From: Arthrobacter sp. MYb23 | Lineage (GTDB): Bacteria > Actinomycetota > Actinomycetes > Actinomycetales > Micrococcaceae | DNA length: 64,000 bases | Direction of reading: 5' to 3' | NCBI RefSeq assembly: GCF_002979775.1 | Contig: NZ_PCPR01000001.1 | Coordinates: 372,001 to 436,000 of the forward strand | Shown here: positions 1 to 64,000 of the stretch, in pieces | How positions within the stretch are numbered: the first letter of the stretch is position 1 | Layout of the letters: every line of letters begins with the position of its first letter | Program-made: the position numbers and the translations under genes | The notes under the pieces: model-generated | Told to the model about the DNA's origin: nothing | Seen by the model: only the letters and a program-made list of their open reading frames with translations | Databases searched by the model: none

Positions 1-662
1 CTACGCTCACGTCCACCGGTGCCGTCAACGTTGCCCACGATTCCCTGCCTCCCTTGGCTGGTGGCGTCGCGATGCTGAACATGATGCTCGGCGAAGTTGC
101 TCCGGGCGGAACCGGATCCGGACTCTACGGAATGCTGGTCCTGGCCATCATTGCGGTGTTCATTGCCGGGCTGATGGTGGGGCGAACCCCGGAATTCCTG
201 GGAAAGAAGATCGGCCCACGCGAAATGAAGATCGCGGCGCTCTACATCCTGGTGACCCCGACCTTGGTGCTGGTGCTCGCCGGAATCTCCTCCCTCCTCC
301 CCGAGGTGATGGCAAATGCTCCGGCATCCGGGCCGCATCAATTCAGCGAACTGCTCTACGCGTTCACCTCCGGTGCCAACAACAACGGCTCAGCTTTCGG
401 TGGCATCACCAGCTCCGGCCCCTACCTGTCCACGATGCTTGGGCTGGCCATGCTGTTGGGCCGGTTCCTGCCCATCGCGTTGGTCCTTGCACTGGCTGGC
501 TCGCTGGCGCGGCAAAGGAAGATCCCGGCCTCATCCGGAACGGTTCCAACACATGGCCCGCTGTTCGGCTCCTTGCTGCTGGGCGTAACCGTGATCCTGA
601 CCGCTTTGAGTTACTTTCCGGCCCTGGCATTGGGCCCCCTCGCAGAAGGACTTATCAAATGA
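1..662 (+). CDS. kdpA: KdpA, potassium-transporting ATPase K+-binding subunit (5' end outside window)
   Basis: This is the C-terminal part (about 219 residues) of the channel-like subunit of the KdpFABC potassium pump; the reading frame is open from base 3 and enters from the left edge. KdpA forms the membrane selectivity pathway that binds K+ before KdpB drives transport. The motif [14 protein letters not shown] (around 366-405) is the typical KdpA filter-loop signature, and hydrophobic helices lie on both sides. Its TGA overlaps the ATG of kdpB (ATGA at 659-662), so the two are translationally coupled. Identification is firm because kdpB, kdpC, kdpD and kdpE follow in order. Confidence 0.96.
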
Positions 663-2794
663 CCAGCTCCAGCACGGTTCCGGCCGCGGAGACCCCATCA
701 CCCGTCAACACCAGCGGCACTCCGGCCCCTGGTCAGCCCGGCCACCACCACGCCAAGGCGCCGGCGAAACTCAACGCGTCAACCCTTCTGGCAGCGCTTC
801 CTCTAGCTTTCAGGAAACTGGATCCACGGCAGATGATCCACTCCCCCGTGATGTTTGTGGTGCTGGTGGGGGCAGCGGCCTGCACTGTGATCTGTTTCCT
901 GAAACCTGACGTTTTTGGCATCGCGGTGACCGTATGGCTTTGGCTCACGGTCCTGTTCGGCACCCTCGCCGAGGCCATCGCCGAAGGGCGCGGGAAGGCA
1001 CAGGCGGACAGCCTCCGCGCCAGCCGACAGGGCGTGATGGCCCGGCTCCGCTTGGAAGATGGAACCATCAAAGAAGTTGCCGGCACAGATCTGAAGCTAA
1101 ATGACGTGGTCATCTGTGAGGCCGGGGATGTGATCCCTTCCGACGGAGAAATCATTGAGGGCCTGGCCAGCGTGGACGAGTCCACCATCACCGGCGAATC
1201 TGCGCCCGTCATCAGGGAATCCGGCGGAGACCGATCCTCCGTCACCGGCGGCACCAAGGTCCTCTCTGACAGGATCGTAGTGCGCATTACCGCTGAGCCA
1301 GGAGCCACGTTCATCGACAGGATGATCAAGCTGGTTGAGGGCGCTGTCCGGCAAAAGACCCCCAACGAGATCGCCCTGCACGTCCTCCTCGTCTCGCTGA
1401 GCATCGTGTTCCTGGTGGTCACCATGGCCTTGGCACCCTTCGCATCCCTTGCGGACGCTACCCCGTCTCCGATCGTCCTGGTGGCGCTGCTGGTCTGCCT
1501 GATTCCCACCACCATCGGGGCCTTGGTCCCGGCCATCGGCATAGCTGGCATGGATCGACTGGTGCAGCACAACGTCCTGGCCACGTCCGGACGGGCGGTA
1601 GAAACAGCCGGCGACATCACCACACTGTTGTTGGACAAGACCGGCACCATCACCTACGGCAACCGCCGGGCCGTCAACTTTTTCCCGGCCAACGATGTTG
1701 AAATGACGGAACTCATCACCGCCGCGAGGCTCTCCAGCCTCGCGGACGAAACCCCGGAGGGCCGCTCAATTGTGGAACTCGCCAGCGCCAAAGGTACGGA
1801 CGGCCCCGATTTGGCGGCTCTTCGCAGCAGCTACTCCGACATCACCATTGTGGAGTTCACGGCCAGCACACGCATGAGCGGACTGGATCTGAACGGGCGC
1901 CTCATCCGCAAAGGGGCAGCGTCCGCCGTCGGGAATTTCGTCACCGACGCCGGAGGTCGCCTTCCAGCGGAAGTCCAGCGACGCGTTCAGGAGATTTCTG
2001 CCCAAGGCGGCACGCCGTTGCTGGTTGCCGAGACCACGCACGACGGCGGCGCGCGGGTTTTGGGAACCGTGCACCTGGCAGATGTGGTCAAGCCGGGCAT
2101 GAAGGCCCGATTCGCCGAGCTACGCAAAATGGGCATCCGCACAGTGATGATCACTGGTGACAACCCGGTCACAGCCAAAGCGATCGCGGCCGAGGCCGGC
2201 GTCGACGACTTCGTTGCCGAAGCCACGCCCGAGGACAAACTGGACGTTATCCGGCGTGAGCAGGGTGAAGGGCGTTTGGTGGCCATGACAGGTGACGGCA
2301 CCAATGATGCCCCAGCCTTGGCTGCGGCGGATGTAGGGGTCGCCATGAATTCAGGTACACCGGCCGCGAAGGAAGCAGCCAACATGGTGGACCTCGACTC
2401 GGACCCCACCAAGCTGATCAACATCGTGGGCATCGGCAAGCAGCTCTTGATCACCCGTGGTGCGCTCACCACGTTCTCCGTCGCCAACGATGTTGCCAAG
2501 TACTTCGCAATCGTCCCGGCCCTCTTCACCGCTGCCTTCCCGGGCCTTGGCCTGCTGAACATCATGGGGTTGGCCAGTCCGGCGTCGGCCATTCTGTCAG
2601 CGGTGATCTTCAACGCCCTCATCATCATCGCGTTGGTTCCCTTGGCGCTGCGCGGCGTGAAGTACCGCGCAGTTACCGCCAATCAGGCCCTGGGCCGAAA
2701 CCTGCTGCTCTACGGTCTGGGCGGGCTGGTAGCCCCCTTCCTCGGCATCAAACTCATAGACCTGGTCATATCCCTCATCCCAGGCATCGGCTAG
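659..2794 (+). CDS. kdpB: KdpB, P-type ATPase subunit of the Kdp potassium pump
   Basis: The 711-residue catalytic subunit of KdpFABC hydrolyses ATP to drive K+ import. P-type ATPase landmarks are in order: TGES actuator motif near residue 178, phosphorylation motif DKTGT with Asp326, ITGDNP, and the hinge motif [10 protein letters not shown]. Hydrophobic helices lie near residues 62-105, 240-300 and in the C-terminal quarter. The first 45 residues form a Ser/Thr/Pro/Ala-rich tail with a short His run, a little longer than in the E. coli protein (682 aa). The start overlaps the kdpA stop. The gene ends 9 bases before kdpC. Confidence 0.97.
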
Positions 2795-2803
2795 GAGACA
2801 AGC

Positions 2804-3418
2804 ATGAACATCATTTCCGGATACCTCCGCCAAGCAGGCACGGCCATAAGGTTCCTTTTGCTCGCGACAATAGTGCTGGGGCTGCTCTACCCCCTCGCCG
2901 TCTTCGGCGCAGGACAGCTCGCCGCACCGTTCCAAGCCAACGGTTCAATAGTGAAGGACTCCTCCGGGCAGGCTGCGGCGTCCGCGCTGATCGTCCAAGC
3001 CGCCGCAGATGACGCAGGAACGCAGGACCCGCAGTGGTTTCACGTACGGCCCTCAGCGGTGGGTTGGGACCCGGCAACGTCCTTGGCCAGCAACCTGGGG
3101 CCCAACGAGGCCAAACTCCTGGAGACCGTAACCACCAACCGCGCAACAGTTGCGGCATCCGAGGGCGTCAGCCCTGAGGAGGTTCCAGCCGATGCCGTGA
3201 CGTCCAGCGGCTCAGGACTGGACCCGCACATCTCCAAGGACTACGCCAACCTCCAAGTACCACGGGTTGCCCAGGCCCATGGGCTGGAAACCCGGGACGT
3301 CCAGGAACTGGTGGACAAGCAAACCAGCAGTGGTCTTGAGGCTTTCCTCAGCCAGCCCTCAGTGAACGTCACGTTGCTGAATCTGGATGTCGCCAGCCTG
3401 GCTGCACACCGGAACTAG
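2804..3418 (+). CDS. kdpC: KdpC, small subunit of the Kdp potassium pump
   Basis: This 204-residue protein has one N-terminal membrane helix (about residues 14-36) and a periplasm-side domain. KdpC assists K+ binding and assembly of the KdpFABC complex. Family hallmarks visible are WFHVRPSAV in the middle and SGSGLDPHIS near residues 130-140. A ribosome site (TAGGAGAC) lies just before the ATG. The gene directly follows kdpB, and kdpD starts 29 bases after its stop, so the pump and its sensor probably share one transcript. Confidence 0.96.
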   Translation: MNIISGYLRQAGTAIRFLLLATIVLGLLYPLAVFGAGQLAAPFQANGSIVKDSSGQAAASALIVQAAADDAGTQDPQWFHVRPSAVGWDPATSLASNLGPNEAKLLETVTTNRATVAASEGVSPEEVPADAVTSSGSGLDPHISKDYANLQVPRVAQAHGLETRDVQELVDKQTSSGLEAFLSQPSVNVTLLNLDVASLAAHRN

Positions 3419-3447
3419 CTACCTTTTCAGAGTGGAAGAATGAGCAC

Positions 3448-6072
3448 ATGGCGCGGGCAACACTGAGGATCTTTCTGGGGGCTGCACCCGGTGTCGGCAA
3501 AACCTACGCCATGCTCGAAGAAGCTCACAGATTGTTGGGCCGGGGCGAGGACGTGGTGGTGGCATTTGCCATGCACCACGGACGCTCCGACACCCTGGCC
3601 CTCACTCACGGACTGGAAACCCTGCCGCCGCGGGTCATCGAGTACCGAGGAAGCGCTTTTGAGGAAATGGACCTCGACGCGGTCCTGGCCCGGCGCCCCC
3701 ACACAGCGATAGTGGATGAATATGCCCACACGAACATTCCGGGCAGCCGCAACGAAAAACGCTGGCAGGATATTGAAGAACTGTTGAGGGCAGGCATCAA
3801 TGTCCTGTCAACGGTGAACGTGCAGCACCTCGCTTCATTGGGCGATGTGGTCAGCGCCATTACCGAAGTGAAACAGGCCGAAACAGTCCCCGACGAAGTT
3901 GTGCGCCTCGCCGACCAGATCCACCTGGTGGACATCTCACCGGAACTGCTTCGGCAGAGGCTCGGTGACGGCAAGATCTACGCAGCAGAGAAGATCGACG
4001 CCGCCCTGTCCAACTACTTCCGGGTGGGCAACCTGACGGCGTTGCGCGAACTGGCGTTGCTGTGGCTCGCGGACCGTGTGGATGAAGGACTCACGCGGTA
4101 CCGGGCCGAGAACCAAATTGAGGAAAGCTGGCCCGCCCGGGAACGCATTGTCATTGGCCTCACCGGCGGCGCCGAAGGCGAAGTGCTCATCAGACGGGCG
4201 GCCCGGATCCTCAAGAGGGTAAACGGCGGCGATCTTCTGGCCGTCCACGTCCGGGCTGCAGATGGTGTGGCTGCCGAATCCCCCCATGATCTGGAAGCCC
4301 AACGAACCTTGATCAAGGACCTCGGCGGGAGTTACCACACAGTGTCCGGTGAGGACCCCGCCAAGGCGTTGCTCGACTTCGCCCGCAGTGTGAACGCCAC
4401 CCAGATTGTGGTGGGAGTATCCCGCCACAAGCTCCTGTCCAGTTTCCTGAAGGGTGGCGTTGGAAGCCGCGTGGTCAGGGGCTCCGGCGATATTGATGTG
4501 CACATGGTTTCCCATCCGCTGGGAGGGCGCGGGATAGAACGCACCCGGAAGCGCGACCTTGGCCGCGTGCGGGTAGCCGTGGGATTTGCCATGGCCCTGG
4601 TGGTGCCGGTGCTGCTGCAACTGTTGCTGGCAGTGGCACCGTCTCACAACATTGCCACGGCGGTGCTCATACAGCTCACCGGATCCGTTGCCGTCGCCTT
4701 GATCGGCGGCCTTTGGCCCGCGCTGCTGGGTGCACTCTGGAGCAGCTTCCTGGTGAACTACTTCTCCATTCCACCGCTTGGCACGTTGACCATCAACGAC
4801 CCCCAAAACCTACTGGCCCTCCTGGTGTTTGCCGGAGTCTCCTCCGCTGTGGCCGTGGTGGTGGACCTCTCCGCCCGGCGATCGAAAGAAGCCGCACGGG
4901 CCCGGTCCGAAGCGGCGACACTCGGGGATCTCACCCGCGGAGCGTCCACCGCGGAAGACCCCGTGCAAGGTCTCTTGGAACAGGCATTGGACGTTTTCCA
5001 GGTGCGGACCGCTGCTTTGTACCTTGCTGCGGAGAGGACCCAGCCCTCCTCATCCTCCTCTTCCTCGGGCGGCGGCGGCGGTGGCGCTTGGCAGCTGGTG
5101 GCATCGGCAGGCGAGCCACAGGTTGACCCCGACGATACCGAGAACATAGAGCAGTTTGACGGCAACACCCGCCTTGTCCTCACCGGCAGGGTCCTTCCCG
5201 CCAGTGACCGCCGGCTCCTGGGCGCTTTCGGTGCACACCTCTCAGCGCTGCTTGAACGCCGGCAACTTGCAGCCACCCGCCGTGAAATGATGCGCCTGGC
5301 CGAGAGCAACACCATGCGGACATCCATCCTGCGGGCCGTGTCCCATGATCTGCGAACTCCGCTGGCCGGCATCAAACTCGCAGTGGGAGGCCTTCGCCAA
5401 CCAGGTGTTCAGTACACCGAACAGGAAGAAGAGGAGCTGCTGGCCACCATTGATGAATGTTCGGACCGCTTGGACGGGCTGGTAGGCAATCTGCTGGACA
5501 TGTCCCGCATCACCTCAGACTCCGTGAATGCCCTCATCAAACCCATCCGCTGGTACGACGTCATTCCCGCTGCCCTGCACGGCATCCCGCCCGGCAGGGT
5601 CAGGGTGGACCTGCCACCGAACATGCCCGCCGTGGACGCCGACGCCGGCATGCTGGAACGAGTCATCGCCAACATTGCGGAAAACGCGGTGAAGTACGCC
5701 CCCGACTCCGACATTGTGATTGTGGGTGCCGCCGGCGGTCTCAGCACTACCACTCTGGCCGGCAGGCCAGCCAGCGAACTCCGCATCATCGATCACGGCC
5801 AAGGTGTACCCGCGGCCAATGTGCTCAAAATGTTCCAACCCTTCCAAAGGCTCGACGACGTGCCGGCAGCCACGGGCGTAGGTTTAGGACTCGCTGTGGC
5901 ACAAGGCTTTACCGAAGCCATGGGCGGGACACTCACCGCGGAAGAAACGCCTGGCGGCGGGCTGACCATGCTGGTCAGGCTGCCCCTTTCAACGGGTCCC
6001 GCCCTCGATGTGCCGCAACGCTTCACAGCCCCTGGAATTCCTGCCCTGCCTGCCCCGAAAGGCCTCGAGTGA
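3448..6072 (+). CDS. kdpD: KdpD, osmosensitive K+ sensor histidine kinase
   Basis: This 874-residue kinase responds to K+ limitation and turgor and phosphorylates KdpE. The N-terminal KdpD domain carries the Walker A motif GAAPGVGKT (near residue 11) and VDEYAHTN, followed by a USP-like domain, four membrane helices (about 372-475), a GAF-like region, and a HisKA domain with His633 in SHDLRTPL. The HATPase domain has N-box ENAVKYAP and GVGLGLA. A low-complexity Ser/Gly linker near residues 533-546 lies in the GAF-like region and is unusual. The N-terminus MARATLRIFLGAAPG matches the family start. The stop overlaps the GTG of kdpE. Confidence 0.96.
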   Translation: MARATLRIFLGAAPGVGKTYAMLEEAHRLLGRGEDVVVAFAMHHGRSDTLALTHGLETLPPRVIEYRGSAFEEMDLDAVLARRPHTAIVDEYAHTNIPGSRNEKRWQDIEELLRAGINVLSTVNVQHLASLGDVVSAITEVKQAETVPDEVVRLADQIHLVDISPELLRQRLGDGKIYAAEKIDAALSNYFRVGNLTALRELALLWLADRVDEGLTRYRAENQIEESWPARERIVIGLTGGAEGEVLIRRAARILKRVNGGDLLAVHVRAADGVAAESPHDLEAQRTLIKDLGGSYHTVSGEDPAKALLDFARSVNATQIVVGVSRHKLLSSFLKGGVGSRVVRGSGDIDVHMVSHPLGGRGIERTRKRDLGRVRVAVGFAMALVVPVLLQLLLAVAPSHNIATAVLIQLTGSVAVALIGGLWPALLGALWSSFLVNYFSIPPLGTLTINDPQNLLALLVFAGVSSAVAVVVDLSARRSKEAARARSEAATLGDLTRGASTAEDPVQGLLEQALDVFQVRTAALYLAAERTQPSSSSSSSGGGGGGAWQLVASAGEPQVDPDDTENIEQFDGNTRLVLTGRVLPASDRRLLGAFGAHLSALLERRQLAATRREMMRLAESNTMRTSILRAVSHDLRTPLAGIKLAVGGLRQPGVQYTEQEEEELLATIDECSDRLDGLVGNLLDMSRITSDSVNALIKPIRWYDVIPAALHGIPPGRVRVDLPPNMPAVDADAGMLERVIANIAENAVKYAPDSDIVIVGAAGGLSTTTLAGRPASELRIIDHGQGVPAANVLKMFQPFQRLDDVPAATGVGLGLAVAQGFTEAMGGTLTAEETPGGGLTMLVRLPLSTGPALDVPQRFTAPGIPALPAPKGLE

Positions 6073-6746
6073 ACACCATCCTGGTAGTGGACGATGACCC
6101 CCACATCGTCAGGGCACTCGCCATCACGTTGAAGGGCCAGGGGTACACGGTGGTCACTGCAACTGACGGGCAATCGGCACTTCACTCAGCGGCGCAACGG
6201 CCCGTTTCGGTGATGATCCTGGACCTGGGGCTACCGGATATGGACGGCAAAGCTGTCATTTCTGCTCTGCGCGAGTGGAGCTCCGTACCCGTTCTTGTCT
6301 TATCAGCCAGACACGGATCCAGCGACAAGGTGGAGGCCTTGGACGCTGGAGCTGACGACTACATCACCAAGCCCTTCGGACTGGATGAACTCCTGGCGCG
6401 ACTCCGGGCGTTGCTGCGTCGCAGGAACGACTCCAGCGAGGAAGTCACCCTGGTGACAACCAGCTCCTTCACCGTGGATCTGGACAAGAGACAAATCACC
6501 AAGTCGGGCGTGGATGTTCGAATGACCCCGACGGAGTGGAACATTCTGGACATCCTGCTCAGGAATCCGGACAAGCTCATTACCCAGCAGCAGCTCCTCA
6601 CAGAGGTGTGGGGACCGGCCTACGCAAAGGAAGCGAACTATCTCCGTGTTTATATGGCGCAGCTCAGACGCAAACTCGAGACAGAGCCGGGCAACCCGCG
6701 GCATCTGATCACCGAGCCGGGCATGGGCTACAGGTTCGTTCCGTAG
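6069..6746 (+). CDS. kdpE: KdpE, response regulator of the Kdp system
   Basis: This 225-residue OmpR-type regulator activates kdp transcription. The receiver domain begins NTILVVDDDPH and carries phospho-acceptor Asp52 (ILDLGLPDMDG) and the conserved Lys in ITKPFG. A winged-helix DNA-binding domain follows (RMTPTEWNILDILLRNP, YLRVYMAQLRRKLE). I place the start at the GTG at 6069 because it overlaps the kdpD stop (GTGA) and gives a standard receiver N-terminus; the frame stays open further upstream but that part is a shadow of kdpD. Confidence 0.95.
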   Translation: MNTILVVDDDPHIVRALAITLKGQGYTVVTATDGQSALHSAAQRPVSVMILDLGLPDMDGKAVISALREWSSVPVLVLSARHGSSDKVEALDAGADDYITKPFGLDELLARLRALLRRRNDSSEEVTLVTTSSFTVDLDKRQITKSGVDVRMTPTEWNILDILLRNPDKLITQQQLLTEVWGPAYAKEANYLRVYMAQLRRKLETEPGNPRHLITEPGMGYRFVP

Positions 6747-6773
6747 CTGGTTTGTCGCGTAGCCGGTTTGTCC
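6742..6773 (+). repeat. 16-bp tandem duplication at the 3' end of kdpE
   Basis: Two adjacent 16-base copies, CGTAGCTGGTTTGTCG and CGTAGCCGGTTTGTCC, differ at two positions, and a third copy begins (CGTAGTCGG). The first copy contains the kdpE TAG stop. It may be replication slippage; no function is evident. Confidence 0.6.
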
Positions 6774-6799
6774 CGTAGTCGGCGGCAGCAGCGCCGTCG

Positions 6800-7258
6800 T
6801 TATTCCTTTTCCTTTTCGGCCGCCGCCTTCAGGTCTGCCGCGAATTGGGTGAAGCTGGCGTCGAAGGACGGAATCTTCGATGCAAAGAGCGGAAAGATGG
6901 GACCGCCGATCTTCTCGGCCATCTCAAAGATGGACCGACCGTCGTTGGTCTCCGTGATGCTGTAAGTCCTGGTTCCAAGAGCATCGCCCCAGGCGAGCTT
7001 TATTGGGGCTTGGAACTCTTTGACCTTGAGTGAGAAGGTACGGCTGGGATCCAGCGTGGACACCAGTTTGATTTTCGAGCCCGGCGCAATCTCGCCCTCC
7101 ACCGAAACCACCGTGGAGTTCCACGCGGGATAGCCTTTGGCATCCGTGAGAAGCCGCCAGATAGTGGACTGCGGCGAATCAATGGTGGTGGAAACCCGGG
7201 TTTCACGGCTGAAAGTTTTGCTAATTGTGGTGGCAGTACCGTCAGGTGTTTCAGACAT
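6800..7258 (-). CDS. SRPBCC (START/polyketide cyclase-like) family protein
   Basis: This 152-residue cytosolic protein probably has the helix-grip SRPBCC fold, which binds hydrophobic ligands. Seen: TTIDSPQSTIWRLLTDAKGYPAWN near the N-terminus, the usual fold start, then alternating strand segments, and a C-terminal amphipathic helix ending in a charged KAAAEKEKE tail. The start at 7258 (MSETPDG) is preceded by AAGGAGT at ideal spacing. The gene is transcribed away from the GH26-like gene and converges on kdpE. The ligand or enzymatic role cannot be read from sequence. Confidence 0.85.
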   Translation of the reverse strand: MSETPDGTATTISKTFSRETRVSTTIDSPQSTIWRLLTDAKGYPAWNSTVVSVEGEIAPGSKIKLVSTLDPSRTFSLKVKEFQAPIKLAWGDALGTRTYSITETNDGRSIFEMAEKIGGPIFPLFASKIPSFDASFTQFAADLKAAAEKEKE

Positions 7259-7328
7259 TTCCGACTCCTTAACCCGCAAGATGCGTTGTTGCTTTTGATG
7301 CTACAGCGGCGCTGCTACATTGAAAGCC

Positions 7329-8528
7329 ATGACTTGGGGGCTCAGGAAGTTCGGCGCTGTGATCGTGACCGGCGCTTTGTTGGGTGGCTCTGTGGGCGGT
7401 TGTGCCGGGCCGCAGCCGGGCACTTCAGTTACTCCCCTCCCGGTGTGCGAGCCCACGCCTCCGGTGGTACCCAAAGACGGGATTCTTGCCGGGGTGAATC
7501 TTGACTGGGAGCACGAGACTTTGGAGCAATATGCGGCCAATCTGGGTCGCCGACCGGCTGTTACGGTCACCTTCACCGACTTTCCGATGTCAGACACCGA
7601 CCAAAAGAACGTCAACGCGGCCTTCGAACAGATCCGCGCCAACGGTGGAACCATGCTCCTCACTTTGGAGCCCAAGCAGGGTTTGGCTTCAGTAACTTCA
7701 GAGAAGGCTGAGGAACTGGCCTCCATGCTGGCCCGCTTCAACGGCGCAGGGGTTCCGGTGATCGTAAGGTTCGCTCACGAGATGAACGGCTCTTGGTACG
7801 CCTGGGGTCAGCAACCGGCCGCGTATGTAGCTGCTTATCAGCGGATGGCTGACGCGGTGCACTCCCAAGCCGCAGGCAGCGCCATGATGTGGGCACCGAA
7901 CTATGGCGGCGGTTATCCCTTTAGCGGCGGCCAGTATGAAGCCGTGGCCGGATCCCCTGACTTCGCAGCTCTGGATACTGACAAGGACGGGGCCATCACG
8001 GGAGCGGACGATCCCTACGCGCCCTACTACCCCGGCGACGACGCAGTGGACTGGGTTGGCATGTCCCTCTACCACTGGGGCAACACGTATCCGTGGGGTG
8101 CAAACGTCATCCCCGAGCCAGGCAAATTCCTTCAGCAGCTCACCGGCACCTACAACGGCGCCGGCGGAAACGATCTGGCAATCCCCGACTTCTATGCCGA
8201 CTACGGAACTGCTCGGAACAAGCCCGTGGCCATTCCCGAAACTGCAGCACTCACAGTGGCACCCGGCGAGGGCGCCGCAGTCCTGGCCATCAAGGAGGCT
8301 TGGTGGGGCCAGCTGTTCGACCCCTCCATCCCGCGGGATTACCCTGCCCTGAAAATGATCAACTGGTTCGAGTGGGACAAGAACGAGGTTGAGGTCAAGG
8401 CCACCGTTGACTGGACAGCAACCAAGGACCCGCAGGTTCGGGAGGCCTACACCGCAGCGCTCCCGGACTGGTTCACCTTCGCCGAGGCCCCTGCGAAGTG
8501 CTCACCCGCCGAAAGCGCGGCTTCCTGA
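7329..8528 (+). CDS. Secreted GH26-like glycoside hydrolase (beta-mannanase family), lipoprotein
   Basis: The precursor is about 399 residues, with a lipoprotein signal ending GGSVGGC (Cys25 counting from the ATG). GH26 members are retaining endo-beta-mannanases and relatives. RFAHEMNGSWYAWG contains the expected acid/base Glu (about 151), and KPVAIPETAAL contains a candidate nucleophile Glu (about 304). An EF-hand-like loop, DTDKDGAIT, lies inside the catalytic domain near residues 216-224 and suggests a Ca2+ site. A TTG at 7320 is an alternative start; neither start has a strong ribosome site. The substrate is uncertain: bacterial GH26-like lipoproteins also act on exopolysaccharide. Confidence 0.85.
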   Translation: MTWGLRKFGAVIVTGALLGGSVGGCAGPQPGTSVTPLPVCEPTPPVVPKDGILAGVNLDWEHETLEQYAANLGRRPAVTVTFTDFPMSDTDQKNVNAAFEQIRANGGTMLLTLEPKQGLASVTSEKAEELASMLARFNGAGVPVIVRFAHEMNGSWYAWGQQPAAYVAAYQRMADAVHSQAAGSAMMWAPNYGGGYPFSGGQYEAVAGSPDFAALDTDKDGAITGADDPYAPYYPGDDAVDWVGMSLYHWGNTYPWGANVIPEPGKFLQQLTGTYNGAGGNDLAIPDFYADYGTARNKPVAIPETAALTVAPGEGAAVLAIKEAWWGQLFDPSIPRDYPALKMINWFEWDKNEVEVKATVDWTATKDPQVREAYTAALPDWFTFAEAPAKCSPAESAAS

Positions 8529-8529
8529 G

Positions 8530-9147
8530 CTACGGCCAGAGGTTCTGTGCGCGGGCAGCAGCAGTACTGAAGTTACTTCCGTCAATCGCAACGGAGCACT
8601 CCTCGATGCCGAGCCCCTTCCACTGCGCCAGCAACCGCAATTCTCCGTCAGCCGGCAAGGACCACAGCCAGAGGCTGCCTGAGGCCGAGACTTCGTCGTC
8701 GTTGCCGCTGCCCCCGCCACCGCGGAACGTCAGCGCCGGAGCTGCGGGCTCCTTGTCATGATTCACGGGTCCACCAGGGCCAAAAATGCCCGTCCTGGCA
8801 CTCGTTTCATCCGGTAGCTGGACACCAAACAGCAACTGCAGGTCCGCGCTGGTGGGCCCCATACCAGGACCGTGCTGGAAGACCGACGCGTGAAGAGTGG
8901 TCCACTCTTCGTCGCTCTCCTCACCCCGACGAATGATCCACGCCAGCTGGAACGAACAACCCGTGGTGTAAATTTCAGCGCTCTTGACTACCAGAACGCG
9001 AGTAGGGCTGCGATACAGGAACTGCCCTACAGGCAACACAGAGGGCAGCTCGTCCTGCGGCGGCCCAATCCACGGCGGGGGTACGAACTTCGCGTTCTTG
9101 CCGCGTTCCATGGGCTCGGGCTTGGGAAAGCCATCGAAGAAGTTCAT
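8530..9147 (-). CDS. Hypothetical protein, 205 aa
   Basis: I do not recognise this family. It has no signal peptide or membrane helix. It is Pro/Gly-rich at the N-terminus (FPKPEPMERG, FVPPPWIGPP) and contains a Gly-rich stretch, TFRGGGGSGNDDE. Strand-rich segments and several Trp residues suggest a beta-sheet cytosolic protein. TGAGGACA lies a few bases upstream of the ATG. It converges tail to tail with the GH26-like gene, with one base between the stops. Confidence 0.7.
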   Translation of the reverse strand: MNFFDGFPKPEPMERGKNAKFVPPPWIGPPQDELPSVLPVGQFLYRSPTRVLVVKSAEIYTTGCSFQLAWIIRRGEESDEEWTTLHASVFQHGPGMGPTSADLQLLFGVQLPDETSARTGIFGPGGPVNHDKEPAAPALTFRGGGGSGNDDEVSASGSLWLWSLPADGELRLLAQWKGLGIEECSVAIDGSNFSTAAARAQNLWP

Positions 9148-9319
9148 GCCGTGTCCTCAGTTCGCTGATGCGACCGACCAGCTGAGCGGCGACGACAACT
9201 CGCACGGGATCCCCCAATCCGTCTTGACCCGCACAGTCTAGCCCCGCCCACATGGAGCGGCTCAAACCCCTTCAGGTATGGTGGCGACGACGAAGAAGCC
9301 ACAAACCGTTGGGGGCGGT

Positions 9320-9610
9320 ATGACTCTGGGACAAATTATTGCGGTGGCTATAGTGCTCACCGCTGTCTGCCTGCTCTTGCTGATAGCGATACTGGTCCTT
9401 ACACATTTGGTGAGGAGTACAAGGAAATCCCTGCCGCTGCATGACAATGACTATGTCAAGTCTGAACTCATGGAAGAAGAGAAGGCCCGGACGAAACTGC
9501 GAACTAAGCTGACTGGCTGGTTTCTAGCGATGCTGACAATCACGGTCATCTACCTCGGATACTACGGGCCCGTCCTCTTGTTTGCCGCGATGCTTCCCAA
9601 ACGGCCCTAA
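9320..9610 (+). CDS. Small two-helix membrane protein
   Basis: The predicted product of 96 residues has a hydrophobic helix at about 5-30, a charged middle (KSELMEEEKARTKLRTK) and a second helix at about 68-92. No family recognised. I prefer the ATG at 9320 because GGGGGCGG sits just upstream and the first helix then starts at the N-terminus; an in-frame ATG at 9278 has no spaced ribosome site. Confidence 0.6.
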   Translation: MTLGQIIAVAIVLTAVCLLLLIAILVLTHLVRSTRKSLPLHDNDYVKSELMEEEKARTKLRTKLTGWFLAMLTITVIYLGYYGPVLLFAAMLPKRP

Positions 9611-9694
9611 GCAGCGGCTTTGCCGGGCCTTATGCAGAGGACTCGTGACGTCCACCTGAGCATGACCGCTGACGCCAGCCAGCCGCCGTCGACG

Positions 9695-9713
9695 CGTGGC
9701 TTTTCAGGCCACG
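9695..9713 (-). terminator. Short hairpin, possible terminator
   Basis: CGTGGC and GCCACG form a 6-bp stem with a 7-base loop directly after the stop of the minus-strand lipoprotein gene ending at 9714. There is no U-run, so a terminator role is only likely by position. Confidence 0.35.
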
Positions 9714-10145
9714 TTAGGACTTGTCACGGCGGGGAACCGGCTGGGGCGGGACGGCAGGGTCCGACGCCGGTATACAGAACCTCAATGAGTCGCCCCACGT
9801 TGGGTTAACGACGCAGTACAGGGGCACCTTTTCGCCGCCGACGTGGAGAATGACGTCGTCGATGCCGTATTTAGAGTCGTTGAAAGTCAGCCCCACCTTG
9901 CCGTCCGGCGAGGTACAGCTGTAGGCAACATTCCACGGGCTCAAGTCCTCGCAGGGTTTGAGTTCCCTGGATACGCCATCCGCGTCCACATACTCCCAAG
10001 TCCTGTCCGTAAGCTCACCCACCTGAATGGCAGAGTTTGGAACGGACCGGGCATAGTCACGGGTGAATGGTCTTTCATAACAGCCCGCGGCTGTGAGCGT
10101 TAGCAACGCAAGCAGGGCGAAGCCTATTTTCGTTCCACGACGCAT
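9714..10145 (-). CDS. Hypothetical lipoprotein, 143 aa
   Basis: The N-terminus MRRGTKIGFALLALLTLTAAGC is a lipoprotein signal peptide with lipobox TAAGC, so the mature protein should be anchored on the outer face of the membrane. The mature part has four further Cys residues (PCEDLS, YSCTSP, LYCVV, RFCIP), compatible with two disulfides. The start at 10145 follows GGGGGACACCGG; a longer start at 10166 lacks a site. Family not recognised. Two membrane-protein genes follow upstream on the same strand and may share a transcript. Confidence 0.7.
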   Translation of the reverse strand: MRRGTKIGFALLALLTLTAAGCYERPFTRDYARSVPNSAIQVGELTDRTWEYVDADGVSRELKPCEDLSPWNVAYSCTSPDGKVGLTFNDSKYGIDDVILHVGGEKVPLYCVVNPTWGDSLRFCIPASDPAVPPQPVPRRDKS

Positions 10146-10173
10146 TCCGGTGTCCCCCAAAGGCACGTTTGAA

Positions 10174-10599
10174 TTAGTGATCTGCGGGTATGTCTACCCG
10201 GCCGGTGGAGCCAGGTTTCGGTGAACCCCGCAGCTTGCGGAGCTGCGTCGCATGGTATTCCTGACGGGACAGCGTGACCGCATAGAACGTGAAGGCACCA
10301 GCCAGAGCGGTCAGGAAAAGCGCTCCCCACATCGGACCCTGACCTTGCCCCAACGGAGCCAGCAACAACACCACCGAAAAGACGGTAAGTATCGCGGCAA
10401 CCACCGCGAGAATGCCCATCCCCCACCACGTGCTGACCTGCGCCTGACCACCGCCGGGTGTGAAGCCGATTTCGTCCGCCGGGTAGCTGTGTAATTCGCC
10501 GGTGTTGGTGTTGCGGAGAACGCGCTTCTCCCCTGCTGCTACCGCCGCCTTATGCTCGGCGTACACGGCGTCATTGCGCCGCTCGACGTCTGAATACAT
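10174..10599 (-). CDS. Hypothetical two-helix membrane protein
   Basis: This 141-residue protein has a soluble N-terminal region of about 57 residues (RNTNTGELHSYPADEIGFTP) and two membrane helices at about 59-82 and 90-108, followed by a basic tail. AAGGAAG lies upstream of the ATG. It sits between a lipoprotein gene and another small membrane-protein gene on the same strand; a shared envelope role is possible but unproven. Confidence 0.65.
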   Translation of the reverse strand: MYSDVERRNDAVYAEHKAAVAAGEKRVLRNTNTGELHSYPADEIGFTPGGGQAQVSTWWGMGILAVVAAILTVFSVVLLLAPLGQGQGPMWGALFLTALAGAFTFYAVTLSRQEYHATQLRKLRGSPKPGSTGRVDIPADH

Positions 10600-10632
10600 G
10601 GTCCGTTTCTTCCTTGATTCCTTATGAGGGTG

Positions 10633-11046
10633 TCACAGCACGACCGGGTTCGCCGCGATCAGCCATATCAGGGCTAACAGAGGTAACCCGGCGAGAATCG
10701 GGCCGCCCACCAGAATCCAGCTGGTGCCCGGGTACCGGCGGTAGCCGTTGCCACGCAGCTTGGTGGCCCACAAAACGGCATAGATAATGCTGGCGAGCAC
10801 GTACGGGATTGCTAGCCAGAATAATCCGAAGCCCAACCAGAGTACGGCCTCCAGGATGCCCACCCCACCCGCGCTGGAACCGGACGTGGCCACAACTATT
10901 AGAAGCAGCAACAGGAGCACCAGAAGTCCGGCACCAATCAGCAAACCTGACCGAAATGTCCTTGCCCACGCAGGCAGCGGCGGAACCTCCACCGGTCCGG
11001 GTTGAGGCGGAACATAGTTAGGAGGAGATGGGTTCTGAGGTTGCAC
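10633..11046 (-). CDS. Hypothetical multi-helix membrane protein
   Basis: The 137-residue product starts with a Pro-rich cytosolic segment (QPQNPSPPNYVPPQPGPVEVPP in total, residues 2-23), followed by three hydrophobic helices near 33-52, 63-90 and 108-133. The GTG start at 11046 is preceded by AGGAAGAGAG. Pro-rich headed small membrane proteins are common in actinobacteria; no specific function can be given. Confidence 0.65.
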   Translation of the reverse strand: MQPQNPSPPNYVPPQPGPVEVPPLPAWARTFRSGLLIGAGLLVLLLLLLIVVATSGSSAGGVGILEAVLWLGFGLFWLAIPYVLASIIYAVLWATKLRGNGYRRYPGTSWILVGGPILAGLPLLALIWLIAANPVVL

Positions 11047-11326
11047 GGTGCTCTCTTCCTGGCCGGTTTGCTGGGTGGTCCGGAGGCCTCAAACAGATCC
11101 CCCACTGAGTTTGTGCAGTCAAGTTAGTAAATCACTTACCGGGGCGGTCGCAGAACTTTCTCCGGGCAGTTCAGCCCATTGCGCCGCCCCTTTTCACCCC
11201 ATCCGCGCAGGTGTAAAGCTTTTTCAAAAGAATTCTTGTAACTGGTGTAATCAAGGGCCTCCTGCCGGAAACAAGAGGTATGAGCACAAGAACTGCTCGA
11301 TCACTCCGTGGGGGAAGGAACCCAAA

Positions 11327-12334
11327 ATGAAGTACCGCCGATCCGGACATGCCAAGTACGCCACTCTCGCAACGTTGACCTTGGCACTCACGCTCGCCGC
11401 CTGCGCACCGTCCACCCCGGTCGCCAGTAATTCATTCACCACCGCAGCGGAAGAAACCAGCAACTTGGTCCAGCTCCCCGCAGCCCCACTGGAAGAAGCA
11501 CTCGCTGCCCCGGCATCCGAACACAGCCCCTCTGCGCAACTCAGCCAGACTGAGGTCGCTCTTCCCCTATCCGAAGTTCCTGTTGCGATCACTCCCGTGC
11601 AGGAAGTAAATGTTGAGGCCCCGGCAGCACCGACCACTCCCGCCGTGTCCGCTGAACCAGTTGTTCCTGCTCCACCCGCTGTTCCCGCGCCGCCGGTTAC
11701 TCCGGCACCGCAGGCAACCGTTCCGCCGTCGACCGTTCCTCCCGCTGTACCCGAAATAACGCCGGTAACACCAGCGGTACCGTCAACCCCACACGTCTCG
11801 CCCGACTACCCGCAGATCGGCTTGTACACATTCCCGGACGGGCACATCTCCTTCCTGCTGCCGGCGGGCTGGACCGCGCAAACCGAGCAACTGCCCTTCG
11901 ACTTGAACGGTAAGCACTACGAAACAGCCATAGCGCACATCCATGACGAAACGGGCGCTGAGGTTGCGCAGATCACCAGCGGTATTTATGGCGGCGTGGT
12001 GGGCGGGCCCGTGAACCGCACCATCCTGGACTCTCAGCCATTGACCGGCTTCAATAGCCGACACGGAGCCTCGCACTTTGCCTTCTTCAAGGACGAATAC
12101 CCCTTTGACACCGAATACACCCGCTACTTCATGGGTGTGGTGACAGATGACTTAATGACTGAGGGCCCTGACAGCACCTCCGCCAGCAGTTTTTTGATCA
12201 TGGGCAACGGCGCAGCCCAAGCCACTGCCAACATCGAAGTTTCCATGACACCCGAAAGCGCCGCGGCCTGGATGGAAACCGAGCAGTACAGCAAGCTCAA
12301 GGCCCTCCTGACGAGCCTCGAATACGCGGAATAG
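11327..12334 (+). CDS. Hypothetical lipoprotein with Ala/Pro/Val-rich linker
   Basis: This is a 335-residue precursor. The signal peptide ends LTLAACAPS, a lipobox. Residues about 25-155 are a low-complexity Pro/Ala/Val/Thr linker that would span the cell wall, and the C-terminal ~180 residues form a compact domain (YTFPDGHISFLLPAGW, AQITSGIYGG, YSKLKALLTSLEY). GGGGAAGGAA precedes the ATG, which fixes the start; the frame is open upstream to 11048 but without a translation signal. The 280-base leader holds an AT-rich stretch (11214-11250) that may carry the promoter. The C-terminal domain is not identified. Confidence 0.8.
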   Translation: MKYRRSGHAKYATLATLTLALTLAACAPSTPVASNSFTTAAEETSNLVQLPAAPLEEALAAPASEHSPSAQLSQTEVALPLSEVPVAITPVQEVNVEAPAAPTTPAVSAEPVVPAPPAVPAPPVTPAPQATVPPSTVPPAVPEITPVTPAVPSTPHVSPDYPQIGLYTFPDGHISFLLPAGWTAQTEQLPFDLNGKHYETAIAHIHDETGAEVAQITSGIYGGVVGGPVNRTILDSQPLTGFNSRHGASHFAFFKDEYPFDTEYTRYFMGVVTDDLMTEGPDSTSASSFLIMGNGAAQATANIEVSMTPESAAAWMETEQYSKLKALLTSLEYAE

Positions 12335-12344
12335 TTGGTCAGTC

Positions 12345-12629
12345 ATGGAACTTTTCGACGCACACACCGTAGTAATGTCCGCTGTCCTGCTGGTTCACAT
12401 AGTTGGCGTGATGATCGTTGCAGTCTCAGCAGTTGTGCTGATGACATCATCGTTTGCCGTCGCGTTGGCAGTGCGCGGAGTCAGAGCCACTTGGGCACTG
12501 CTCGGAACCCGGGTAGCTGAGACGAAGCCAATGCCGGCAGGTTCAGTCCTTGTCCAATTGCAGCTGCCCCAGCCGCCAGTTGATGATCTCCCGAAGGAGA
12601 TCGATGGGAAGTGGAGCGCTGTGGCGTAG
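12345..12629 (+). CDS. Possible small membrane protein (doubtful)
   Basis: The ORF encodes 94 residues with a hydrophobic stretch at about 10-45. Its last 87 bases run antisense to the DUF1801 gene and the start has no ribosome site. It may be real, an out-of-frame remnant, or chance; the downstream lipoprotein-gene trailer has no other content. Confidence 0.3.
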   Translation: MELFDAHTVVMSAVLLVHIVGVMIVAVSAVVLMTSSFAVALAVRGVRATWALLGTRVAETKPMPAGSVLVQLQLPQPPVDDLPKEIDGKWSAVA

Positions 12630-12902
12630 CTGAACAAGGTGGTCCGTGGTTCCATATTCGCTCAGCTGTGCCGAGAAATGCGCCATCGCGTCCGGAGTCG
12701 GATAGAACCCGATGTGCTTCTTTGCTGCAGTAAAGAAGAACAACGGCTCAGTGCCGAGTTTGAAGGTGGGCATGCGCCAACTGATCGACTCTTCAGCTGC
12801 ATCCGGCACAGCCGAGCGGATCAGATCGTACACGGTCACCAATCGTTGCCGGACGTCACCGTCGAACTGTTCGATGTACTCGCTGATGGAATCCGCTGTC
12901 AT
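12543..12902 (-). CDS. DUF1801 (YdhG-like) family protein
   Basis: The 119-residue cytosolic protein shows the typical DUF1801 layout: EYIEQFDGDVRQRLVTVYDL at the N-terminus, AEESISWRMPTFKL, FFTAAKKHIGFYPTP, and the C-terminal PLPIDLLREII. Members have an iron-chaperone/frataxin-like fold and no settled biochemical role. The start at 12902 is upstream of a region with the PadR gene on the other strand, so the two are divergent. Confidence 0.88.
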   Translation of the reverse strand: MTADSISEYIEQFDGDVRQRLVTVYDLIRSAVPDAAEESISWRMPTFKLGTEPLFFFTAAKKHIGFYPTPDAMAHFSAQLSEYGTTDHLVQLRHSAPLPIDLLREIINWRLGQLQLDKD

Positions 12903-13017
12903 GTGATCTCCCCTTATCGCCGCAAGGCCGATCCTATTACAGCCGCTGGCAGGCGATCCGTCAGCGTATCTCTGAACAGGACCAAGCGCTCGTATAGATA
13001 TCAGTGAACTGGACGCT

Positions 13018-13054
13018 GCATTGCGGGGCCGGTCTTCAACCAGCCCCGCAATGC
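13018..13054. other. 12-bp perfect hairpin between divergent genes
   Basis: GCATTGCGGGGC (13018-13029) and GCCCCGCAATGC (13043-13054) pair perfectly around a 13-base loop. It looks like a rho-independent terminator stem but lies upstream of both flanking genes (DUF1801 leftward, PadR rightward), so it ends neither of them. It may be left from a deleted gene or be regulatory. Confidence 0.6.
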
Positions 13055-13085
13055 CGGGTGAGAGATCTCCGTACTTGATTTCCTA

Positions 13086-13103
13086 AATCTATATAGCTAG
13101 ATT
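13086..13103. promoter_or_regulatory. Candidate PadR operator overlapping the promoter
   Basis: AATCTA-TATAGC-TAGATT is an inverted repeat 7 bases upstream of the padR-like ATG. The AT-rich centre could hold the -10 element, so a regulator bound here would block its own transcription, as is usual for PadR proteins. Confidence 0.5.
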
Positions 13104-13109
13104 AACGCC

Positions 13110-13439
13110 ATGGAATCCTTGGGACGCGTCACACCAGCCACCGCACTGGTCCTTGAATCCCTACTGTCGGCCACTAAGGTGTGGGGGCTTCAAATAGTGA
13201 AGGACACTGCCAAGAAGCCGGGCACCGTGTATCCCATCTTGGAGCGTCTCGAAGCGGCCGGCTGGGTCAAAGGCGAATGGGAGACGACCGAAGAACGGAA
13301 GGGGCCGCGTCGCCGCTACTACCGTCTGGTTTCCGAGGCCCGCCCTCTGGCGCATGAGTATGTCAGGGCGCAGCAGTCAAAGAACGCTCCCGCGCAGCGG
13401 CCATCGCAGACAGGCAAGGGCGCATGGAACCCGGCATGA
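13110..13439 (+). CDS. PadR family transcriptional regulator
   Basis: This 109-residue winged-helix repressor has the PadR signature GTVYPILERLEAAGWVKGEWE followed by GPRRRYYRLV. The helix-turn-helix spans about residues 10-55 and the wing ends near residue 75; the C-terminus is short, as in the PadR-s2 type. It overlaps the next ORF (13424) by 16 bases, so the pair are probably co-expressed and the second product may be what it controls. The ligand is unknown. Confidence 0.92.
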   Translation: MESLGRVTPATALVLESLLSATKVWGLQIVKDTAKKPGTVYPILERLEAAGWVKGEWETTEERKGPRRRYYRLVSEARPLAHEYVRAQQSKNAPAQRPSQTGKGAWNPA

Positions 13440-14095
13440 AATTCAGGGAGTCCGTCCTAGCCGTTTGCGTGGCACTAACGGCCGCCCGTTTCAGGTCGCT
13501 GCGTGAAGAGCAATGGAGAGCGGACCTTCGAGATGGCCCTGAAATGGGCATCCCGGTATCAGCTCTGCTCTTCGGAGCAATACGCTCGTCAGTCACGTCC
13601 AGGATCCATGAGGTGCTACTCCGTTGCCGCACGTTGCTGCAACGATTTACAAAGGGGGAAAACATGAAACTCGCACTCGGAGCGTTAGGGACGGCCGTGG
13701 CGCTGGCTGCGCTTATAGCCGTCGGCGTCCAAGGAAACGGTACAGGCGCGAATGACGGCTCCTTAGCTAGATCCCCCATCGAAGATCGCATTGTTGGAGG
13801 ATATGAGGGCTGGTGGAGTTCGACTCCGCTGGACGGAAGCCCGATAGGTCCAGACGAGACGGTGGCAGTAAATACCACCAGCGGAGAGATTGTGGACTAC
13901 TTCAATCGGGCGAAGGCGTCCGCCGGGGAGCAAATGACCGCCGCGGATTCCACCTTCAATGTGACTCCAGACCCTGACTGGCCCGCAAATTCCGTGGTCA
14001 TCATCGACACAGCCACGGGACATGTCATCGAGGACTTTCCAGTGGACGAAAAGGGCTGGCCCAAACTTACGGATGAAAGTGGCTACTCCGGATAG
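13424..14095 (+). CDS. PadR-coupled hypothetical protein, possible dual start
   Basis: From the ATG at 13424 (preceded by AAGGG) the product is 223 residues. The first 80 residues are cytosolic and contain WRADLRDGPEMGIPVSALLFG, a stretch often encoded beside actinobacterial PadR genes. A second ATG in frame at 13664 has a stronger site, AAAGGGGGAAAAC, and starts a signal-peptide-like helix (MKLALGALGTAVALAALIAV) followed by a ~115-residue extracellular part. So the frame may encode one membrane protein, or a 143-residue secreted protein plus an upstream leader. Function not recognised. Confidence 0.7.
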   Translation: MEPGMKFRESVLAVCVALTAARFRSLREEQWRADLRDGPEMGIPVSALLFGAIRSSVTSRIHEVLLRCRTLLQRFTKGENMKLALGALGTAVALAALIAVGVQGNGTGANDGSLARSPIEDRIVGGYEGWWSSTPLDGSPIGPDETVAVNTTSGEIVDYFNRAKASAGEQMTAADSTFNVTPDPDWPANSVVIIDTATGHVIEDFPVDEKGWPKLTDESGYSG

Positions 14096-14181
14096 ATTTC
14101 CATCCATTCACAGACCTGCTCGACGACCAACTGGTCACTAACCTCGCAGTGCAGTACCCGGCAGATGGCTGAAATAGGCAT
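14083..14181 (-). pseudogene. Relic of the 3' end of an HTH regulator gene
   Basis: The minus-strand reading SAICRVLHCEVSDQLVVEQ matches the C-terminus of the intact HTH gene at 14756-14983 (AAICRVLECEVGDLLVIG). At DNA level 14141-14171 and 14781-14811 agree at 28 of 31 positions, with weaker similarity to 14121, at an offset of exactly 640 bases. The rest of the gene (HTH helices) is missing here, so this is a broken partial copy. Confidence 0.7.
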
Positions 14182-14195
14182 GAAAGACTGCTCCA

Positions 14196-14709
14196 ATGGG
14201 ACTTCATGTGCGGGAGTGGGGCCTGGGAGAGCGCGCAGTAATCCTGCTCCACGGAATGATGGGTTCGTCTGAAAGCTGGTGGCGAGTGGGGCCAGCCCTC
14301 GCTGCGCATGGATATCGCGTGCTCGCGATGGACCTCCCTGGGCACGGCCACTCGCCACGGGATCTCCGACTCACAGTGGAACGAGCGGCTGAAGCTGTGG
14401 TGGCCACGGCAAACCTGCGCGATGCACTCAAACCTTCGCTTGCCATGGGGCACTCCTTCGGCGGGCTCGTCCTATCTGCGGCACTGATTCGACGCCGGGA
14501 CGGCGGCAGCACTCTCGGCGGCACCAGGCGGATCATGGCCGGCCCCTGCGGGCACCCTCGTTATTCGTGCACGGCCCAGCAATTTCGTTTCGGACGAGGA
14601 CGCTAATGCCATGCGTCAAAGAGGCGTTATTGTGCACGACATTCCTGGTGCCTCCCACGCAGTCTGGTACAGCCATTTCGACGAATTCATGGATCTGCTG
14701 CCCGACTGA
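14196..14709 (+). pseudogene. Decayed alpha/beta-hydrolase
   Basis: The first ~90 residues are a good alpha/beta-hydrolase start: VILLHGMMGSSESWW (oxyanion region), VLAMDLPGHGHSP and the nucleophile elbow MGHSFGG. After about 14500 the frame breaks: a short LRAPSLFVHG-like piece reads in the second frame, and the C-terminus with the catalytic His (IPGASHAVWYSHFDEF) reads in a third frame to the TGA at 14707-14709. The lid region and catalytic acid (about 100 residues) are absent. At least two frameshifts and a deletion make it non-functional. Confidence 0.8.
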
Positions 14710-14755
14710 AGCAACCTAAAAGAGCCTTAATTCCTTGGCACCTTTCAAGCAGGCC

Positions 14756-14983
14756 CTAGCCGATGACGAGCAGGTCGCCGACCTCGCATTCAAGTACCCG
14801 GCAGATGGCTGCCAAGGTGGAGAACCGGATAGCCCTCGCCCTGTCATTTTTCAGGACGGAGAGGTTCGCGAGAGTAACCCCTACCTCCCGGCTCAAGTCT
14901 GTCAGCGTCATACCCCGCTGATCCAGAAGCTCATCGAGCCGGCAGTGAATCATGTCCTCGTCGGATTGTTTGGCCGGAGCCAT
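14756..14983 (-). CDS. Small XRE-type HTH transcriptional regulator
   Basis: This 75-residue protein is almost only a helix-turn-helix: MIHCRLDELLDQRGMTLTDL, then REVGVTLANLSVLKND and FSTLAAICRVLECEVGDLL. It belongs to the small HTH type (YozG-like) that is regularly paired with DUF2975 membrane proteins. The ATG at 14983 lies two bases after the DUF2975 stop, with GAGG in the end of that gene as ribosome site, so both are one operon. It probably binds the palindrome at 15661-15690. Confidence 0.88.
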   Translation of the reverse strand: MAPAKQSDEDMIHCRLDELLDQRGMTLTDLSREVGVTLANLSVLKNDRARAIRFSTLAAICRVLECEVGDLLVIG

Positions 14984-14985
14984 CG

Positions 14986-15648
14986 CTACACCAGCCCCTC
15001 GGTGTCGCGCTGCAGTTGAGCACCCTTCGCGAACACAGCGGCCAGGAGCAGGAGCGCTATGCCCAAGACCACTGGCAGGAGGTCCACGCTGAAGACAATG
15101 TAGTAATCGAGATTGCCCTTGCCAAGTGGACTCTCGACGGTGAGCACATTGTCCAAGCTCTCTACGATCAAGAGTTTGCTGAATCCCTGAAGAATCGGAA
15201 CGACCACCCCGATGAGGACAAGCACGCCACCCATGATGGAGATAGAACGGGTTAGTGTCGGTGCGAACGGCACTCCCCGCAGCAAACGCCAGCACAGCAT
15301 GATCACGGCGGCACACACCAGCAGAGTGGTTAGCTGCCCGAGGATCGCGGCTGCGGTGTTCAGGACCAGCGCGCCTCCAGGAAGGTCATGGAGGACGAGA
15401 TCGATATTGCCTCCATGGAGAACCTGCTGAACCTTCGGGCCAAGGACGCTGGGACCGGACGGATCTGTCCTGCTGAAGCCCAAACCGGGCAACGTCACAG
15501 TGGTCACCCCAGTGATCGCGTAACCAACCGTGGAGACAAGCCGAAGGATCGCCGCCACAGCCACTCCACAGGCGGCTATCAGTAAGAGCCAGAGCCCCAC
15601 CTTCGCCGCAACGTTCACCGATGTTTTGGCAGAAAATGCAGTTTTCAC
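14986..15648 (-). CDS. DUF2975 family membrane protein
   Basis: The 220-residue protein has four hydrophobic helices at about 16-42, 102-123, 138-158 and 186-208, the DUF2975 pattern. It lies directly upstream of the small HTH gene; the pair is widespread in Gram-positive bacteria and is thought to act as membrane modulator plus repressor, though the signal is unknown. The GTG start at 15648 has AGGAG at 15656-15660. Immediately upstream of that site is a 30-bp palindrome. Confidence 0.87.
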   Translation of the reverse strand: MKTAFSAKTSVNVAAKVGLWLLLIAACGVAVAAILRLVSTVGYAITGVTTVTLPGLGFSRTDPSGPSVLGPKVQQVLHGGNIDLVLHDLPGGALVLNTAAAILGQLTTLLVCAAVIMLCWRLLRGVPFAPTLTRSISIMGGVLVLIGVVVPILQGFSKLLIVESLDNVLTVESPLGKGNLDYYIVFSVDLLPVVLGIALLLLAAVFAKGAQLQRDTEGLV

Positions 15649-15660
15649 GCGCCCACTCCT

Positions 15661-15690
15661 TATCGTTTACCAATATATTGATAAACGATA
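15661..15690. promoter_or_regulatory. 30-bp near-perfect palindrome, operator of the DUF2975-HTH operon
   Basis: The arms TATCGTTTAC and ATAAACGATA surround a fully palindromic core CAATATATTG; only one base pair of fifteen is mismatched. It abuts the ribosome site of the DUF2975 gene and is far more AT-rich than its surroundings, so it probably overlaps the promoter. The small HTH protein encoded last in the operon is the likely binder. Confidence 0.65.
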
Positions 15691-15806
15691 ACATGTCAGC
15701 TTGCCGCATGTCCTTGGAATCGGAAAGTCCGCATCGAATACGCTGATCCAAACGCCAGCTGCCTAGAAGCACTGGAACTTCATGCGCTGAAACCTCAAGG
15801 AGTCCT

Positions 15807-16388
15807 GTGACTACCCACATCCCCTGGAACCGCGGCGAATGGACCAACCAGCCAGCCGCCGTCGTCGAGCAGGAAGGTGACCTCCATGTAACTGCGGCCG
15901 AAAGCAGCGACGCTTGGCGCGTCACGTCCTACGGTTTCATCCACGACACCGAGCACGCGCTGCTCGCCCCATTCCCGCAGGACAGCGCCATGGAGGTTGA
16001 GTTCACGGCCGCGTTCTCCCAACAGTTCGACCAAGCGGGCATCTTCGTCCGCATCAGCGCCGAGCATTGGATCAAGGCTGGCGTGGAATTCGCCGACGGC
16101 GCCGCTCAACTGGGCGCGGTGGTTACGGACCGCTTCTCTGACTGGTCCTTGGCGCCTGTCCCTGAATGGAACGGCGGCCGGGTTCGCATGCGGGTCAGCC
16201 GCGCCGGTGACGCCCTCACCATCCGGGCCGCGTCCGGCATCAACGAACTCCAGCTCGTAAGGGTAGTGCCGTTGGCACCTGATGTTGTGGCCGCCGCCGG
16301 CCCTTTCACCTGTGCACCAACGCGCTCAGGGCTGACGGTCCCCTTCCACTCCTGGCTAGCTACGGCGCCGGATATCCAGCTCCACTGA
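15807..16388 (+). CDS. DUF1349 (concanavalin-like) domain protein
   Basis: This 193-residue cytosolic protein matches the DUF1349 family, which has a concanavalin A-like beta-sandwich related to sugar-binding proteins. Seen: PWNRGEWTNQP at the start, TSYGFIHDTEHALL, FDQAGIFVRISAEHWIKAGVE (the most conserved block) and DWSLAPVP. The GTG start is preceded by AAGGAGTCCT. It stands alone between the divergent DUF2975 operon and a TPR gene. Confidence 0.88.
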   Translation: MTTHIPWNRGEWTNQPAAVVEQEGDLHVTAAESSDAWRVTSYGFIHDTEHALLAPFPQDSAMEVEFTAAFSQQFDQAGIFVRISAEHWIKAGVEFADGAAQLGAVVTDRFSDWSLAPVPEWNGGRVRMRVSRAGDALTIRAASGINELQLVRVVPLAPDVVAAAGPFTCAPTRSGLTVPFHSWLATAPDIQLH

Positions 16389-16395
16389 GGCCGCC

Positions 16396-16418
16396 AAGCC
16401 TGGCAAGCTTGCGGGCTT
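16396..16418 (+). terminator. Possible terminator hairpin after the DUF1349 gene
   Basis: The palindrome GCAAGCTTGC (16403-16412) is extended by AAGC/GCTT across a 2-3 base interruption, eight bases after the stop. There is no T-run, so the call is weak. Confidence 0.3.
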
Positions 16419-16513
16419 CACCGTTCATGAGATTATGGAGTTTCCTGCAGCCTGCCATTGGCAGTGCTGCGACTCAGTTGGCTCCATAACAAGCCTATGG
16501 GGGGCACATCACG

Positions 16514-17026
16514 GTGGAAGATACTGCAAGTCTTTGGCGCACTGACCCTACGACGTTCCGCGACGTGGTGATCAACCGCCAAGCCTTGGAAGCTGCGCTG
16601 GAAGGCGACTGTCCCCCCGTGGAACGGATCAGGTACCTGGCATTGCTCGGCCGGGACGCCGAAGCTCTGGACCATGGCTTCAAGCTGCTGCCAAACTCGC
16701 CTGAACGTCGGGAGCTGCTGCTGGTACTGGCCCAAATCCATCAGCGCCAGTACCGCTGGCATGACGCCGCCGTGCTCCACGAAAAAGCCTTGCGAACAGT
16801 CCGGTCACCCGAAGAGGAAGCCTACGTTCGTCACCACATTGGCCGGCGCCTTTTCGACGAAGCCCGCTTCCGAGCCGCCGCCGATGAGTTTCAATGGGCA
16901 GCAGACCTCTACCGTGTGGCCGAGCAGCCCGAACTCGCCGAAGAAAACCGCCAAGCCATGCGCCACGCCCTGCACGTTCACAGTGCCGATCAAGGCGCGG
17001 GACGCCCGGCGTACGAGCTCTCCTAG
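16514..17026 (+). CDS. Tetratricopeptide-repeat-like protein
   Basis: The 170-residue protein consists of paired helices with TPR spacing: ELLLVLAQIHQRQYRWHDAAVLHEKALR and AYVRHHIGRRLFDEARFRAAADEFQWA in pieces, with A/L/Y at repeat positions. It should be cytosolic and mediate protein contacts. The GTG start lacks a strong site. It lies 85 bases upstream of the DUF4193 gene. No partner can be named. Confidence 0.75.
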   Translation: MEDTASLWRTDPTTFRDVVINRQALEAALEGDCPPVERIRYLALLGRDAEALDHGFKLLPNSPERRELLLVLAQIHQRQYRWHDAAVLHEKALRTVRSPEEEAYVRHHIGRRLFDEARFRAAADEFQWAADLYRVAEQPELAEENRQAMRHALHVHSADQGAGRPAYELS

Positions 17027-17111
17027 ACTGCGGGAATACGGAGCGAAGTCCCGGAGTTACTAAGTGCGCAAACAGCAACACACCGCACTTTTACAAGGGG
17101 GTTTCACCACC

Positions 17112-17411
17112 ATGGCCACCGACTACGACCCTCCCCGGGTCCTGACGGAGGAAGAACAGGCACTGCCTCTGGCCGAGCTATCACCGGCTAGGGCAACTGC
17201 ACTCACGGACATCATCGACCTTGACGAAGCAGCGCTTGCGGATGCCTTCGAGCTTCCCGGCGCTGATCTCTCCGGCGAAGAACTCCAAGTTGAGATCATC
17301 CCCATCCAGAACGACGAGTTCACCTGCATGTCCTGCTTCCTGGTCCACCACCGCAGCCAACTCGCCCGGGAAACCAACGGACAGAAATACTGCACTGAGT
17401 GTGAGAGCTAG
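17112..17411 (+). CDS. DUF4193 family protein (zinc-ribbon-like, actinobacterial)
   Basis: This 99-residue acidic protein ends in a Cys4-type element: CMSCFLVHHRSQL and YCTECES. DUF4193 is an actinobacterial family, and the distantly DksA-like zinc finger suggests a role at RNA polymerase, but this is not established. The start at 17112 (MATDYDPPRV) follows AAGGGGG at 17094-17100; the frame is open to 17064. Two acidic stretches (DIIDLDEAALAD, ADLSGEE) lie in the middle. Confidence 0.9.
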   Translation: MATDYDPPRVLTEEEQALPLAELSPARATALTDIIDLDEAALADAFELPGADLSGEELQVEIIPIQNDEFTCMSCFLVHHRSQLARETNGQKYCTECES

Positions 17412-17559
17412 GGAGCACCACACGCCGGAACGCTGTTGGCGAGTTCCGCCGTCGCGCCCTTCTGCGAGCCGGTCCGCCGGCCGGTAGTCCCGTTACCTAC
17501 CCAGGCCTGATGTAGCCTGATAAGGAAGCTGACTATCTGTGAAAGCCTGGGGAGCCTGA

Positions 17560-17976
17560 ATGCCTGATATGGACCGATGGCCAACAAGCCGGCTGCTGTC
17601 CACGGCGGCGCGGCTTGTGGAATTGGCATGGAATGACAGATTGCGCCCTTTGGGGTTGACCTACCCGGCGGTGCTGACCCTTGACGCCGTTGCTACGGGA
17701 GGACCCATCACGCCCGGCGATCTTGCCCGTAGCGTCCGCGTTCAAGCCCAAACCATGGGCCCGCTGCTCACCAGATTGGAAGCGCGCGGGTACATCCTCC
17801 GTCAACCCAATCGTTTCGACCGCCGCAGCCAGTTGATATCCATAACTGACTCGGGCCTGACGCTACTGGAACAATCGCACCGCCAGGAGAACAACGTACT
17901 GTCGGTCATTAATCTGGACTCCGAGGGGCTCCGCGAAGACCTGCTGGCAATCGTGAGCCACACAAATTTCAACTAA
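17560..17976 (+). CDS. MarR family transcriptional regulator
   Basis: This 138-residue winged-helix protein has the MarR core: LGLTYPAVLTLDAVATGGPITPGDLARSVRVQ in sections, the recognition helix around QTMGPLLTRLEARGYILR, and the wing DRRSQLISITDSG. GGGGAG precedes the ATG. No obvious target gene lies beside it except the tiny ORF at 18129. A symmetric GGGGAAAATTTTCTCCCC at 18057-18074 downstream could be an operator or terminator. Confidence 0.9.
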   Translation: MPDMDRWPTSRLLSTAARLVELAWNDRLRPLGLTYPAVLTLDAVATGGPITPGDLARSVRVQAQTMGPLLTRLEARGYILRQPNRFDRRSQLISITDSGLTLLEQSHRQENNVLSVINLDSEGLREDLLAIVSHTNFN

Positions 17977-18128
17977 AGGCTAGCCCACCCTGCGTGGACG
18001 AAGTCCGTCAAGCAAGGCAGTATGGAGTTATCCGCTGATGAAGTCCGGCGTTCCAAGGGGAAAATTTTCTCCCCACCAAACCGGGCTACCCACACCTAGG
18101 GTGATGCCCGGACAAGCAAAAGGGCATC

Positions 18129-18308
18129 ATGAGTGAACTTCAAATAGGCGACAGCCTGCCTGTGGACCTTCTGAGTTTCAGGGCAGCAGAGTGTCTTGTT
18201 TCAACAACAACATCCGGTTCAGAAGACGTGTGCGTCCTGGATGCAGGCCACACCGGTAATCATTTGGCCGCGGGTGCAGACATGGTGGTTCGGGCCGCCT
18301 GGAGCTAG
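18129..18308 (+). CDS. Possible small protein, 59 aa
   Basis: An ORF of 59 residues (MSELQIGDSLPVDLLSFRAA...) starts at an ATG preceded by AAAAGGG and ends just before a strong hairpin. It fills an otherwise empty 387-base gap. It is acidic, with no membrane segment, and has three or so conserved-looking small blocks (CVLDAGHTGNHLA) resembling nothing I know. The RBS and terminator support expression; coding status is uncertain. Confidence 0.45.
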   Translation: MSELQIGDSLPVDLLSFRAAECLVSTTTSGSEDVCVLDAGHTGNHLAAGADMVVRAAWS

Positions 18309-18317
18309 ACCAATCAA

Positions 18318-18361
18318 CTGCAGGCTAGCGACCCGGCCTGGCTGAGTCGCTAGCCCTGCAG
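18318..18361. terminator. Bidirectional terminator hairpin
   Basis: CTGCAGGCTAGCGAC (18318-18332) pairs with GTCGCTAGCCCTGCAG (18346-18361) with one bulged base and a 13-base loop. It lies between the small plus-strand ORF (stop 18308) and the selO stop (18364), so it can end transcription from both sides. Confidence 0.65.
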
Positions 18362-18363
18362 CC

Positions 18364-19827
18364 CTACGTCCCGCAGAAGGTCCGGTACGGGCCGAAGCTC
18401 TCCGGTGCGGGCTCGGCGTACATCTCCAAACCGGGACGTTCGCTGAACGGGTCAGAAACTGCGGCCAGCAGCCGTTCGGTTGGGCCAGTATCCCCCTCAG
18501 TCGCTGCAGCAAGAGCTTCCTCCACCAAGTGGTTGCGCGGAATGTATATCGGGTTGACCCGGTCCATGGCATCGGCATCCGGGGCGACTTCCCGCCACCG
18601 TTCCAACCATGAATCGAACGCGGCCAAATCCAGGATCTGACGGCGTGCAGGTTCAGCTTCCCCTCGCGCAGCTTTGCCAAGGCTCCGGAAGAACGAGGTG
18701 TAGTCCGCTCGGGCCTCCTGCACCAGCTGAAGGAGGTCATCCACCAAAGGTGAGGCGACGGCGTCGTCGATTTCCTCAGGCAAACCCAGCTTGGCCTTCA
18801 TGCCGTTGAACCAGGTGGCGCTGTACTCCTTGCGGAATCCATTGAGGGCCTCAACGGCAAGTGCCACCGCCTGCTCCTCATCCTCGTGGATCAAGACCGC
18901 GATTGATTCGGCGAAACGGGCAAGGTTCCACTCCGCTATCAACGGCTGGTTACGGTAGGCGTAGCGTCCCATTTCATCGATGGAGCTGTACACCGCACCG
19001 GGATCAAAGCCCTCCATAAACGCGCAGGGACCGTAATCGATGGTCTCACCCGACACTGTCATGTTGTCCGTGTTCATGACGCCGTGCACGAATCCCACCA
19101 GCATCCACTGCGCCAGAAGTCTCGCCTGGACGGAAATGACGCCCTTCAGCAGTGCAAGGTGACGGTTGCTTTCACCGGCCGACGACGGATGGTGGCGTTC
19201 GATCGCATGGTCAGCCAGGCGGCGGAGCAGATCCAAGTCATTGCTGGCCCTGGCATATTGGAAACTACCCACCCTTAGGTGACTGCTGGCCACCCGGGTC
19301 AGGACAGCCCCCGGCAGGAGAGTTTCCCGCTGAACCTGGCGTCCTGTGGCCACAACCGCAAGGGATCGGGTGGTGGGAACGTTCAGTGCGTACATCGACT
19401 CACTGACGATGTACTCGCGCAGCATGGGCCCCACTGCGGCCAGGCCATCACCGTTCCGGGCAAACGGCGTCCGCCCCGAGCCCTTCAGATGGACATCAAG
19501 GAGCTTCCCGTCAGCGCCTGCAATCTCACCCAACAAGAGGGCGCGCCCGTCCCCCAAACGCGGAGAATAAAAGCCGAACTGGTGACCCGAATAGCCTTGG
19601 GCCACAGGTGTAGCCTCCTCCGGGACGGCATTTCCGATCAGCAGCCGCACGCCCTCCGGGCTCCGAAGAAAATCAGGATCAAAACCAAGCTCGACGGCGA
19701 GTGGCTGGTTGAGCACCAGAAGCTGCGGGTCCGGGGCTTCCTCCGCCCGCCAAGGAATGGCCATCTCCGGGAGCACCCGGGCGAAACGTCCCTCAAAGGC
19801 GACCGTGGAATGCGCGACTTCACTCAT
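18364..19827 (-). CDS. selO: SelO / YdiU family protein adenylyltransferase
   Basis: This 487-residue pseudokinase-fold enzyme transfers AMP from ATP to Ser/Thr/Tyr of target proteins in redox stress. Family motifs: [23 protein letters not shown] in sections, the ATP-binding Lys in [14 protein letters not shown], and the metal site [11 protein letters not shown] with [13 protein letters not shown]. The C-terminus is FCGT with Cys where eukaryotic SelO has selenocysteine. Length agrees with YdiU (478 aa). Unlinked to its neighbours; divergent from the next membrane protein gene. Confidence 0.95.
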
Positions 19828-19951
19828 CTCTCAAGGATATAGATGCTGTTCCCAGCGCGAAATGATGGTCCATCCCCGGCTAGCATGTGAACCACTGCCT
19901 TTTGGCGGGAGATCAACTGGGGGCGGTTTCCGCCAAAGAGTTAGGCAATAC

Positions 19952-21148
19952 GTGGGGTCATTTGCGCAAGCGCGCCGATTTACAGCAACAAGCAGATTCA
20001 AAGCAACAAGGGGTTGGGCCGTTGGGCTCGCAGCTACATCTTTGCTCGCATTCTTGGGCGGCATGGCCCTCTTCTTCAGTAACACCTTCCATCTCCCATG
20101 GACAGGCCCTGCCCGCATCATACTGACGGGATTCGTCGGCCCGCTCGCGGCGAGCCTTTCCGCCGTCGTGCTGTTGCGCCTGGCCAAGCGCGTCCCTGCC
20201 GGTCACGCCCTCTTCGTAGCAGTTACTGCTGTGCCAGCCTGGGCGCTGGCCGCGACGACTGCTGCAAGTTGGTCCGTTCGCTTCGACGAAGCCGATATGA
20301 ATCAGGGCTTCAGCTGGTTCGGATCGTCCATGCTGCTGTTCATGATTCCGGGCTGGATGGCTGGGACCGCGTGCCTGGCTGTCCCGTTGTACTCCCTGCT
20401 GGCAAGCCGGCGTTCGCTTCCCATCCGTGTCACGCAAGCCGTTCTCCTGGCCTTACCCATGTCCCTTATGCTCGGGGCACTCATGGTGATGCCGCCTATG
20501 GCGGGAACGTTGGGAGCCATGGTGTTGCTGATCGTTGCCCTCCGGCAGGGAATGCCCGCTGTCCGGCCGAGCGTCGGGTCTTCGCGAGTGGTTCCCCGCC
20601 AAGTGGTTGCTCCGAACCTCCGAATTGTGGGCGGAGCGGCCCTGGCTTTGCTCGTAGTCGGGCTGGCATGTGCCGTCTTTGCCGTCACGGGAAGCAGTTG
20701 GGCACCCATGGTGACCGACTCAACCCACGCCATGAACCTCGGCTTGGCCTACGGCGCATTCGCCAGCATCCCCTTGCTGCTTCTTGCCGGGCGGGCGCTA
20801 GCGGCGCGGCTCGGCCCCACTATGCCGTGGCCTGTCCTTCTTGGATGTTCGGCCATGGGCGTTCAAGGGTTCGCGCAGCTCCTTGGAGCCGGGCACGTCT
20901 TGCAATGGAATGGCATCCTGATTGCGGCAACCCTCATGGGTTTCGCCATTGCACTGCCGTTGGGTCGGTGGGTGGCTGGCGGCCGATTTACGCGCATAGC
21001 TGTGGTCGCCCTGATGGGGCTTGCGGCTTCGGTCCTTGGGCTACCCCTGGTGATGATGTCCACTTTCCTTGCCCCGATTGGGTCTGCCGTCCTGCTCGTC
21101 TGGGCTTGGAAGGCCGGCAACGCGGGGCAACCTCGGCTCAGCTCCTGA
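19952..21148 (+). CDS. Polytopic membrane protein, unknown function
   Basis: The product (about 398 residues from the GTG at 19952) has roughly ten hydrophobic helices from residue 19 to the end (WAVGLAATSLLAFLGGMALF, FMIPGWMAGTACLAVPLYSL and others), with few charged residues. No transporter signature is evident. The frame is open upstream to 19709 inside the antisense of selO; in-frame ATGs at 19862 and 19865 are other possible starts. The intergenic region with selO is short, so the promoters probably overlap. Confidence 0.7.
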   Translation: MGSFAQARRFTATSRFKATRGWAVGLAATSLLAFLGGMALFFSNTFHLPWTGPARIILTGFVGPLAASLSAVVLLRLAKRVPAGHALFVAVTAVPAWALAATTAASWSVRFDEADMNQGFSWFGSSMLLFMIPGWMAGTACLAVPLYSLLASRRSLPIRVTQAVLLALPMSLMLGALMVMPPMAGTLGAMVLLIVALRQGMPAVRPSVGSSRVVPRQVVAPNLRIVGGAALALLVVGLACAVFAVTGSSWAPMVTDSTHAMNLGLAYGAFASIPLLLLAGRALAARLGPTMPWPVLLGCSAMGVQGFAQLLGAGHVLQWNGILIAATLMGFAIALPLGRWVAGGRFTRIAVVALMGLAASVLGLPLVMMSTFLAPIGSAVLLVWAWKAGNAGQPRLSS

Positions 21149-21154
21149 GCCCTC

Positions 21155-22744
21155 TTACTCCGGCGTATCCGTCAGCACGCTCCGGCAGGCCAACTGCAAA
21201 GCAAGCCGCGCTTCCGGGTCTTCCAGGTTGATAGAGATCAGTGACTGGATGCGCCTGATGCGGTCACTGACCGTGTTCCGGTGGACGTTGAGAATGGCTG
21301 CGGTTTCCGTCAATGACGATTCGCAGTCCAGGAAAGTAGTGAGGGTCTTCAACAGCTCCGGTCCGGCCTTCAGAAGTGGGGCAAGGAGCTCGCGGGCAGC
21401 CGGCCTGAAGGTGTCCGTTCGGGTCCAGATCAGCAGGAGCTGGGCCATATCCAGCCTGTCCACGTGGACAAAGTAGCCGGAGTTCTCCCTGGCGCCGGCG
21501 ATCCGGGCGGCGTCGTTGGCTTCCTCGAGCGAGCTGACGATTCCTTCCGGTTGGGCCTGCAGACGGCCCACTCCGAACTGGGTGGCAATGGTGGCTCCAA
21601 GGTCCCGCTGAGCACGGCGAAGCGCACTGCTGATCCGGCTGACTTCCGCCGGCCCCGGCTTGGACGGGAAGCTGATCCATCCGGACCAACCATCCGACTG
21701 CTCCACCGTTGAAGCCTGAATCTTTTCGCGCATCAAAGCACGGTCCAGGTCCGGCTTCCGAGCCACCAGATCCACGGATTCCCGGGTGATCACGCGGAAA
21801 GCTATGTGGTATCCGTCCAAGGTCCAGCCCAGTTCCAGCGCCCTTGCCCTGAACGACGGCGTGACGTCACCGGCGTTATCGATCAACTGGCCCAGCGCGG
21901 CAATACGGTGCCGGGCGTCGCGTTCCCGCTCCAGCCGCTGCCGTGAGAGGAGCTCCGAAACTGCGATCGCCGCAACTTCCAGGGCGGCGAGGATGGCCGA
22001 CCGTTCTTGATCCAGCGATGCGCCGGGGACCACCCTGAGCCGCGGCCCGTGCTCTTGCTCCCTGTGGACCAACACAAGAATCTCCGCCGAGGCATCCAAT
22101 GAACCAGTGGGCTCCGGCATAGGCTCCGGACCCGGTGAGTCGGCGGAAATCAGCTTCCCTGAAGGATCCACCAGCGTCACTTCATGCCCGATCGCAACCC
22201 CCAGCCGCTGCAGCAGATGACTCAGCGAGCCGTAAGGTGTCCGGCATTCGGCGGCCACACGTGAGATCAGCAAACCTTGAATATGGGCCGCTCCCGAGAG
22301 CAGTTCCTGCGCGGCGATACCAAATTGCCAGGTGTTGCGGACTGCCAGCACCACTAGGCCCAAACGTTCGGCGAGCCTTTTCACATTGACCGGCAACGCG
22401 CCGTCGTCGGCCGGTAGTTTTACCGCAAGGGTCACCACACCGGCGGAGGACGCCAGCGCCAACAGCGCCTCAACATCCCAGGACACCCCGGACGGCAGCG
22501 GCTCCAGCGCCAGCAGGAGGCTGCCCGGAAAAGACAATGGATCGCCATCGAGGTTGCGCCGCTCGCGGACCTGCCGGTTGACCTCGGCCAGGGAACCAGT
22601 CAGGGCAATGAGCGACGATACCGTCCTGCCGCCCTGCTCCCCTGTTCCTTCAAGGACGCCGGCAGGGAGATGACCCGTGACGGACCAAAGCGGGACCGGG
22701 GGAATCATTCTGCCGCTCCCGTTCTTCTCGATGGTTACCTCCAT
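21155..22744 (-). CDS. PucR family transcriptional regulator
   Basis: The 529-residue regulator has an N-terminal PucR-like ligand domain, a GGDEF-like middle domain (CdaR type) without a GGDEF motif, and a C-terminal HTH: SLTETAAILNVHRNTVSDRIRRIQ. PucR/CdaR proteins activate genes for purine, sugar acid or amino acid breakdown. Here it is last in an operon with a DUF917 protein, a hydantoinase/oxoprolinase and an NCS1 permease, so it very likely senses their substrate. An ATG at 22708 with GGGAGCGG upstream is a good alternative start. Confidence 0.9.
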   Translation of the reverse strand: MEVTIEKNGSGRMIPPVPLWSVTGHLPAGVLEGTGEQGGRTVSSLIALTGSLAEVNRQVRERRNLDGDPLSFPGSLLLALEPLPSGVSWDVEALLALASSAGVVTLAVKLPADDGALPVNVKRLAERLGLVVLAVRNTWQFGIAAQELLSGAAHIQGLLISRVAAECRTPYGSLSHLLQRLGVAIGHEVTLVDPSGKLISADSPGPEPMPEPTGSLDASAEILVLVHREQEHGPRLRVVPGASLDQERSAILAALEVAAIAVSELLSRQRLERERDARHRIAALGQLIDNAGDVTPSFRARALELGWTLDGYHIAFRVITRESVDLVARKPDLDRALMREKIQASTVEQSDGWSGWISFPSKPGPAEVSRISSALRRAQRDLGATIATQFGVGRLQAQPEGIVSSLEEANDAARIAGARENSGYFVHVDRLDMAQLLLIWTRTDTFRPAARELLAPLLKAGPELLKTLTTFLDCESSLTETAAILNVHRNTVSDRIRRIQSLISINLEDPEARLALQLACRSVLTDTPE

Positions 22745-22809
22745 GATGCCACCGCCGCGTCACCAACTTTCGTCGGCAACGCGGCGGCATCACTGATGTT
22801 CGACGGCGG

Positions 22810-23952
22810 TCAGGCGCGGTAACGCTCGATGGACTCGGTGTGCTCTTCCGGCGTCCCGTCCCATCTGTGGGACGGCACCCCGTAGCCGAAGTACCCCGGC
22901 CCGGCCAGTTGCAGGCCCTCCGTAGTGTGCCAGCGGGGGTCACTGGGCGCCGTCAGGATGCACAAGCGCTGGCCATAGCGCAGGTTCTCCGTTGTAACCG
23001 GTTCGGCAGATTCTGCGTCCACCACAATGATGAGGTCCGGAGTAGTTGTCACCACGGTTCCGTCCTTGGTGGCGAGCAGGTGCTCGTTCTGGAAATGCAG
23101 CGAAAGAACGGAGCCGGCGTCCGGACCCATGCCTTCGATCATGGCCTGGCCCTTCGCAAAGCCGCCGGTGGTCTGGCGCTGCAAGTCAGCCACCTTGCCC
23201 AAATGAACAATGCGGCCATTGAGCGTTTCCGCCAACACATCGCAGGGGTTGAGGTTGTTGTGTTGGGCCATGGCAACGGCATCGCCAATGGTGATGGCGA
23301 ATGACATGGAACCGGCCACGAAACACTCCCGCGCTTGAGCGCCGGTCATGGCATAGGTGCTGTTGAACGCATTGCACCCCATCTCGATGGAAGCCTGCCG
23401 GGCGAAGCGCTCAGCCCAGAAAGAATCAATGGCCTCGATGACCAGGGTGTTGCCCTTCTCATCGGCCAAAGCCATGGGGGTGGCGTGAATTCCGTACAGC
23501 GGCGCCATGCCCATCTGTATTTCCGGGAACGCCCGTCCAATCAGGTCGCCGTCGATCAAGGGAATTCCCAACTGCGCGGCCGCAACGATTGGCAGCATCG
23601 AATTTGAGCCACCAATCTCCAAACACGCCGTATGGGTCGCGGTCCGGTTCATGGAAGCCGCGAGCTTCTCGATGGTGAGGTACAGGTTCTCCACGGTGTC
23701 GAGCTTCTCAACGGCCACCGTGGGGGCGCCGATCGCAGCAATGGGAACGATGAAGGCGTCATCGGCCAAGTCCTCCAGGGACACAAGCTCCACTGGGCCG
23801 AATTCTTCGATTGCCTGCTTCGCCAGGAGCGCTCCGATGTAAGGATCGCCGCCTCCGCCCGTGCCGAGGATGGCTGCTCCACGGGCCAGGGAGTCAATAT
23901 CCTCCACCGTGATCTTTTTCAGTTTGCGGCCGTGTGCCACTTCCAAGGTCAT
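22810..23952 (-). CDS. DUF917 family protein (hydantoinase partner)
   Basis: This 380-residue cytosolic protein belongs to DUF917, regularly encoded next to HyuA-like subunits; some members are now named after an S-methyl thiohydantoin desulfurase domain. Visible features: AILGTGGGGDPYIGALLA near the N-terminus, LEIGGSNSMLPIVAAAQLGIPLIDGD, and MGMAPLYGIHATPMAL. The ATG lies one base after the stop of the upstream hydantoinase gene, with AGGAAA as its site. It probably acts with that protein on a cyclic amide. Confidence 0.88.
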   Translation of the reverse strand: MTLEVAHGRKLKKITVEDIDSLARGAAILGTGGGGDPYIGALLAKQAIEEFGPVELVSLEDLADDAFIVPIAAIGAPTVAVEKLDTVENLYLTIEKLAASMNRTATHTACLEIGGSNSMLPIVAAAQLGIPLIDGDLIGRAFPEIQMGMAPLYGIHATPMALADEKGNTLVIEAIDSFWAERFARQASIEMGCNAFNSTYAMTGAQARECFVAGSMSFAITIGDAVAMAQHNNLNPCDVLAETLNGRIVHLGKVADLQRQTTGGFAKGQAMIEGMGPDAGSVLSLHFQNEHLLATKDGTVVTTTPDLIIVVDAESAEPVTTENLRYGQRLCILTAPSDPRWHTTEGLQLAGPGYFGYGVPSHRWDGTPEEHTESIERYRA

Positions 23953-23953
23953 T

Positions 23954-25510
23954 TCACTTTCCTAACGTGAGGTTGCCGGCTGCCTTCACCCGAACGCGCA
24001 TGGCGTTTCCGGGGAGGTAAGGGATGGGGATGGCTTCCTGTTCAACGATCGTGACTGTGTCCGGGTTTGCGCCGGCGGCCACGGCACGGTCCACGGCCTC
24101 CTGCCGCGCGGACTCCATGATGCGCTTTTGGTCGCCGTCCCCGATGGAGGACACTCGATCCACTTCCCCGCTGATCTGGGCAATTGCTGCACCATAGGCA
24201 TTGGCAACATCGAAGTTCGCAGGCCGGTGTATGGTCCCAAGTCCGTCCAGTTTGTCTGCCAGCAAGATGGATCCACCGCCGACGGCGACAACCGGCAAGG
24301 GTGCGGATGAGGTCCGGATCCGATCAGCAATGTCAGCGATGGTCCGGTCGATCTGTTCCAGGGCTGACCGCACCACAGCGTCACTGATGTGACTCACCAA
24401 AGACGCGTCTCCGACGTCGGCCCTTCCGCTGCGTACGGCGATGTCCGTTGCTGTCAGGACAGATCCGCCAAAGACGAGCGACTCGTCCGTGAGGCGGTAG
24501 CCCACCGAGTCCGGACCCACGGTTGCTTGGTCTGTCCGAACGCGGGACCCGCCGCCGAGGCCTGCAGAGAGGACGTCCGGCATCCGGAAGTTGGTGCGCA
24601 GGCCCGCGAGGCGGACGTGCGTGCTGGACTCCCGAGGGAAGCCGTTCACCAAGACGCCGACGTCGGTGGTGGTACCGCCGATGTCCACGATCAGGCAATC
24701 GGTGAAGCCGGAGAGGGCCGCTGCTCCGCGCATAGAGTTGGTGGGGCCTGAAGCGAACGTGGCCACCGGGTAGCGTCGCGTGTATTCGATGTCCATGAGG
24801 GTGCCGTCGTTCTGGCTGACGTAGAGAGGCGCCGTGATGCCCTGCTCCAGGACGGCTTTCGCGAGGCCGTCAACAATCCTGTTCGCCATCTCCGCGAGGG
24901 AAGCGTTGACGATGGTCGCGTTCTCCCGTTCCAGCAGGCCCACCCTGCCGATTTCGTGCGAAAGGGAGACCGGGAATTCGGGGCCGAGTTCTTCCCGGAG
25001 GATGGCCAGGGTGCGCTGCTCGAACTCATCGTTGACGGGCGAGAAGACGCTGGACACTGCCACTGATCGGATGCCGTGTGCGGCAATGTCCGCTGCGTGC
25101 CGCCTTATTTCGTCCGGGTCGAAGGGACTGATGGGCCGGCCATCGAACTCGTGTCCGCCGTGAGCCATGTAGGCGCGGCCCTTGACGGCGTTGGTGAGGG
25201 TGTCTGGCCAATCCGTGAAAGGCGGCAGTGAAGCTGTGGCAGGTAGTCCCAGGCGGATGGCAGCTGTTGGGCTGAGGTCCCGGGCCTCGATCAGGGCGTT
25301 GATGAAATGCGTGGTTCCGATCATCACGCCACGGATGTGGTCCGGGCTGAAGCCGTTCAGTTCCCTCAGAGCGGTGAGCACTTGGGTGATGCCGCTGGTG
25401 ACGTCCTTCGTGGTGGGGACCTTGGTGGAGGCGAGCACCTGCGCGCCGTCCAGCAGCACGGCGTCTGTGTTGGTGCCGCCGACGTCAATGCCGATTCTCA
25501 GGCTACTCAT
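23954..25510 (-). CDS. Hydantoinase/5-oxoprolinase family protein (HyuA-like)
   Basis: This 518-residue protein matches the ATP-dependent hydantoinase/oxoprolinase A family with an actin-like ATPase fold: IGIDVGGTNTDAVLLDG at the N-terminus, GTTHFINALIE, and DIGGTTTDVGVLVNGFP. The standalone size (no B domain) is that of the DUF917-associated type. Its start overlaps the permease stop (ATGA). Substrate is likely a hydantoin, pyroglutamate-like or similar lactam imported by the permease. Confidence 0.9.
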   Translation of the reverse strand: MSSLRIGIDVGGTNTDAVLLDGAQVLASTKVPTTKDVTSGITQVLTALRELNGFSPDHIRGVMIGTTHFINALIEARDLSPTAAIRLGLPATASLPPFTDWPDTLTNAVKGRAYMAHGGHEFDGRPISPFDPDEIRRHAADIAAHGIRSVAVSSVFSPVNDEFEQRTLAILREELGPEFPVSLSHEIGRVGLLERENATIVNASLAEMANRIVDGLAKAVLEQGITAPLYVSQNDGTLMDIEYTRRYPVATFASGPTNSMRGAAALSGFTDCLIVDIGGTTTDVGVLVNGFPRESSTHVRLAGLRTNFRMPDVLSAGLGGGSRVRTDQATVGPDSVGYRLTDESLVFGGSVLTATDIAVRSGRADVGDASLVSHISDAVVRSALEQIDRTIADIADRIRTSSAPLPVVAVGGGSILLADKLDGLGTIHRPANFDVANAYGAAIAQISGEVDRVSSIGDGDQKRIMESARQEAVDRAVAAGANPDTVTIVEQEAIPIPYLPGNAMRVRVKAAGNLTLGK

Positions 25511-26850
25511 GGTGCAGTTACCGATTCTTCCTTAGTGGTGTTTTCGCTTGTGGGTTGGTTATCGCCGAAGGACCGCAACAGGTTTAATTTGCCGGCGACG
25601 ATGTAGAGAATGAAGGCCGCTGCCAGAGAGTTCAGGGCAGGGAGGCCGAAAGTGACGAAGTAGCCAAGGGCCGCTGAGATCGCCCAGATGATGAATGTGG
25701 CCGGAATCCAGTTGGGTGATTCGGCGGGCGGGAGTCCTGAGTCGCGGCTTGCTTCCAAGAGGGGCCGCCATTTCCGGATGACAAAGTACTCAGCCATGAT
25801 GATGCCGGCTACCGGTGGGAAGACCACACCCAGCACCATGAGGATGTCGATGAAGCTGTCCAGGATGCCGACAGCCGCCAGGACGCTTCCCACCACACCC
25901 AGCAGCAGCGTGACGTGGCCACGGTTCAAGCGCTTGTTCATGGCGCTGTTGAAGAAGGACACCACGCCCAGCCCTGCACTGTAGAGGTTCCAATCGTTGA
26001 TCTTGGACGTGCCCAGCACAATGATCAGGATGCCCACCCAGCCCACCGAGGAGAAGATGATCTGCGTGACGTCCGCCGTTTTCACCGCATGGGCGAGCAG
26101 GACTCCGATCATGCCGATGGTGTAGTTGCCAAGCGTCATCCCGACGACGGTTTGCTTGACGACGTCGCCGGCGCTCCTGTTGTAGCGGGTCATGTCCGGC
26201 GTGATGACTGCCCCGAGCACGGCGCTTCCAGCAACGATGGTGGTAGCCGTGACGAAATCGAGTTGCGGGCCCGGAGGGGCATCGTTGATGAGTTGGCTGA
26301 TGGAGTGGTTGCTCAGCTCCGCCCACGCCGCCCAGCCGATGAGGATCATGAACAGGGGCACAGTGATATTGGCCAACCACTGCATGGATTCAAAGCCACG
26401 GACCACAATCAGCGTGACCACCAGGCCGAAGCCCAGCGACCAAGCCCAGACCGGAACTTCAGGGACGATTTGGTTCAGTCCCGCCCCGGAAATCCCTGAC
26501 TGGATACCGAACCAGCCGATGAGGCTGATACAGATGGCGAGGCCGAGGACCGATGCTCCGCCTCGGCCAAAGCCGGTCCAGCGGGCGAGCATGGATGTTG
26601 TGAGGCCTTGGCGCATGCCGGCGATGCCGACGAAAATCATGAGTGCTTCAACGATCAACGCACCCACGGTGAAGGCCCAGAAGGCGTCCCAGAAGGTCAT
26701 TCCGAAGCCAAAGGTTGCCCCGAGAAGAAACTGGCTTAGGTCAGAAGTCTGACCGAAGCGTTGGACCGCGATGCCGAACCAGTGCTTCCGCTTCGTTGCG
26801 GGAACCCTGGTGATGGGGTAGTCATCGTGCCCTGTGTCGGAGGTGGACAT
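25507..26850 (-). CDS. NCS1-family permease (cytosine/purine/allantoin/hydantoin type)
   Basis: The 447-residue membrane protein has about twelve helices and NCS1 features: FGQTSDLSQFLLGATFGFGMTFWDAFW in sections, SRAGLTTSMLARWTGFG-like block GLTTSMLARWTGFGRGGASV, and PDMTRYNRSAGD. NCS1 carriers import nucleobases and related rings with H+ or Na+. I choose the ATG at 26850, with AAAGGA nine bases upstream; the frame is open to 26997. It is first in the operon, so the promoter lies in 26851-27041. Confidence 0.9.
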   Translation of the reverse strand: MSTSDTGHDDYPITRVPATKRKHWFGIAVQRFGQTSDLSQFLLGATFGFGMTFWDAFWAFTVGALIVEALMIFVGIAGMRQGLTTSMLARWTGFGRGGASVLGLAICISLIGWFGIQSGISGAGLNQIVPEVPVWAWSLGFGLVVTLIVVRGFESMQWLANITVPLFMILIGWAAWAELSNHSISQLINDAPPGPQLDFVTATTIVAGSAVLGAVITPDMTRYNRSAGDVVKQTVVGMTLGNYTIGMIGVLLAHAVKTADVTQIIFSSVGWVGILIIVLGTSKINDWNLYSAGLGVVSFFNSAMNKRLNRGHVTLLLGVVGSVLAAVGILDSFIDILMVLGVVFPPVAGIIMAEYFVIRKWRPLLEASRDSGLPPAESPNWIPATFIIWAISAALGYFVTFGLPALNSLAAAFILYIVAGKLNLLRSFGDNQPTSENTTKEESVTAP

Positions 26851-27041
26851 GACATGCATTCCTTTCGAGTGATTCACTTCACAGTATCTGCGGGTCACTC
26901 GAAGGTCATTGGGCGATGTGCATCCTTGGCGGTGCAGAAGCATGCATGTTGCATAGGTCTGCGACTTAGAGGATCTCCAGCGCGAAACGGATATCATTCA
27001 TTGGGCAGCGAGAGGCGCAGCTCAATGAGTTGGAGAATGAC

Positions 27042-27728
27042 ATGCCCGCCGTGAATACCTTGGAATATGCGATGCTTGGGCGGCCCCGGCGAGTAGCGCG
27101 GTGGGAACTTCCTCGTCTGGCCTGGATGCTGTCCGTAGCCACTGCGAATCGCCTCGGGTGGATACTCGCACCGTTCGTCTACATTTCCAATCTGGAGGGT
27201 CTCCGGCAAAGGGCCAGCATTGGCAGTGTGTGGCACAGCGATGCGCGATTGCTGTTGGTCGCAATGCCCGTTGGTGGCCCCCATCGCCAAAAAATTTCTC
27301 AACCGTGGTGGTTTTCTGTTGTCATCCTGGGTTCTTTCATCATTGGCCTCTTTGACGAAGTACTTGGCGCGGCACTCCTTCTGGCTTCTATTACTCTGTT
27401 GGTTCTTCTACTTCTACCGACCCTGTTCATGCTGCCTAAGCTGCTCGCCCCGTCTACCCGCAGGGCTCATGCGGCAATCAAGGATTGGTCAAACTCTTCC
27501 CAATCACAGGCTTACGTCCTGTCATTGTTGGTGAAAGATCGTCGCATTGAATGGGGCGCCGGGGTGCCCTTCGTGGAGGCTGTCATACGCGAAGCCAAGC
27601 TACCGCTTGGAACACCCGTGGCCGCGGTGGCTGGCACCCCCAAGCAGGAGCGCTTCCTTAAGGCTCTTGGCTTCCAGCCGCTTGAGCATGACGGTGTTCC
27701 TACGCGAGCTATGGCGCGGTGGACCTGA
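27042..27728 (+). CDS. Hypothetical membrane protein with soluble C-terminal domain
   Basis: This 228-residue product has two hydrophobic helices around residues 87-135 and a soluble C-terminus. The tail (GTPVAAVAGTPKQERFLKALGFQPL) resembles the last strand-helix of GNAT acetyltransferases or a YchJ-like fold, but the remaining GNAT motifs are not visible. GGAG seven bases upstream supports the ATG at 27042 over the TTG at 27030. It converges with the next gene; no family recognised. Confidence 0.65.
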   Translation: MPAVNTLEYAMLGRPRRVARWELPRLAWMLSVATANRLGWILAPFVYISNLEGLRQRASIGSVWHSDARLLLVAMPVGGPHRQKISQPWWFSVVILGSFIIGLFDEVLGAALLLASITLLVLLLLPTLFMLPKLLAPSTRRAHAAIKDWSNSSQSQAYVLSLLVKDRRIEWGAGVPFVEAVIREAKLPLGTPVAAVAGTPKQERFLKALGFQPLEHDGVPTRAMARWT

Positions 27729-27763
27729 TGAGGTGCCCCTCCGAGTAATGGTGTGGAAATCGG

Positions 27764-28141
27764 CTAGTCGTCTGCCGCGATGCCAGGCTGTGGCCGGTCC
27801 ACGAAGAAGTAGGGGGCTGCGCCCTTGCCGTCGCGTTCCAGGTCATAGTGTTTAACTGCAAGCTTCGCTTGATACACCGAGATCGCCCGCGGGAATCCCG
27901 GCTCGGTGGACTGTTCGCGGAGCCGCTCCAAAGCACCGACGCGTGCTCCTGTCTTCTTGTCCGTCCGCACGCCGATATCGGCGGTCAGGATGCGGACACC
28001 TTCAGGGTCGCGGGCAATAAAGCCCTCAAGGCTAAAGTGCAGCTCAAGCGTCAGGTACTTGCTGGCCATGACTGTGCGGGCCAGGTCCTGCGTGGTGCTT
28101 GTGAAGTGTTCGAGGGCGAGGTTCGGAGGCTTCTGAAACAT
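27764..28141 (-). CDS. Hypothetical protein, 125 aa
   Basis: A small cytosolic, charged protein with no signal or membrane segment; it contains LTLELHFSLEGFIARDPEGV and a C-terminal YFFVDRPQPG. No family recognised. The start codon has only a weak upstream site, and an internal ATG at 28069 is possible. Codon use resembles its neighbours, which supports coding. Confidence 0.6.
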   Translation of the reverse strand: MFQKPPNLALEHFTSTTQDLARTVMASKYLTLELHFSLEGFIARDPEGVRILTADIGVRTDKKTGARVGALERLREQSTEPGFPRAISVYQAKLAVKHYDLERDGKGAAPYFFVDRPQPGIAADD

Positions 28142-28312
28142 GGTTCATTCTTACACTTCGGCTACGACACCAACGGCACAGGCTGGCACTCCGATTGAGA
28201 GTGGCAGGTCACCTTCCCAGCTGCCCTACTCCACGCTGCCCCGCATCTGACACTTACCCTCTGCAGGCACTGAGGGAAATGGGTCCGGCATGCGCGTTGA
28301 GCACCCTGATGC

Positions 28313-28690
28313 CTAGGGCTGAACGTGGCGCCTCAGAGCATCCAAGGTTGTCTCCGGCGAGGTGTTGAAGCAGAACGAGATCCCGGGCGACTCTGCGCTA
28401 CACGTGTTGATCACCCGCTCGAAGACTTCCGTATACTCGGGGACCAACCTGATGCCCCCACCAATCATCACCAGGCCGAAACGATCACGGGCGAGGGCTT
28501 CGCGCACCTCCGCCGCAGCCCCGTCCGGTGAGGAGCCGATCAGGCAGGATACGGCGTCGAAGCCCGCATCGATGGTGGCTCCGAAGCCGGCCTCGATCCG
28601 CTCAGTCATGATTGCCTCGTCAAGTCCGGGAGGCAGCTTGCTGTAGTCGAGCTCGCTGGCGCGGATGCCGATCATCAGAATTCGAGTCAT
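28313..28690 (-). CDS. Hypothetical protein with Rossmann-like small domain, 125 aa
   Basis: Starting at MTRILMIGIRASEL, the protein alternates strands and helices: AGFDAVSCLIGSSPDG, then FGLVMIGGGIRLVPEY and a final helix TTLDALRRHVQP. This suggests a small flavodoxin-like or receiver-like fold without phospho-acceptor. The frame is open to 28813, but the N-terminal extension has no ribosome site. Function unknown. Confidence 0.65.
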   Translation of the reverse strand: MTRILMIGIRASELDYSKLPPGLDEAIMTERIEAGFGATIDAGFDAVSCLIGSSPDGAAAEVREALARDRFGLVMIGGGIRLVPEYTEVFERVINTCSAESPGISFCFNTSPETTLDALRRHVQP

Positions 28691-28857
28691 GGCGCCTACT
28701 GTGCCATGCAGGGCGGGGCTTGTCTGCCCTGTCTGGCTTTCAGGGGATTCAGCTTTCTGCCTCCGCCTCTTCGGCAACATGCACACAGGGGTGGGCTGGG
28801 GGATCTTCAACACCCTGATCTAGCCAATGGTCACCGCCGAACGGGTCCCACTGATGA

Positions 28858-31218
28858 TCAACGCAGTGAAATTCGACGACGGCGGTCCGTCCCGCCGCGA
28901 AGGTCACGGTTGAGCCTGCGGTCGCCGTGGTAAAGGATGGATTCCCAATCCACCTCTTCGGGAGTCTTGGGAACAACCAACGATTCCGGCTTGACCTTGG
29001 ATTTTGGTGCGACATAGAGCCAGTTGACCGCCCCCAAAACAACATCCACCACGGAGTTCCACAAGCCGATATACGCCTGGATACACCACATGGCCAACAC
29101 CGCATTCAGTGAGGCAAAGGCGACGTTGCCCCAATTGCCCTGTTGGGCGTCCCGCCAAACCGTCAGGACAGAGAACGCGACGATTGCATAGGGAATCAGA
29201 ACGTAGATGGCGGGGGCGGCTGTCCGGTCCTTGACCTTAGGGGTTCGGACAAAGGGAATCTTGTCCCCTGTCAGGCCTTGCTGGAGAGACTTCAAAACAC
29301 CTGCAAGGTTGACCGGCAGCAGGATGAGGTTGAAGCCGTAAATGCGCAAGATGTCGCTGAAGCGGTGGCCGCAATCGCGGAGGTCGGACCCCATGCACAG
29401 GAAGTACGGCAGGGCCGCTATGAAGACTGCAGGGCTGAGGAGCCTGCTGTCATAGGGGTAAGCCAAGAGGAAAAGAAGCCCAAAGCTGGCCCACGTAATG
29501 GACGCCATATAGTTCACACGCAGGAGGACCTCACGGATCAGTATCCGTTGACGTTGACTTCGCCGCTGCGAAAGTTGGTTCCAGAGCTTGGGCAGGATCA
29601 GCAATCCACCGTTAGCCCAGCGCCGGCGCTGCACCACCAGGGACCCGAAATCCGGCGGCGTGGCACTGTAACTCAAACGCTCCGGATAATTCACCAAGGT
29701 CCATCCATGGGTGCCCAGGTCAATGCTGGACTCGGTGTCCTCAATGACAGTCCGGTCCTGGATGTAGGTACGAATTTCGAACCCGCCAACCGTTTCAACT
29801 TCAACGATGTCCTCAATGGCGCATTTGCGGATAATCGCATTGGCACCCACCCAGAAAGTGGCTCCGTAGAACGTCATTCCCTGATGGAGAATGTGCTGAA
29901 TATCCGTGGTGGCCCCGGCGATCCTCTCGATGCGGGTGGGGGCGCCGCGGAACGACGAATACGGCGTCTGCGTAACAGCCACGCGCTCATTGCCCGCGGA
30001 TTCCAGGAAGTACACCAAACGCAGGCAGTAGTCGCGCAGCAGCAGGGAATCGGCGTCCAGGGTCAGCAAATACGTGCTGTCCGGAACCAACAAATCGTCC
30101 TCACGCGGCACCAACGAGGGGCGAAGCACCACGCTCCCAGCGGTCTCCTCCCGCCGCCACCGCTTGCCCATGAGGGAAATGTAGGCGTTGAGGTTCATGG
30201 CCTTGTTCGCCTCGTGGGAAAGGCTGGCGTACCGCTTACGCTCAAAAGTCTCAGTGCGGACGTTGAAAATCCATGTGAGCCTGAGGTAAAGCTGCTCCAT
30301 CCGCTCGGGGTCGGGAGCCGTGTCTTGGGCCTTTGCTGCGTCGAGCGCCAACAACACGAGGCGGAGTTCACGCGCCAGTCCCATGATGACCAGGTCCACG
30401 AAGAACTCGTCCACGTGGTCTTCCACGGTCTCGGCTTCAGCCATAGCCTCCAGCCACTCCACCGCCGCTTCATACTCCGCGATCAAGAGTCCGAGCTCAT
30501 CGGCTTTCCCTGCCGCCTGACTTTCCGACTGAAGCGGCGATCCGAGTCTCTCCCGGAACGTCTCGAGGGCCTTGTTGGCGCGCGCTGCCGGAGCAGACAA
30601 TGCATCCGCGATCTGCCCCGCCAGCGCCCGGGTCCGTTCAAGGCGCTGAATCTTCTCAGGCTCCGTAGGGTGAGGCGGATCGTCCAGCAGCAACACCACC
30701 CGCAGGTCGGGGAACTCCTGAAGGGCTGCCGACCATAGCGTTCCCCTCACTACCTGGGGTTCTTCGGCATAGGACGGCACCAACACCGTCACGCCCTCTT
30801 TGTAATTGGCGAAGTGATGATCAAGCTCGCCGCGGGGCACCCTGCGGTGTTCCTTGAACCGGTACAGCGCACCTTGCCGCGCCATAAGGTACATCAAGGC
30901 AGAAAACGTCAAGAACGTGACAACAATGAGGTATGAAATCGACTCAAATCCGAATCGGAAACCTGAGTTCGGGTTGTCAACAAACTGCCGAATAATGGTG
31001 GAGACCACGTAATAAAGCCATGCCCCCACCGTCACAAGTATGGCAAGCCTGCCGAGCACGATCTTTCGGGAAGAGGGCGTCGGGTGAACAATGGCCAGCG
31101 GCTCAGAACGCCGCTCCGATCCCCATTGCCGTTTTCGTCCCGCAGTTTCCAGACGGTCAGCGGGAAGTTCAGTGGGATCTCGCTCTACATCGGATAAATC
31201 AACCAACTGGTCCGTCAT
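28858..31218 (-). CDS. Processive GT2 glycosyltransferase (cellulose/chitin synthase-like), with helical insertion
   Basis: This 786-residue membrane enzyme has two N-terminal helices (about 53-75 and 93-112), a GT2 domain, and about five C-terminal helices. The D,D,TED,QxxRW catalytic set is complete: LLLDDPP (179-182), LTLDADSLL (385-393), IEDTESS (492-498) and QRRRWANGG (530-538). Such enzymes polymerise and export beta-linked polysaccharide from UDP-sugars. Unusually, about 200 residues separate the first two Asp motifs, including a helical, acidic segment (about 190-340), where BcsA and chitin synthases have far fewer. It is divergent from a secreted GH18-like protein with chitin-binding modules. 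Confidence 0.9.
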   Translation of the reverse strand: MTDQLVDLSDVERDPTELPADRLETAGRKRQWGSERRSEPLAIVHPTPSSRKIVLGRLAILVTVGAWLYYVVSTIIRQFVDNPNSGFRFGFESISYLIVVTFLTFSALMYLMARQGALYRFKEHRRVPRGELDHHFANYKEGVTVLVPSYAEEPQVVRGTLWSAALQEFPDLRVVLLLDDPPHPTEPEKIQRLERTRALAGQIADALSAPAARANKALETFRERLGSPLQSESQAAGKADELGLLIAEYEAAVEWLEAMAEAETVEDHVDEFFVDLVIMGLARELRLVLLALDAAKAQDTAPDPERMEQLYLRLTWIFNVRTETFERKRYASLSHEANKAMNLNAYISLMGKRWRREETAGSVVLRPSLVPREDDLLVPDSTYLLTLDADSLLLRDYCLRLVYFLESAGNERVAVTQTPYSSFRGAPTRIERIAGATTDIQHILHQGMTFYGATFWVGANAIIRKCAIEDIVEVETVGGFEIRTYIQDRTVIEDTESSIDLGTHGWTLVNYPERLSYSATPPDFGSLVVQRRRWANGGLLILPKLWNQLSQRRSQRQRILIREVLLRVNYMASITWASFGLLFLLAYPYDSRLLSPAVFIAALPYFLCMGSDLRDCGHRFSDILRIYGFNLILLPVNLAGVLKSLQQGLTGDKIPFVRTPKVKDRTAAPAIYVLIPYAIVAFSVLTVWRDAQQGNWGNVAFASLNAVLAMWCIQAYIGLWNSVVDVVLGAVNWLYVAPKSKVKPESLVVPKTPEEVDWESILYHGDRRLNRDLRGGTDRRRRISLR

Positions 31219-31379
31219 AATTCCCCATCAGACTGTGAACCGCGCCTTCCGGCCTCATAGCCGGGTTGAACGTCCGCTCTCCATAGTAAAAGCGTCGCCG
31301 ATTGCCCTTATAGTAATCGATAGCAGGAGCCTTACGATTCCGATGCGGTCCACGGAAATTGTTTAATGTTGGGGGAATA

Positions 31380-32945
31380 ATGTCCAAACACTTTCCTGGG
31401 CGAAAGCTGTCCTGGATTCGGCTCTCTGTGCTGCTGGCCGTCATAGCGGTAGTTGTAGGGGCCGGCGTCGTTTCCTGGCGTAATTACACCGATACCCGTG
31501 CCGCTGCAGCGTCACCATCGCAGTTCATGGGATACGTGGACGTGACGGCAACACCCCGATACGCGTTTGAGCAGCCGGCCGGGGACACCACAAAATCAGT
31601 GGTCTTGTCCTTCATCGTGGCCGATGCCAAGGACGGGTGCAGCCCCTCTTGGGGAAACTTCTACAGCCTGGACGCAGCTGCCTCAGACCTTGATCTGGAC
31701 CGGCGCATCGCCCGCCTCCGACAAACCGGAGGCGACATCGCCGTTTCCTTCGGCGGATTATCCAACCAGGAACTCGCCACCGCATGTACCGACGACGCAC
31801 GGCTGCAGCAGGCGTACTCAACCGTGGTGGACCGCTACGACCTCAACACCATAGACCTGGACATCGAGGGCACCGCCCTGGCAGACAAGGCCGCCCTCGC
31901 GCGGCAAGGCAAAGCCATCACCGCCGTGCAAAAAGACAGGCAGGCCGAGGGCAAGAGCCTGTCCGTCTGGCTCACGTTACCCGTGGCTCCGACGGGGCTG
32001 ACCCCCGACGGAACAGCCGCCGTCGAGCAGATGCTCTCAGCCGGAGTGGAACTGGCCGGCGTGAACGTCATGACCATGGACTTCGGCGAAAGCCGCGTGG
32101 CCGGCCAGTCCATGGTGCAGGCTTCCATCGCGGCAGCTGAAGCAACACACGCCCAGTTGGACGATGTCTATTCGGCGGCGCAGCAAAGTCTGGGTGCACA
32201 GACCCTATGGCGCAAGATCGGCCTGACTCCAATGATCGGCCAGAACGACATTGTGGCTGACGTGTTCACCCTGTCCGACGCCGAAGGTTTGCACGACTTC
32301 GCCCGGAGCAAGGGCGTGGGCCGCATGTCCATGTGGTCCCTGAACCGGGATGCCGAATGCGGGCCCAACTACCCAACCCTGACTGTGGTCTCTGATGCCT
32401 GCAGCGGTGTACCGCAAGGCGCTGCGCGTTTCTCCGACGTCCTGGGCGCGAACATCGATTCCAAAGCCACAGCCTCGCCCAGCCCCGTGCTGCCAACAGG
32501 CACCACCACTGCCACTGCCGTTGTTGACGACCCCGCCACCAGCCCTTACCCGGTCTGGTCGCCGCTGGCCACCTACGTGCAGTCGGACAGGATCGTGTGG
32601 CAAGGCAACGTGTACGAGGCCAAATGGTGGACCAAGGAAGACGTTCCCAATGACCCCATCCCGGACCGGGCCGCGGCACCCTGGAAACTGATCGGGCCCG
32701 TCCTGCCCGGCGACCGCCCCAAGCCGGAAGTCACGGTTCCAGCCGGAACGTACCCCGCGTGGTCAGCTACAACCGTCTATAACAAGGGCGACCGGGTGAT
32801 GCTGGACCAGCACGTCTTCGAAGCCAAATGGTGGGTCCAAACGCAGAGTCCGGAAGCCGCATTACAGGGCTCCACAGACTCGCCGTGGACGAAAATGACC
32901 AACGAGGAACTGATCAAAATACTTGCCGGTCAAGCGGCGAAATAG
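31380..32945 (+). CDS. Secreted GH18-like protein with two CBM5/12 modules
   Basis: This 521-residue protein has an N-terminal signal/anchor helix (about 12-32), a GH18 chitinase-like domain, and two chitin-binding type 3 modules at the C-terminus (YPVWSPLATYVQSDRIVW... and YPAWSATTVYNKGDRVML..., each with EAKWW). The GH18 motif DxxDxDxE reads NTIDLDIE: the catalytic Glu and two Asp are kept, the first Asp is Asn. The start is the ATG at 31380 with GGGGGA upstream; a TTG at 31359 is possible. It is divergent from the GT2 synthase, suggesting a role in trimming or binding that polymer. Confidence 0.9.
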   Translation: MSKHFPGRKLSWIRLSVLLAVIAVVVGAGVVSWRNYTDTRAAAASPSQFMGYVDVTATPRYAFEQPAGDTTKSVVLSFIVADAKDGCSPSWGNFYSLDAAASDLDLDRRIARLRQTGGDIAVSFGGLSNQELATACTDDARLQQAYSTVVDRYDLNTIDLDIEGTALADKAALARQGKAITAVQKDRQAEGKSLSVWLTLPVAPTGLTPDGTAAVEQMLSAGVELAGVNVMTMDFGESRVAGQSMVQASIAAAEATHAQLDDVYSAAQQSLGAQTLWRKIGLTPMIGQNDIVADVFTLSDAEGLHDFARSKGVGRMSMWSLNRDAECGPNYPTLTVVSDACSGVPQGAARFSDVLGANIDSKATASPSPVLPTGTTTATAVVDDPATSPYPVWSPLATYVQSDRIVWQGNVYEAKWWTKEDVPNDPIPDRAAAPWKLIGPVLPGDRPKPEVTVPAGTYPAWSATTVYNKGDRVMLDQHVFEAKWWVQTQSPEAALQGSTDSPWTKMTNEELIKILAGQAAK

Positions 32946-32957
32946 GAGTTACACAGC

Positions 32958-33407
32958 ATGCGGAAGTACCTGTCAGCGGCGGCATCGTTTGCAGCGGCCA
33001 CCCTGATTTTGAGCGGATGCGCCCAAGCACACGACGACGCCAAGGCAAGTGACCTCGGAATCACCTTCGCCTACTCACTTGCAGGTCACAACGGCAAATT
33101 CTGCGACCACCTTGACAGTTCCAGTGAACAAACCGTGGACGAGTGCAAGAAAAGCGAAGCAGAAGCGGCTGCAAAGCAGCAGGCCGACCAAGAACCAATC
33201 ATATGGGTTCCCAAGATCTACCAACTGATCCCGGGAAAGGAAGAAGTACTTGGGATAGTGGTGGAGTTTAACCGGGCAGGGAACCAAGAGTTTGTTGTCA
33301 TTGAAGCTGCACAGCGGGGAAACGAGTACAAAATCTTGCGATGGGCCTATCCGGATAAGGCCGACTACAAAACCGACCGTGCCATCACCAACACCTTCGG
33401 TTGGTAA
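32958..33407 (+). CDS. Hypothetical lipoprotein, 149 aa
   Basis: The signal peptide ends LILSGCAQA, a lipobox with Cys21. The mature domain has two Cys (FCDHL, DECKK) likely to form a disulfide, a charged KKSEAEAAAKQQADQE segment and a C-terminal strand-rich part. It starts 12 bases after the GH18-like gene with AGGAG upstream, so both probably share one transcript. Family not recognised. Confidence 0.75.
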   Translation: MRKYLSAAASFAAATLILSGCAQAHDDAKASDLGITFAYSLAGHNGKFCDHLDSSSEQTVDECKKSEAEAAAKQQADQEPIIWVPKIYQLIPGKEEVLGIVVEFNRAGNQEFVVIEAAQRGNEYKILRWAYPDKADYKTDRAITNTFGW

Positions 33408-33504
33408 ACAGCTGTATTCTCTATCTGAGCCACATCTTGATGGCCTTTTCTGGTTTGGAACTACACCCTGCAGGTGCTGAACCATGGACGTTCCTGGGGG
33501 AACA

Positions 33505-35058
33505 ATGATTCAGTCCCGATCCTCGCGATTCCCTGCCCGCATCACATCGGTGAAGCGTGGAGTCGCGGCCCTTGCCGCCGTGATGTTGCTGTCCGCGTGC
33601 ACCATGATTCCCCTTCCAGGAAAACCCGCAGCTACCACGTCGCCTTCCAGCCCGGCTCCAGCTGCCAGAAATACAGAAATCGCGACGGCGGCATGGGAAG
33701 TACCGCTCGAACCCATCGGCCAGCCGGTGGTTGCCGACGGCGTTGCGTTGGTTTACGCCTCGACCCCCGCCGGCGTAAATGCCCACGCGTTCTCTGTTGC
33801 TGACGGCAAACAGCTGTGGACACAGCCCGTTCATCCGGGATACGTATCTCTGGGAATACCTTTGGAGCCTGCGGTCACCAGAACAGCCTCGGGACGGAGC
33901 GCTGCGATCTTCCTGCAGGCCGCTTCTGCTCCGGCTGGATTCGACACTGACGTGGCTTGGTGGACTGCGCCTGTTGCATTTGATCTGAGCACCGGCAAGG
34001 AGCTCTACCGCGGCCGGGCGGAATTGGTCAGCACCCGCCCCTTCGCCTGTGACGGGCTCTTCGACCTCTGCTTTATTACTTTTGATGAGACGTCCCAGTC
34101 TGAAGAACGCTGGGTGGCCATTGAATCCGGTGAGGAGTCCGGAGGTGCTGACATCAACCCGCTAACGGGGGTTTTCCGGCCGGTGGGACAAGAGCTGTAC
34201 TCAGTGGTGAAGGAGGGCGTTGAAAAGCTGGCCCGCGTCTCCTTCGGCGAGGTTCTGTGGGAAATCGAAGTAGAGAAAGTGTTTGGCAAAGGTGCCTCCA
34301 CCGACATGGGTTGGCACTTCACGTACTCCGAAAAACTGGACCTCTACGTAGGCTCGGTCGGAATCAATCCGACAGATTTTGAACTTGAGAAAATTTCGGA
34401 ACAGTCTTTGTCAATGAACCTGCGCGAAACCACAAAGACTGTCGGCTTCCGGGCCTCCAGCGGACGGGTGTTGTGGACGGCCGACGCCTCCACCCTTGAA
34501 TGCTCAAAGAACATGGGCGCAGAGCTCACCAAGATGGGCACCGGAACTGCTTTTCCTGTGCGCTGTGAGTACACGGACGGCTTCATCGAGTTTCCTGCGG
34601 GCAAATACCGGAGCGCCCAATCGAAGGTGGTGGGCTACGACCCCCTCACCGGAACTTCCGCTTGGGAAAGCAAACCTGTATATGTCTACAGTTGGGACGA
34701 ATACGGACTCATTCCTTCAGCGAGCCACGGTGAATTCTTGATTGCCGGAACCTTCTGGGACTCAAATCTGTTGGACACCCGAACCGGCACACCTCGTGGC
34801 GCAAGCTTTGAGGACGGTTTCGTCTGCTGGAAGAACGCCACCTACACCGCTCCTCCAAATGGACCCTTCGCGGATCAGACCGGAGGAAATGTTGGGGCAG
34901 GTACCCAAACGGCGTTCCCGTGCCTGAAGGGAGGCTCTGCCACACTGGCCTTCACCTACGGCGCCCTCACGGACGTGAGCACCACGGACCAGGACACTGC
35001 CGTCATCTCCTTGGAGGGAAAAGTGGCCGGGTACAAGCTCCTCAAAGAATTCGTCTAG
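33505..35058 (+). CDS. PQQ-like beta-propeller lipoprotein
   Basis: The 517-residue precursor has a lipoprotein signal ending MLLSACTM. A Thr/Ser/Pro linker is followed by repeated strand blocks typical of PQQ-like (BamB-type) propellers: ADGVALVYASTPAGVNAHAFSVADGKQLW, AFDLSTGKELYRG, and GFRASSGRVLWTAD in pieces. No catalytic residues are apparent, so it is probably an extracellular binding scaffold. GGGGGA precedes the ATG at 33505. Third gene after the GH18-like protein on the same strand; role unknown. Confidence 0.8.
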   Translation: MIQSRSSRFPARITSVKRGVAALAAVMLLSACTMIPLPGKPAATTSPSSPAPAARNTEIATAAWEVPLEPIGQPVVADGVALVYASTPAGVNAHAFSVADGKQLWTQPVHPGYVSLGIPLEPAVTRTASGRSAAIFLQAASAPAGFDTDVAWWTAPVAFDLSTGKELYRGRAELVSTRPFACDGLFDLCFITFDETSQSEERWVAIESGEESGGADINPLTGVFRPVGQELYSVVKEGVEKLARVSFGEVLWEIEVEKVFGKGASTDMGWHFTYSEKLDLYVGSVGINPTDFELEKISEQSLSMNLRETTKTVGFRASSGRVLWTADASTLECSKNMGAELTKMGTGTAFPVRCEYTDGFIEFPAGKYRSAQSKVVGYDPLTGTSAWESKPVYVYSWDEYGLIPSASHGEFLIAGTFWDSNLLDTRTGTPRGASFEDGFVCWKNATYTAPPNGPFADQTGGNVGAGTQTAFPCLKGGSATLAFTYGALTDVSTTDQDTAVISLEGKVAGYKLLKEFV

Positions 35059-35094
35059 GTCAGCGCCGCCCCGCAGCTCATCCCTTGCCTCAGG

Positions 35095-35874
35095 TCACCC
35101 CTTGAAAACCGGCGCCCGCTTCTCCTGGAAGGCACGGAAACCCTCGGCGTAGTCGTCGGTTTTGCACAGCCGCGCCTGCTCCGAGTTTTCCTCGGCCATG
35201 GAGGCCCACAGGCCCAGGCGCTGATCGCGAATGTGGGCCACGAGTTCCTTCGAAGCATTGAAGGCCTCAGTGGCGCCAACGGCAACGCGCGCAACTATAG
35301 CCCGCGTCTCGTCCAGCAAAACATCGGCTGGCATCGCCCGGCTGAACATCCCCTGCGCCACGGCCTCGGCCCCGGACATGAGATCCGCCGTGTAGATCAG
35401 GTCCAGCGTCCGGTGCATGCCCAAACGTTCCGTGAAGTACCAGTGCCCGCCCGAATCCAATGTGGCCCCAAGCTTCGCAAACGGGGACCCGAACTTGGCG
35501 TTGTCCGCCACGTACACCACGTCCGTAGCCAGCAACAATCCCAGCCCGACCCCCAAGCAGGCACCATGCGCGGCAGCGAACGTCGGCGCCGGGAACGCAG
35601 CCATCTTCCTCAGCAGTGGCTCCACGAGACCGCCGAGGTAGGCCTGGGCATCATCAGTTTCCGGCGTCACCCCGGAAATGTCGCGGCCAGCACAAAAGGC
35701 GCGGCCTTCTCCGCGAAGCAGCAGCGCCCGCATCTCACCGCGTGAGGCAGCGGCAGCAGCGTCGTCGTACGCTTTGTCCAGCTGGGCAAGCGCGTCCTCG
35801 TTCAGCGAGTTCAGTTTGTCCGGGTAATTGAGGACGATTTCGGCAATGCCGTTGGCAAGGGAGAGCTCGATCAT
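35095..35874 (-). CDS. paaG: Enoyl-CoA hydratase/isomerase family protein, PaaG-like
   Basis: This 259-residue crotonase-fold enzyme probably converts the ring-epoxide of phenylacetyl-CoA to the oxepin (PaaG role) or hydrates a later intermediate (PaaF role). Oxyanion-hole segments GEGRAFCAGRDIS and HGACLGVGLGLLLATD are present, and the LDSGGHW stretch carries the Asp used by isomerase-type members. It follows paaE by eight bases with AAGGAGTCCC before the ATG, so it belongs to the paa operon. The exact symbol is less certain than the family. Confidence 0.85.
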   Translation of the reverse strand: MIELSLANGIAEIVLNYPDKLNSLNEDALAQLDKAYDDAAAAASRGEMRALLLRGEGRAFCAGRDISGVTPETDDAQAYLGGLVEPLLRKMAAFPAPTFAAAHGACLGVGLGLLLATDVVYVADNAKFGSPFAKLGATLDSGGHWYFTERLGMHRTLDLIYTADLMSGAEAVAQGMFSRAMPADVLLDETRAIVARVAVGATEAFNASKELVAHIRDQRLGLWASMAEENSEQARLCKTDDYAEGFRAFQEKRAPVFKG

Positions 35875-35882
35875 GGGACTCC

Positions 35883-37088
35883 TTAAACGTCGAAGTCGAC
35901 GGTAACTTCTTCGCTGGTGGGGTGGGACTGGCAGGTGAGGACGTAGCCCTTATCCAGCTCGTCCTGCTCAAGGGCGTAGTTCTCATCCATGGTCACCGTA
36001 CCGGTGATCAGCTTGGCGCGGCAGGTGCCACAGACTCCGCCGGCGCACGCGAACGGAACGTCCGGGCGGACGCGCAAAGCCGCGTTGAGGATGGACTCGC
36101 GGGCGTGGGTGGGGCTGGCAACATCGCCGGTCAACCCGTCCAGGGTGAAGGTGATCTTGTACGTGTCCTGCGATTCGTCGGCCACCACCGGACGGCCGGC
36201 GTTGCCCTCGGGACGGTCCGGACGGCCCGTGGTGAACAACTCGAAACGCACGTGCTCAGGTTCCACGCCGCGGGAAGCGAGGGTGTCACGGCACAACTGG
36301 ACCAGCTCGAACGGCCCGCACAGGAACCACTCGTCCACATCCTCGGCCCGGATAGCACTGCTGAGGAGGGCCTGCAGTTTCTCGGAATCGATACGCCCGG
36401 TCATCAGCGGCGCGATGCGCTGCTCCCGCGACAACACGTGGTGCAACGCCAGACGCGAAGGGTACTTGTCCTTCAGATCCGCCAGCTCCTCAAGGAACAT
36501 GACGTCCATGGCAGCTTTGTTGGCGTAAACGAGGTCAAACGTGGTCTCCGGATTGGCCGCCAGCAGCGTCCTCGCAATGGCGATGACCGGGGTGATGCCC
36601 GAACCCGCAGCGATCGCCACGAAGTTACCCGGCTCCCCCGCCAGCTCCTCCGGGTGATTCATGGAGTTCATGACGTTGTGCTGGACCGACGCGCCGTCCT
36701 TGCCGTGCCGCGAGATGAACGCACCCTGCGGGCTCATGACATCCAGGACGTCACCAGCCTTGAGATCGGCATTTGCCCAGGTGGAAAAGAGGCCGCCCAG
36801 GTCCTTCTTGATGGCCACGCGGATCTCGCTGCTGCCGTCCTCGAAGCTGCGCGGCTCTGCGCAAATCGAGTAACTGCGGCGGACCTCGTGCGGCTCGCCC
36901 TGCTCATCCGGCAACGTGGTGCGAAGGGCCACGTATTGGCCGGGCAGGTAGTCGTACTGCCCGGCAAGCTCGGCCGGAACACCAAACGTGACCTCAATGG
37001 CATCGTCCGTGAGGCGCCGGACTTCCGAGACGGTCAGGTTATGGAAAGACGCACGACGGCGGCTGGCCGTCTGTGTTTCGGTGGTCAT
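35883..37088 (-). CDS. paaE: PaaE, reductase of the phenylacetyl-CoA epoxidase
   Basis: This 401-residue electron-transfer subunit carries NADPH electrons to the PaaABC oxygenase. Domain order: FAD-binding (about 20-130; RRSYSICAEP), NAD(P)-binding (GSGITPVIAIARTLL; WFLCGP) and a C-terminal plant-type [2Fe-2S] domain with CAGGVCGTCRAKLITG and a later Cys (LTCQSHP). The ATG at 37088 follows AAGGAAG; the open frame reaches 37175 but overlaps paaD. E. coli PaaE is shorter (356 aa); the extra is mostly N-terminal and in the linker. Confidence 0.95.
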   Translation of the reverse strand: MTTETQTASRRRASFHNLTVSEVRRLTDDAIEVTFGVPAELAGQYDYLPGQYVALRTTLPDEQGEPHEVRRSYSICAEPRSFEDGSSEIRVAIKKDLGGLFSTWANADLKAGDVLDVMSPQGAFISRHGKDGASVQHNVMNSMNHPEELAGEPGNFVAIAAGSGITPVIAIARTLLAANPETTFDLVYANKAAMDVMFLEELADLKDKYPSRLALHHVLSREQRIAPLMTGRIDSEKLQALLSSAIRAEDVDEWFLCGPFELVQLCRDTLASRGVEPEHVRFELFTTGRPDRPEGNAGRPVVADESQDTYKITFTLDGLTGDVASPTHARESILNAALRVRPDVPFACAGGVCGTCRAKLITGTVTMDENYALEQDELDKGYVLTCQSHPTSEEVTVDFDV

Positions 37089-37098
37089 GGCTGCTTCC

Positions 37099-37671
37099 TT
37101 AGAGGACTTTGAAGTAGTCGAACGGTTCCTTGCAGTCCTGGCAGACGAACAACGCCTTGCAGGACGTGGAACCAAAGCGGGTGAGTTCCTTGGTGTTCAA
37201 CGAGTTGCACTGGGGACACTTGACGGCGAGGCTCAGGCGCACTGGACCGGAGTGTCCGCCTGCTGCAGCCATGCCACTGGGCGGAGCGATCCCGTACTCC
37301 TCCAACTTGGACTTGCCGGACTCGGTCATCCAGTCAGTGGTCCACGCCGGAGACAACACCAGGTTGACGTGCACACTCGCGTAGCCCTCCTTCACGAAGG
37401 CGGTCCGCAGATCGTCACCAATGGCGTCCATCGCCGGGCAACCCGAGTACGTGGGCGTGATGGTGACCTCGACGGCGGTACTTGAGGCGCCGCCGTCGTG
37501 CTGGTCTGCCGCTTGCGTCGGGAAGACGCGAACTCCACGCAGGATACCCAGGTCCTCAATGGTGAGGACGGGGATCTCCGGATCACAGACCGTGGACGCG
37601 ATGTCCCAGGCCCGCTGCTCAGCTGTCTTTTCCATGTCTCCTGCACGGGCAATGGTTGCCATGCTGGTCAC
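37099..37671 (-). CDS. paaD: PaaD, [Fe-S] maturation factor of the phenylacetyl-CoA epoxidase
   Basis: This 190-residue protein has the DUF59/MIP18 domain (VCDPEIPVLTIEDLGILRGV; TPTYSGCPAMDAI) and a C-terminal zinc-ribbon-like CPQCNSLNTKELTRFGST...CQDCKEPF. PaaD is thought to deliver iron-sulphur clusters to PaaE. Its start overlaps the paaC stop (ATGA at 37668-37671). MATIARAG at 37662 is a near alternative start. Confidence 0.93.
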   Translation of the reverse strand: MTSMATIARAGDMEKTAEQRAWDIASTVCDPEIPVLTIEDLGILRGVRVFPTQAADQHDGGASSTAVEVTITPTYSGCPAMDAIGDDLRTAFVKEGYASVHVNLVLSPAWTTDWMTESGKSKLEEYGIAPPSGMAAAGGHSGPVRLSLAVKCPQCNSLNTKELTRFGSTSCKALFVCQDCKEPFDYFKVL

Positions 37672-38612
37672 CAGCTCGCGCCTGGATGTTCGCGGGCCAG
37701 AACCTGCATTTCAGCGAGGATGTAGCCCAGGAACTCGGAGTGCTTGCCGCGCCGCCCGCCGCCCAATGACTGCGGGACACCGGGGATTTCCAGCTCGGCC
37801 TCAGCCATGATGTCGCCGGTGAGGCGATCAAATTCCGCGCGGAGGCTGGACGGCTGAACAGTGACTCCAGCCGCAGCCAGGCGGGTGGTGAGTTCATCGT
37901 CCTCAAAGAGTTCTTCCACATACGGCCACACGAGCTTGAAGCCCTGGATGATGCGTGCACGGGACTCGTCCGTGCCACCGGCCAGTCGAAGCACCCACTG
38001 CGCGCTGTGGTCGCGGTGGTAATCCACTTCTTTCACGGCCTTCGCGGAGATGGCTGCGATGGTGGCGTCGGTGGACTCCATGAGCTTGGTGTAGAGCTCG
38101 AACTGGTAGAAGCTCACAATGAACTGCCGGGCAATGGTCACCGCGAAGTCGCCATTGGGCTGCTCAAACAGGTGCGCGGAACGGAACTCGTGCTCGCGGC
38201 GGAAGTACGCGAGATCATCCTCGGACTTGCCCCAGGCTGCGCCGGCGTACGTGAGGAACGAGCGCGCGTGGCCCAGCTGGTCCAGGGCGATGTTGCCGAG
38301 GGCGATGTCTTCTTCCAGTTCGGGAGAACGGGAAATCCAGTGGCCCAGGCGCTGGGCGAGGATCAGGCCGTCGTCGCCGATGCGCAGGGCGAACTCTGCA
38401 ACGTCCTCGGTGGGCTTGACCTGCCCTCTTTGGATTTCGAGCGCAATGTCCTCCGGACGCAACGCATTACCCGGGGTGATGCGGGTGGCGCTGGCCGAGC
38501 CGTCGCCGGATGCGCCTGCACCGTGAACGCCCACGGAGATGTCCCCATGACCGTCGATGGCGAAGTCAGTGTCTTTGGCAGTCTCTTGAGTGCTCACGTC
38601 TTTGGTAGTCAC
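37668..38612 (-). CDS. paaC: PaaC, structural subunit of the phenylacetyl-CoA epoxidase
   Basis: This 314-residue ferritin-fold protein pairs with PaaA. Core motifs: AQRLGHWISRSPELEEDIALGNIALDQLGHAR (in sections), DDLAYFRREHEFR, and KEVDYHRDHSAQWVLRL. Compared with E. coli PaaC (248 aa) it has an N-terminal Gly/Ala/Asp-rich extension of about 55 residues. The GTG start overlaps the paaB stop (GTGA). Confidence 0.95.
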   Translation of the reverse strand: MTTKDVSTQETAKDTDFAIDGHGDISVGVHGAGASGDGSASATRITPGNALRPEDIALEIQRGQVKPTEDVAEFALRIGDDGLILAQRLGHWISRSPELEEDIALGNIALDQLGHARSFLTYAGAAWGKSEDDLAYFRREHEFRSAHLFEQPNGDFAVTIARQFIVSFYQFELYTKLMESTDATIAAISAKAVKEVDYHRDHSAQWVLRLAGGTDESRARIIQGFKLVWPYVEELFEDDELTTRLAAAGVTVQPSSLRAEFDRLTGDIMAEAELEIPGVPQSLGGGRRGKHSEFLGYILAEMQVLAREHPGASW

Positions 38613-39037
38613 AGGTGCTTCACGCCTTCGCTCTTGGTGTAGTACGTCGCGTGGCGGTAATCCTTGCCCTGCGGGGACTCGAAGAAGGAACCCTTGGAGT
38701 CCGGATCGCTGGAGGAAATCGACTCGGCGGGAACAACCCAGATGGAGACGCCTTCATTGCGGCGCGTGTACAGATCGCGGGCATTACGGAGGGCCATGGC
38801 CGCATCCGGTGCGTGCAAGGAACCGGCGTGCACGTGGGACAGGCCGCGGCTGGAGCGGACGAAGACCTCCCACAGGGACCAGGGGGTTTCTTCCGTGGCG
38901 CCGCGCGGGGTGACGGCCGGGCCTGAGGCGGGTGCCGTCGTCGAGCTGTCAGCGTTGGTAGCCGCAACCTTTGGAGCTTCGCGGTTGATTTCGCTGGCGG
39001 CGCTGGCCGGTGCTTCCGGGTTACCGTGAGGAGCCAT
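38609..39037 (-). CDS. paaB: PaaB, bridging subunit of the phenylacetyl-CoA epoxidase
   Basis: The conserved core (WSLWEVFVRSSRGLSHVHAGSLHA..., FFESPQGKDYRHATYYT) fills residues about 53-140 and is the PaaB family domain. E. coli PaaB has 95 residues; here an extra ~50-residue Ala/Pro/Thr-rich leader precedes it. The ATG overlaps the paaA stop as TAATG. PaaB bridges two PaaAC heterodimers. Confidence 0.93.
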   Translation of the reverse strand: MAPHGNPEAPASAASEINREAPKVAATNADSSTTAPASGPAVTPRGATEETPWSLWEVFVRSSRGLSHVHAGSLHAPDAAMALRNARDLYTRRNEGVSIWVVPAESISSSDPDSKGSFFESPQGKDYRHATYYTKSEGVKHL

Positions 39038-40032
39038 TATGCTGCGCTCTCTTTCTGTGCTTGCTTGCGGGCGTAGGCCACTGCGGCTTCGCGCACCCAG
39101 GCACCATTTTCATGGGCCTCACGGCGGCGCTCGACGCGCTGCGAGTTGCAGGGGCCGCGGCCTGCCAGGACTTCCTTGAACTCGTTCCAGTCCAGGGGTC
39201 CGTGCTCCCACTTCTTGGTTTCTTCGTTGAAACGGATGTCCTTATCAGGCAGGGTCAGTCCGAGGACCCGCACCTGCTCCACCATCATGCCCACGAACCG
39301 GCTGCGCAGCTCGTCATTGCTGAAGCGCTTGATGTTCCAGGCCATGGACTGCTTGGAGTTGGGGGAATCGTCATCCGGCGGGCCGAACATCATCAGGGAC
39401 GGCGCGTACCAGCGGTTCACTGCATCCTGGGCCATCTGCTTCTGTGCAGGCGTGCCGTTGGAGAGCTCCAGCAGGATCTCAAAACCCTGGCGCTGGTGGA
39501 ACGACTCTTCCTTGCAGATGCGCACCATTGCGCGACCGTAAGGACCATACGAGGCACGGCACAGGGGCACCTGGTTGCAGATGGCAGCGCCATCAACAAG
39601 CCAGCCAATGGCTCCCATGTCGGCCCAGGAGATGGTGGGGTAGTTGAAGATGGACGAGTACCGGGCTTTGCCGGCGATCAGATCTTCCATCATCTGGTCC
39701 CGGGACTGGCCCAGGGTCTCAGCGGCCGAGTACAGGTACAGGCCGTGACCGGCCTCGTCCTGAACCTTGGCCATGAGGATTGACTTGCGCTTCAAGCTCG
39801 GGGCCCTGGTGATCCAGTTGGCTTCCGGCTGCATGCCAATGATTTCCGAGTGGGCGTGCTGCGAGATCTGGCGCAGCAAAGTCTTGCGGTAAGCCGCCGG
39901 CATCCAGTCGCGCGGTTCGATGCGCGAGTCCTCCGAAATGATGCGATCAAAATACGCCTGTCCGGCTGCCTCCCGCTCCTGCTCTTCCGGGGACAGCTCA
40001 GCGGGCACTGACTGCAGATTCTGCGATGCCAT
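39037..40032 (-). CDS. paaA: PaaA, catalytic subunit of the phenylacetyl-CoA epoxidase
   Basis: This 331-residue di-iron oxygenase epoxidises the ring of phenylacetyl-CoA. Di-iron carboxylate/His motifs include [16 protein letters not shown] and [23 protein letters not shown] before the ATG at 40032 sets the start (the open frame continues to 40095). First gene of the operon; a PaaR-like operator is 19 bases upstream. Ring-opening and beta-oxidation genes other than the paaG-like one, and the CoA ligase, are not in this window. Confidence 0.96.
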
Positions 40033-40050
40033 GGTTGCTCCTAATAAATT

Positions 40051-40064
40051 ACCGACCGTTCGTT
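40051..40064 (-). promoter_or_regulatory. Candidate PaaR (TetR-family) operator
   Basis: ACCGACCGTTCGTT lies 19 bases upstream of the paaA start. It matches the core ACCGNNCGNNCGGT that I recall for PaaR of Corynebacterium glutamicum at all but one fixed position. The regulator gene itself is not in the window. Confidence 0.55.
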
Positions 40065-40150
40065 CAGAATATGCGGAGCGGGTGATTTCAGTCAAGCGTT
40101 CCTTCCCCGGTGACGCAGATGCTTAGCCCTGTTTGCGCGGCTCTGCGTTG

Positions 40151-40183
40151 TTGACAAGATCCGCGCTTCCCGCCGTGTTAACT
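40151..40183 (+). promoter_or_regulatory. Possible promoter of the LMW phosphatase gene
   Basis: TTGACA at 40151 is a consensus -35 box; TTAACT or TGTTAA about 19-21 bases on is the best -10 candidate. The spacing is a little long, so the call is tentative. Confidence 0.35.
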
Positions 40184-40231
40184 TGGGGTGGGACCTCGGT
40201 TGTCCCCCTTACCGCTAGAAAAGAGCCTTAC

Positions 40232-40828
40232 GTGGAATCGCCCCAACCCTTCAGGATTCTCACCGTCTGCACAGGGAACATCTGCCGCTCCCCCGTGGCC
40301 GAACGGTTGCTGCAGACCGGGCTGAACCAGGTAAGCCCCGGATCCTTCGAAGTGCGCAGCGCCGGAACACGGGCCATGGTGGGTGAGCCCATCCAGCCAC
40401 TCTCAGCACAAATCATCAGCACGTTCCGCGGCAGCCCGGACGGCTTCGCGGCCAGGCAGCTAACCCCCCGGATCCTCAAGGAAACAGACCTGGTGCTGGC
40501 CATGACCTCCAAGCACCGCGGCGAGGTACTCCAACTGGATGCATCCCTGTTGAAGCGCACCTTCACAGTGCGCGAATTCGCCCGGATGCTGTCCGTGCTG
40601 GAAAACCGTGGTGATACTGTCCCGGCCGGTAACATCACGGAGTTCTGGCGCGCACTCCCCACCCGCGCGGCTTCCGTGCGCCACCTCGCATTGCCGTCCG
40701 ATCCTGCAGACAACGATGTGGTAGACCCCTTCCGACGATCGGAAGAGGTCTACCACCAGATGGAGGATGAGCTGGCCCCGGCCATCCTAGGCATCCTCCG
40801 TTACGCGCGCCTGACGGCGCCGGCCTAG
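40232..40828 (+). CDS. Low-molecular-weight protein-tyrosine phosphatase
   Basis: The 198-residue enzyme has the P-loop CTGNICRSP (Cys13 nucleophile, CX5R) near its N-terminus and a DPADNDVVDPF segment holding the general-acid Asp-Pro. In actinobacteria such Wzb/PtpA-like phosphatases are linked to exopolysaccharide export or signalling; the polysaccharide cluster is about 10 kb away. The GTG at 40232 with AAAGAG upstream gives the normal N-terminus; the open frame begins at 40133. Confidence 0.9.
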   Translation: MESPQPFRILTVCTGNICRSPVAERLLQTGLNQVSPGSFEVRSAGTRAMVGEPIQPLSAQIISTFRGSPDGFAARQLTPRILKETDLVLAMTSKHRGEVLQLDASLLKRTFTVREFARMLSVLENRGDTVPAGNITEFWRALPTRAASVRHLALPSDPADNDVVDPFRRSEEVYHQMEDELAPAILGILRYARLTAPA

Positions 40829-40842
40829 TTGGTTATTGATTA

Positions 40843-41889
40843 TTAGTTAAGGGCGATCACCAGCATCTGGCTGGTGCCGGGGATGCACGTCTGCAGGACC
40901 ACTGCAGGGAATCCGCCGAACACTGCTGCGACGTCATTGGTGCTCCCGGGGTTGGGCACCTGGCCCCTGCCCGTGGCCGTGAAGGTTCCGTAGCCCGGTA
41001 TTGAAACGGTTTCGCCCACGCTGATCCCGGAGAACCGGCCCCACCCTCCACAGAAATCATGCTCGGTGATAAAAGTGGCGTAGGCGTTGGTTGGCGTGTA
41101 ATGAATAGGCCCGATGCAGGCGTCCACCATTGATTGCCCACCGGCTCCAGCAACATAAATGGTCCTCACAGCGGGTGCGGGGGCTGGTGCCGGAGCGGGC
41201 GCAGGAACCACAATCGCGGGAGCGGCGGCCTGTGCTTGCGCAGCCGGTGCGGCGGGGGCTGCAGGTGCTGCAGGTGCTGGTGCCAGCGCTGGAGCGGCCA
41301 CCGCAATGGGCGGTCCCGTGAGCTTCAAAACCTGTCCCGGCACGATCACCGAGTAGGCGCTCAGACCATTGGCAGCCAACATGGCCGTGACGTCCACGCC
41401 ATAGCGCGAAGCGATCGAACCAACAGTGTCACCGGACGCCACCGTGTAGAGGTTGGGATCCCCGGCAGGCGCGGCAGGGGCGGCCTCCACAGCAGCTTGA
41501 GCTGCCGGCTCCGAGGCGGGCGGAGCACCCTCCTGTGCGGGAGCTGCTGGTGCTTCAGCCGGGGCCGCTGCCGCTGCAGGCGCTTCAGCCGCAGGCACTT
41601 CAGCTGGGGGCGCGGCTACTGCCTCCGCATCCTGGATGGGTATAGCCGCGGGCGCTTCGGCACTATCGCCCTTCGAAAACGGTGCTTGGTCCTGCGACAC
41701 CGTCTGGTCAACGTCACCGGAAGGTTGCGTCGCCCAGTTGACCACCCCAAAAAACAGGGGAATCAAAGCTAAAATCGCGAGCACCGCACCGGCAATCAAC
41801 AGCTTGGATTTACTGGACTGCGGCGGCCGAACATTTCTACTGCTCTTGGTTGACAGGGAAGTTTGAAGATCTACGTCATTCATATTCAT
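40843..41889 (-). CDS. LysM protein with a sortase-like C-terminal domain
   Basis: The 348-residue product has a cytosolic start, one membrane helix (about 29-50), an Ala/Pro-rich wall-spanning linker, a LysM domain (about 147-190; YTVASGDTVGSIASRYG) that binds peptidoglycan, a second Ala/Pro linker, and a C-terminal domain of about 105 residues. That domain resembles sortases: TEHDFCGGWGRFSGISVGETV contains a candidate His277 and VVLQTCIPG a candidate Cys335 (TLxTC-like). The Arg that normally follows is absent (SQMLVIAL). So it may be an inactive or altered sortase relative. The start may also be 41883. Confidence 0.8.
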   Translation of the reverse strand: MNMNDVDLQTSLSTKSSRNVRPPQSSKSKLLIAGAVLAILALIPLFFGVVNWATQPSGDVDQTVSQDQAPFSKGDSAEAPAAIPIQDAEAVAAPPAEVPAAEAPAAAAAPAEAPAAPAQEGAPPASEPAAQAAVEAAPAAPAGDPNLYTVASGDTVGSIASRYGVDVTAMLAANGLSAYSVIVPGQVLKLTGPPIAVAAPALAPAPAAPAAPAAPAAQAQAAAPAIVVPAPAPAPAPAPAVRTIYVAGAGGQSMVDACIGPIHYTPTNAYATFITEHDFCGGWGRFSGISVGETVSIPGYGTFTATGRGQVPNPGSTNDVAAVFGGFPAVVLQTCIPGTSQMLVIALN

Positions 41890-42392
41890 GGGAAACCCCG
41901 GACTCCATGGCTCTGGACCGCGCATGACAGGCCGTTATTGGCCCGAATGAGAAAGCGCAGCTACGTATTGGGAGGAGCACCACCCACAAGTGGCGGGGGT
42001 GCAGTCCACCGCTGAGCCGGAGGAACGGAAGTGCAATAACCCTACGAATTCCAATAGTAGGAATGGGCCCTTCCTGCCGCACGAGTAGGAACTACTCGAC
42101 TTTCCTCCGGAGGGCCTGAACGGTTACTTGGGCATTACGCAGTTTCTGGAAATGGACTACTTGCTCAGGCCGGAGTCGCTGCCGTGCAGGCAGCCGTGCA
42201 GGCAGCAGCAGGCTGCCGTGCAGGCTGCCTTGCAGGCAGCAGCAGGCTGCCGTGCAGGCAGCCTTGCAGGCAGGAACCGCTGATCCCCGGGCATGGATCA
42301 AACGGATCAGCGATCGGCTTGCCTGTGCTCCGCCGCAGTACGTTGAGCCAAGCCCCCACGCCCTCACTGCTGCTGCCAACACCAAGGAACTC
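41890..42392. other. 503-base gene-free region with hairpin and repeats
   Basis: No convincing gene lies between the LysM protein and the LCP gene. It holds a perfect 7-bp hairpin CGAGTAG-GAA-CTACTCG (42082-42098), the 34-bp-period array at 42181-42272, and presumably both divergent promoters. Open frames through the array change with strand and are not coding-like. Confidence 0.6.
42181..42272. repeat. Composite tandem array, 34-bp period (12+12+10)
   Basis: The order is 12-mer, 12-mer, 10-mer repeated: GCCGTGCAGGCA twice, GCAGCAGGCT, GCCGTGCAGGCT, GCCTTGCAGGCA, GCAGCAGGCT, GCCGTGCAGGCA, GCCTTGCAGGCA. GGCAGC-AGCAG-GCTGCC forms a perfect 6-bp stem in each full period. The period is not a multiple of 3, which argues against a protein repeat. 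It lies 120 bases upstream of the LCP start. Confidence 0.85.
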
Positions 42393-43457
42393 ATGACGCT
42401 CCCGACCCATGCCCAAAAGCCCTCCGCGGAATCGGGTTCCCGCCGTCAAAAGAACCGCAGGAAGACTGCCCGGAATGTGCTCCTTGGATTCGCGGCCGCT
42501 GTGCTTGTGGTTGGCATTGTTGCCGGGGCCTATGTCTACAACCTGATACAAACATTCGACTCCGGCTCCACCAAAATCGAGAACGCTTTCCCGGAAGAAT
42601 CCACCCGGCCACAAAAAGCCGAGGGAAACACCGCAATGAACATTCTGGTGATGGGCAGCGATAGCCGCGGCGCTGACGTGGATGTGGAAACCAATGCCGC
42701 AACTAACCAGCGTGCGGACACCCTCATGTTGGTGCACCTTCCGGCCGACCGGAAAAAGGCCTACGCAATTTCCCTGATGCGGGATCTGTGGATTGATATC
42801 CCGGGAAAGGGCGAATCAAAGATCAACGCCGCGCTTGCCCACGGCGGTGTCCCGCTCATGGTTCAGACCGTCGAGTCGCTCTTTGACCAGCGCATCGATC
42901 ACGTGGCAATGATCGACTTCGAAGGCTTCAAGGGCCTCACTGACGCTCTCGGTGGCGTGGAGGTTGACATCAAGATTCCTTTCACGCCAAGCTCAGGACC
43001 CATGGCCGGGCAGGAATATGAAGCAGGAAAGCATGCCTTCGACGGCGATGAAGCCCTCGCCTTTGTCCGCGAGCGCTATGCGTTCAGTGATGGCGACTAC
43101 CAGCGCGTTCGAAACCAACAGGCTTACCTCAAATCCATGATCGGCAAGATCATTGCCCGTGAAACCCTGACTAATCCGGTGACCATCAGCAATATGGTCT
43201 CGGCGGTGTCCCCGTTCGTGAGCGTGGACAAGGACTTTGACGCTGCAGCGATCGGTAACCTTTCCCTGTCCATGAAAGATGTCCGCGCCCAAGACACCGT
43301 CATGTTCACCCTCCCTACCATTGGCACGGGAACCTCAACGGATGGGCAGTCGATTGTCCTGGCTGACACCACTGCGATCGCCGACATCGCAGCTGCACTC
43401 TCCAAGGATCAAGTGGGCGTGTACGTTACGGCGCACGCCCTCGACAAAGGACAGTAA
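42393..43457 (+). CDS. LytR-CpsA-Psr (LCP) family protein
   Basis: This 354-residue membrane-anchored transferase attaches polysaccharide or teichoic-type polymers to peptidoglycan. Basic N-terminus, one membrane helix (about 28-52), then the LCP domain: ILVMGSDSRGADVD, NQRADTLMLVHLPADR, ISLMRDLWIDIPG, and EALAFVRERYAFSDGDYQRVRNQQ in sections, which holds the conserved Arg residues. AAGGAA before the ATG at 42393 fixes the start. The unusual repeat array is in its leader. Confidence 0.92.
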   Translation: MTLPTHAQKPSAESGSRRQKNRRKTARNVLLGFAAAVLVVGIVAGAYVYNLIQTFDSGSTKIENAFPEESTRPQKAEGNTAMNILVMGSDSRGADVDVETNAATNQRADTLMLVHLPADRKKAYAISLMRDLWIDIPGKGESKINAALAHGGVPLMVQTVESLFDQRIDHVAMIDFEGFKGLTDALGGVEVDIKIPFTPSSGPMAGQEYEAGKHAFDGDEALAFVRERYAFSDGDYQRVRNQQAYLKSMIGKIIARETLTNPVTISNMVSAVSPFVSVDKDFDAAAIGNLSLSMKDVRAQDTVMFTLPTIGTGTSTDGQSIVLADTTAIADIAAALSKDQVGVYVTAHALDKGQ

Positions 43458-43460
43458 GCG

Positions 43461-44174
43461 TCAGCCGCTGGTGAGGGTGTGGGCACTTCCCCACTTGTTG
43501 AATGGGAACAGGAAACCGTCAACACGGCCAATGATGTCCGCCCGGCCGGCTGTCTTGACGCAGCTGGGCTGTGATCCCACGCTGCGGCATGACGTGACGG
43601 AATCCTCGGAATTGGAGCGGTGGTCGCCCAAGAGAAGGTACTGGTCCCCGCCCAGGTGGATGGGTCCGAAGCAACGCGGCGACCTTGCCGTCGTCGAACA
43701 GTCCGTTCTGCCGCCGACGAACGCGAGGTCTTCGAAGACGTACGGTTCCGCAACGGGGGCACCGTTGACGGTGACCTGACCGCTGGCATCGCAGCATTCC
43801 ACAGTGTCACCGGGCAAACCCACCACCCGCTTCACCAGATATTCGGTGTTGGCAGGACCGATTCCGGTCAGCTCACCAAACCAACCGACTCCTGTACGCA
43901 GGGCGCCCCTATCCGGCGCGGGCCCCCATCCTGTCGGTTTCTTGAAGACAACAACGTCGCCCCGTTGAGGTGCCGAAGCCGTGTAGGCAATGCGGTTCAC
44001 CAGCACGCGGTCGCCAACGTTGAGGGTCTGCTCCATGGACCCCGAAGGCACCGAGTAGACCTTCACCAGGAAACCTTGAACCAAGGAGACCACTATGAGG
44101 GCGAGCAGGACGTGAATCCACGGTGAGCGAAGCGTCCAACGGCGCTTGGCGGCTTTCGTCGTTTGGGAAGTCAT
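43461..44174 (-). CDS. lepB: Signal peptidase I
   Basis: This 237-residue serine-lysine protease removes signal peptides outside the membrane. One N-terminal helix (about 19-37); box B PSGSMEQTL with Ser46; box D YLVKRVVGLPGD with Lys115; box E LLLGDHRSNSEDS. Start ATG 44174; a TTG at 44222 in the same frame overlaps the upstream gene. It follows a Tat-type secreted protein gene by 28 bases and may process it. Two Cys pairs (ECCDAS, SCRSVGSQPSC) are of interest. Confidence 0.93.
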   Translation of the reverse strand: MTSQTTKAAKRRWTLRSPWIHVLLALIVVSLVQGFLVKVYSVPSGSMEQTLNVGDRVLVNRIAYTASAPQRGDVVVFKKPTGWGPAPDRGALRTGVGWFGELTGIGPANTEYLVKRVVGLPGDTVECCDASGQVTVNGAPVAEPYVFEDLAFVGGRTDCSTTARSPRCFGPIHLGGDQYLLLGDHRSNSEDSVTSCRSVGSQPSCVKTAGRADIIGRVDGFLFPFNKWGSAHTLTSG

Positions 44175-44202
44175 GTTTGCGGGCAGGGTCTGAGAACGAC
44201 GT

Positions 44203-44844
44203 CTAGAGGATGCCCGCGCCAATGGGGACGGAGATGCTGCTGGTAGCGGTCAGAGTGCGTCCTCCAATGACAACAGTCACTGTGACGGGGAAAGAGGCAA
44301 GCAAGCTCACGGACACACCAGTGCTGGTGCCCGCTAATCCGAAAGCAATAGGGAGGTTCAGTGTCCCGTTGCCCGCCACCGTGATGGGGACACTGTTGCT
44401 CCACGTGGTGGACGGGAAGCCGTACTGTCCGATCAACGGCGCGCTCTGGTACGTCGTAGTGCGTTGGGCGGCGGTGGTGGCTGCCCCGTTGAAGGAGTAC
44501 ACACCAAAGCCTCGTGCCCGGCCAACAGGAAGGTTGATGCCTGAAGGACGGGAAATCGACACCGTCACCAGAGCGTTCTCCGTAACCGCACCTGGACCGT
44601 TGGTGAACGTGAGGATGGTGGGGACGGTGACCAGTGCCTGGGCTGTGAGCGCGCTGGTGCCGTCAAGAAGCCGGAGGCTGAGGAGGGAGGTGGAAGATGC
44701 TGTGAAAGCAAGGCCCAAGGTATTCACTGAAGCTACCGCCGCAGGAGCCGCGACTGCGGCAGCAATCACGGGCATGGACCAGGCTGCGCCCTTAACCACG
44801 GCGCGCCGGGAGTGCGGACTGAAAACCGTAACTTCATTGCTCAT
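44203..44844 (-). CDS. Secreted protein with Tat-like signal
   Basis: The N-terminus has SRRAVVKGAAWSMPVIAAAVAAP, a twin-arginine (SRRxxxK) signal with Ala-rich core ending AAVAS. The mature ~175 residues are Thr/Ser/Gly-rich, nearly lacking charged residues, with strand-like repeats (TVTVVIGGRTLTATSSISV), suggesting an immunoglobulin-like or fibre-like surface protein. AGAAGAGC precedes the ATG at 44844; 44862 is possible. It lies directly upstream of lepB. No family recognised. Confidence 0.75.
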   Translation of the reverse strand: MSNEVTVFSPHSRRAVVKGAAWSMPVIAAAVAAPAAVASVNTLGLAFTASSTSLLSLRLLDGTSALTAQALVTVPTILTFTNGPGAVTENALVTVSISRPSGINLPVGRARGFGVYSFNGAATTAAQRTTTYQSAPLIGQYGFPSTTWSNSVPITVAGNGTLNLPIAFGLAGTSTGVSVSLLASFPVTVTVVIGGRTLTATSSISVPIGAGIL

Positions 44845-44920
44845 TGCTCTTCTTTCGCTCATTTTGAGCCGACGTTACGATACCCGGGAAGCCGTGCAAC
44901 AGCCGTTGTAGCAGGAAGGG

Positions 44921-45337
44921 CTAGCCTGCGGGAGCGAGCTTCCTGGCTACCATCAGACCCGCCAAGGCTCCCAAGGTGTTGGCGACGACGTCGGATACGG
45001 CAGTCACCCGGCCGGGTATCAGCAACTGGAGAACTTCGATAGCCCCGGAGGATACAGCGGCCACAAGGGCCACAGGCCACAAATTCAGTGTTGGTTTCAG
45101 CAGCCGGACGAACACCCCAAAAGGGACGAACAAGACGATATTGGCCACGAACTCCACTCCGATGGCGGCGGCCTCCTCTGGAAAGCCGAAGAAGGAAAGC
45201 CAGCCGGCAATCACCCCCACAAAGCCAGTTACGGTGCTGGCTTCACGCGCAGGCAGGAAGACAACGAAGGCGAGCGAAACCAGGTACGCAACGAACAGCG
45301 CCTTGAGCCACCATGCGGCGGACTGCCGAACAAGCAC
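44921..45337 (-). CDS. VanZ family membrane protein
   Basis: This 138-residue protein has four hydrophobic helices and VanZ-type motifs (ANIVLFVPFGVFVRLL; SSGAIEVLQLLIPGRVTAVSDVVANTLGALAG in sections). VanZ-like proteins affect envelope properties and teicoplanin tolerance; the exact role is unknown. The GTG start follows AAAGG. The 19-bp tandem repeats begin 23 bases upstream of it. Confidence 0.88.
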   Translation of the reverse strand: MLVRQSAAWWLKALFVAYLVSLAFVVFLPAREASTVTGFVGVIAGWLSFFGFPEEAAAIGVEFVANIVLFVPFGVFVRLLKPTLNLWPVALVAAVSSGAIEVLQLLIPGRVTAVSDVVANTLGALAGLMVARKLAPAG

Positions 45338-45360
45338 ATCTGGCCTTTCTTGACGCTCCT

Positions 45361-45455
45361 GCGCCGTCTGATGCTCCCGGCGCCGTCTGACGCTTCCGGC
45401 GCACTCTTACAGTTCCCGCGCACTCTGACGCTTCCGGCGCACTCTGACAGTTCCG
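45361..45455. repeat. 19-bp tandem repeats, five copies
   Basis: Five head-to-tail 19-base units begin GCGC and end TTCCG or similar, for example GCGCACTCTGACGCTTCCG and GCGCACTCTGACAGTTCCG. Partial copies continue on each side (TTGACGCTCCT before, GCGCC after). Copies are degenerate at 2-5 positions. They lie between the VanZ gene and the hybrid kinase gene, in the region where both promoters should be. Confidence 0.85.
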
Positions 45456-45730
45456 GCGCCCCGTAATGGACTACACCAACTATAGGAGTGAACGAGCCAC
45501 CGCCCAGGCGGACCGACGCACTTGGGCTATGGCTGTCCTGGAGCCGCTACTTGTCCCACGAAGGGTGGACACGCTATGACTTCAGCCGTCAAAAGTGTGT
45601 GATCCACCCCTCACCAAGGCTTTTCGGCGTATGCTCTCCTCAGCGCAGACTAGCGGCGTTGTTCGCTTGGGGTAAGGCCACTTTTGAAGGCGGGGGTTCA
45701 GTGGCAGCAGTTAAGCAGGGGGTTTCTCCA
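45456..45730 (+). other. Leader of the hybrid kinase gene
   Basis: The frame of the kinase is open through this stretch (to 45488), but the codons give a Trp/Arg-rich sequence unlike the rest, and the strong AGGGGG site sits only before the ATG at 45731. I treat it as untranslated leader with the promoter. Nothing else is seen. Confidence 0.55.
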
Positions 45731-48700
45731 ATGCGCTGGTCAATGCGGCAGGTTTTGCCGCTCTTTCTGGTACCTGTCGGGGTCTGTTTGGTTCTGCTGG
45801 CTTTCGGTCTGGCAAGCGGAGCAGGAACCACGACGGCGCAACTTGCCGGCGACCTGGCAATCCTTCTCGCTGCACTGACCGCGCTGACCACCCACGCCCT
45901 CGCTGCCCGGAGACGCCGGGACAACAATCGCGGCCGCTGGTTCATCGTGGCGGGCTTGGCCCTCTGGAGCGCCGGGCAGACGGTGTGGACCATCAGCGGC
46001 ATCACCTTGGACCACCAATACCCGTTCCCGTCCTTCGCGGACGTCGGATTCGTTTGGTACGCGTTGCCCACCTCCATCGGCTTGGTGCTGCTGTTGAAAG
46101 GCCAAGGGCGACGCATTCCGCTGCGCCGCACCATTTTGGATGCAGGAGTAGTGGCCAGTTCCACGTTCTTCATTGCCTGGAGTTCCGTGCTGGGCCCGCT
46201 GTCGGGGGCCACCGCCCAGGATCCTTTTGCCCATGCAACGCAGATGGCCTACCCCATCGCAGACGTCTTCATGGTCTCCTTAGTGATCGTCCTGACCATG
46301 CGTGCTGCCCGTGGCCGCCGCCTGCCTTGGCTAAGCCTGGGGATCGGCTTCTGGATCCTCGCCATTACTGATCTGGCGTATATGAGCTTGACGTTCCAAG
46401 GCATCTCCGGAGTCACAGGTTCCCCGTTGGCTCTGGGGTGGGTATTTGCCTTCCTGCTGGTGGGCCTGAGCCCTTTGCTCCCGGAATCGGGCACCACGCA
46501 AAAGGATGGGCGCGCCTACGCGGCGGCCCTCGAACTGCTCCCCTATTTGCCCGTCTTCACTGCCGTGTTCTTCTCGCGCTCCCGCCCCATCGGCGAGGAC
46601 CGCATCCTGTTGGTTACCGGGCTGGCGGTGATCGTCTTCGTGATCGTGCGGCAGGTGCTGATCGTCGTCGAAAACGTGACGCTGACCCGCGACCTCGAAT
46701 CGAAAGTGGCTGAACGCACTGCCGAGCTTGAGGGCCTGGGAGCAATCGTCAACTCCTCGGGCGACGCCATCATTGGCGAGACCCCCGATGGCGTGATCAC
46801 CAGCTGGAACCCGGGCGCGGAGCGCATCTTCGGCTATCCGGCGTCGGAAGCCATCGGGCGGAAGGGAGATTTCTTCGTTCCGCAGGACCTGCTGGCCAAA
46901 GAACGCCTTGCCTTGGAAAGCACTGCACAAAGCGGCGAGGTGCAGAACTACGAAAGTCTGCGTCGACGCAACGACGACGAGGTTATTCCCGTGTCCGTGA
47001 CGTTGTCTCCAGTGCGGGGTGAATCCGGCATCCGCGGCGTCGCCACGATCTCCCGGGACATCACCGAACGCAAAGCTGCCGAGAAGGAACTTCTGACCGC
47101 CCGCGAGGCTGCATTGGAGGCCAGCCGCCTCAAGTCCGAGTTCCTGGCCACCATGAGTCACGAGATCCGGACCCCGCTCAATGCGGTGATCGGACTGACC
47201 TCGCTCATGATGGACACGCCCCTCAGCGAAGGGCAACGTCAATACGCCCAAGGCGTCAAGGGCGCCGGTGAGGTCCTGCTGACCCTGATCAACGACATCC
47301 TTGACTTCTCCAAGCTTGAAGCCGGGAAAGTGGACCTGGACATCAACGTCTTCGACCCCCGGGCGCTGGTGGAAGAAGTAGCGGGATTGGTGGTGGAAGC
47401 GGCGCAAGGGAAGAACCTGGAGCTCATCTCCTACTGCCACCCGGACGTTCCGGCCCGCCTGATGGGCGACGCCGGCCGCATCCGGCAGATTCTGCTGAAC
47501 CTTTCCTCCAATGCCGTGAAGTTCACTCCCTCCGGCGAAGTGGAAGTCCAAGTCTCTGTCCTGGCCCAGGACCCGAACAATGCTTCACTGCGCTTCGAGG
47601 TAAGAGACACCGGCATTGGCATCAGCGCCGAGAATCATCAGAGGCTCTTCGAATCCTTTGCCCAAGCAGATGCCTCCACCACCCGCCGCTACGGCGGAAC
47701 CGGACTGGGCTTGGCCATCTCCCGGCGCCTCACGGAAGTCATGGGCGGCAAAATCGGCCTGGATAGTGAGCCTGGAGTGGGTAGCCGGTTCTGGTTTGAC
47801 CTTGCACTGCCTCTTGGCCCGGCCGGCTCGGACATGGAATCCCTGCCAGCCACGCTGGCGGGACGCCGGGTGCTGGTGGTGGACGACAATGCAACCAACC
47901 GACTCGTGCTGGAAACACAACTGGCCAGTTGGGGCATGCTGCCTGTCTCGGTTGCCGACGCCGCCTCCGCACTGGACGAATACCGTGCTGCGACCCGATC
48001 GAGCCACCCTTACGATATCGCTGTGGTGGACATGTGCATGCCAGACACCGACGGACTCCAACTTGCCCGCAACATCAACGACGACGCCAACGGCTCCGGC
48101 GGCCCGGGGATCATTCTGCTGACCTCCACCATGCAGGTGGAAAGGAGCGACCTCACCTCCGCCGGAATCCGCGAATACCTCACCAAGCCCGTCCGCAGCT
48201 CCGAGCTCTACAACCGTCTTCTGCGGGTGCTGGCCACCAAGACCGCCGGCGCACCTACCCCGCCGGTGCTTGCCTTCCGTGGTGAAACGGCGGATCCCGT
48301 GCCGCGGCTCGGGAAGCTGCTGGTGGCCGAGGACAACGAGGTGAACCAGCTGGTGGCGCGCGGAATGGCCAACCGGCTCGGCTACGAGGTGCACATTGTG
48401 GACGACGGCGAACAAGCCGTGTCCGCGGCTCTGTCCGGCAGCTACGCTGCAGTGCTCATGGACTGCCACATGCCTGTGATGGACGGCTTTGACGCAACCC
48501 GGGCCATCCGTGCCCGCAACGGCCATTTGGCAAGAATCCCCATCATCGCCATGACGGCCGGGGCCCTGGACGAGGACCGCGAGCGCTGCTTCGCCGCGGG
48601 AATGGATGACTACATCAGCAAGCCCGTGGATATGGCAAAACTCGCTGAAGTCCTCTCCCGTTGGGTACCGCAACAAGAGCAGACGTCGACGGCGGATGGC

Positions 48701-49201
48701 GGGGTGGACGCCGTCGCCGCGCCGGACGCCGTGGCAGGGCCGGGCACGGGGCGGGACGCCGCGCCGGACGCCGCGCAACAGCAGGCGGAAGCACCGGCGT
48801 CGAACTCTGTTGTCCTTGACGTGGAGCGGCTGGAAATCCTGCGCGAACTGGGGCCAGCCGACGGTTTGGGTCTGTTGCCTGAAGCTGTGAAGGCTTTCCG
48901 GCAGGATTCCCAGGGAGCTTTGGAGACATTGCGCTCGGCGTTGGACACCGGACAAGCAGCAACGGTGGAAGCCGCAGCGCACAAGCTCGCCGGGGCGGCC
49001 GCCAACATAGGAGCGGCAGGTGCCGCCGGCCTTTGCAAGGAACTGGAACGGCTCGGGCGCCAAGCGGGACCGGACCTTGGAGCCAACGGATCGCTGTTGC
49101 TGGACCAATTACACGCTGAACTCTTGGGCGTCGATGAAGCACTTGAACGCACACTAACGGGGGCACAATTGCGGGAAGCACCGCTACGGGGAACATCATG
49201 A
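45731..49201 (+). CDS. Hybrid sensor histidine kinase (membrane-PAS-HisKA-HATPase-REC-REC-Hpt)
   Basis: The 1156-residue kinase has about eight N-terminal membrane helices (to ~310), a PAS domain (about 335-455), HisKA with His477 (SHEIRTPLNAV), HATPase (GGTGLGLAI), receiver 1 with Asp767 (VVDMCMPDTDG), receiver 2 with Asp911 (LMDCHMPVMDG), and Hpt with His1084 (AAHKLAGAAANIG). A full internal phosphorelay is therefore possible. AGGGGG before the ATG sets the start. The stop overlaps the ATG of the diguanylate cyclase gene, which is the likely phosphate acceptor. Confidence 0.92.
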   Translation: MRWSMRQVLPLFLVPVGVCLVLLAFGLASGAGTTTAQLAGDLAILLAALTALTTHALAARRRRDNNRGRWFIVAGLALWSAGQTVWTISGITLDHQYPFPSFADVGFVWYALPTSIGLVLLLKGQGRRIPLRRTILDAGVVASSTFFIAWSSVLGPLSGATAQDPFAHATQMAYPIADVFMVSLVIVLTMRAARGRRLPWLSLGIGFWILAITDLAYMSLTFQGISGVTGSPLALGWVFAFLLVGLSPLLPESGTTQKDGRAYAAALELLPYLPVFTAVFFSRSRPIGEDRILLVTGLAVIVFVIVRQVLIVVENVTLTRDLESKVAERTAELEGLGAIVNSSGDAIIGETPDGVITSWNPGAERIFGYPASEAIGRKGDFFVPQDLLAKERLALESTAQSGEVQNYESLRRRNDDEVIPVSVTLSPVRGESGIRGVATISRDITERKAAEKELLTAREAALEASRLKSEFLATMSHEIRTPLNAVIGLTSLMMDTPLSEGQRQYAQGVKGAGEVLLTLINDILDFSKLEAGKVDLDINVFDPRALVEEVAGLVVEAAQGKNLELISYCHPDVPARLMGDAGRIRQILLNLSSNAVKFTPSGEVEVQVSVLAQDPNNASLRFEVRDTGIGISAENHQRLFESFAQADASTTRRYGGTGLGLAISRRLTEVMGGKIGLDSEPGVGSRFWFDLALPLGPAGSDMESLPATLAGRRVLVVDDNATNRLVLETQLASWGMLPVSVADAASALDEYRAATRSSHPYDIAVVDMCMPDTDGLQLARNINDDANGSGGPGIILLTSTMQVERSDLTSAGIREYLTKPVRSSELYNRLLRVLATKTAGAPTPPVLAFRGETADPVPRLGKLLVAEDNEVNQLVARGMANRLGYEVHIVDDGEQAVSAALSGSYAAVLMDCHMPVMDGFDATRAIRARNGHLARIPIIAMTAGALDEDRERCFAAGMDDYISKPVDMAKLAEVLSRWVPQQEQTSTADGGVDAVAAPDAVAGPGTGRDAAPDAAQQQAEAPASNSVVLDVERLEILRELGPADGLGLLPEAVKAFRQDSQGALETLRSALDTGQAATVEAAAHKLAGAAANIGAAGAAGLCKELERLGRQAGPDLGANGSLLLDQLHAELLGVDEALERTLTGAQLREAPLRGTS

Positions 49202-50100
49202 AAATCCTCATCGCCGACGACGACCAGATCTCCAGGATGATCACCAAAGCCGCCGTGGAGCAGTCCGGCCACGAGTGCATCGTGGCCGTCGACGGCGACT
49301 CGGCATGGCAGCTCTACAAGGAACACAGCCCCGAAGCTGTGGTGACGGACCTGATGATGCCCGGCCTGAACGGGCTGGACCTTTGCCGCGCCATCCGGGC
49401 CGCCGAAGAGGACAGCTACACCTATGTGATCCTGGTGACCTCGCACGGATCGCGGAAAGACGTCCTGGCCGGGATGGAAGCCGGAGCAGACGACTACGTC
49501 ACCAAACCCCTGGACCCGTTCAGCCTGCACATCCGTCTCCTGGCGGCCCACCGCATCACCTCATTGCACGCGGACCTTGCCAGGTACCGTTCCGCGCTGA
49601 CGGAACAGGCGCGCACTGACCCCCTCACCAAACTGCACAACCGACTGAAGTTGGCCGAGGACCTGGGCACGCTGGACCGTGACTACTGCCTGGCCATGGT
49701 GGATGTGGATAATTTCAAAAGCTACAACGACATCTACGGCCATCAGGCAGGCGACGCCGCACTGATTGCCATCGCATCAACGCTGGCCGGTGAGGTCCGG
49801 AAGTCCGATGGCGTGTACAGATTTGGCGGGGAGGAATTTCTCCTGGTCCTGCGCGATCAGCAGGCGGACGACGCACGGATGGTCATGGAGCGTGTTCGGT
49901 CCGCAGTGCAGGACTTGAGGATTGAGCATTCCGGCGATCCCGACGGCGTCCTGACCATCAGCGCGGGCATCTCCGCCTTCACCGACGGTCACCGTGCCGG
50001 AACCGAGCAACTACTGCGCGAAGCTGACCTGGCCCTCTACGCAGCAAAGGCCTCCGGCCGGAACCGGGTGTCCCTGGCGGGTTCCCGGGGGTCGGAATGA
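49198..50100 (+). CDS. Response regulator with GGDEF diguanylate cyclase domain
   Basis: This 300-residue protein has a receiver domain (Asp51 in VVTDLMMPG; Lys in YVTKPLD) and a GGDEF domain that makes c-di-GMP from GTP. The active-site motif is GGEEF (210-214), and the inhibitory site RKSD (201-204) is at the usual five-residue spacing. TDPLTKLHNRLKL and VDVDNFKSYND are standard GGDEF blocks. The ATGA overlap with the hybrid kinase shows coupling. It lies 45 bases from the end of the polysaccharide cluster, which may be its output. Confidence 0.94.
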   Translation: MKILIADDDQISRMITKAAVEQSGHECIVAVDGDSAWQLYKEHSPEAVVTDLMMPGLNGLDLCRAIRAAEEDSYTYVILVTSHGSRKDVLAGMEAGADDYVTKPLDPFSLHIRLLAAHRITSLHADLARYRSALTEQARTDPLTKLHNRLKLAEDLGTLDRDYCLAMVDVDNFKSYNDIYGHQAGDAALIAIASTLAGEVRKSDGVYRFGGEEFLLVLRDQQADDARMVMERVRSAVQDLRIEHSGDPDGVLTISAGISAFTDGHRAGTEQLLREADLALYAAKASGRNRVSLAGSRGSE

Positions 50101-50144
50101 CTTGGGCTCTCACCGAACGAGTTGACACCCCACGCATGCCCGAC

Positions 50145-51479
50145 TCACCGCTGAGCAGAAAGCTGCAGCTCTTGGATCACCTCTTTGTAGTCCTCAAGCG
50201 TGACGCCACTACCCGGGGAGTTGCCCTCCGGAAAGAGGTTCTCTTCGAAGCCGAACATGAACATGGTCATCCCACACTCTGCGGCGTATCTCGGAGCGGC
50301 CCGTAACTGTTCGGCCAGGCTATGTGACAGCGCTGAGCCGCCCGTAAAAGGTGAATCTGGTGGCCCGGGGTTCTCGCCCACCAATCCCAGTCCGGCACGC
50401 CGCGCCAAAGCGCTGATGTACCTGTGGGAAGACCACGATGACACGTTTCTCTGCAGCACTCTCTCTTGGTCAGCGGGGAGGCAATGGTCCTGACTTGGTA
50501 CCGCTGCGGCCGCTCTCACTGCAGATACGTCGTCGAGCCCTGTGAAGTCCACGTCCACGCCCGGCAACGATGCCAGCAGAGCGAACTGGGTGGAGTAGTC
50601 CAAACCACGTTCCTGGGCGCCGTCCGGGTTTGATCGGCCGTCCAGACGGCCTTTTATAGCTCTAGCCTTGTCTGCTGGAAGGACGCCGCGGCCCGCTACA
50701 GGAACATGCACACGCCCCGAATACCCGAGCTTTCGTAGCTCTTGAATCTGCCAGATGGTTGCGTCCACAACAGATCCCGCGTACCAAGCCCACCACTGCT
50801 GGACCTGCTGGTCGGTCACGGGCTGCCCGCCCCAGGACTCAGAGCCCGGAATCCACCCGGGCATGGGAGAAGGTGCCATACCCTCCGCCAAGCCGATGCC
50901 CAACTGAGGCGCGTCGCCAAATGCCCAGTACTCCCGCTCGTTTCCGCCGTCTTCGGGTCCGGGATACCCCAGCTCCCCCACGGCGTTGGTCCCTATCCGT
51001 ATCGCTGCCACGCCCTGGTAGCCCAGATCCGATGCCACCCGGGCCAAGTACTTTTGTGCCGCATCCCGCACGTCGGCGCTGAACACCAGTTCCGCGCCGG
51101 AACTGGCCGGTATGCCCCCTTTGCTTCCCCTCAGTGCACCTCCGGGCAGGTCCCGCACCCAATCGGGCGGGTAGTGCACGCCGAGGGAAAGTACCACCTG
51201 CATGCCGGCCTCACGGCACCGCTTCAGTTGTGCCCGGACAGCAGCAACATAGCGCCGGTCCACCTGATCCGGATGGGGCTGGTACCTGTCCCAAGCCAAC
51301 GGTAGTTCCATCACTGAGACCCCGGCATCGTGCAGTGCTGCCAGTCTTTCAGCCGTAAATGAGCCCCCTAAAACGCCGAAGGACATGGTTTCAGGGGCCC
51401 GTGCGGCCGGCGCGCTGCAGCCGGCGGCCACGGTCATCAAGGCAACAGAAAGCACAAGGGACGCCGCCGTGCGGCTCAC
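50145..51479 (-). CDS. Glycoside hydrolase-like lipoprotein (TIM-barrel)
   Basis: The 444-residue precursor has a lipoprotein signal ending TVAAGCSAP. The mature domain looks like the beta-galactosidase/GH42-type TIM barrel: VSVMELPLAWDRYQP, AGMQVVLSLGVHYPPDWVRDLP, AIRIGTNAVGELGYP and GMTMFMFGFEENLFP. The third block has N-A-V-G-E-L, where the acid/base Glu would be expected. Its start (GTG) overlaps the stop of the GT39 gene upstream, so it is last in the polysaccharide operon and may trim the product. Family assignment is moderate. Confidence 0.75.
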   Translation of the reverse strand: MSRTAASLVLSVALMTVAAGCSAPAARAPETMSFGVLGGSFTAERLAALHDAGVSVMELPLAWDRYQPHPDQVDRRYVAAVRAQLKRCREAGMQVVLSLGVHYPPDWVRDLPGGALRGSKGGIPASSGAELVFSADVRDAAQKYLARVASDLGYQGVAAIRIGTNAVGELGYPGPEDGGNEREYWAFGDAPQLGIGLAEGMAPSPMPGWIPGSESWGGQPVTDQQVQQWWAWYAGSVVDATIWQIQELRKLGYSGRVHVPVAGRGVLPADKARAIKGRLDGRSNPDGAQERGLDYSTQFALLASLPGVDVDFTGLDDVSAVRAAAAVPSQDHCLPADQERVLQRNVSSWSSHRYISALARRAGLGLVGENPGPPDSPFTGGSALSHSLAEQLRAAPRYAAECGMTMFMFGFEENLFPEGNSPGSGVTLEDYKEVIQELQLSAQR

Positions 51480-53050
51480 TTGTAACCACCCGTCACAGGA
51501 GGCAGTATCAGCCCTCCACTAACAGCGGCTTCCAACTTTTCACGGTCGAGCTTCCACACAACGGTGTCCCCTGATGTTGGTCCAGTGAACGTGAACACCG
51601 GCCGCGCATTGTCCTGCAGCCAGACCAGGAATTCAGGCGAAGCGAAGCCATAGCCCTCACTCAACGGCCTGCCCTGCGTCAGCGCGTACTCTGCGCCTCC
51701 GTCCCTGAGGGACTGCAACGACGGAAGAACCTCCCACCCTTCATGGGGCATAAGCGCAAACTCACCAGTGACCGAGGTCAGCCCCACCTTCGAGGATGAG
51801 GGCAGCTCGGCCACCATCCAGTCACGTGCACGGACAAGGCCGTCATCCACCACCGATCTTGCCTGAATGCCCAGGAAGAGACTAAGGATAGCCATGATTG
51901 CGGCCACGGTGACCACCGCCCCGCGAAGGCGAGGCCGCCAGTTCACCAGCATGACAACAGCTACCGGCGTTGAAGCCAGCGCGGCCAGAACCACGCAGTA
52001 CCCAAACTGTTCCTCGGCCGCCCCGAAGAAGACGGAATAGATACCCACTGATCCGGTAAACAGCGAGAACAAACCAATGACTCTCCGTTCCACCACCGGA
52101 GACATGGCCACCATGGCTCCGGCCACGACGGAAAACCCGAGAAGGACGTAGCTGGTCCCAAACCGGCCTGCCAAATCAATGAGCCGGTCAGTGAGGCTCA
52201 CGCTGTGGACTGAGTTGAAGCCGGTCATCTGCACCGCGCCAACCATCCGCAGGACGCCCACCGATTTTTGGCCGAGGAACTCCGGGAACAGGCCGCCGGC
52301 AGCAACCAGGCCCAAATAGATCAGGTACGGAACCAGGGAGAAGGCCAGTATGCGCAGCGCCGTTTTCCGGGGAACTGTGTTCCGCCAGACCACGGCCGTC
52401 AGCAGCGGGACAACAGTAAAAACGGCGGTCATATCCTTCATGACAATGGCCAGGCCGAAGACCAATCCTGCGCCAATCTCCAGCCGCAGGCGTGACCGGC
52501 CCCCGTTGCGTTCAAGCACCAACAGGACCAGGAACCACCCGGACAGTACAGCCAGTCCGGCCGGCGTTTCCATCATCAAGCGCCCATCCATGCGGAGGAC
52601 AAATGGATCGCTCGCCAGCATGACTCCGGCCCATATCGCGGGTCCGATGCCAACCAGTCGGCGAACCAACAGAAAGCAAATGACTACCGTGACTGCCCCG
52701 AGGACACCGTTGACCCAGCGCAGCTGCAACACCAGATCCGTGGAATGTCCCCCGAGGCCCAGCACGCGGATAACCAAGCCATTCAGGGCGTACGTGCCCG
52801 GAGGATGAAGGAAGAACGGAGTGCCCAAAATCGATGGCATCTGTCCGTCCGCTAACTGCCGTGCAATATCCGCGTAAGTTACTTCGTCAATAAAGATGTC
52901 GTTGGCCCGCTGAACACCGAACACCCGAAACACCAAAGCCAGCAGTCCCACCATGAGAGCAATCCACCCGTGCTTGAGCAGCGGCTTACGAGGGGGGCGT
53001 GCCGACCTCCGTCCATGACCCTCATTTGGAGACACCTCTAGCGACTTCAT
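51476..53050 (-). CDS. GT39-like (ArnT/PMT type) membrane glycosyltransferase
   Basis: This ~524-residue integral membrane protein has about eleven helices and the GT-C signature in the first extracellular loop (NDIFIDEVTYADIARQL; acidic Asp-Glu), with FFLHPPGTY after it. Such enzymes use polyprenyl-phosphate sugars on the outer membrane face. The ATG at 53050 has AAGGGGC upstream; a GTG at 53089 overlaps the PIG-L stop (GTGA) and is also plausible. Acceptor unknown. Confidence 0.85.
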   Translation of the reverse strand: MKSLEVSPNEGHGRRSARPPRKPLLKHGWIALMVGLLALVFRVFGVQRANDIFIDEVTYADIARQLADGQMPSILGTPFFLHPPGTYALNGLVIRVLGLGGHSTDLVLQLRWVNGVLGAVTVVICFLLVRRLVGIGPAIWAGVMLASDPFVLRMDGRLMMETPAGLAVLSGWFLVLLVLERNGGRSRLRLEIGAGLVFGLAIVMKDMTAVFTVVPLLTAVVWRNTVPRKTALRILAFSLVPYLIYLGLVAAGGLFPEFLGQKSVGVLRMVGAVQMTGFNSVHSVSLTDRLIDLAGRFGTSYVLLGFSVVAGAMVAMSPVVERRVIGLFSLFTGSVGIYSVFFGAAEEQFGYCVVLAALASTPVAVVMLVNWRPRLRGAVVTVAAIMAILSLFLGIQARSVVDDGLVRARDWMVAELPSSSKVGLTSVTGEFALMPHEGWEVLPSLQSLRDGGAEYALTQGRPLSEGYGFASPEFLVWLQDNARPVFTFTGPTSGDTVVWKLDREKLEAAVSGGLILPPVTGGYK

Positions 53051-53085
53051 GCTGCCCCTTGTTTCAGGCGGTATAGCGTGCCGGA

Positions 53086-53898
53086 TCACAGGTTTCCGGG
53101 GACAAAGAAGGTTTCCGGCTTCAGAGGAATCTCTCCCTCGGGAAACAGGGCGTCAGCTTGGGAAGCGTACTGCCTGATTCGCTGGGTTTTCCCTTCTATT
53201 CCGGAGTCCCACGTCCAGGAAACAAATCCCATCTCGGACATGTGGCGTTCATCCGGCCCCACCACGAGGTCGTAGGGAAAGTCCGAGTACATCACCAGGT
53301 TTCCAGGATGGCTCTTGCCTACGTCCCGGGCGATGAGGTGATCCACATGTTTGCCCACTCCCGCGGGACAAAAGAGGAGCTCCGCTTTGGTGTGAGCCAT
53401 AAGTTGGGCAACATTACTCCGGAGCTGACGGATCAGCCCTTGGTCACCTCTGGAGATCCGCCCCATGGCGATGTCCAACCGATAGGTGGGGTAGCGGTGC
53501 GTAAGCTCCGGAAGAAGCCTTTCCCACGCGCTGCTGCCCAGCATCGCGGGCTTTCGCCGGCGCCGGAACAGCGCGTCGACTTCGCCCAAATGGATGGATT
53601 GAACACCCATCTCCTGCAGCACGGCACGGTCCTCCGCGCGTCTCGCGGCGAAGAGTTCACCCGCGTTTGAAATGGTGCATTGGCGCATGAATGAACGGGC
53701 TGCCCGCGTGGAAGCAACCGGCGTGGAGGCAGCCGACGTCGCCTCAGTAAAGATTGTGGCGACGATGATTTCACGCCCTTGTGCCTGAGCTTCAATGAGC
53801 GCACCGCAGGACAGCACTGCATCATCGAGGTGGGGCGACAGGAACAACCACGGCGCGCCGCCCGCCATGGACTTTTCAACTCTAGTTGGGGGTTGCAT
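53086..53898 (-). CDS. PIG-L/LmbE family deacetylase
   Basis: The 270-residue zinc hydrolase has PHLDDAVLSCG (His, Asp-Asp of the metal site) near the N-terminus and GKHVDHLIARD (third ligand) later. PIG-L enzymes deacetylate N-acetylglucosaminyl conjugates. Within this cluster it probably deacetylates a sugar of the polymer or its lipid-linked precursor. The ATG follows the GT4 stop by one base. Confidence 0.9.
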   Translation of the reverse strand: MQPPTRVEKSMAGGAPWLFLSPHLDDAVLSCGALIEAQAQGREIIVATIFTEATSAASTPVASTRAARSFMRQCTISNAGELFAARRAEDRAVLQEMGVQSIHLGEVDALFRRRRKPAMLGSSAWERLLPELTHRYPTYRLDIAMGRISRGDQGLIRQLRSNVAQLMAHTKAELLFCPAGVGKHVDHLIARDVGKSHPGNLVMYSDFPYDLVVGPDERHMSEMGFVSWTWDSGIEGKTQRIRQYASQADALFPEGEIPLKPETFFVPGNL

Positions 53899-53899
53899 T

Positions 53900-55042
53900 T
53901 CAAGCCCTTTCAGGGTGGGCGGCCCTCTGCCGCCCGGTCTTGGGTTTTTCCAGTTCTACGAGCGCCGTGTTGTAGGCCTCTGCTTGCATGCCGGCGAGCA
54001 CATCCCAGTTGTAAAGGGCAGCGAACTTCCGTCCTTGCTCAGCAACATCGCCTATATCCTCTTGTGCGTAGCGAAGGGCTATTTCGCCTGCCAGTGCCTG
54101 GACGTCGAAGGCCTCCACAAGCCATCCTGTTCCCTCGGGGACTATCTCCCGCAGGCAGGGAATATCAAAGGCGATAACAGGAGTGCCCGCTGCCATCGCG
54201 TCAATAGCCACCAATCCGAACGTCTCGTGCCGCGAGGGCACCACCAAAAGGCGGGCGTCGGCGATAGCCTTGTGCTTCTGCTCCCCCGAGAGCCATCCGA
54301 GCATTTTCACACGACCGGAAAGTCCCGCGCCCTGGATGGACGCGCGCAGTCTGTCTTCGTCCTGGCCCGTACCGGCGATCAACAAATCGCCGTCTACCCG
54401 GCTGCAGCATTCAGTCCAAGCTCCCAACAGCAGGTCCAAGCCCTTGTGCCCGTACTCCAAGCGCCCAACGAAGAGGACATCCTTCCCGGCCCGGGGTTGG
54501 GTTTCCCATATGCCCGGATCCACACCGTTGCCGATCACGTCAACATGGAGAGCCGGGTTCAGTTCCTTCAAACGATCGCTGATCCCTTGGGAAACGGAAA
54601 TGAGCCTGCGGTGTTTCCGGACGCCCCAGCGTTCCAACCAATGGAGGGGTAGTTTGTATTGCCGTGCCTTGTCCCTGGCGTGAAGCCATTGCACCACTCC
54701 AATGGTTGGGCGCTTGGTCCACAGTGGGGCGGCCATGGTGGAAAACGGAGCAAAAAAATCTTCCACCACCAAGTCCGCTGCCCCGCGCCGGCGTACCTCG
54801 AACGGCAGCCGTGCAATGTAGGCCAACAACCGTGTCAGACGATTGCCGCCCTGCCCCCAACCGATCGGCACATAGCGGACGCCGTCGTCCACGCGTTCCT
54901 GCCACCCCTGGTAGCGGGTTGTCAACACGGTGATGTCAAAACCTGTTGCCGCCAAGCGGCGGTTGATTTCATGCGTCCTCACAGATCCGCCGCCTGCCCC
55001 GGGCATGCGCGGATCTTCAAAGCCCAAATGCAAAACTCTCAT
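53900..55042 (-). CDS. Glycosyltransferase family 4 protein
   Basis: The 380-residue GT-B enzyme has a Gly-rich start (MRVLHLGFEDPRMPGAGGGSV), VIGNGVDPGIW, VGRLEYGHKGLDLLLGA and the donor-site ESE-like motif SRHETFGLVAIDAMAAGTPVIAFD. GT4 enzymes are retaining transferases using nucleotide sugars in the cytosol. It is likely to add a sugar to the repeat unit made by this cluster. Start 55042 with AAAGAAAG upstream. Confidence 0.92.
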   Translation of the reverse strand: MRVLHLGFEDPRMPGAGGGSVRTHEINRRLAATGFDITVLTTRYQGWQERVDDGVRYVPIGWGQGGNRLTRLLAYIARLPFEVRRRGAADLVVEDFFAPFSTMAAPLWTKRPTIGVVQWLHARDKARQYKLPLHWLERWGVRKHRRLISVSQGISDRLKELNPALHVDVIGNGVDPGIWETQPRAGKDVLFVGRLEYGHKGLDLLLGAWTECCSRVDGDLLIAGTGQDEDRLRASIQGAGLSGRVKMLGWLSGEQKHKAIADARLLVVPSRHETFGLVAIDAMAAGTPVIAFDIPCLREIVPEGTGWLVEAFDVQALAGEIALRYAQEDIGDVAEQGRKFAALYNWDVLAGMQAEAYNTALVELEKPKTGRQRAAHPERA

Positions 55043-55136
55043 TACAGTCTTTCTTTCTTTCGGTTTACTGAGGGCATCCGCAGGGCTCTCTGCGGCTCGG
55101 TGGCCGCTACATCAAGATCAAGCGGGATAGCTCATG

Positions 55137-56666
55137 TCAGCGCAGATGGGCTGCCCTGCGCTGCCGGCGGCCTGTGGTTTTACTGCGCCTGCCAACCTGG
55201 CGTCGTCGGGAAATTCTGAAGTCATTCCTGTGCGGCAGCATGCCGCGCTGGTGGGCAAGAACGGTGATGCCACTGAAGGCGGCGAAAGCCAGCCAGACCA
55301 GGGGGTGAACCTGCGCGGTGAGTGCGAGGACCAGGATCAGGATGCAGGCCAGGACGAGGAACGTTCCGGCACCCCTTCCGGGGTGGGCAGTCGCGAGGAC
55401 AGGACGTGCCAGGACTGCCAGGACCACACAGGCTGTGACAGCACCGACCGCTGAGCCAATGGCCATACCTGTGACGGCGTTGAGCTGCCAGCCGATCCAC
55501 AGCCCGCCAATCACCATGAGGCACGCACAAGCAAGCCCGATTTGGCAGCGGCGGTAGGCGCGCATGGCAAGGAGAATGGTGGAAAGCACCATCAGGACGG
55601 CATAGCCCAGACCGGAAGCCGCCAGCCAAGGCAGAAGGCCAAGGGAGCCGTGGTATTTCTGCGGAACAATCAACCCGGACATCAGGGGCGGAGCGGTGGC
55701 GATAATAGCGAAGGCCACCACCACAAGCTGTCCAAATGAAGCGAAGGAAGCGCCCAGCACCTCGCCAACTTTCACGCCGGGGGTGCGCAAGAGGGGAAAC
55801 GCCACCAAGGCAGTGCCCGCGGCCACGTACACGGGGCCCTTGGCAATTGTTGCGAGCGCTTGGAACCCGGCAGCGTCCACAGAGCCGTTATCAAGGAAGC
55901 CAACCACCATGACGTCCAGGCCCACTAACACGGACACGACACACAGAACCGACGCGATATCAGTGGTTTCAGCCCATCGCCACCTCTGCAGCAAGACCCG
56001 GGGACGCCAGCGGAGATCCCGATAGAATCTCCACGGCACCACCAGCGGCGCCAGGCACCCCGCCACGAAGCCGAGGACAGCTCCCCCTGCACTCCAGGCC
56101 ATCACGACCACCAGCAGGCTGAAGATCAGCCGGAGGACAACCTCGCCGATGGTGGATAAGGCGTACCACGTGAAGCGAAGCTCCCCCTGAAGCCACCCGG
56201 CGGGAGCATTCACAACAAAAATGGCAAAGGCGGCGAGTGCTACGGCTGCTGCCAGGTCCGGCGTAGCGATGGCGAGCGTCACGCCGCCTGTGATGGCGGC
56301 GGCTGCAAGTCCGGCCAGGCACGAGACGAAAACCGAGAAGGCCATGCCGTCCTGCCGCTCTTCGGAGCCTTGCCTGTGGACAGCCACCACATGTGACAAA
56401 GGAAGCGGGACCAGAGCGTTGGCAACGATTCCCACCACGCCCAAGATCATGGCGGCGGCCGCAAATTGTGTGTAATCGGCTGTGCCCAGCATGTTGGCCA
56501 TGAGAAGGGAGCAGGCGTAGCTCACCACCCCCACCAACCCGGCAGAGACAGCCAGGAAGCCACCGTTTTGAGCTATGTTGACCTCTTGATCCGGCGTCCC
56601 TTTCCTGTCATCGGCTCTGGGCCGCAAGCTCGTTCCTGTGGTCATTGTCTGTTCGGATACAACCAC
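55137..56666 (-). CDS. Polysaccharide flippase (Wzx/MOP-like)
   Basis: This 509-residue protein has about 12-14 hydrophobic helices and the RfbX/MurJ-type layout (GGFLAVSAGLVGVVSYACSLLMANMLGTADYTQF in sections, ANALVPLPLSHVVAV). It probably flips the lipid-linked unit across the membrane. The tail is strongly basic (RRRQVGRRSKTTGRRQRR). GTG start at 56666, or ATG at 56645. No Wzy polymerase is recognised next to it. Confidence 0.88.
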   Translation of the reverse strand: MVVSEQTMTTGTSLRPRADDRKGTPDQEVNIAQNGGFLAVSAGLVGVVSYACSLLMANMLGTADYTQFAAAAMILGVVGIVANALVPLPLSHVVAVHRQGSEERQDGMAFSVFVSCLAGLAAAAITGGVTLAIATPDLAAAVALAAFAIFVVNAPAGWLQGELRFTWYALSTIGEVVLRLIFSLLVVVMAWSAGGAVLGFVAGCLAPLVVPWRFYRDLRWRPRVLLQRWRWAETTDIASVLCVVSVLVGLDVMVVGFLDNGSVDAAGFQALATIAKGPVYVAAGTALVAFPLLRTPGVKVGEVLGASFASFGQLVVVAFAIIATAPPLMSGLIVPQKYHGSLGLLPWLAASGLGYAVLMVLSTILLAMRAYRRCQIGLACACLMVIGGLWIGWQLNAVTGMAIGSAVGAVTACVVLAVLARPVLATAHPGRGAGTFLVLACILILVLALTAQVHPLVWLAFAAFSGITVLAHQRGMLPHRNDFRISRRRQVGRRSKTTGRRQRRAAHLR

Positions 56667-56673
56667 TGATCAG

Positions 56674-58122
56674 CTACCGTCGCCCGCCATCAACGGCGTC
56701 CGCCGGCGCGAAGACGCTCCCGGGCCCGGCAAGCAAGGTGTTGCGGCCTGCGGAGTGAATTTCCGGGGAAGCCACCCCGATCTTTTTCATCGCCGCAAAG
56801 GCCTCGAATTCATCACGGCCTTTCATAATGATGGACACGTGGCCGTCAGCTACGGCGTACTCGTCCGTTGGCCTCAGCGCTGCGGCGAAATCGACGACGG
56901 ATTCCTCGACATGAAATTGAACCAGGGTAGATAAGTCAGAGTGGCATGCCCGGGGATCTCCCCCTTCCCGTCGCATCAAGGTTTCCTCCAACAGCACCCC
57001 GGTGAGCAGCCTGGTGCTGCGGTCCCAAGTAAAGCAACGGGCCCATTCACGGCACTCGCCGGAGACGATGATGGCGGCCTCCGGCGCGGCCAACTCCGAG
57101 ATGGCATGAACAATGGCAGCGCCCACGTCCGTGGGGTTGTCCACCAGCCATCCGGTGCGGCCGTCCACCACGGAATCCCTGATACCCGGGACCCTCAAAG
57201 CCAAACAGGGAACTCCCCAGGCTGCTGCTTCAATCACAGAGCAACCCCAGCCTTCTGAAGCCGATGTGGAAGCTGTCATCCAGGCGCGGCTCAACAAAGC
57301 ATCGCGGACTTCGTTGGGTTGGTATCCGTGGAAAGTGACGGCGTGGTCCAGGCCAAGGTCCATTGCCAGTTGCTGCAGCCGTGCCCGTTCGGGCCCGTCC
57401 CCGACGATATCCATCCGCAGGTGCGGCAGCTTCCGCGCCGCCACGGCAAATTGCCCCAGCAGCAGGTCCAATCTCTTGTGGGGCACCAGACGGCTCACGA
57501 CGGCGATGGTGGGCTCAGCGGCCCGGGTGGCGACAGCAGACGGAATGTCGATGGTTCCGTTCGGCACCACATGGATGGGGGCCGAGAATCCAAGCTCCCG
57601 CAGTTCCATGCGTGTGGAAGGCGAGACAGCCACCATGGCACGCTGCCCGTAGACCGTCTTGGCGCCGCTGCTTTCGAGGAATCGGCCCACTGCGGCCATG
57701 GGCGGCGAGAACCGGGTACGGAACTGATCCTGGTGGACGTGGTGGACCAGCTGGACTATAGGGACGTCGCCTCGAAGGAACAACGGCGAGAAGAACGGGA
57801 TTCCGTTTTGGCAGTCCACCACGGCATCGAACCGGACGTCAGTGCGCAGGAGCCTGAGTGCTGCATGTCCATAGATGGAGAGTGCTCCGCCGCCCCGCAG
57901 TATTCGAATCCCGTCGATGATCTCCTCGGCCGCCTGACCGGCGTCGCGCCCCGTAAACCACGTGACACGAACTCCGTTGTTCACCCATCTGCGTGAAATT
58001 TCATGCATGTACTGCTCTGCGCCGCCGGCCTGGGAGTGCTTGACGTCCCGCCAGTTGAGCACCAGTACGTGCTTTCCAGCAAGCCTGTTGGGGGAATTCA
58101 GGTCAGTTGAGGCGTCCGTCAT
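56674..58122 (-). CDS. Glycosyltransferase family 4 protein with C-terminal extension
   Basis: The 482-residue enzyme shows VLNWRDVKHSQAGGAEQYMHEISRRWV in sections, VPNGTIDIP, VSRLVPHKRLDLLLGQFA and the EX7E-type donor motif SEGWGCSVIEAAAWGVPCLAL. Beyond the usual end (about residue 370) there is an extra ~110-residue part without a family signature. The ATG at 58122 overlaps the upstream GT2 stop (ATGA); the frame extends to 58299 inside that gene. Confidence 0.9.
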   Translation of the reverse strand: MTDASTDLNSPNRLAGKHVLVLNWRDVKHSQAGGAEQYMHEISRRWVNNGVRVTWFTGRDAGQAAEEIIDGIRILRGGGALSIYGHAALRLLRTDVRFDAVVDCQNGIPFFSPLFLRGDVPIVQLVHHVHQDQFRTRFSPPMAAVGRFLESSGAKTVYGQRAMVAVSPSTRMELRELGFSAPIHVVPNGTIDIPSAVATRAAEPTIAVVSRLVPHKRLDLLLGQFAVAARKLPHLRMDIVGDGPERARLQQLAMDLGLDHAVTFHGYQPNEVRDALLSRAWMTASTSASEGWGCSVIEAAAWGVPCLALRVPGIRDSVVDGRTGWLVDNPTDVGAAIVHAISELAAPEAAIIVSGECREWARCFTWDRSTRLLTGVLLEETLMRREGGDPRACHSDLSTLVQFHVEESVVDFAAALRPTDEYAVADGHVSIIMKGRDEFEAFAAMKKIGVASPEIHSAGRNTLLAGPGSVFAPADAVDGGRR

Positions 58123-58925
58123 GATGCGGCCTTCTGAAGTTGAATTACCGAGGCGAAACTGGCCACTCCGTCTTGGAAGGGACGGAACGTGGACTCGGCG
58201 CCATCGGTCCACGCCACGGGCAGTTCCACAATGCTGGCGTCGTTGTCCTGAAGCCGAAGGAGCAGCTCCACATCGAAGGCAAATCCGGTGCTGCGGCACT
58301 GCACCATGGCAGCGGTGAGCGCGTCCCGCTCAAAAAACTTGAAACCGCATTGGGTGTCCTGAATGCCTTTGACCTTCGACTTGGTCAGAACCCGGAAGGC
58401 CCTGCCACCCATCCTGCGCCCGAGGTGTTGGGGCACAACAAAGGTGGAACCCGGGGCGTGGCGGGAGGCGATAACCGCGGCTGCCCCGCCAGCCAGATAA
58501 GACATGGTTTCAGTGAGCGTTTCCAGCGGCGTGGCCAGATCGGCGTCGAAAAAGCCCGTGTATTTGGACGTGCCGCTCAGGAGGCCACGGCGGACAGCGG
58601 CCCCTTTCCCGCGACGGGAACACCCCACCAGTGAGATCGGCACTGCATTTTCCTTTTCCCGGGTTTCCCTGGATACGCGGCGGACAACCGCGGCGGTGTC
58701 ATCCACGCTTCCGTTGTCCACCACCACAATGCGCGAAGTCCATGGCTGACCTGCCAGAAAATCCACTGTTTGAGTCAGTGTGCTGGAGATCCTTGCTGCC
58801 TCGTTGAAGGCCGGGATGATGACTTCGAGGTCCACATGGGAGCGACGCAAAGAGACTGGATGTCGTTTTGCCTGAAGTAGACCCCTCCTGCGGGTCTGAA
58901 CACCATGCGCGTGAAGCGGAACCAT
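58119..58925 (-). CDS. GT2 family, dolichyl/polyprenyl-phosphate sugar transferase-like
   Basis: The 268-residue GT-A enzyme has LEVIIPAFNEAARISSTLTQ, VVVDNGSVDDTAAV, GKGAAVRRGLLSG and the DxD-like FFDADLATP, typical of dolichyl-phosphate glucosyl/mannosyl transferases. It probably charges polyprenyl phosphate with a sugar for the GT39-like enzyme. GGAG six bases before the ATG at 58925 sets the start; TTG at 58937 is an alternative. First gene of the cluster. Confidence 0.9.
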   Translation of the reverse strand: MVPLHAHGVQTRRRGLLQAKRHPVSLRRSHVDLEVIIPAFNEAARISSTLTQTVDFLAGQPWTSRIVVVDNGSVDDTAAVVRRVSRETREKENAVPISLVGCSRRGKGAAVRRGLLSGTSKYTGFFDADLATPLETLTETMSYLAGGAAAVIASRHAPGSTFVVPQHLGRRMGGRAFRVLTKSKVKGIQDTQCGFKFFERDALTAAMVQCRSTGFAFDVELLLRLQDNDASIVELPVAWTDGAESTFRPFQDGVASFASVIQLQKAAS

Positions 58926-59080
58926 CTGAATCTCCAATATCCGGGAACGGGGGCGAAAATCGTGCTCGCACTTTATGGAGTGGACCCAGCACGCAAGTCA
59001 TGACGCCGGTCCGGGCGTTGTGTCCAAATGATGGACCTCGCTCACAACTTGTCCTCGGACCCGGGGCGCTCTGAGCGAAA

Positions 59081-59112
59081 TTGCTGGTTCTGTGTCCGAG
59101 CCCGTCTATAGA
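59081..59112 (+). promoter_or_regulatory. Possible promoter of the oligopeptidase gene
   Basis: TTGCTG (59081) and TCTATAGA (59105-59112) could be -35 and -10 boxes. The -10 is only 8-10 bases before the ATG, so the message may be leaderless. Confidence 0.35.
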
Positions 59113-59120
59113 GTGGCCAC

Positions 59121-61340
59121 ATGAGCCACACTTCTTCCGCGCCTGCCACTGCCAAGGAACCTTCTCTCCAGCCTCCTGTCGCCAAGCAGGTCCCCACCCG
59201 CCGCGAACACCACGGCGATGTGTTCGTGGACAACTATGAGTGGCTCAGGGACAAGGAATCCTCCGAGGTCGTTGACCATCTCACAGCGGAGAACGCCTAC
59301 CAGGAAGCGGTCACGGCGCACCAGGAACCGCTCCGCGACGCCATGTTCCAGGAGATCAAGGGCCGGACCCAGGAGACAGATCTGTCCGTACCCAGCCGCA
59401 AGGACGGCTGGTGGTACTACAGCCGTTCGGTGGAGGGCAAGGAGTACAGCATTCAGTGCCGCGTCCTGGCCAACAACACCGGCGATCCTGTGGCGGACTG
59501 GACTCCCCCGGCGGTGGAAGCAGGCGTCGAGCTGCCCGGCGAGCAAGTTCTTTTGGACGGCAACATTGAAGCCGAGGGCAAACCGTTCTTCAGCGTGGGT
59601 GGTGCCGCCGTTACCGTTGACGGCAACCTTTACGCCTACGCGGTGGACAACTCCGGAGACGAACGCTTCACCTTGCGGATCAAGGATCTGCGCACCGGCG
59701 AGCTCCTCCCGGACGTCATTGAGGACATTTTCTACGGAGTGGCTTTCTCCCCGGACGGCACCAGGCTTTTCTACACGGTGGTGGACGATTCGTGGCGGCC
59801 CTATCAGGTGAAGGCCCACCTTCTGGGCACGCCTGTAGTTGAGGATGAAGTGATCTATCAGGAAGACGACGTCGCCATGTGGCTCGGCTTCGATCTCTCC
59901 TCCGACCGCCGCCACCTGGTGCTGAGCATTGGCTGCTCCGAGTTCAGTGAAACACGGCTGCTCCGGTTCGACGACTACGACGCCGGCCTCAGCACCGTGA
60001 TTTCCCGCGACCATCACGTTCTCTACGAGGCCGAGCCTTTCCTGCTTGATGGCAAGGAAACGCTGCTCCTCACTCACAACAAGGACGCCATCAACTCGAT
60101 GGTCAGCCTGGTGGACCCGGCAGAGCTCACCAAACCGCTGGACGAGCAGGACTGGCGCACCGTCGTCGGGCATTCCCGGGACGTTCGCGTCAACGGCGCA
60201 GGAGTGACGTCCACGCATTTGGTGTTGTCCGTCCGCAAGGACACCATTGAGCGCGTGCAGGTACTCCCGCTGACCGGTTTGGGCACAGCTGCTCAAGGGG
60301 CACCCGTGGAGCCGGCCTTCGATGATGAGCTCTACACCGCAGGCGTTTCCGGCTCTGATTACGAAGCCCCGGTGATCCGCATGGGGTATACCTCGTACTT
60401 CACGCCGTCACGCGTCTATGACTTCGTCCTGCCAACATCACAGCAGCCCCGTGGCGAGTTGCTGCTTCGCAAGGAAAGCCCGGTGTTGGGCGGCTACTCG
60501 GCAACGGACTACGTCGCCACCCGCGAATGGGCAACGGCCGACGACGGCACCCGAGTCCCGTTGTCCGTGCTGCGTCACGCTTCGGTCCCGCAGGACGGCA
60601 CTGCCGCGGGGCTGGTTTACGGGTACGGCTCCTACGAAATGAGCATGGATCCGGGCTTTGGCGTGGCCCGCTTGTCCCTCTTGGACCGCGGAATCGTCAT
60701 GGTGATTGCCCACATCCGCGGCGGCGGTGAACTTGGGCGCACGTGGTACGAGGACGGCAAGAAGTTCACCAAGAAGAACACTTTCACGGATTTCATTGCA
60801 GCCACCGACTGGCTGGCAGGTTCGGGATGGGTGGACCCTTCGCGTGTAGCTGCCATGGGTGGATCCGCTGGTGGCCTGCTCATGGGCGCGGTGGCAAACA
60901 TGGCCCCGGAAAAGTACGCTGCCGTGGTGGCTCAGGTGCCGTTCGTGGATGCCCTGACCACCATCCTGGACCCTGAGCTTCCGCTGTCCGCCTTGGAATG
61001 GGAGGAATGGGGCAACCCCATCACCGACCCCGAGGCGTACGCCTACATGAAGTCCTACACTCCTTACGAGAATGTGAAGGCTGCGCCCTACCCCAAGATC
61101 GCCGCTGTGACGTCGTTCAATGACACCAGGGTGCTGTACGTTGAGCCGGCCAAATGGGTGCAGGCGCTGCGTTCCGCATCCACAGGTTCCGAGCCGATCG
61201 TCATGAAGATCGAAATGGATGGCGGCCATGGCGGTGCGTCCGGCCGGTACGTGCAGTGGCGCGAGCGGGCCTGGGACTACGCGTTCATCGCAGATTCCCT
61301 GGGGGCCACCGAACTGCTCCCTGGCGCCGGGCTCAAGTAG
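59121..61340 (+). CDS. ptrB: S9 family prolyl oligopeptidase (oligopeptidase B-like)
   Basis: This 739-residue cytosolic serine peptidase has an N-terminal seven-bladed propeller (about 80-420) and a C-terminal alpha/beta-hydrolase domain. Catalytic triad: Ser582 in MGGSAGGLLMG, Asp668 in FNDTRVLY, His703 in DGGHGGASGR. These enzymes cut short peptides after basic residues. The N-terminus VPTRREHHGDVFVDNYEWLRD matches the family. Single gene ending at a large hairpin. Confidence 0.94.
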   Translation: MSHTSSAPATAKEPSLQPPVAKQVPTRREHHGDVFVDNYEWLRDKESSEVVDHLTAENAYQEAVTAHQEPLRDAMFQEIKGRTQETDLSVPSRKDGWWYYSRSVEGKEYSIQCRVLANNTGDPVADWTPPAVEAGVELPGEQVLLDGNIEAEGKPFFSVGGAAVTVDGNLYAYAVDNSGDERFTLRIKDLRTGELLPDVIEDIFYGVAFSPDGTRLFYTVVDDSWRPYQVKAHLLGTPVVEDEVIYQEDDVAMWLGFDLSSDRRHLVLSIGCSEFSETRLLRFDDYDAGLSTVISRDHHVLYEAEPFLLDGKETLLLTHNKDAINSMVSLVDPAELTKPLDEQDWRTVVGHSRDVRVNGAGVTSTHLVLSVRKDTIERVQVLPLTGLGTAAQGAPVEPAFDDELYTAGVSGSDYEAPVIRMGYTSYFTPSRVYDFVLPTSQQPRGELLLRKESPVLGGYSATDYVATREWATADDGTRVPLSVLRHASVPQDGTAAGLVYGYGSYEMSMDPGFGVARLSLLDRGIVMVIAHIRGGGELGRTWYEDGKKFTKKNTFTDFIAATDWLAGSGWVDPSRVAAMGGSAGGLLMGAVANMAPEKYAAVVAQVPFVDALTTILDPELPLSALEWEEWGNPITDPEAYAYMKSYTPYENVKAAPYPKIAAVTSFNDTRVLYVEPAKWVQALRSASTGSEPIVMKIEMDGGHGGASGRYVQWRERAWDYAFIADSLGATELLPGAGLK

Positions 61341-61349
61341 GCACCCCGA

Positions 61350-61417
61350 ACCCATCTAAGTCGCAGATCAGGCCGTTTTCAGCCCTGAGAACGGCCTGAT
61401 CTGCGACTCAGATGGGT
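61350..61417. terminator. 32-bp stem hairpin between convergent genes
   Basis: Arms at 61350-61381 and 61386-61417 pair over 32 positions with only two mismatches (one would be G-U in RNA) around loop GCCC. It touches the stops of the oligopeptidase (61340) and methyltransferase (61417-61419) genes and likely terminates both; the stem is much longer than a normal terminator. Confidence 0.8.
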
Positions 61418-62220
61418 CAGCGGGCCCGGAGGAGTGCGTAGTAGCCCGGGATGAGATCCGGAGACGAGGGATTGCTCAACGGGCGTGTCTCGATGCTCGC
61501 TGAGCCTTCCTCCACGAGGTTCCAGTCCGCCGTCGGGAAGGCTTTGGCCCGTTGCGCGGCACCGAAACGGCCGGGCATGGGCAGTCCGCGGATTGCTCCC
61601 TCGAGCGGCGCGGGAATGGATTTTCGGGTGGCTCCGAGGTGGCTGACGTAGTCCACGGGAGTGCCCGGGAAGTTGGTCTCGGCCAGGAAAACGCCACCGC
61701 GGGTCCCGACGACGGGCAGCAGGTTCGCGGCCAAAGCGGCCTGGTCGCTGCGGTCCAATACGTGCAGGACACCGCGGATGAACACGTTCGCGTTCCCTGT
61801 CCAGCCTGCAGCCTCGAGCGCCTGTTCCACGGTTTGCGCAGCATCAGGCGCTGTCATATCGCACACTGCGAATGCCGCCGTCGTTATCCCCGAGGCCTCC
61901 TGCCGGGCGCGGTCCACTGCGTGGGAGGAGTAGTCGAGCCCCAGCGCGAGCGGGAAGTGTTGTGCCAGGAGCCGGGTGAAACTGCCGTTACCGCACCCAA
62001 CGTCCACTATGGGGATGGTGGGGTCCAGCTGCAACAGGCGAGGAAGGTAGCCGTTGAGCTCGTGAGCGCTTCCCGAATCCCACAAGACATCGCCGGTGGC
62101 ACCGGTTGAACGGACATTGCCCCAATATTGGTCCCAGGCCGTGCGCGGATCTTTGGGCGCGGCCGAGGAAAGCCTGATGAGCCTGGGTATCAGCAGGTAC
62201 TTTCTGAGCGCGGAGAACAT
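61417..62220 (-). CDS. Class I SAM-dependent methyltransferase
   Basis: The 267-residue protein has the SAM-binding motif I PIVDVGCGNGSFTRLL and motif post-I LGLDYSSHAVD, with DMTAPDA next. It has no membrane segment. The substrate is unknown; the C-terminal half (LPMPGRFGAAQRAK) is not diagnostic. GGAGG touches the ATG and a TATATT lies just upstream (62227-62232), so the gene may start from a leaderless message. Confidence 0.88.
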   Translation of the reverse strand: MFSALRKYLLIPRLIRLSSAAPKDPRTAWDQYWGNVRSTGATGDVLWDSGSAHELNGYLPRLLQLDPTIPIVDVGCGNGSFTRLLAQHFPLALGLDYSSHAVDRARQEASGITTAAFAVCDMTAPDAAQTVEQALEAAGWTGNANVFIRGVLHVLDRSDQAALAANLLPVVGTRGGVFLAETNFPGTPVDYVSHLGATRKSIPAPLEGAIRGLPMPGRFGAAQRAKAFPTADWNLVEEGSASIETRPLSNPSSPDLIPGYYALLRAR

Positions 62221-62239
62221 CCTCCAAATATATGGGGCG

Positions 62240-62623
62240 CTACGCCTCCACCAACCACTCCAACGCTTCTGTTTCGGAGGTGAAGAATTTGGTGGGGCAT
62301 GGCGGCTTCATGATCCCCAGGAAGAAATTGGCAATGACCCTGTCCACCGGGGACGAACCCCAGAGGGCGATCCGGGAAGCCTGACATGGTTTGGCAAAGA
62401 CTGACCGGGCGCCTCTGGTGACATCGTCCGTGGTTGCCATGTCAACAATCATGGGGTGCCTGTCCGTTCCGCAGAGTTCGTTAACCTTGTCCATGGCACT
62501 TTGCGCATCCGATTCCTTGATCCGGGCACCGCGCGGCCACGTCAGGCGCAGGATCCCTGGCTCTTCGAGTTCCAACTCGAACGTCACCTCTTGGTGGTCT
62601 TGCGGTGTAGCTGGGTGGTCCAC
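62240..62623 (-). CDS. STAS/SpoIIAA-like small protein
   Basis: The 127-residue protein looks like the STAS-like DUF7793 type: FELELEEPGILRLTWPRG, then VNELCGTDRHPMIVDMATTDDVTRGAR, and SRIALWGSSPVDRVIANFFLG. These single-domain proteins are found beside sensor kinases in Arthrobacter-like genomes. GAGGAGAATT gives a strong site before the GTG at 62623; the ORF opens to 62731. It is divergent from the kinase gene. Confidence 0.8.
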   Translation of the reverse strand: MDHPATPQDHQEVTFELELEEPGILRLTWPRGARIKESDAQSAMDKVNELCGTDRHPMIVDMATTDDVTRGARSVFAKPCQASRIALWGSSPVDRVIANFFLGIMKPPCPTKFFTSETEALEWLVEA

Positions 62624-62840
62624 AATTCTCCTCGAACATTCAAAACAGCTGCGGGAAAAACCAGGATGGATCCCCGCGCTCACTCCCCCAAGGCTGTCGA
62701 ATCCCGGAGCCAATGTAAAGGTGTGTCCCACGACTCAGAAAGCACATTTCCACAAGGGCGGCCGCTGGCCCCGATGCCGCTGATAGGGTGTTGCCAAATC
62801 CTGAATCACTGCGGACAAACGTTGGAACGGAAGGGGCTCA

Positions 62841-64000
62841 GTGGACCAGACCGTTGCCGGGGAACAGCATGCCTCGCATCCGGCTGTCGTGGCGGACTCA
62901 GACCATGACCGTTTAGCGGCCACTACGTCCGCGCTTGAGGCCGCGGGCTTCCAGGTATTTCCTGCCACGGACACCGCCTCCATGACCCTCCATCTTCAGC
63001 AACAACGCCCCTCCGTGGTGGTTGCTGAGAATTCCCTCGCTCACGCACTGGGCAGCCCCGGAGTTCCTGTGCTGTTGCTCCTTGATGAGCAGGACTCCGT
63101 GGACCTGGAAGACGTGGAGTCCTGGCGCGTAGCCGACTACGTCATCACCCCGGTGCGTCCCGGGGAACTTGTCCACCGGGTTCAAACCCTGATTGGACGT
63201 GCACGGGAACGTGCGCGCTCCCGTGGCGAGATCGAAGCACTGCGGGAAAGCCTCCGAAACGTCTCATCGGCAATCCGGCGGACCAATGATCCGCAGTTGA
63301 TCGCAGAGCACGTGGTCCAGGGTTTTGGTGTGGCCCTGGGCGTGGACCACGTGTGGTTCGCTACTTTCCGCGATGAACGGGTCCCCAGCATCCGTGCGCA
63401 ATGGAACCGTCCCGGCCTTCCGCTGCTGCCCGCCAGGTTGGGCGAAAGCGAGAACATCATCTCTGAGACCGCCAACAGGCTGTGGGCCGACGCTGACGTC
63501 CTTGCCGTGGCGGACCACCGGGAAGACCCCGACTCAAAGATCGCCAAGGCACTGAGGGAATGGTCCGGCGAGCTCCAAGCTGTATCCACCGTGTTGCTCC
63601 CCGTTGGCGAAGGCGCTTCCGCCATGGGAATCATCCTCTTGTCCACTGTGCAGGAGCGGCACGACTGGACCCGCCCGGAGATCGCCTTGATGCAGCACGT
63701 TGCCGGGAACGTGGCCCACGGGCTCATCCAAGGCCACCTCATCAGCGCCCAACAGCGCGTCCTGCACCAACTACGGCAACTGGATAAGGCCAAGACGGAC
63801 TTCCTGGCCACCGTAAACCACGAGCTGCGAACGCCTTTGACCTCCATTACTGCCTACCTGGACATGATCCAGGACGGCTCCGGGGGGCCGGTCCCCGACG
63901 GCATCAGGAAAATGTTGGAAGTCATTGCCCGGAACTCGGACCGCCTGCGCAGGCTCATTGAGGACATGCTCACTGTCTCCATGCAGGACGGCAGCAACCT
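62841..64000 (+). CDS. GAF-domain sensor histidine kinase with degenerate receiver (3' end outside window)
   Basis: The first ~386 residues are visible. Residues 1-115 have receiver-like pattern (AVVADSDHDRLAATTSALEAAGF) but the acceptor position reads VVVAENS, with no Asp. A linker coil (RARERARSRGEIEALRESL) leads to a GAF domain (about 130-310) and HisKA with His327 (NHELRTPLTSI). The remainder continues beyond the edge. GGAAGGGG supports the GTG at 62841. Input signal unknown. Confidence 0.88.
   Translation, partial: MDQTVAGEQHASHPAVVADSDHDRLAATTSALEAAGFQVFPATDTASMTLHLQQQRPSVVVAENSLAHALGSPGVPVLLLLDEQDSVDLEDVESWRVADYVITPVRPGELVHRVQTLIGRARERARSRGEIEALRESLRNVSSAIRRTNDPQLIAEHVVQGFGVALGVDHVWFATFRDERVPSIRAQWNRPGLPLLPARLGESENIISETANRLWADADVLAVADHREDPDSKIAKALREWSGELQAVSTVLLPVGEGASAMGIILLSTVQERHDWTRPEIALMQHVAGNVAHGLIQGHLISAQQRVLHQLRQLDKAKTDFLATVNHELRTPLTSITAYLDMIQDGSGGPVPDGIRKMLEVIARNSDRLRRLIEDMLTVSMQDGSN

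Follow-up and report, generated by a model that had tools for sequence, protein, structure and literature searches.

The locus analysed here raises the question whether a surface protein that joins a LysM domain to a sortase-like C-terminal domain without the usual catalytic Arg is a working enzyme, and of which kind. The protein is encoded on the reverse strand of a 64,000-nucleotide stretch of the genome of Arthrobacter sp. MYb23, referred to below as the window. We conclude that its C-terminal domain is a variant sortase, of that fold by prediction but outside the Pfam family Sortase (PF04203). As the most likely reading, and with roughly even confidence, we infer catalysis, location and substrate as those of a wall-lodged thiol enzyme of altered specificity.

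Gene layout and domain architecture

Residue numbers (LysM 160-202, His289, Cys347 and the others) refer to the 360-aa form of the protein, which starts at the first ATG. The following features were assigned, with fractions referring to the 108 distinct domains of the family described below:

40843..41889 (-): LysM/sortase-like surface protein gene, open reading frame of 348 aa
40843..41925 (-): same open reading frame with the upstream first ATG (41925) taken as start, 360 aa
41740..41802 (-): predicted N-terminal membrane anchor LLIAGAVLAILALIPLFFGVV, read by eye from the sequence, about residues 42-62
41449..41739 (-): spacer 1, rich in Ala, Pro and Glu, about 97 aa, presumably wall-spanning
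41320..41448 (-): LysM domain (PF01476), residues 160-202, E 4.6e-14
41173..41319 (-): spacer 2, rich in Ala and Pro, 49 aa, read from the sequence
40846..41172 (-): sortase-like C-terminal domain, 109 aa, from models, fold matches and a profile match to sortases
41116..41118 (-): Cys270 (DAC), first of two further conserved Cys, kept in 107/108
41062..41064 (-): Glu288 before the His, characteristic of the part of the family that mostly lacks Arg, Glu in 90/108
41059..41061 (-): His289, equivalent of the catalytic His, 106/108, aligned with the sortase His, follows model strand 39-43
41050..41052 (-): Cys292 (HxxCGG), kept in 107/108
40888..40890 (-): Thr346 preceding the nucleophile-position Cys, Thr in 100 and Ser in 5 of 108, equivalent to Thr207 of SpySrtA
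40885..40887 (-): Cys347, nucleophile-position Cys (QTC), 106/108, aligned with the sortase Cys
40861..40863 (-): Leu355, after Gln-Met, at the sortase Arg position by alignment with sortases, Arg in 15/108

The LysM domain scored 52.5 bits in Pfam at a cut-off of 20.9. NCBIfam added weak matches, far under its cut-offs, to LysM surface proteins such as SafA and SAG1386/EF1546, which share the spacer and the LysM domain; the matched stretches stop by residue 238, before the C-terminal domain. That domain, which carries the motifs TEHDFCGG and VVLQTCIPG and ends in SQMLVIALN, had no match in Pfam, NCBIfam or PHROGs, and nine relatives scanned against NCBIfam gave the same result for theirs. PF04203 did not match the whole protein or the domain at E<=10, and a sequence search of the PDB with the domain alone or with a profile returned no credible match to a sortase or any other protein. 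The layout given by the first-pass annotation, a membrane anchor, an Ala/Pro-rich spacer, a LysM domain and a C-terminal domain of about 105 residues, is borne out by the open reading frame, the Pfam match and the sequence itself.

Predicted fold and relation to sortases

Two AlphaFold2 models were analysed. Model 1 was built for the window domain from an alignment of 27 of the 66 loci of close relatives (pLDDT 75, pTM 0.73, with the stretch before residue 35 poor), and model 2 with a Sinomonas sequence in first place (pLDDT 70, pTM 0.67); the two are not independent, since their alignments share nearly the same relatives. Foldseek and VIA-align returned sortases throughout the 50 matches listed for each model, with SrtA, B, C, D, E and F entries among them. 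Among these listed matches the best Foldseek E-values were 9.6e-3 (model 1) and 1.3e-2 (model 2), with none <0.001, and TM-scores by query length were <=0.49. VIA-align Z-scores of the matches listed were 5.4-7.2 for model 1 (best match rmsd 3.6, 102 residues aligned) and 5.2-6.7 for model 2 (best match rmsd 3.3, 97 aligned), moderate values in the range <8 where the tool warns of common arrangements. It is thus the consistency of the match lists rather than the absolute scores that argues for a predicted sortase beta-barrel; a fold unrelated to sortases, named beforehand as the finding that would speak against the assignment, does not appear among the matches listed.

A sequence-based comparison agrees with the models. 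The 108-row family profile matched a profile of 33 Pfam-recognised sortases of the same bacterial family, one of them a fragment, over the whole domain with E 1.3e-5; the His and the Cys of the two profiles coincide, and the Arg of the sortases falls on Leu355. With the rows reordered the score was 35.0 (E 2.7e-5), compared with a maximum of 20.4 in 200 column shuffles and 11.2 for the reversed alignment. Circular shifts were dropped as a control since they retain real segments (best of 23, 34.7). The 47 rows from outside the Micrococcaceae gave E 2.5e-5 alone and the 61 Micrococcaceae rows a weak E 0.017, so the sequence link to sortases leans on the 47 distant rows.

In model and alignment, His289 stands where sortases carry their catalytic His, behind strand beta4 (model strand 39-43), and VLQTC corresponds to the TLxTC-like motif, its Cys ending the next-to-last strand; each residue is kept in 106/108 domains. 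Near the start of the last strand, where the catalytic Arg is expected, stands Leu355. Fold matches, profile alignment and conservation together support the sortase-like identity first suggested by motif spacing. Because PF04203 does not recognise the domain and the Arg is missing, we call it sortase-fold and do not file it under that Pfam entry. With sortases of classes A, C and E, among them SpySrtA and the SrtE enzymes of Thermobifida fusca and Streptomyces avermitilis, it shares the predicted fold, the membrane tether, a His after one strand and a Thr-Cys ending another. It differs in that its branch lacks the Arg and has Glu before the His and Gln before Thr-Cys, and in that it bears two further conserved Cys and is missed by PF04203.

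Distribution, conservation and loss of the arginine

The 66 loci of close relatives found by genome scan are all recorded as Arthrobacter, Paenarthrobacter (a member of the Micrococcaceae), Pseudarthrobacter or Sinomonas. In profile searches the domain family was present in 149/198 genomes of the genus of the window, 13/396 genomes of an order sample, 5/396 of a phylum sample, and 27/249, 8/47 and 9/120 genomes of a second, third and fourth bacterial family (f19, f9 and f24). It is an unnamed sortase-fold family spread over four bacterial families, and no description of it was found in the open-access literature searched (sortase with LysM, pseudosortase, Arg-less sortase homologues, actinobacteria). 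Domains were recovered by script from 132/133 loci, the exception (L071) being a weak match at E 0.36, and merging of identical copies left 108 distinct domains, 61 from Micrococcaceae and 47 from elsewhere. All family counts take in only matches with a recovered locus; the genus-wide search (149/198) contributes none. The window domain is 99% identical to its four nearest relatives, and identity falls to 25-34% in distant rows. Some f19 genomes carry several copies of the domain (example loci L098, L118 and L112): G850 has four and G981 five, and one contig of G981 holds two copies separated by about 1.1 kb.

A recurrent design is seen across the family: the protein starts with a hydrophobic stretch and has the sortase-like domain at its opposite end, frequently with a spacer in addition. 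By crude hydropathy, stretches of the anchor type occur in relatives too. The fusion of LysM and sortase-like domain described in the first-pass annotation holds for the window protein and for 46/61 distinct Micrococcaceae proteins, but it is not a constant of the family, as the same LysM model found the domain in 0/47 proteins from elsewhere. This tally is rough, with one protein cut by a contig end (L062) and another that reads oddly (L061); a first letter-pattern search had found 23 proteins, and a model built from such hits raised the count to 46/61. The model found no LysM in Sinomonas, in P. aurescens-type copies (L068, L069) or in some others. In the 46 LysM-bearing relatives the spacer from the transmembrane segment to LysM had a median of 86.5 aa (range 23-130). 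Outside the Micrococcaceae, Pfam identified an SH3 domain in L122, the sole confirmed case; another was seen by eye in L079 and not confirmed by Pfam. Four of the nine f24 proteins (L089, L129, L131, L136) bear a motif that we take to be lipobox-like.

The C-terminal domain is under strong purifying selection, with a median dN/dS of 0.098 and a maximum of 0.27 over the last 100 codons (60 sequences, 1436 pairs, dS 0.1-1.2). Both catalytic-type residues pointed out at the outset proved to be real: the His and the QTC Cys are identical in 61/61 Micrococcaceae domains and kept in 106/108 each family-wide, and a lack of their conservation in homologues, which had been put forward as contrary evidence, was looked for and not found. 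The Micrococcaceae domains are also invariant (61/61) in the other two Cys and in Glu-His-Asp and QTC. Family-wide, the further Cys of DAC and HxxC are each kept in 107/108, and the Thr (100/108) or Ser (5/108) before the nucleophile-position Cys is preceded by Gln in 105/108. Losses are confined to single sequences: L116 lacks the equivalents of the His, Cys270 and Cys292 and keeps that of Cys347, L103 lacks the His alone, with Arg in its place, and L135 lacks the QTC Cys and keeps the other two. L136 is cut by a contig end.

The replacement of the Arg, likewise predicted from the single sequence, is general among the closer relatives, where the aligned position holds Arg in 0/61, Leu in 59 and Ile in 2 of the Micrococcaceae domains. 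Across the family it holds L, S, V, A, I, T, H, Q and others, with Ser in 8/108. Arg is absent from 93/108 rows, among them one gap (sequence cut by a contig end) and one Lys. Where Arg is present (15 rows), its position is Cys+8 in 11 cases and Cys+9 in 3; the remaining row, L135, is without that Cys. A spacing of Cys+8 is also that of Cys208 and Arg216 in SpySrtA (excerpts of PMC9520033).

On a tree built from 61 rows, 14 of them Micrococcaceae after thinning, and 110 columns, with the trait columns excluded, one branch (98/94) separates 15 rows, 11 with Arg and 14 with [A/S]HN, from 46 rows, 4 with Arg and most with EH[D/W]. The tree thus divides the family into one side that mostly keeps the Arg and reads [A/S]HN and another that mostly lacks it and reads EH[D/W]. 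At the fewest, the Arg changes 6 times on this tree, 5 of these changes being forced by starred branches; some long branches are unsure, L122 and L135 among them. Of the 108 domains, 87 have Glu but no Arg (counting one gap), 12 have Arg but no Glu, 3 have both and 6 have neither. Compensation of the Arg loss by Glu was considered and rejected: on a quick tree of the 108 rows there were 6 independent pairs counting all branches and only 2 on starred branches (sign test, median p 1). The relation is a pattern and not evidence of compensation. L122 (genome G103, f9) combines SH3 with the three Cys, reads ASC in place of QTC and has its Arg at Cys+9; this divergent member is a possible bridge to canonical sortases, though on a very long branch.

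As a control, Arg was found at this position in 31/33 aligned canonical sortases; one has Asn and one a gap in a fragment. The Micrococcaceae also possess sortases of a GHV...LITC type, which we take to be class F. These showed Asn in 19/19 readable sequences, the residue being placed by alignment in L003 and by motif in the other 18 (L173-L188, L191, L192; 18 readable of 20 stretches, L189 and L190 being left out); a few have Arg some residues earlier, which would allow for a shift of the loop. Searched against PDB sequences, L187 of this type gave no match at E<=0.001. Class-F-like sortases of the same bacterial family thus also seem to be without the Arg, and because of this Asn the Arg loss has company among accepted sortases. 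They differ from the family described here in being found by PF04203 and in having a longer loop from the Cys to the last strand, another motif around the His and, in the two read fully (L003 domain, L187), a single Cys.

Candidate mechanism, alternatives and genome context

In the favoured reading, a membrane-tethered surface protein held by LysM would perform thiol acyl transfer or hydrolysis. Cys347 would attack a peptide bond in a substrate of the wall or the cell surface, with His289 as acid/base and Thr346 and backbone amides holding the oxyanion. Unlike in LPXTG sortases, the substrate would not be gripped by Arg, and it is because of this changed grip that specificity would be altered. 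LysM and the spacers may hold the domain inside the peptidoglycan or beyond it, at a distance from the membrane, which is where sortases encounter lipid II. Judged from their co-occurrence, Cys270 and Cys292 most likely form a disulfide, which would brace the stretch next to the His.

Whether the Arg of sortases belongs to the oxyanion hole or grips the substrate is itself debated, and the excerpts of PMC9520033 ask for more work on this point. In SpySrtA, by the same excerpts, R216A is dead on the enzyme's own substrates and T207A essentially so; the Arg contacts the P4 and P3 carbonyls, not P1, and is argued to be substrate-binding, and the oxyanion hole is ascribed to Thr207 and the amides of residues 143 and 208. 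The evolved SrtA-beta carries R197S and is active on LMVGG (excerpts of PMC9126251; discussed in those of PMC9520033). It shares the Arg loss with the present family, including the Ser found here in 8/108 rows, and differs as a laboratory-evolved class A enzyme with many other changes. A kept His, Thr and Cys next to a drifting Arg site fits a working active site in which the Arg became dispensable, and since Thr-Cys and His are kept, an active thiol enzyme with a changed substrate grip is the simplest reading. Sequence does not decide between enzyme and pseudo-enzyme; we lean towards the former. Against this, since R216A abolishes the activity of SpySrtA, the loss of the Arg here could mean that catalysis is lost, and His and Cys may also be conserved for binding or metal coordination.

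The most serious alternative, which we rate as possible and at about one chance in three, is accordingly that of a pseudo-enzyme, a sortase fold turned into a binding module for wall peptide or protein, with His and Cys kept for binding or stability. The absence of Arg from 93/108 rows, an architecture of LysM and spacer typical of binding proteins and the fact that no substrate gene was seen in the neighbourhood would suit it. It accounts less well for the retention of His (106), Thr/Ser (105) and QTC Cys (106) in 108 domains despite identities down to 25-34%, and for a branch of the same family that retains His, Cys and Arg together.

A zinc site or redox disulfide formed by three Cys and the His within a sortase-like barrel is improbable. 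These residues, arranged as C, HxxC and C along the sequence, belong to the least variable of the family; the sortase triad is, however, retained in the Arg-bearing branch, and the losses in L116, L135 and L103, each a single sequence, suggest that the Cys270-Cys292 pair is separate from Cys347.

An ordinary sortase anchoring LPXTG-type proteins and missed by Pfam, in line with the fold, His and Cys, is the least likely of all, as the Arg is absent, PF04203 misses this gene in its own genome yet matches three other loci, both PF00746 anchors over the cut-off lie on other contigs, one (C34:285470) close to a canonical sortase (C34:284596), a simple motif scan of the window gave no LPXTG-like C-terminus, and the spacers should shift the domain from the membrane.

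For the thiol enzyme with a changed substrate grip, a wider proposal is put forward tentatively, as something rather doubtful: that there are Arg-independent sortase-fold enzymes, acting within or outside the wall and not at the membrane, in which an EH[D/W]xxCGG...QTC site, its Glu next to the His, replaces Cys-His-Arg and whose targets are wall peptides or surface proteins without LPXTG. Here a natural family keeps His, Thr/Ser and Cys at 97-98% while the Arg is mostly confined to one branch, so that Arg-plus and Arg-minus members offer a natural direct test of the role of the sortase Arg. If the domain is active, it could also supply ligases of novel specificity; if it is not, the proteins would form an uncharacterised wall-protein family missed by the profile libraries searched.

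The neighbours of the gene in the window are a low-molecular-weight phosphatase gene (40133-40828, PF01451), with which it converges, and a LytR-CpsA-Psr gene (42252-43457, PF03816), from which it diverges. Crude gene calling gave recurrent neighbours around many loci, and three loci (L030, L064, L068) were read gene by gene beyond the counted neighbours; those of L030 read as housekeeping genes (thioredoxin, ABC transporter, CBS, YajQ-like; names by reading). No substrate gene or operon partner was found near the gene or at the relatives' loci examined. A function deduced from operon or neighbours was discarded as unsupported, the paa/LMW-phosphatase neighbourhood being common to 8/66 loci and the LytR-CpsA-Psr neighbour to 2/66.

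Some minor features of the window were also recorded. A tandem array (42178-42273; 34-bp unit, 2.8 copies at 95%, also readable as 12-bp units) lies between the divergent LysM/sortase-like and LytR-CpsA-Psr genes. Another (45351-45460, 19/38-bp units) is located just upstream of a long open reading frame at 45488 whose sequence, judged by reading, suggests a hybrid histidine kinase. The open reading frame 44203-44862 (-), without a Pfam match, overlaps with its end the start of a signal peptidase reading frame (43461-44222), and its N-terminus resembles an export signal by eye.
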